The notes beneath the pieces were generated by a model. The model was not told the origin of the DNA and did not search any database. It saw only the letters and a list, made by a program, of their open reading frames with translations. A program made the translations under genes and the position numbers. Of a stretch of DNA of 15,340 nucleotides, positions 1 through 15,340 are shown piece by piece (positions within the stretch are counted from its first letter, which is position 1; each line of letters starts with the position of its first letter). The DNA is from Nitrospinae bacterium RIFCSPLOWO2_12_FULL_45_22 (lineage in GTDB: Bacteria; 2-12-FULL-45-22). The stretch spans positions 1 through 15,340 of the forward strand of contig MHDQ01000038.1 of assembly GCA_001803565.1 (NCBI GenBank). Reading direction: 5' to 3'.

Positions 1-798
1 TTTCCAGGAAAAGACCAGGGTAGCCACTACCAGCATAATACCCGAAAAGACCAGGATGAATAGTATGTCTTGATAGAAGGGGAACTCAGGCGCCAGGGGG
101 GAGTTTCCAGCCTCTCTGAGCAAGACATTCTTAAAGGCGTCTATCCCATAAGAGAGTGGGTTAAAGCTAGCCATGATATGGATAGGAGGAGGTAGAAGCT
201 TTATGGGATATAAGGCCCCACTGACAAAAAACATGGGCATAATAAGAAAGTTGATTATCAGGTTGAAGCTCTCTAGGGAGCGCATAAGGGAGGCTATCAG
301 TACCCCAAAGGAAGAGAGGGAAAAGGATATAATTACCGCTAATAATAAAAGTGCTATTACCTGAGACAATTCTAAAGGAATACGTAAGAAGGGTATAAGG
401 GCCATAATGAGTACCCCCTGGATAGTCGAGATGATGGTACCACCTATTACTTTGCCCAGGACAATCGCTAAACGGCTGATTGGGGCCACCAATATTTCCT
501 TTAGAAAGCCAAATTCTCTATCCCAGATAATAGATAGGGAAGAAAACATGGAACTGAACAGGATGGTTAAGCCCAGGATACCGGGCAAGATAAATTGCAT
601 ATAAGACACCCCACCCTGAGTCCGAATGATCTGACTCAGGCCACTCCCTACTACTAAGAGCCAAAACAGGGGTCGGGCTAACGAGCCAATAATACGGCTC
701 TTCTGCCGCAGGAAACGCTTCAGTTCTCGCAGGGTAATAATATATACAGCAATTAGGTTTAAAACCCAATGCCTTATCGGCGGGCTGCCTGACGCCAT
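1..798 (-). CDS. ABC-2 type exporter permease, C-terminus cut by window edge
   Basis: Reading the minus strand from the ATG at 798 gives 266 codons with no stop to the window edge. It is an ABC-2 (DrrB/NodJ-like) permease, the membrane half of an exporter. A cytoplasmic N-terminus with an amphipathic basic stretch (LRELKRFLRQKSR, residues 23-35) leads into hydrophobic segments at about 40-56, 68-90, 110-136, 146-172, 178-196 and 244-264. The family's late motif FNPLSYGIDAFKNVLL is at 212-227. Family members are usually about 250-260 residues, so probably only a short tail is missing. The start overlaps the end of the ATPase gene by 25 bp in another frame, which is typical of translational coupling; only a weak ribosome site is visible. 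No substrate can be inferred: drugs, lipids and polysaccharides are all possible for this family. Confidence 0.9.
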   Translation of the reverse strand, partial: MASGSPPIRHWVLNLIAVYIITLRELKRFLRQKSRIIGSLARPLFWLLVVGSGLSQIIRTQGGVSYMQFILPGILGLTILFSSMFSSLSIIWDREFGFLKEILVAPISRLAIVLGKVIGGTIISTIQGVLIMALIPFLRIPLELSQVIALLLLAVIISFSLSSFGVLIASLMRSLESFNLIINFLIMPMFFVSGALYPIKLLPPPIHIMASFNPLSYGIDAFKNVLLREAGNSPLAPEFPFYQDILFILVFSGIMLVVATLVFSWK

Positions 799-1748
799 TT
801 TTTCCAGGTCTCTTTAATATTCCCTTCTTCTGCCCTGATCTCTTTGCCGGTTAGATGAAGGAAGACATCATTGAGGGTGGGCTTTTTGATGCTTATGGAA
901 AGTATCTCGGCTGGTGATTCCCTAATAAAATGGGGTAGAAATTCCTCAGCATCTCTTACTTTAAATAATAAGGTGTTATTATCCTGGGTTAGGTCTAGGA
1001 CGGCTTTGTTGCTTAAGAACTGCCAGACTTGCTGGTTATCCCGGGTCTTCGCTTCGATAATATCGCCCGGTAGCAATTTCTTTAACTCCGCTGGTGTATC
1101 CAGGGCTATGATCTGTCCTCTATCTATGATCCCTATCCGGTCACATATCTCCGCTTCTTCCATATAATGGGTAGTCAGGAAGATAGTGATGGGTTCTGTT
1201 TTCTTGAGACCAGCGATAAATTCCCAGATATGATACCGGGTCTGGGGGTCCAGACCGGTTGTAGGCTCATCCAGAAAGAGGACTTTAGGGTAATGGAGCA
1301 AACCTCGGGCTAGTTCTAACCTGCGTTTCATACCCCAGGAGAATCTCCTTACTATATCATGCTGCCTATCTTCCAGATCCACCAACTTAAGGACTTTCTG
1401 TATCCGTGCCGGTATTGTTTTCCGGCGTAGTCCATAAAGATAACAATGAAATCGGAGATTTTCCTCCGCCGTAAGCTCATCATCCAGGATGAGCTCTTGA
1501 AATACCAATCCTATACAGGAGCGTACCAGGGCTGGCTGGGTAAAGCAATCATAACCATTAATATAAGCCGACCCAGCAGTAGGTTTTAGCAGGGTACAAA
1601 GGACTTGAATAGTAGTAGTCTTCCCTGCACCATTAGGTCCCAGAAAGCCAAATATCTCACCTTCTTCTACCTCAAGGGAAATATCATCTACTGCCCGGAA
1701 CTTTTTGTAGCACTTAACTAGATTATGTATCTCTATTACCTTACTCAT
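774..1748 (-). CDS. ABC exporter ATP-binding protein, DrrA-like
   Basis: This 324-residue protein is the ATPase half of the exporter whose permease follows it. Visible motifs are Walker A GPNGAGKTT (37-45), Q-loop Gln84, signature FSWGMKRR (136-143), Walker B VLFLDEP (156-162), D-loop GLD (165-167) and switch His194. After the nucleotide-binding domain comes a C-terminal extension of about 100 residues, as in DrrA-type drug/lipid exporter ATPases. The signature has Trp138 where most relatives have Gly (SGGM); the rest of the active site is intact, so it is probably functional. The ATG at 1748 is preceded by AAGG at 8 nt spacing and by a good promoter. Family assignment is firm; the substrate is unknown. 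Confidence 0.95.
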   Translation of the reverse strand: MSKVIEIHNLVKCYKKFRAVDDISLEVEEGEIFGFLGPNGAGKTTTIQVLCTLLKPTAGSAYINGYDCFTQPALVRSCIGLVFQELILDDELTAEENLRFHCYLYGLRRKTIPARIQKVLKLVDLEDRQHDIVRRFSWGMKRRLELARGLLHYPKVLFLDEPTTGLDPQTRYHIWEFIAGLKKTEPITIFLTTHYMEEAEICDRIGIIDRGQIIALDTPAELKKLLPGDIIEAKTRDNQQVWQFLSNKAVLDLTQDNNTLLFKVRDAEEFLPHFIRESPAEILSISIKKPTLNDVFLHLTGKEIRAEEGNIKETWKKWRQAARR

Positions 1749-1782
1749 AAGCTATACCTTGATTTATCCTTTACCTTTTCAC

Positions 1783-1811
1783 AAAATAAACCATCCAGCC
1801 CTTTTAGTCAA
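1783..1811 (-). promoter_or_regulatory. Sigma70-like promoter for the ABC exporter operon
   Basis: On the minus strand TTGACT (1811-1806) and TATTTT (1788-1783) are separated by exactly 17 nt. This fits the sigma70 consensus at 5/6 and 4/6 positions. It predicts a start of transcription near 1776 and a leader of roughly 28 nt before the ATPase ATG. It is a pattern match only. Confidence 0.5.
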
Positions 1812-1819
1812 ATTGAGAT

Positions 1820-1866
1820 AACCCAAGGGTTCCCAGGTTAGCTAAGATTGACGGCCAAAAGGCCGT
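1820..1866. promoter_or_regulatory. Two short palindromes in the divergent intergenic region
   Basis: The 149-bp gap between the divergent exporter ATPase and the glycosyltransferase-like gene holds two perfect dyads. AACCCAAGGGTT lies at 1820-1831, just upstream of the exporter -35 box. ACGGCCAAAAGGCCGT lies at 1851-1866 (6-bp stem, 4-nt loop). Neither is followed by a T-run, so they do not look like terminators. The first is placed where an operator could act on the exporter promoter; the second could form an RNA hairpin or be a repeat remnant. No regulator is identified. Confidence 0.3.
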
Positions 1867-1897
1867 ATGCTAATATGCTCCGCAAGCGTTCATCGCG

Positions 1898-4270
1898 GTG
1901 ATCGCAGAAAATACTAATATGGGAGACAATCTAATTACAGAATTTCCTCAAAAATTTGGCATCCTGCAAGGGCCTAATCGGCGGCTATTGCTCCTTCTAT
2001 TTATAATAACCCTTATATTCTATACTGTCACTACTAAGAGGATCCATAAGCAAATAGGTGGTGGTGATGAGCCGCACTACCTGATTATTGCCCATAGCCT
2101 CTTATACGATGGCGATGTTAATCTGATGAATAATTATCAGGAGAAAGAATTTGTCCATCTCTTTCCGCCCCATTATGGCTCCAGGTATGGCTATTCTGCG
2201 CATAGTATAGGCCTGCCATTATTAATTGCCCCGTTCTATTATCTTAACGGTAGGCTGGGTGCCCTGTTTGCTATGAATATCATGGCGGCCCTCTATGGTA
2301 TAAGCATCTACCTCCTTATCTATCAGATATTTCGTGAGCAGATAACGGCCTTGCTCGCCTGGGTAATAATATCCTTTTCGTTGCCATTACTCCTCATTGC
2401 CTTTCATGTGTATCCCGATTTGGTGGCGGGCATTATAACCGCCTATGCCTTGAGGAAGATATATCACCAGCCTGAGGGACGGTCTTATAAACGGCCCTGG
2501 CTCGGTCTCCTGGTTGCCTTCTACCCCTGGCTCCACTTCAAATACCTGGTTCTAACTATTATCTTCTCAGCCCTTTTCCTGTACCTGAATTACCGGTACA
2601 GAAAGCCACTGCTCCCTTTCTTCTTCCCTATAGTCCTCAGCTTATCCCTGCTGACCCTGTTCTATTATTACCTTTATGGTAATCCCTTCTATGAGAGATC
2701 GGCCCAGGCCTTCAGCAGCATACTGGTGGGATTCCCTGGCCAATTGCTGGACCAGCAATTCGGCTTATTTATCTATTCGCCCGTGTATATCTTCTTGCCT
2801 ATAGGCATAGCCCTCATGCTCAAGACCAGAAAGCGTGAGCTTTTTTGGCTCGGCCTTATATTTTTATCCTTATATTTACCCAATTCTGCCTATCGGCAAT
2901 GGTATGGGGGCTGGTCACCCGCCGGCCGCTTCCTCCTCCCCCTGATGCCTGTCCTGCTCATACTGTTGGCCTATGCCTTTAGCACCCTGAAGGCACTATC
3001 CTTTAGGAAGGTCTTTCTTTTACTGGTGTTTATCGGGATCATTAATGGACAGCTCCTGATAAAATACCCCTACCTGATCTATCACCATACCCCACAGATG
3101 GGCGGTCCATTTATAGATTTTTTTGGCAAAGGGGAATTGTTGAAGAAGTTTGGCTTAGAGGATTATTTTCCCTGTTTTACTATTATTACTGCCGAGACCT
3201 TCCGCTGGGTTATCTTCTGGGGCCTGTTAATTATCTTTATTAACCTTTTTTATTACCGGTTCTATTACCATGATACAGCCGGAAAAAAGCGGGGCTTTGT
3301 TATAAGATATGCCGGGCTCAGTATAATTGTCCTGGCTATTATCTGGCCTCTGGCCGGCATGGTCTATGGCAAGAAGCCAGAGATATCCAGGATTATTTAT
3401 GAGGCCGAGGACTTAAAAGATCAGCCGGGCCAGGTGGTACCGGATGACAAGGCCAGTGGTAAGAAGGCCAGATACCTGGCCCCTTTCTTGGGTAAGGACT
3501 TGCGCCTGCACTTCGGTCCTTATAAAGAACTGCCTAAAGATAAGTATGAAGCCCGCTTCTTTTTACGGACCCTACCTCAGACCCCACCGGACTTGCCAGT
3601 AGCTACCCTGGAAATTACTGCTAACCTGGGAAAGTCTATCCTGATCAAAAAGGAGCTTACTGGAGTGCAACTGGCCCATACCGACCATTACTCGGCTATA
3701 CCGTTGAATTTTCGGGCCTTCCCCGGGCTAGCAGACTTTGAATTCTTTATTCATTTTGCCGGCAATAGTGAGCTCTGGATTGATCGGGTAGAGATAATAC
3801 CCCTGAAGAAACGTAAGATCACTCGGCTGGGATATGAGGGCGAAGAGCTCTTGTCCATTACCGGGCTCCAGATAGCCGATGCCAGGGCCTGGAATGGTAA
3901 GGCCCGTTATGCCCAAGTCAACCGGGATAAGCGGGGGATAATGGTTTATGGCCCTTATGAGAGCCTACCGAACGGTATCTATGAAGTAGAGTTCTGGCTA
4001 CGCTGCCAACCTATCCACCCGGGTCAACCAGATAAAAAAGTGGCTATCATTGATGTAGCCGCTAATGTGGGGCGAAATATCCTGGTGAAAAAGGCCCTGG
4101 TAAGCAAAGATTTCTTGGCCAGCCAGGACTACCAAAAATTTCCTTTAATCTTCGAGGTATCGGATGAAACCTCTGACCTGGAGTTTCGGGTACATTTTCT
4201 AGCGCAAGGCGACCTGTGGGCCGACCGGATCACCCTAAAGCCTTTGCCTTTAATAGCACCTAAGGATTAA
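1898..4270 (+). CDS. GT-C-like membrane glycosyltransferase with two C-terminal beta-sandwich domains
   Basis: This 790-residue protein begins with a membrane region of about twelve hydrophobic segments (first at 29-46, last at 470-488). The first extracytoplasmic loop carries GGGDEPHYL (54-62). An acidic pair at this place is typical of GT-C enzymes, which move sugars from lipid-linked donors on the outer face of the membrane; D57/E58 are the likely catalytic acids. A second family-like motif, WYGGWSPAGRFLLPLMP, is at 335-351. The extracytoplasmic tail holds two related domains (about 500-636 and 645-783), each starting YEAED/YEGEE and sharing GKKARY/NGKARY, GPY..LP...YE and LW.DR, which recalls carbohydrate-binding CBM6/35-like modules. 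The start is uncertain: GTG at 1898 or ATG at 1919, neither with a clear ribosome site. Sugar donor and acceptor are unknown. The radical SAM gene follows 131 bp downstream on the same strand. Confidence 0.75.
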   Translation: MIAENTNMGDNLITEFPQKFGILQGPNRRLLLLLFIITLIFYTVTTKRIHKQIGGGDEPHYLIIAHSLLYDGDVNLMNNYQEKEFVHLFPPHYGSRYGYSAHSIGLPLLIAPFYYLNGRLGALFAMNIMAALYGISIYLLIYQIFREQITALLAWVIISFSLPLLLIAFHVYPDLVAGIITAYALRKIYHQPEGRSYKRPWLGLLVAFYPWLHFKYLVLTIIFSALFLYLNYRYRKPLLPFFFPIVLSLSLLTLFYYYLYGNPFYERSAQAFSSILVGFPGQLLDQQFGLFIYSPVYIFLPIGIALMLKTRKRELFWLGLIFLSLYLPNSAYRQWYGGWSPAGRFLLPLMPVLLILLAYAFSTLKALSFRKVFLLLVFIGIINGQLLIKYPYLIYHHTPQMGGPFIDFFGKGELLKKFGLEDYFPCFTIITAETFRWVIFWGLLIIFINLFYYRFYYHDTAGKKRGFVIRYAGLSIIVLAIIWPLAGMVYGKKPEISRIIYEAEDLKDQPGQVVPDDKASGKKARYLAPFLGKDLRLHFGPYKELPKDKYEARFFLRTLPQTPPDLPVATLEITANLGKSILIKKELTGVQLAHTDHYSAIPLNFRAFPGLADFEFFIHFAGNSELWIDRVEIIPLKKRKITRLGYEGEELLSITGLQIADARAWNGKARYAQVNRDKRGIMVYGPYESLPNGIYEVEFWLRCQPIHPGQPDKKVAIIDVAANVGRNILVKKALVSKDFLASQDYQKFPLIFEVSDETSDLEFRVHFLAQGDLWADRITLKPLPLIAPKD

Positions 4271-4304
4271 TTTAAGCGTATAGGAAATTCCATTTTAAGA
4301 TAAA

Positions 4305-4386
4305 CCACAAAGAGCACGAAGAGAAGCTTCGGATATTATTCGAAGGATTGTCAATTAAATTCTTTGTGTCCTTTGTGTCTTTGTGG
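4305..4386. repeat. Imperfect inverted repeat of the CCACAAAG family
   Basis: The 131-bp gap between the glycosyltransferase-like and radical SAM genes is largely an inverted repeat. The left arm CCACAAAGAGCACGAAG (4305-4321) pairs with CTTTGTGTCTTTGTGG (4371-4386) with one bulge and one mismatch. A second copy of the word (CTTTGTGTC, 4362-4370) adjoins the right arm. A smaller dyad, CTTCG/CGAAG, lies near 4327-4345. Related words occur in other gaps of this window (8316, 11950, 12049, 15234). It could fold in RNA between the two genes, but no terminator T-tract is seen. Confidence 0.7.
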
Positions 4387-4401
4387 TAACAAATTTAATT
4401 T

Positions 4402-6345
4402 ATGGCAATAATAGTCGCTGAGACAAAGAGAATCTTATTAACAGGCTTCAGGGCCAGGCTAGATATTGAATTAGACTTCAGGGAGTTAGCTGGCGCTAGT
4501 TTTTGTGTGGATATCTATGGACTCCAGGGGAAGCACCCAGAGACCCATTTAGGCTTTTGGGACTTCGACATTAAGCCCGTCTTTTGCCCGGCTACTATCC
4601 AGATAGATTTTAGTAGCTTAACCCAAAAATCGGTCCTGTTGGAGATAGGGGAGCAGTTGCTGGTCAGCGAGCGGTACTGGGTAAATGAGGCCTATTATTT
4701 CCAGCCTCAACAAGAGCTAAAACTGGTAGTATGGAAGAGGGGCCAGGTGGTTGAGCTGCATGAACTCCTGCTAGAGATTCCCCAGAAGAAGGACCTGAAA
4801 AGGCTACAACAAAGACCCTGGGCAAAAGACCTGTCCAATGTAGAGATGTTTTTTGTAGAACTTACCAATGTATGTAATTTTCGCTGCTCCTTCTGTCCGG
4901 AAAGTATCATGACCAGAGAGAAGGGGTTTATGGATTTCGCATTGGCAAAAAAGATTATGGATGATATTGCCCAGATGCGATACAAACGGCCCCACTTACG
5001 CCAGGTAGTAGAGCTCCGCTACCCGGTTGCCCTACACTTGATGGGGGAACCCCTCTTGTATCCCTACCTTTTTGAGGTGATTGAATATGCTAAGACCAAA
5101 GGCATAGAGCTGATTTTATTTACTAATGGAGGCCTGTTAACCGAACAGGCAATAGACCGGTTGATAGAGCTGGAGCTACGGTTTTTAGTATTAAGCCTCC
5201 AGACCCCTAGCAGGGAATTATTTAGCTTACGGGATGCCCCTATACCATACGAGGCTTATCTGGAAACAATCCGGAAGGTGATAAAGAGAAAGGTTGAGCG
5301 GGGAGCCCTTTATCCCAGGATAGAGGTTCATTTTCTTAATACCAAATTTACCCGGCCTAAAGGGATAAGGGTCATAGATGATAACCGACAGACTAAAGAA
5401 GTAGCCCTCTCCTGGCTCGATTTTGCCCACCAATTAGCCCGGGAGTTTCATATTGTCCCTAAAAATTCCTCTTCCCATGATTTAGAGCACTTGCTGGACC
5501 TGCGGGGCGGGGAAGAATACCTTGAAATCCTTGAAGGGGTCAACTTAGTGTTTAAGGGCACTACTACCTTTGCCAACTATCTCCTGGAGCCAGGTATAGA
5601 AATTATAGGCGCTGAAAAGGGCTACTGCCCGGTAGATGCCCCGTATAAGCAGTTAGGTATCCTCTGGAATGGTGATTGTACCTGCTGCTGCCTCGATTTT
5701 GATGGCCGGATCAATATTGGCAATGCAGCCCAGGAGTCTTTAGAAGATATCTGGTTTGGGGCAAAGATTGAACGGATTCGCCGGGCCATGAATAAAGGTG
5801 TTTTAATAGAACCTCTTTGTCAGCGATGTCGTGGGACACCGCTAAATGCCATGACTCCTGAGAACCCGGCTGACCAAACCAGTCTTCTGCTTACCGCCCA
5901 GGATCATACGGCTACAGTAAGCAGGCTTGCCGACCAATTAAATATGGAGAAGCCCGGTATAGGCCAATTAGGTGAGGGCTGGTACCCGGCTGCTAGGGAT
6001 GGTGAGAAGGGGTATAGATGGACGGGCAAGAGGGCTACTTTTTCCCTGCGTAACAGTGGAAAACCGTATCTATATCTGGAGCTTCATGGTTACCTGGGGC
6101 GCTGTGCCAGGGTCTTCCGGGGGAGAGTAAGAGGGGTTGTCAGGGTTAATGGAATAGAGACCGGGAGGTTCTCGCTCCTGAGACGCCGTTGGAAAGAAAT
6201 AAGATTGTCCCTCCCAAAGCTCGAATCAGAAATATTAAGGATAGAAATCGAGGTTGATAGGACCTGGAGGGCCACCGACTACCCCTTAGGTAAATTCCCT
6301 TACCCGGTAGGAGTGGCGCTACACCAGGCCACCCTTACAGAATAA
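4402..6345 (+). CDS. Radical SAM/SPASM-like protein with N- and C-terminal beta-rich modules
   Basis: The 647-residue protein has three parts. Residues 1-130 are beta-rich with no recognised catalytic motif. The core (about 148-480) is a radical SAM domain: C158-N-F-R-C162-S-F-C165 is the classic CxxxCxxC [4Fe-4S] site, and LMGEPLLYP (213-221) is the SAM-binding GEP-type motif. A SPASM-like auxiliary cluster region follows, with C409, C426, C428-C430, C473 and C476 around DFDGRINIGNA and ending PLCQRCRG. Residues 525-647 (GWYPAARDG, YRWTGKRA) form another probable beta-sandwich of a type I associate with surface-polysaccharide enzymes. The enzyme should do 5'-deoxyadenosyl radical chemistry in the cytoplasm; substrate unknown. 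It lies downstream of the GT-C-like gene, so a glycan or peptide-glycan role is inferred. The ATG at 4402 has no evident ribosome site. Confidence 0.85.
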   Translation: MAIIVAETKRILLTGFRARLDIELDFRELAGASFCVDIYGLQGKHPETHLGFWDFDIKPVFCPATIQIDFSSLTQKSVLLEIGEQLLVSERYWVNEAYYFQPQQELKLVVWKRGQVVELHELLLEIPQKKDLKRLQQRPWAKDLSNVEMFFVELTNVCNFRCSFCPESIMTREKGFMDFALAKKIMDDIAQMRYKRPHLRQVVELRYPVALHLMGEPLLYPYLFEVIEYAKTKGIELILFTNGGLLTEQAIDRLIELELRFLVLSLQTPSRELFSLRDAPIPYEAYLETIRKVIKRKVERGALYPRIEVHFLNTKFTRPKGIRVIDDNRQTKEVALSWLDFAHQLAREFHIVPKNSSSHDLEHLLDLRGGEEYLEILEGVNLVFKGTTTFANYLLEPGIEIIGAEKGYCPVDAPYKQLGILWNGDCTCCCLDFDGRINIGNAAQESLEDIWFGAKIERIRRAMNKGVLIEPLCQRCRGTPLNAMTPENPADQTSLLLTAQDHTATVSRLADQLNMEKPGIGQLGEGWYPAARDGEKGYRWTGKRATFSLRNSGKPYLYLELHGYLGRCARVFRGRVRGVVRVNGIETGRFSLLRRRWKEIRLSLPKLESEILRIEIEVDRTWRATDYPLGKFPYPVGVALHQATLTE

Positions 6346-6530
6346 GCTAGTTTCCATCCATAAATGGCCATTTTCCACAATCTCTGCGTCAATCTGCGGG
6401 ATTATTTGTGCGACGTACTAAAGTACGACTCCGCATAATCCCTTGATTTCCTTGACCTTGCGGAAAATTCCTCATTTCTGGATTGGAAACTAATTAGTGC
6501 CACGATTTCATTTATGGATGGGCACTAGCT
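6345..6530. repeat. 186-bp palindromic element with 22-bp terminal inverted repeats
   Basis: The arms 6345-6366 and 6509-6530 are inverted copies matching at 20 of 22 positions; the shared core is CCATCCATAAATG. Inside is a second dyad, GGGATTAT/ATAATCCC, around CGTACT-AA-AGTACG (about 6400-6444), plus ATTTTCC(A/G)CAA in both halves, so the whole is a nested imperfect palindrome. The left end shares its first base with the stop codon of the radical SAM gene. The element fills most of the 232-bp gap between convergent genes. It has no coding capacity, resembles a MITE or a palindromic intergenic repeat, and could serve as a two-way terminator. Confidence 0.75.
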
Positions 6531-6577
6531 AAACCCAAGGCTAAAGTTAATGAGCCTGAAGAGTTGTTTTTTTGGGG

Positions 6578-8227
6578 TCAGGCGGGAGGGGGCTCTTTTT
6601 CCAATATCTTAGCTATTTCATCCCGCAGGAAGCGCTTCCAGATCTTCTTGCTGGGGGTCATAGGCAATTCTTGCCGGACTTCTAACCTTTCGGGTAGCTT
6701 ATATTTAGCGATCCCTTTCTCGGTTAAATACTCAACTACCTCTTCTAAGGTTAGCTTTTCGCCTGGCTTCAGTACTACAAAGAGGCAGCTACGTTCCCCT
6801 AGCCGATGGTCAGGCATGCCTACCAGGGCTGCCTCCACTATCTTAGGATGGGCATAGATGAGCTCTTCTACCTCTATCGGGTAGATATTTTTCCCACCCC
6901 GTATGATCATGTCCTTCTTCCGACCCACAATCCTCAGATTTCCGTCCTGGTCAATGTAACCCAGGTCCCCAGTTAAGAACCAGCCATCAGGGCTGCGGGT
7001 CTCCTGGGTAGCCTGAGGGTTTCTGTAGTAGCCGAGGAATAGAGACGCTCCCCGGGCAACTATCTCGCCGGCAATACCGGCTGGTACTTCTTTGCCAGCC
7101 TCATCAAAGATATTAATCTCAAAACCGGGGCCAGGGCGACCTACAGTCTCACTGGCTACCTCTGGCGAATCATCTAACCGGGTATAGGTAACTACCCCTT
7201 CGGTCATACCATATAGGCAACAGACCTGGCAACCAAACCGTCTAGTAGCTTCTCTGACTACTTCTACTGGGCAACTGGCCCCACCGGTAAAGAAGGTGTG
7301 GAGGGAAGAGAGCTGGTATTGGGAAAAGTTAGGCACCTGGAGCAGTGCCACGATGTGGGAGGGGGTGCCAGCAAAGAAGGTTATTTTATGCTCCTGGATA
7401 AGCTTTAGTGTCTCTTCCGGGACAAAGGCTTCCTGGATAACTATCTGTGCACCCCAATAGATAGCAGCCCATGGCCCCAGCAAGATACCCATGGCATGAG
7501 AAAAGGGGCTAGGGGTATAGACTACCTCTTTAGAAGAAATCCCTAGTCCTTTTGTGATTGACTCTCCCAGGCTGCCAATAGTATTGTGGCTGTGGACTAC
7601 TCCCTTTGGGTCTGCCTCGGTCCCGGAGGTATACATCAAGAGGAACGGGGCATCGGCATCAGGGTTTTGAGGAGCCAGGGTTGTTTCTAATTCTGGGCTA
7701 CTCTTATTTATATTCAGTAACTCTGTGGCAGGAGACATGCCCGTGGGCACTTTGTCTCCTACTACCCATACTTGCTTTAATTTCGGGAGCCGGGGCCAGA
7801 TCTCCTGGATCATAGCCGGAAAATCAAACCCACTGAGTTGATCCGGGATGACCATGGCTTTAGAATCAGAGAAGCGCAAGATGAACTCTACCTCCCGCTT
7901 GCGATAAGGGACATGGATAGGATTGAAGGCAATACCAGTTTTTATGCAAGCATAAAAGAAATAGATATACTCGGGCCAGTTAGGCAATTGGACCGAAAGG
8001 ACATCCCCCTTCTGCAGGCCAGCCCCTATTAAGCACGCAGCGACTCTATTAACCCGTTCTTCCAGTTGCCTATAAGTTAGCTCCTGGTCTTTATAGATAA
8101 TAGCCTTTTTATGGGAATATCTTTTAACAATTCCATCAAAGTGCTGCCCGAGGGTCTTATCTGACCAGAAGCCTTGCTGACGGTACTGGACAGCCAAATC
8201 GGGTTTTATAATGGACTCTATCTGCAT
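6578..8227 (-). CDS. AMP-forming acyl-CoA synthetase (acyl/aryl-CoA ligase)
   Basis: This ANL-superfamily ligase (549 residues from the chosen start) activates a carboxylic acid through an acyl-AMP to the CoA thioester. Motifs in order: phosphate loop YTSGTEADPKG (199-209), YGMTE (339-343), TGD with ATP-ribose Asp421, GRKKDMIIRGGKNIYP hinge region (435-450) and C-terminal TPSKKIWKR with catalytic Lys528. The usual Gly of the final TPSGK motif is Lys here. The ATG at 8227 is preferred because AAAGGGGG lies 5 nt before it and family similarity starts soon after; an in-frame ATG at 8284 has no such site. Overall character suggests a medium-chain, alicyclic or aromatic acid ligase, but the substrate cannot be read from sequence. 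It lies downstream of the dehydratase-family gene on the same strand, which suggests linked acyl-CoA chemistry. Confidence 0.92.
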   Translation of the reverse strand: MQIESIIKPDLAVQYRQQGFWSDKTLGQHFDGIVKRYSHKKAIIYKDQELTYRQLEERVNRVAACLIGAGLQKGDVLSVQLPNWPEYIYFFYACIKTGIAFNPIHVPYRKREVEFILRFSDSKAMVIPDQLSGFDFPAMIQEIWPRLPKLKQVWVVGDKVPTGMSPATELLNINKSSPELETTLAPQNPDADAPFLLMYTSGTEADPKGVVHSHNTIGSLGESITKGLGISSKEVVYTPSPFSHAMGILLGPWAAIYWGAQIVIQEAFVPEETLKLIQEHKITFFAGTPSHIVALLQVPNFSQYQLSSLHTFFTGGASCPVEVVREATRRFGCQVCCLYGMTEGVVTYTRLDDSPEVASETVGRPGPGFEINIFDEAGKEVPAGIAGEIVARGASLFLGYYRNPQATQETRSPDGWFLTGDLGYIDQDGNLRIVGRKKDMIIRGGKNIYPIEVEELIYAHPKIVEAALVGMPDHRLGERSCLFVVLKPGEKLTLEEVVEYLTEKGIAKYKLPERLEVRQELPMTPSKKIWKRFLRDEIAKILEKEPPPA

Positions 8228-8232
8228 AATTT

Positions 8233-8240
8233 CCCCCTTT
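8233..8240 (-). promoter_or_regulatory. Ribosome binding site deciding the acyl-CoA ligase start
   Basis: AAAGGGGG on the minus strand ends 5 nt before the ATG at 8227. It is much stronger than anything near the upstream in-frame ATG at 8284, so the shorter protein is preferred. Confidence 0.65.
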
Positions 8241-8315
8241 CCTATAATTGTTTGGAAGATAGCGTTGGGTTCTTTACCAGACACCCGACACGTCTTTGAG
8301 ACATCTCTTAGTGCG

Positions 8316-8332
8316 CTTTGTGGCTTTGTGGT
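8316..8332. repeat. Single arm of the CCACAAAG-type repeat
   Basis: CTTTGTGGCTTTGTGGT lies in the 121-bp gap between the ligase and dehydratase genes and resembles the right arm of the repeat at 4305-4386. No good opposing arm is visible here, so it looks like a remnant or half copy. Nothing else is recognised in this gap apart from the ligase ribosome site. Confidence 0.5.
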
Positions 8333-8348
8333 TCATCGCCTAAGGGTT

Positions 8349-9623
8349 TTAACTCTTTTCTTCTAATCGTTCAAAGAACTCTTCTAGTTTCTCCTTTAAC
8401 TGGTCGGTAGAGGCGAAAGACGGGTCCATCAGATCAATATCTATAACCCCAAACGGCATACCGGTCTGGTTTTGCAAGGCATCTTTCATACTCCGGATCA
8501 TGGCACAGGCCTGCCGGCAGCCGATATGGGCAAAAAATAACGCGGCATCTACGTTAAACTCCTTAGCATTCCTAAGTGCATCCTTGATAAATACGTCGCC
8601 CGGCCCATGCAACAAGTTAGATGCTGTCCGATAAAAAGCTAACCGGGCTACGCCTTCTACCGGATCATCGGTGTCCAGATGTACCTGGTGGGGCCAGGAA
8701 CTCATAGGGTCCATAACAATAGCCGCGCCATATTCCCGCTCCATCCAGTCTAAAAGCTTATTCTCATACATAGGCGGTAGGAAGAGGGAAAGGAGCCGGT
8801 AGCGCTCTTCTGCCACTGCCCCCTTCTTTCTCTTCACATTCTCTTCAATCTCCCCTTTTACTGTCTCAAACCATTCCACCCCCTCGTCAGTACCGCAATA
8901 AGCCCATTCAATAATCATCTGGTTCATGAAACTGCGGTTACGCATAGGGGCCGGTATAGCCTTCCTTAACTCATAGACCTCATGATAGATATTCATTACT
9001 CGTAAGGAATTATTGACTATGGCCCTGAGGCGGTCATAATCCATCTTGTTGCCAGTCTTGTCCTCCAGGAAGGCAATAAGATTCTTCATCTGTTTCACAT
9101 AGTAATCTACCTGGTGGGGGACAAAGCGATAAGGCCGGTCCAGAAAAAAACCCGGGATCTGGTAAAGGTCCAGGAGGGCATCACCGGACTTTGTCGTGTT
9201 ATCACAGGCCTGTGAGGTCCAGACAATAAAGTCGGGTGGCGGGAGCTCTTTTAAGAAGAAACTGGCTGCCAGAATCCGGTGGGCAGAGCAGCATTCTGGT
9301 GTCAGGCCAAAGGCCCTGGCACCATCCAAAAACTCGGCATAACGGTTCGTAAGAATAGCCAGCGTACCAGAGGTAGATTCTAGATGCATGGGGACGATGT
9401 CCATAGCAAAGAATATCTCTATGGGCGAGAAGACCGTATGCCCCGCGATGAATTTGCCTTCGGCTTTAGCGGTAACAATTTTGCGGTAGTAGTCAGACAT
9501 ATATTTATAATAAAGCTCCTCACTCTTTACTGTGGGCTTAGCCTGGCGATGATGATACATCTTTTCCAGGACAGTAGCCATTTTATCTACATTCTCTATG
9601 CCCTTTTCATGATTCATACCCAT
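8349..9623 (-). CDS. 2-hydroxyacyl-CoA dehydratase / benzoyl-CoA reductase family Fe-S subunit
   Basis: The 424-residue protein belongs to the HgdB/FldB/BcrB-C family, whose members bind an Fe-S cluster and perform ATP-primed radical reductions or dehydrations of acyl-CoAs. The N-terminal motif HTVFSPIEIFFAMDIVP (62-78) is typical. Candidate cluster cysteines are C111/C112 (ECCSAHR), C140 (QACD) and C369/C373 (HIGCRQAC). A full enzyme normally has two such subunits plus an ATPase activator; neither partner is in this window. It may therefore work as a homodimer, as in double-cubane cluster proteins, or its partners lie elsewhere. The ATG at 9623 follows GGAGAGG at 6 nt. It starts 16 bp after the response regulator stop, so co-transcription with the two-component genes is likely. 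The ligase downstream could supply its CoA substrate. Confidence 0.85.
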   Translation of the reverse strand: MGMNHEKGIENVDKMATVLEKMYHHRQAKPTVKSEELYYKYMSDYYRKIVTAKAEGKFIAGHTVFSPIEIFFAMDIVPMHLESTSGTLAILTNRYAEFLDGARAFGLTPECCSAHRILAASFFLKELPPPDFIVWTSQACDNTTKSGDALLDLYQIPGFFLDRPYRFVPHQVDYYVKQMKNLIAFLEDKTGNKMDYDRLRAIVNNSLRVMNIYHEVYELRKAIPAPMRNRSFMNQMIIEWAYCGTDEGVEWFETVKGEIEENVKRKKGAVAEERYRLLSLFLPPMYENKLLDWMEREYGAAIVMDPMSSWPHQVHLDTDDPVEGVARLAFYRTASNLLHGPGDVFIKDALRNAKEFNVDAALFFAHIGCRQACAMIRSMKDALQNQTGMPFGVIDIDLMDPSFASTDQLKEKLEEFFERLEEKS

Positions 9624-9639
9624 ATTTATCCTCTCCTTC

Positions 9640-10149
9640 CTAAAACCTTCGTTCTCTCAACCGTTTAAGCAATACCTCCGTTCGTTTCTCTCTGAATTTC
9701 TTTTTAAATTCGCTCCTCTGAATAATTCCTCTCTCTATCAATAACTCCAGGATAATGTCCTGTGCAAGAGGGAGCTTTTCCTCTTCCAGCACAACTTTTA
9801 TCTTATTCACTACTTTGTCCAGCTCTATCTTGCCTTTGGGAAGAAATTCGACCGCACCAAGATTTACCGCCCTTTCGATCTGGCCAAAATCGCCTTCTAT
9901 AGAGAATACTATCACAGGTATTTCATCCCATTCAGGATGGGCATTCAGGGTTTCTAATACCTGATAGCCATCCATGACCGGCATAAACAGGTCTAACAAA
10001 ATGAGGTCCGGCAGGGTTTGCTTCAGGGCTTCCAGGCATTCCTGACCATTGTTAGCAAAGGAAAGATTGAACCCCTCCATCTTTAACCGTACCTGAAACA
10101 TCTCCTGGAGTTCCTGATTATCTTCAACAATTAAAATACGTTCTCTCAT
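9640..10149 (-). CDS. Response regulator: receiver domain with short helical tail
   Basis: Residues 1-122 form a CheY-like receiver: acidic pocket E9/D10, phosphorylated Asp53 in LILLDLFMP, switch Ser83 (VFS) and Lys105 (LPKG). Instead of a DNA-binding output domain there is a charged helical tail (about 125-169, ending KRTEVLLKRLRERRF) that I do not recognise. It may be a phosphorelay intermediate, a protein-protein regulator, or use a novel output. GAGGAG is 5 nt before the ATG. It lies between the hybrid kinase gene (upstream, 89-bp gap) and the dehydratase gene (downstream, 16-bp gap), and is the likely partner of that kinase. Confidence 0.9.
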   Translation of the reverse strand: MRERILIVEDNQELQEMFQVRLKMEGFNLSFANNGQECLEALKQTLPDLILLDLFMPVMDGYQVLETLNAHPEWDEIPVIVFSIEGDFGQIERAVNLGAVEFLPKGKIELDKVVNKIKVVLEEEKLPLAQDIILELLIERGIIQRSEFKKKFREKRTEVLLKRLRERRF

Positions 10150-10163
10150 AACAACTCCTCATA

Positions 10164-10242
10164 TTAGGTTATTGGGTTATTAAGTGATTAGGCTACTCAA
10201 TGACCTAAATAACCCCAATAACCCATTAACCCAGTGTCCTAA
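10164..10242. repeat. AT-rich inverted repeat between kinase and regulator genes
   Basis: The left part (10164-10192) contains GGTTATTGGGTTAT and ends TTAGG. The right part (10204-10242), read on the other strand, contains GGTTATTGGGGTTAT followed by TTAGG. They form an imperfect hairpin around a loop of about 11 nt, with extra copies of the word GGGTTA. The right end overlaps the kinase stop codon. It is a different word family from the CCACAAAG repeats. It could attenuate read-through from the kinase into the regulator gene. Confidence 0.6.
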
Positions 10243-11933
10243 TGCTCTTCTCTGGGTGCGATTCCTTGAATGATCTGGATCAATACGTCGCTATCGAAGG
10301 GTTTCTTTATAAAACCATCAGCCCCAGCCTGGAGTGCGGCAATCCGGTCCCCTTCGGCTGTCCGGGCAGTTAGCATATATACCCGCAGCTTTTTAGCCTC
10401 TGGATCATTTTTGATCCTTTGACATAATTCAATACCACTGACCTTAGGCATAGATATATCCAGGAAGACTATATTCGGTTTTTCCTGCTGGATAATCTGC
10501 CAGCCATCATCCCCATCACTGGCCGTCAGGACATTCCAACCGCCCGCTCCCAGAAATAGCTTAACAAATTCCTGGAGCTCTCTATCATCATCAATAAAAA
10601 GGATCTTGTTGGAATTAGCTGCTGGACTTGCCTTGATATCCAGAGGAATTTTTTTCTCCATTAGCAGTGACTCATCCCGAGCAACGGGCAGACTAAGGGT
10701 AAAGGTAGTGCCGCTATTGAGTTGGCTATCTACGGATACGGTGCCCCCGTGACCTTCAATAATGTTCTTAACAATAGCGAGACCTATCCCCGTACCACCA
10801 TAGTGGCGGGTAATTGAACTATCTACCTGATAGAACTGATCAAAGACCCTGGAGCGGTGTTCTTCAGGGATACCAATACCGGTATCCTTTACCTTGATCC
10901 ATAGATAACCCCCTTGCTCTGGCAATACTTCTATCATTATTTTCCCCTGGTGTCTATTAAACTTTTCTGCGTTAGAGAGTAGATTACTAAAGACTTGAGT
11001 AACCTTGTTTTGGTCCCCCATTACCAGTGGTATAGTGGGTGGGCACTTATATTCTATACTAATCTCTTTCTGGATTAACTGTGGCCTGATGGATTCAATA
11101 CAATCCCGGATAACGGACTCTAAGGGAAAGGGCCTCAGGTCAAACCTTGCCCGGCCGGTTTCGTATTTAGTAAAATCCAGCAATTCATCAATAAAATAGG
11201 CAAGGCGGATACAATTCTTTAAAGAGATACCAAGGTAGTTTTTCTGGGTCTCGGTTATCTTGCCTAGTTGTTCTTTTAAGATCATCTCTAGATATCCCCT
11301 GATCGTCACCAGGGGTGTCCGGAGCTCATGGGACACATTGGACAGAAAGACCGTTTTCAAGCGATCAAATTCCTTTAGCTCTTCATAGGCATTCCTTAGC
11401 TCCCCGGTCCTCTCTCTGACCTCCTCCTCCAGCTTCTTGGAATACCTTTTTATCTCTTCTTCCAGTCTCTTTCTCCTGGTTATATCTGCGACTATCCCCT
11501 CCATCTCTATTATTTCGCCAGTATGATCTCTTATCGCCCTGGCAGAAATACTTATGGGAACCATATCCCCTATCTTGGCCTTCAAAGTGGTCTCAAAGTC
11601 CCTTACTCGACCCTTTTTTCTTAGCATATGGATAAGCTTATCCCTCTCCCGGGAATTTGCCCAGAGCTCCAGGGCCGAGCGGCCAACTAAATCGGATACC
11701 TGACATTTTAGTATCCTGGCCAGGGCCCTATTGACAGAAACTATCTCACCATTAACGTTAGAGCGGAAAATTCCTAAGACCGAGTTTTCTACTATTCCCC
11801 GGTATCGCCTCTCCGATTCTTGCAGGGCCTTGGTCTTTTCCTTAAATTTCCCTGCCAATTGGGCATATTTAGCTTTTAATTTTTGGTACTGGCGATTGAG
11901 GTATAGTATCTGCTTCAAGATTGTTGGGGGCAT
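10239..11933 (-). CDS. Soluble PAS-containing hybrid histidine kinase
   Basis: This 564-residue sensor has no membrane segment, so it should sense a cytoplasmic signal. Domains in order: short N-terminal coiled coil (7-45), PAS domain (about 42-155, ending IVADITRRKRLEEE), coiled-coil linker (155-192), HisKA with phospho-accepting His202 in NVSHELRTP, and HATPase_c with N-box N317/N321, DTGIG (350-354) and GGTGIGLA (379-386). A C-terminal receiver (443-558) has D449/D450, phospho-Asp492 in VFLDISMP, Thr522 and Lys544. All residues needed for autophosphorylation and transfer to the internal receiver are present. No Hpt domain is in the window. The separate response regulator gene follows directly, so these two probably form a signalling pair, perhaps controlling the dehydratase and ligase genes. 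The ribosome site is weak. Confidence 0.95.
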   Translation of the reverse strand: MPPTILKQILYLNRQYQKLKAKYAQLAGKFKEKTKALQESERRYRGIVENSVLGIFRSNVNGEIVSVNRALARILKCQVSDLVGRSALELWANSRERDKLIHMLRKKGRVRDFETTLKAKIGDMVPISISARAIRDHTGEIIEMEGIVADITRRKRLEEEIKRYSKKLEEEVRERTGELRNAYEELKEFDRLKTVFLSNVSHELRTPLVTIRGYLEMILKEQLGKITETQKNYLGISLKNCIRLAYFIDELLDFTKYETGRARFDLRPFPLESVIRDCIESIRPQLIQKEISIEYKCPPTIPLVMGDQNKVTQVFSNLLSNAEKFNRHQGKIMIEVLPEQGGYLWIKVKDTGIGIPEEHRSRVFDQFYQVDSSITRHYGGTGIGLAIVKNIIEGHGGTVSVDSQLNSGTTFTLSLPVARDESLLMEKKIPLDIKASPAANSNKILFIDDDRELQEFVKLFLGAGGWNVLTASDGDDGWQIIQQEKPNIVFLDISMPKVSGIELCQRIKNDPEAKKLRVYMLTARTAEGDRIAALQAGADGFIKKPFDSDVLIQIIQGIAPREEH

Positions 11934-11949
11934 CTTCTGCTATTCTCTG

Positions 11950-12072
11950 CCACTAAGGCACGAAGACACCAAGCTAGAAATTTGAAATTAGAAAATGGCC
12001 AATTAGGAACATAACAATTTCATTTTCTTTTGGCGTTGAAGGCGGCTCCTTAGTGTCTTAGTGTCCTGGTGG
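11950..12072. repeat. Imperfect inverted repeat of the CCACTAAG family
   Basis: Arms at 11950-11973 (starting CCACTAAGGCACGAAGACAC) and 12049-12072 (ending TTAGTGTCCTGGTGG) match as inverted copies at 19 of 24 positions. An inner AGAAAATG/CATTTTCT dyad lies between them. The element fills the gap between recD2 and the hybrid kinase, both on the minus strand, so it may end recD2 transcription or contain the kinase leader. No convincing promoter for the kinase was found here. Confidence 0.7.
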
Positions 12073-12091
12073 CTAAACGGTTACTGCTTAA

Positions 12092-14398
12092 TTATTGCAA
12101 ATAGTGGGAGAGGGCAGTATAGCGGTTTTTTACCTTATCGTTTTTCACGGCAATAGCCGCCGCCCTCTTATCCCCAACTAATACCGCTAGTTCCTTTGCC
12201 CGAGTTAGCGCAGTGTAAAGGAGGTTACGCTGGAGCAGGAGGTAGTGCTGGGTAGAAAGGATGATAATAACGGCAGGATACTCGCTCCCTTGAGATTTAT
12301 GCACCGATATAGCATAAGCCAACTCGATCTCATCTAATTCATTATAGTCGTAATCTACTAAACCATGATCATACTGTACTGTTATCATCTGGTCTTCTGG
12401 CTGAATTTTTATGATACGACCTATATCACCATTATATACCTCCTTATCGTAGTTGTTCTTTATCTGCATGACTTTGTCTTGCACCCGGAGCGTCTTAGCG
12501 CCTATTTTAAATTCTCTACCGTGCGAGTTCAAGGTCTCTTGGAGCTCAAGATTAAGGTTTATAACACCTATTAGCCCTTTGTGCATAGGGGTTAAAACCT
12601 GGATATCATGGATAGGATGGAAATTATAATGTCTTGGTATCCAGTAAGTATATAACCATTTTATTTTAGCCAGGAGTTTTTCGGGCTCCTCTTCTTGTAC
12701 AAAATAAAAATCTTTTCTCCTGTCCCCTTCTATAGAAGGGAGATAGGGAAAGATGCCGTTATTTATTTTATGGGCATTGACGACAATGGTACTCTCTTGT
12801 GCCTGGCGAAAGATCTCTGTGAGATAAACAGTCTTTACCCTGCCGGAAGCTATTATATCTTTTAATACATTCCCTGGCCCTACCGATGGGAGCTGATTAA
12901 CATCCCCAACCAGGATAAGATTCGTCCGGGGTGGTATAGCCTTCATCAAATGCTGCATCAGGAAAATATCAATCATAGAGGCTTCATCTACTACCAGGAG
13001 ATCGGTTTCTAAAGGGTTTTGCTCGTGTCGCTGAAATCCACCTTTCTGGTAGCTATATTCTAACAGGCGATGGATAGTCATGGCTGGATAACCGGTAGCT
13101 TCTGACATGCGTTTAGCGGCCCTACCGGTGGGGGCAGCCAGGAGTATTTGGGCTTTTAGGCGGCTATAAATTTCAATAAGGGCATTAATCAGGGTAGTCT
13201 TACCCGTGCCAGGACCACCGGTAATAACCATTACCTTATGTTCTAAGGCAGCGCGAACAGCTTCTTTCTGTTGCTCGGCCAGCTTTATCTTCAGTTTCTC
13301 TCCTATCCAGCCCAAGGCCCTTTCTGGCTCAATCTTTTGGAGCTGCATAACGGATTCTGTCAGGGCCTTTATCCGCCTTGCTACCATCTTCTCGGCCCAA
13401 TAGTTTTCGGGTAAATATACCGGGGCTTGGGGGTCAGGGCTCAGGGATTGGGCTTCTTGGTTCTTGGTTCCCTGATCCCCGAGCCCCGAGCCCAGATCCC
13501 CAATAACTACCTTCTTGGTCTGGGTTAAACCTTCCAGTACCCCTCGTACTAATTCCTCATCTACCCCCAATTTTTCTGCCCCGATATTTATTAAACTATG
13601 AGCAGGGTAGTAGAGATGTCCTTCGTCGGTCATTTCTTTTAAGGTATAAACTATTCCGGCCTGGAGCCTCTGAGGGGATTGTGGGGTAAAGCCAAGGCTC
13701 TGGGCAATCTTATCTGCTGTCTTAAAGCCAATGCCAAAGATATCGGTAGCCAGGCAATAGGGGTTTTCCTTCAGGACATTTATCGCCTCCTTACCATAAT
13801 GTTTATAGATCTTGGCCGAATACCCTGCGCTAATCTCGTAGCTCTGCAGGAAGATCATTACCTCACGGATATCCTTTTGGGTTTGCCAGGATTCTGTTAT
13901 CTGTCTTGCGCGATATTCTCCTATCCCCTCCACATCCTTCAGCCTCTGGCTATCCTTCTCAATAATATTTAGCGTTTCAGTACTAAACTTCTCTACCAGC
14001 CGTTTAGCCATAACCGGGCCGATCCCTTTTATTGTACCTGACCCAAGGTATCGCTCAATACCCTGGATAGTAGCAGGGATAAGGGGTAGACAGGTTTCTA
14101 CCTGGAACTGTTCTCCATAAGTCTTATGTTGTACCCATTCGCCGGTTACCCTGAGGGTATCACCTGGATTATGAGGGATCAAGTTGCCAGTAATCACTAT
14201 GGTCCCTTTACCACCCAGGAGCCGCAGCTTGGCCACAGTATAATTATTCCCTTCATTAAAAAAGATTAATTTTTCTAGAGTACCTTCGAGGGTCTTATCT
14301 TTCTTCCCCTTGCTCTTGGCCTCAGCGCTAATCTGGTATGAGTTCATGTATCTCTGGGGGTATGGTAAAGATGTTTTCTGTGAGTCTCTTGCTGCCAT
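12092..14398 (-). CDS. recD2: RecD2-like DNA helicase with an in-frame repeat insertion
   Basis: RecD2 is a 5'-3' superfamily 1B helicase found in bacteria without RecBC; it acts in repair and fork maintenance. Residues 38-110 are the N-terminal OB-like domain (EGTLEKLIFFNE). Helix-hairpin-helix segments follow (GSGTIKGIGPVMAKRLVEKF 119-138; VEGIGEYRARQI 156-167; IFGIGFKTADKIA 220-232). The helicase has Walker A GGPGTGKTT (394-402), APTGRAAKR (422-430), Walker B VVDEASM (469-475), GDVNQLPSVGPG (498-509) and the late motifs AYAISVHKSQGSEYPAV and LYTALTRAK. Residues 299-324 are a low-complexity insert encoded by an inverted repeat. At 768 residues it is slightly long for the family. Start uncertain: ATG at 14398 (AGGA 3 nt before it, 71-bp overlap with the upstream gene) or ATG at 14347 (20-bp overlap); similarity begins near residue 38 either way. 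Confidence 0.95.
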   Translation of the reverse strand: MAARDSQKTSLPYPQRYMNSYQISAEAKSKGKKDKTLEGTLEKLIFFNEGNNYTVAKLRLLGGKGTIVITGNLIPHNPGDTLRVTGEWVQHKTYGEQFQVETCLPLIPATIQGIERYLGSGTIKGIGPVMAKRLVEKFSTETLNIIEKDSQRLKDVEGIGEYRARQITESWQTQKDIREVMIFLQSYEISAGYSAKIYKHYGKEAINVLKENPYCLATDIFGIGFKTADKIAQSLGFTPQSPQRLQAGIVYTLKEMTDEGHLYYPAHSLINIGAEKLGVDEELVRGVLEGLTQTKKVVIGDLGSGLGDQGTKNQEAQSLSPDPQAPVYLPENYWAEKMVARRIKALTESVMQLQKIEPERALGWIGEKLKIKLAEQQKEAVRAALEHKVMVITGGPGTGKTTLINALIEIYSRLKAQILLAAPTGRAAKRMSEATGYPAMTIHRLLEYSYQKGGFQRHEQNPLETDLLVVDEASMIDIFLMQHLMKAIPPRTNLILVGDVNQLPSVGPGNVLKDIIASGRVKTVYLTEIFRQAQESTIVVNAHKINNGIFPYLPSIEGDRRKDFYFVQEEEPEKLLAKIKWLYTYWIPRHYNFHPIHDIQVLTPMHKGLIGVINLNLELQETLNSHGREFKIGAKTLRVQDKVMQIKNNYDKEVYNGDIGRIIKIQPEDQMITVQYDHGLVDYDYNELDEIELAYAISVHKSQGSEYPAVIIILSTQHYLLLQRNLLYTALTRAKELAVLVGDKRAAAIAVKNDKVKNRYTALSHYLQ
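13428..13502. repeat. GC-rich inverted repeat inside recD2
   Basis: Arms 13428-13452 and 13478-13502 are inverted copies matching at 20 of 25 positions; both contain GGGCTC flanked by G-runs. The spacer includes TTCTTGGTTCTTGGTTCC. The repeat keeps the recD2 reading frame and encodes a Gly/Asp/Gln/Pro-rich stretch, residues about 299-324, between the N-terminal region and the helicase domain. It looks like a dispersed palindromic element that has entered a gene. Confidence 0.75.
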
Positions 14399-15209
14399 TT
14401 TTCCTGGCTAAACGCCTTAGTCTCTTGGCGGCTGCCAGGTTATCCCTTCCCACCGGATCGTATTTTAAGCAGAGGGCCATTTCTTGGTTATTGAGGAGGT
14501 TTATGATCAGGACAATAGATAAATCTAAGAGATATTTAATATACTGAGGGGATAGCCCTCCGGAAGCGTTTTGATAAATATGGGTTACAGATCTTTGCCA
14601 TCTACCCAGTTCATGAAGCCTTACCACCCTCAGATATATCTCTTTTTTTGTCCGGAAGGGAATTAATTTATCCGGTATTATTGCCTGCAATAAATGGTCA
14701 TTATCATTATTGTATCGCTCTAGCACTTCTCGAGCCAGGACCCAATACTTCTCTGCAATGTATTCATCGGACCTCACTTCCCAATACAGATGTCCTAATC
14801 GCCTGGTGGAAGGGGTAAGATACAACTGGTTAGGGACATAGAAATTATGGGCTATTATGTCGGCGGCCAAATGGGATAGATAGCCAAAGGTAAAGGCCTG
14901 GTGACTACTTTTTTTTGCCTTGCTTAGCATATTCTGTCCCACAGACCAGTTGTGGCAGTGGTCGTCCCGGCGCTTCTGTCCTTTACCTATAAATATATCC
15001 GCGCTGATGCAACCATATAAATAATCCCAGGAATACTCGGCCAGTAGCTTTGCCAACCAGGGGGCCAGCAGGTTCAGCCCATTGAGGACATGGGTCCCAT
15101 GCAAGATATGTACCCCTGGCCCCCAGCTATATCCGGCATCAGGAAACAAAAGGATATTTAGTATCAGCAGAAATAGGCTCTTAATAAATAGCACCCCCGC
15201 TCTCCTCAT
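14328..15209 (-). CDS. Exported zinc-dependent phospholipase C-like protein
   Basis: This 293-residue protein has a signal peptide (hydrophobic 7-22) ending near AGYS, so the mature chain would start at Trp29. That matches zinc-dependent phospholipase C, where the N-terminal Trp binds zinc. Other likely ligands fit the family: H34 or H37, D71, H84/H86 (DDHCHNW), H113, D117 and H121 (SHLAADIIAH), then H140 and E144 spaced HxxxE as in the enzyme. The role is probably phosphoester hydrolysis outside the cytoplasm, but this broad family includes proteins of unknown activity. The ATG at 15209 lacks a ribosome site; a GTG at 15194, seven bases after AGGAG, is a credible alternative and would drop the RR near the N-terminus. 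The gene's end overlaps the recD2 start, implying coupling although the functions look unrelated. Confidence 0.8.
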   Translation of the reverse strand: MRRAGVLFIKSLFLLILNILLFPDAGYSWGPGVHILHGTHVLNGLNLLAPWLAKLLAEYSWDYLYGCISADIFIGKGQKRRDDHCHNWSVGQNMLSKAKKSSHQAFTFGYLSHLAADIIAHNFYVPNQLYLTPSTRRLGHLYWEVRSDEYIAEKYWVLAREVLERYNNDNDHLLQAIIPDKLIPFRTKKEIYLRVVRLHELGRWQRSVTHIYQNASGGLSPQYIKYLLDLSIVLIINLLNNQEMALCLKYDPVGRDNLAAAKRLRRLARKNGSKRLTENIFTIPPEIHELIPD

Positions 15210-15250
15210 GGTTAATAAAAGATGTTAGACAAGAATTCTCTTCGTGCTAT

Positions 15251-15277
15251 CCAGGCCCCGGGTAAATACGTGCCTGG
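15251..15277. repeat. Short inverted repeat in the leader of the phospholipase-like gene
   Basis: CCAGGC (15251-15256) and GCCTGG (15272-15277) form a perfect 6-bp stem around a 15-nt loop. It would lie in the 5' leader if the promoter at 15306-15335 is real. The adjacent GCACGAAGAGAA (minus strand, 15246-15235) also occurs at 4314-4325 and links this gap to the CCACAAAG repeat family. Confidence 0.4.
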
Positions 15278-15305
15278 AATATTTTCTCATCGCTAATAAA
15301 GAATT

Positions 15306-15335
15306 AGTCTAATATAAGAAAACAACCAGTGTCAA
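15306..15335 (-). promoter_or_regulatory. Candidate sigma70-like promoter for the phospholipase-like gene
   Basis: On the minus strand TTGACA (15335-15330), a perfect -35 box, is followed after 18 nt by TAGACT (15311-15306), a 4/6 match to the -10 consensus. It would give a leader of about 90 nt and could also drive recD2 through the gene overlap. It sits at the window edge. Confidence 0.4.
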
Positions 15336-15340
15336 TAAAA

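Follow-up and report, generated by a model that had tools for sequence, protein, structure and literature searches.

Both protein-coding palindromes and G-rich heptamer repeats have been described in bacteria. Rickettsia palindromic elements (RPEs) are found between genes and in frame within conserved genes, where they occupy tolerated positions, and an RPE-bearing guanylate kinase is translated and active (PMC2229807). The Correia/NEMIS elements of Neisseria occur as 107- and 155-bp forms, one of which lacks stops and is found fused into genes, whereas the other has stops in every frame and is almost exclusively intergenic (PMC2229807). REPs tagged with GTAG or CGTC lie inside ORFs of many species, and the ORFs concerned often code for DNA synthesis and repair proteins (uvrA, uvrB, recB, dnaE, ligase) or tRNA synthetases (Di Nocera et al. 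2013, PMC3733652). GGGNATC heptamer repeats, which have G-quadruplex (G4) potential and are frequently paired in inverted orientation, are known from Xanthomonas and Nostoc, with 70-75 GGGNATC pairs in inverted convergent orientation in xanthomonads (Rehm et al. 2015, PMC4692102).

The locus described here combines features of these systems. The stretch of DNA analysed, hereafter the window, is 15,340 nucleotides long and corresponds to contig C38 of the genome G000, a 3.67-Mb draft in 321 contigs that is 85% complete. The sole other genome of its order in our comparison is G001; none is nearer, and the others share only the domain with G000.

The recD2 palindrome and its encoded loop

The window codes for a RecD2 protein that is normal except for a palindromic insert. 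It matches TIGR01448 with 904 bits (E 5e-272) and harbours the Pfam domains OB_YrrC, HHH_RecD2, AAA_19/30, SH3_13 and UvrD_C_2, the helicase core starting near residue 373. Its closest relatives are Desulfobacterota-type proteins (~50-54%). The relevant features are as follows:

12092..14398, - strand: recD2, coding for the SF1B helicase RecD2, 768 residues, intact frame
13423..13503, no strand: heptad quasi-palindrome, read on the - strand as recD2 residues about 299-326; from self-complementarity and family members elsewhere
13423..13452, + strand: G-rich arm GGGCTTG GGGGTCA GGGCTCA GGGATTG GG; from the sequence and a G4 scan
13453..13469, no strand: loop or core in which a different seven-base unit occurs twice, TTCTTGG TTCTTGG; from the sequence
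13470..13501, - strand: G-rich arm GGGGATCTGGGCTCGGGGCTCGGGGATCAGGG, a G4 motif; from the sequence and a G4 scan

One arm is made of G-rich seven-base units, GGGNTCR, and the other of their complement. In the + strand arm, G runs separated by 4-base spacers constitute a G4 motif; the - strand arm comprises the units GGGATCT, GGGCTCG, GGGCTCG and GGGATCA plus extra Gs, and the reverse complement of the core encodes ..KNQE... A sequence-only reading of the window had reported 25-bp inverted arms with 20 matches out of 25, captured in frame within recD2. The arms are indeed present and the gene is uninterrupted. Their best register is shifted by one heptad, with 21 of 25 pairs for the arm at 13423-13447, and two pairing registers exist because both arms consist of seven-base units. 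The ungapped self-complementary stretch at 13427-13503 scores 27, the highest value among all 105-bp windows in the 15.3 kb (runner-up, 23).

Folding of the element as single-stranded DNA gave -20.9 kcal/mol, a z-score of -2.3 relative to shuffled sequences, with 4 of 200 shuffles folding equally well. By folding energy alone, the palindrome is thus only moderately beyond chance; the family evidence presented below settles its reality. The element has a GC content of 64%, compared with 46% for the window, and its two arms are the only two G4 motifs of the 15.3 kb, one on each strand. Four G-tracts with predicted G4 potential are present on both strands of the recD2 element and in 9 of 23 family members. 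An Rfam search of the window matched no known RNA family. Other repeats of the window include two intergenic copies (85%) of TCTTTGTGTCCTTTGTGTCTTTGTGGT, near-tandem inside, at 4361-4387 and 8306-8332, and a 22-nt inverted repeat (91%) at 6345-6366 and 6509-6530, whose arms lie 142 nt apart in the gap after a radical-SAM-like gene.

At the protein level, the insert precedes the helicase core, between the N-terminal region and the helicase as originally described. Its location had been given as residues ~299-324; the encoded stretch is slightly longer, GDLGSGLGDQGTKNQEAQSLSPDPQAP corresponding to residues 300-326. Alignment with ~80 RecD2 homologues showed that none shares the residues of the insert. 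The distance between the KKVVI and VYLP anchors is 27 residues in the window protein, compared with a median of 9 among 79 proteins, only one of which has a longer spacing; the same loop comprises 4-18 residues in other RecD2 proteins, plus one case of 45. As this loop naturally varies in length, the insert enlarged a tolerant site.

An AlphaFold2 model generated from a 27-sequence alignment (mean pLDDT 80.5) has residues 303-320 as its sole internal segment with pLDDT <50. This segment is flanked by predicted strands, one ending at ~299 and the next spanning 326-328, and is preceded by helices at 266-277 and 281-293. The model thus places the insert at the tip of a putative β-hairpin, between the HhH region and the helicase core. 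This arrangement would fit a winged-helix-like domain with the insert in its wing, a fold name that is our interpretation. In G001, RecD2 (L032:2700-2960) has a repeated low-complexity linker of its own, of ~60 residues, located ~25 residues downstream of the insertion site in the window protein; considered as a candidate dispersed repeat, this linker was found not to be dispersed. Nor could the G001 gene be used as an empty site, as its contig stops where the VYLPENYW equivalent begins and the site is missing.

A dispersed heptad palindrome family

The search of the host genome proposed in the sequence-only reading shows that the motif recurs throughout G000. Of the two observations named there as refuting it, shared residues in homologues and confinement of the DNA motif to this locus, neither was made. 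The pattern GGGNTCRGGGNTC yielded 57 matches versus 4 for the reversed pattern used as a control, with ~20 of the 57 belonging to a separate, MITE-like family. A hairpin pattern, GGGNYYRGGGN{3,33}CCCYRRNCCC, was found 13 times per strand versus 0 for the control, these partly overlapping matches representing about ten sites. Among the 290 genomes searched, G001 has 51 matches per strand versus 4 for the control in 1.5 Mb, and most others have 0-3; a few genomes have 4-13, although in several of them the control is about as frequent. In the loci read, the G arm precedes the C arm in 12 cases and follows it in 0, and the best single match to the recD2 element, 22 of 23 bp, is located between ORFs on contig C157. 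The recD2 feature is therefore an in-frame member of a dispersed heptad palindrome family that is enriched in this order and in which GGGNTCR runs are separated by a short spacer from the runs of the complement that come after them. Our counts for G000 come from pattern searches and from stretches read in context, and they miss weaker members.

We read the surroundings of 23 non-MITE members and found 12 between ORFs, 5 that overlap the start or end of an ORF and 6 within long conserved genes. Since intergenic members predominate and the nearest single match is also located between ORFs, the change proposed earlier, from intergenic repeat to coding sequence in recD2, is the direction that we infer. 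A heptad in an apparent adenosylhomocysteinase gene (C246:15180) looks like ordinary coding sequence and was discarded, as was a 504-residue frame of C47 obtained in a peptide search, which reads as glutamine synthetase and represents a chance match.

The sequence-only reading had considered recD2 alone; it is one of six genes with in-frame members, the others being tmk, metG, dnaX, slt and that of an acyl-CoA dehydratase activase. In tmk, 12 residues (RGQGSGIRGPQR) fall opposite a gap in the Aquifex thymidylate kinase. According to Pfam, the metG member separates the anticodon domain from the C-terminal tRNA-binding domain, that of dnaX separates domain III from the C-terminal domain, and that of slt, which codes for a TPR-SLT transglycosylase, separates its TPR part from its SLT part; the activase member comes after DUF2229. 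The recD2, transglycosylase and activase (~40 pairs) members are clear palindromes; pairing amounts to 13/15 in dnaX and to an 8-bp stem in metG, and tmk has a single arm. In all six cases, the stretch can be read without stops on that strand only in the frame of the gene itself.

The tmk gene (L164) also harbours, in its C-terminal part (G000:C58:4216-4276), a pure tandem of AAGAACM that encodes a heptapeptide repeat like KNKEQRT, and two copies of this unit are present in the core of the recD2 palindrome. AAGAACN was considered as a second dispersed family and rejected, as the one in tmk is its only tandem site in G000. The members of the MITE-like family of G000 are about 81-183 bp long and have the 12-bp ends GTAACAGTTCAC / GTGAACTGTTAC; its subterminal parts share seven-base units with the heptad palindromes (GGGGTCAG, GGATCAG, TTGTCAG). 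Its copies include the following:

L167:2879-3036, L182:3006-3149, L192:6839-6982, L195:582-740, L198:3013-3171 and others: MITE-like copies

In G001, the hairpin family is strongly amplified (e.g. L262, L272-L275), with GGGGCTA/GGGATTA as its heptads and a loop that is conserved around AAGAAGAGCTTTTGC.

Origin of the insert and codability of the unit

We consider it likely that a member of this family inserted into the variable loop of RecD2 and was tolerated there, as selfish or neutral DNA rather than as an adaptation of RecD2. A copy of the heptad palindrome would have arrived from elsewhere in the genome, entered the naturally variable loop at the tip of the putative β-hairpin and been retained because it does little harm. 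The insert would be tolerable because sense arrays of the unit are stop-free and the resulting loop, rich in G, S, P, D and Q, is flexible and away from the helicase motifs. As DNA or RNA, the element could fold into a hairpin, and a G-quadruplex might form in each arm. It does not class as a MITE, with neither GTAACAGTTCAC ends nor a target-site duplication seen by eye. As for a mobilising enzyme, five Y1_Tnp matches were found in the 85%-complete G000, with no heptad pair within ~1.5 kb of them in the loci read.

The main rival explanation is growth in situ: the structure would have been generated inside recD2 itself, by slippage in steps of seven bases together with quasi-palindrome correction, with no element arriving. 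Such a process would fit the degeneracy of the units and their variation from copy to copy, the pure tandem of another unit, AAGAACM, in tmk, and the fact that many genomes have 7-nt repeats as their commonest class, for which slippage has been proposed (PMC4679880, introduction). Against it, a single unit alphabet recurs at dozens of loci, and the strict order of the arms (12 versus 0) together with the 22/23-bp match elsewhere indicates copying between loci, so that we regard in situ growth as unlikely.

We give still less credence to a functional, selected insert that would alter RecD2 activity, or whose RNA hairpin or G4 would tune the recD2 message. The predicted hairpin and G4 potential on both strands would suit it, as would the behaviour of the related GGGNATC repeats, which fold into G4 in vitro and of which most are transcribed (PMC4692102). 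Nevertheless, homologues show no conservation of the insert, the confidence of the model is low there, as a disordered loop would give, and unrelated housekeeping genes carry similar inserts. In addition, a permutation analysis of arm-specific covariation gave 297 within elements versus 292 +/- 11 between elements, the arms matching their own partners no better than others, and selection for each hairpin is thus unsupported. Finally, that the insert is an ordinary variable linker with a palindrome arising from coincidental low complexity, as the varying length of the RecD2 loop (4-18 residues, one of 45) and the z-score of just -2.3 might suggest, is highly improbable given that the heptads fit a dispersed family (hairpin pattern, 13 per strand versus 0), the 57 versus 4 excess and the enrichment in G001.

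Tolerance of an inserted member, our preferred reading, has a counterpart in the coding properties of the unit. A perfect GGGNTCR array is stop-free in all three sense frames, and an array of GGGATCA encodes GIRDQGS cyclically in every frame, without stops; as 7 cannot be divided by 3, all frames yield one and the same heptapeptide cycle. The complement TGATCCC has one TGA per 21 bases in every frame, and CGATCCC encodes RSPIPDP and is stop-free. The TGA of the complementary arm is lost where the unit reads CGA, or it is kept out of frame. In contrast, the G001 units GGGGCTA and GGGATTA give TAG or TAA in all sense frames, and among 15 G001 hairpin loci read (~11 distinct), none lies within an open frame of at least 100 residues.

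Drawn from two genomes, this contrast in codability is suggestive only. It raises the tentative possibility, which we find rather doubtful at present, that the stop content of the unit decides gene entry by the heptad palindromes of this order, the stop-free unit of G000, whose insertions would be neutral in content whatever the frame, recurring in conserved genes as flexible linkers and the stop-bearing unit of G001 staying intergenic. If this is true, the codability of a repeat unit would be a trait shaping proteome evolution. The stop content and period of a unit would provide a simple rule that could explain which palindromic repeats turn coding and which remain intergenic, and the pair formed by G000 and G001, with coding-compatible and stop-bearing units, respectively, makes this rule testable. 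For annotation, housekeeping proteins of such genomes may show odd stretches of the GSGIRDQGS or PDPRSPIPDP kind, which should be read as translated DNA repeats.

Comparison with known repeat families

Like the GTAG/CGTC REPs, members of the G000 family enter genes of the DNA repair and tRNA synthetase kind. However, neither the GTAG nor the CGTC tetranucleotide is present in 13423-13503, so that the element has no tag, and no RAYT partner was found in the loci read. The Correia/NEMIS elements offer a parallel to G000 and G001 in the contrast between their stop-free and stop-bearing forms, but they are MITEs of larger size that have terminal inverted repeats and follow a fixed consensus. The TAACTGA repeats of Beggiatoaceae (PMC4679880) are also dispersed seven-base units, several at each site; unlike the G000 palindromes, they are direct and mainly intergenic, have stops on the forward strand and are built on another unit.

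The GGGNATC repeats are similar to the G000 family in being tandem G-rich seven-base units with G4 potential, dispersed and mostly intergenic; members of the G000 family comprise at least two such units in tandem and are scattered over the genome (57 versus 4). The unit differs, however, being GGGNTCR in G000 (GGGGCTA/GGGATTA in G001) without GGGAATC, and the arrays are short and heterogeneous. Neither GGGAATC nor the Nostoc GGGGAYT was found in the recD2 element, in which at most one unit resembles a rotated Nostoc GGGGATT. The intragenic share of the GGGNATC repeats is 7-11% with partial overlaps counted (PMC4692102), compared with 6 of 23 G000 members wholly inside conserved genes and in frame.

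By its behaviour, the G000 family is RPE-like: its palindromes are dispersed, they occur both intergenically and in frame within conserved genes, and the recD2 insert is absent from homologues. The analogy with Rickettsia drawn in the sequence-only reading thus holds for a coding palindrome, but what defines the family is a degenerate unit of seven bases and not a fixed palindrome. RPEs are 105-146 bp long and have a family consensus, whereas G000 members are mostly 45-130 bp, share only the degenerate heptad and belong to an unrelated deep lineage. The G000 family combines the protein-coding palindrome with the G-rich heptamer repeat, and it extends the known range of protein-coding palindromes to a deep, poorly sampled bacterial lineage.
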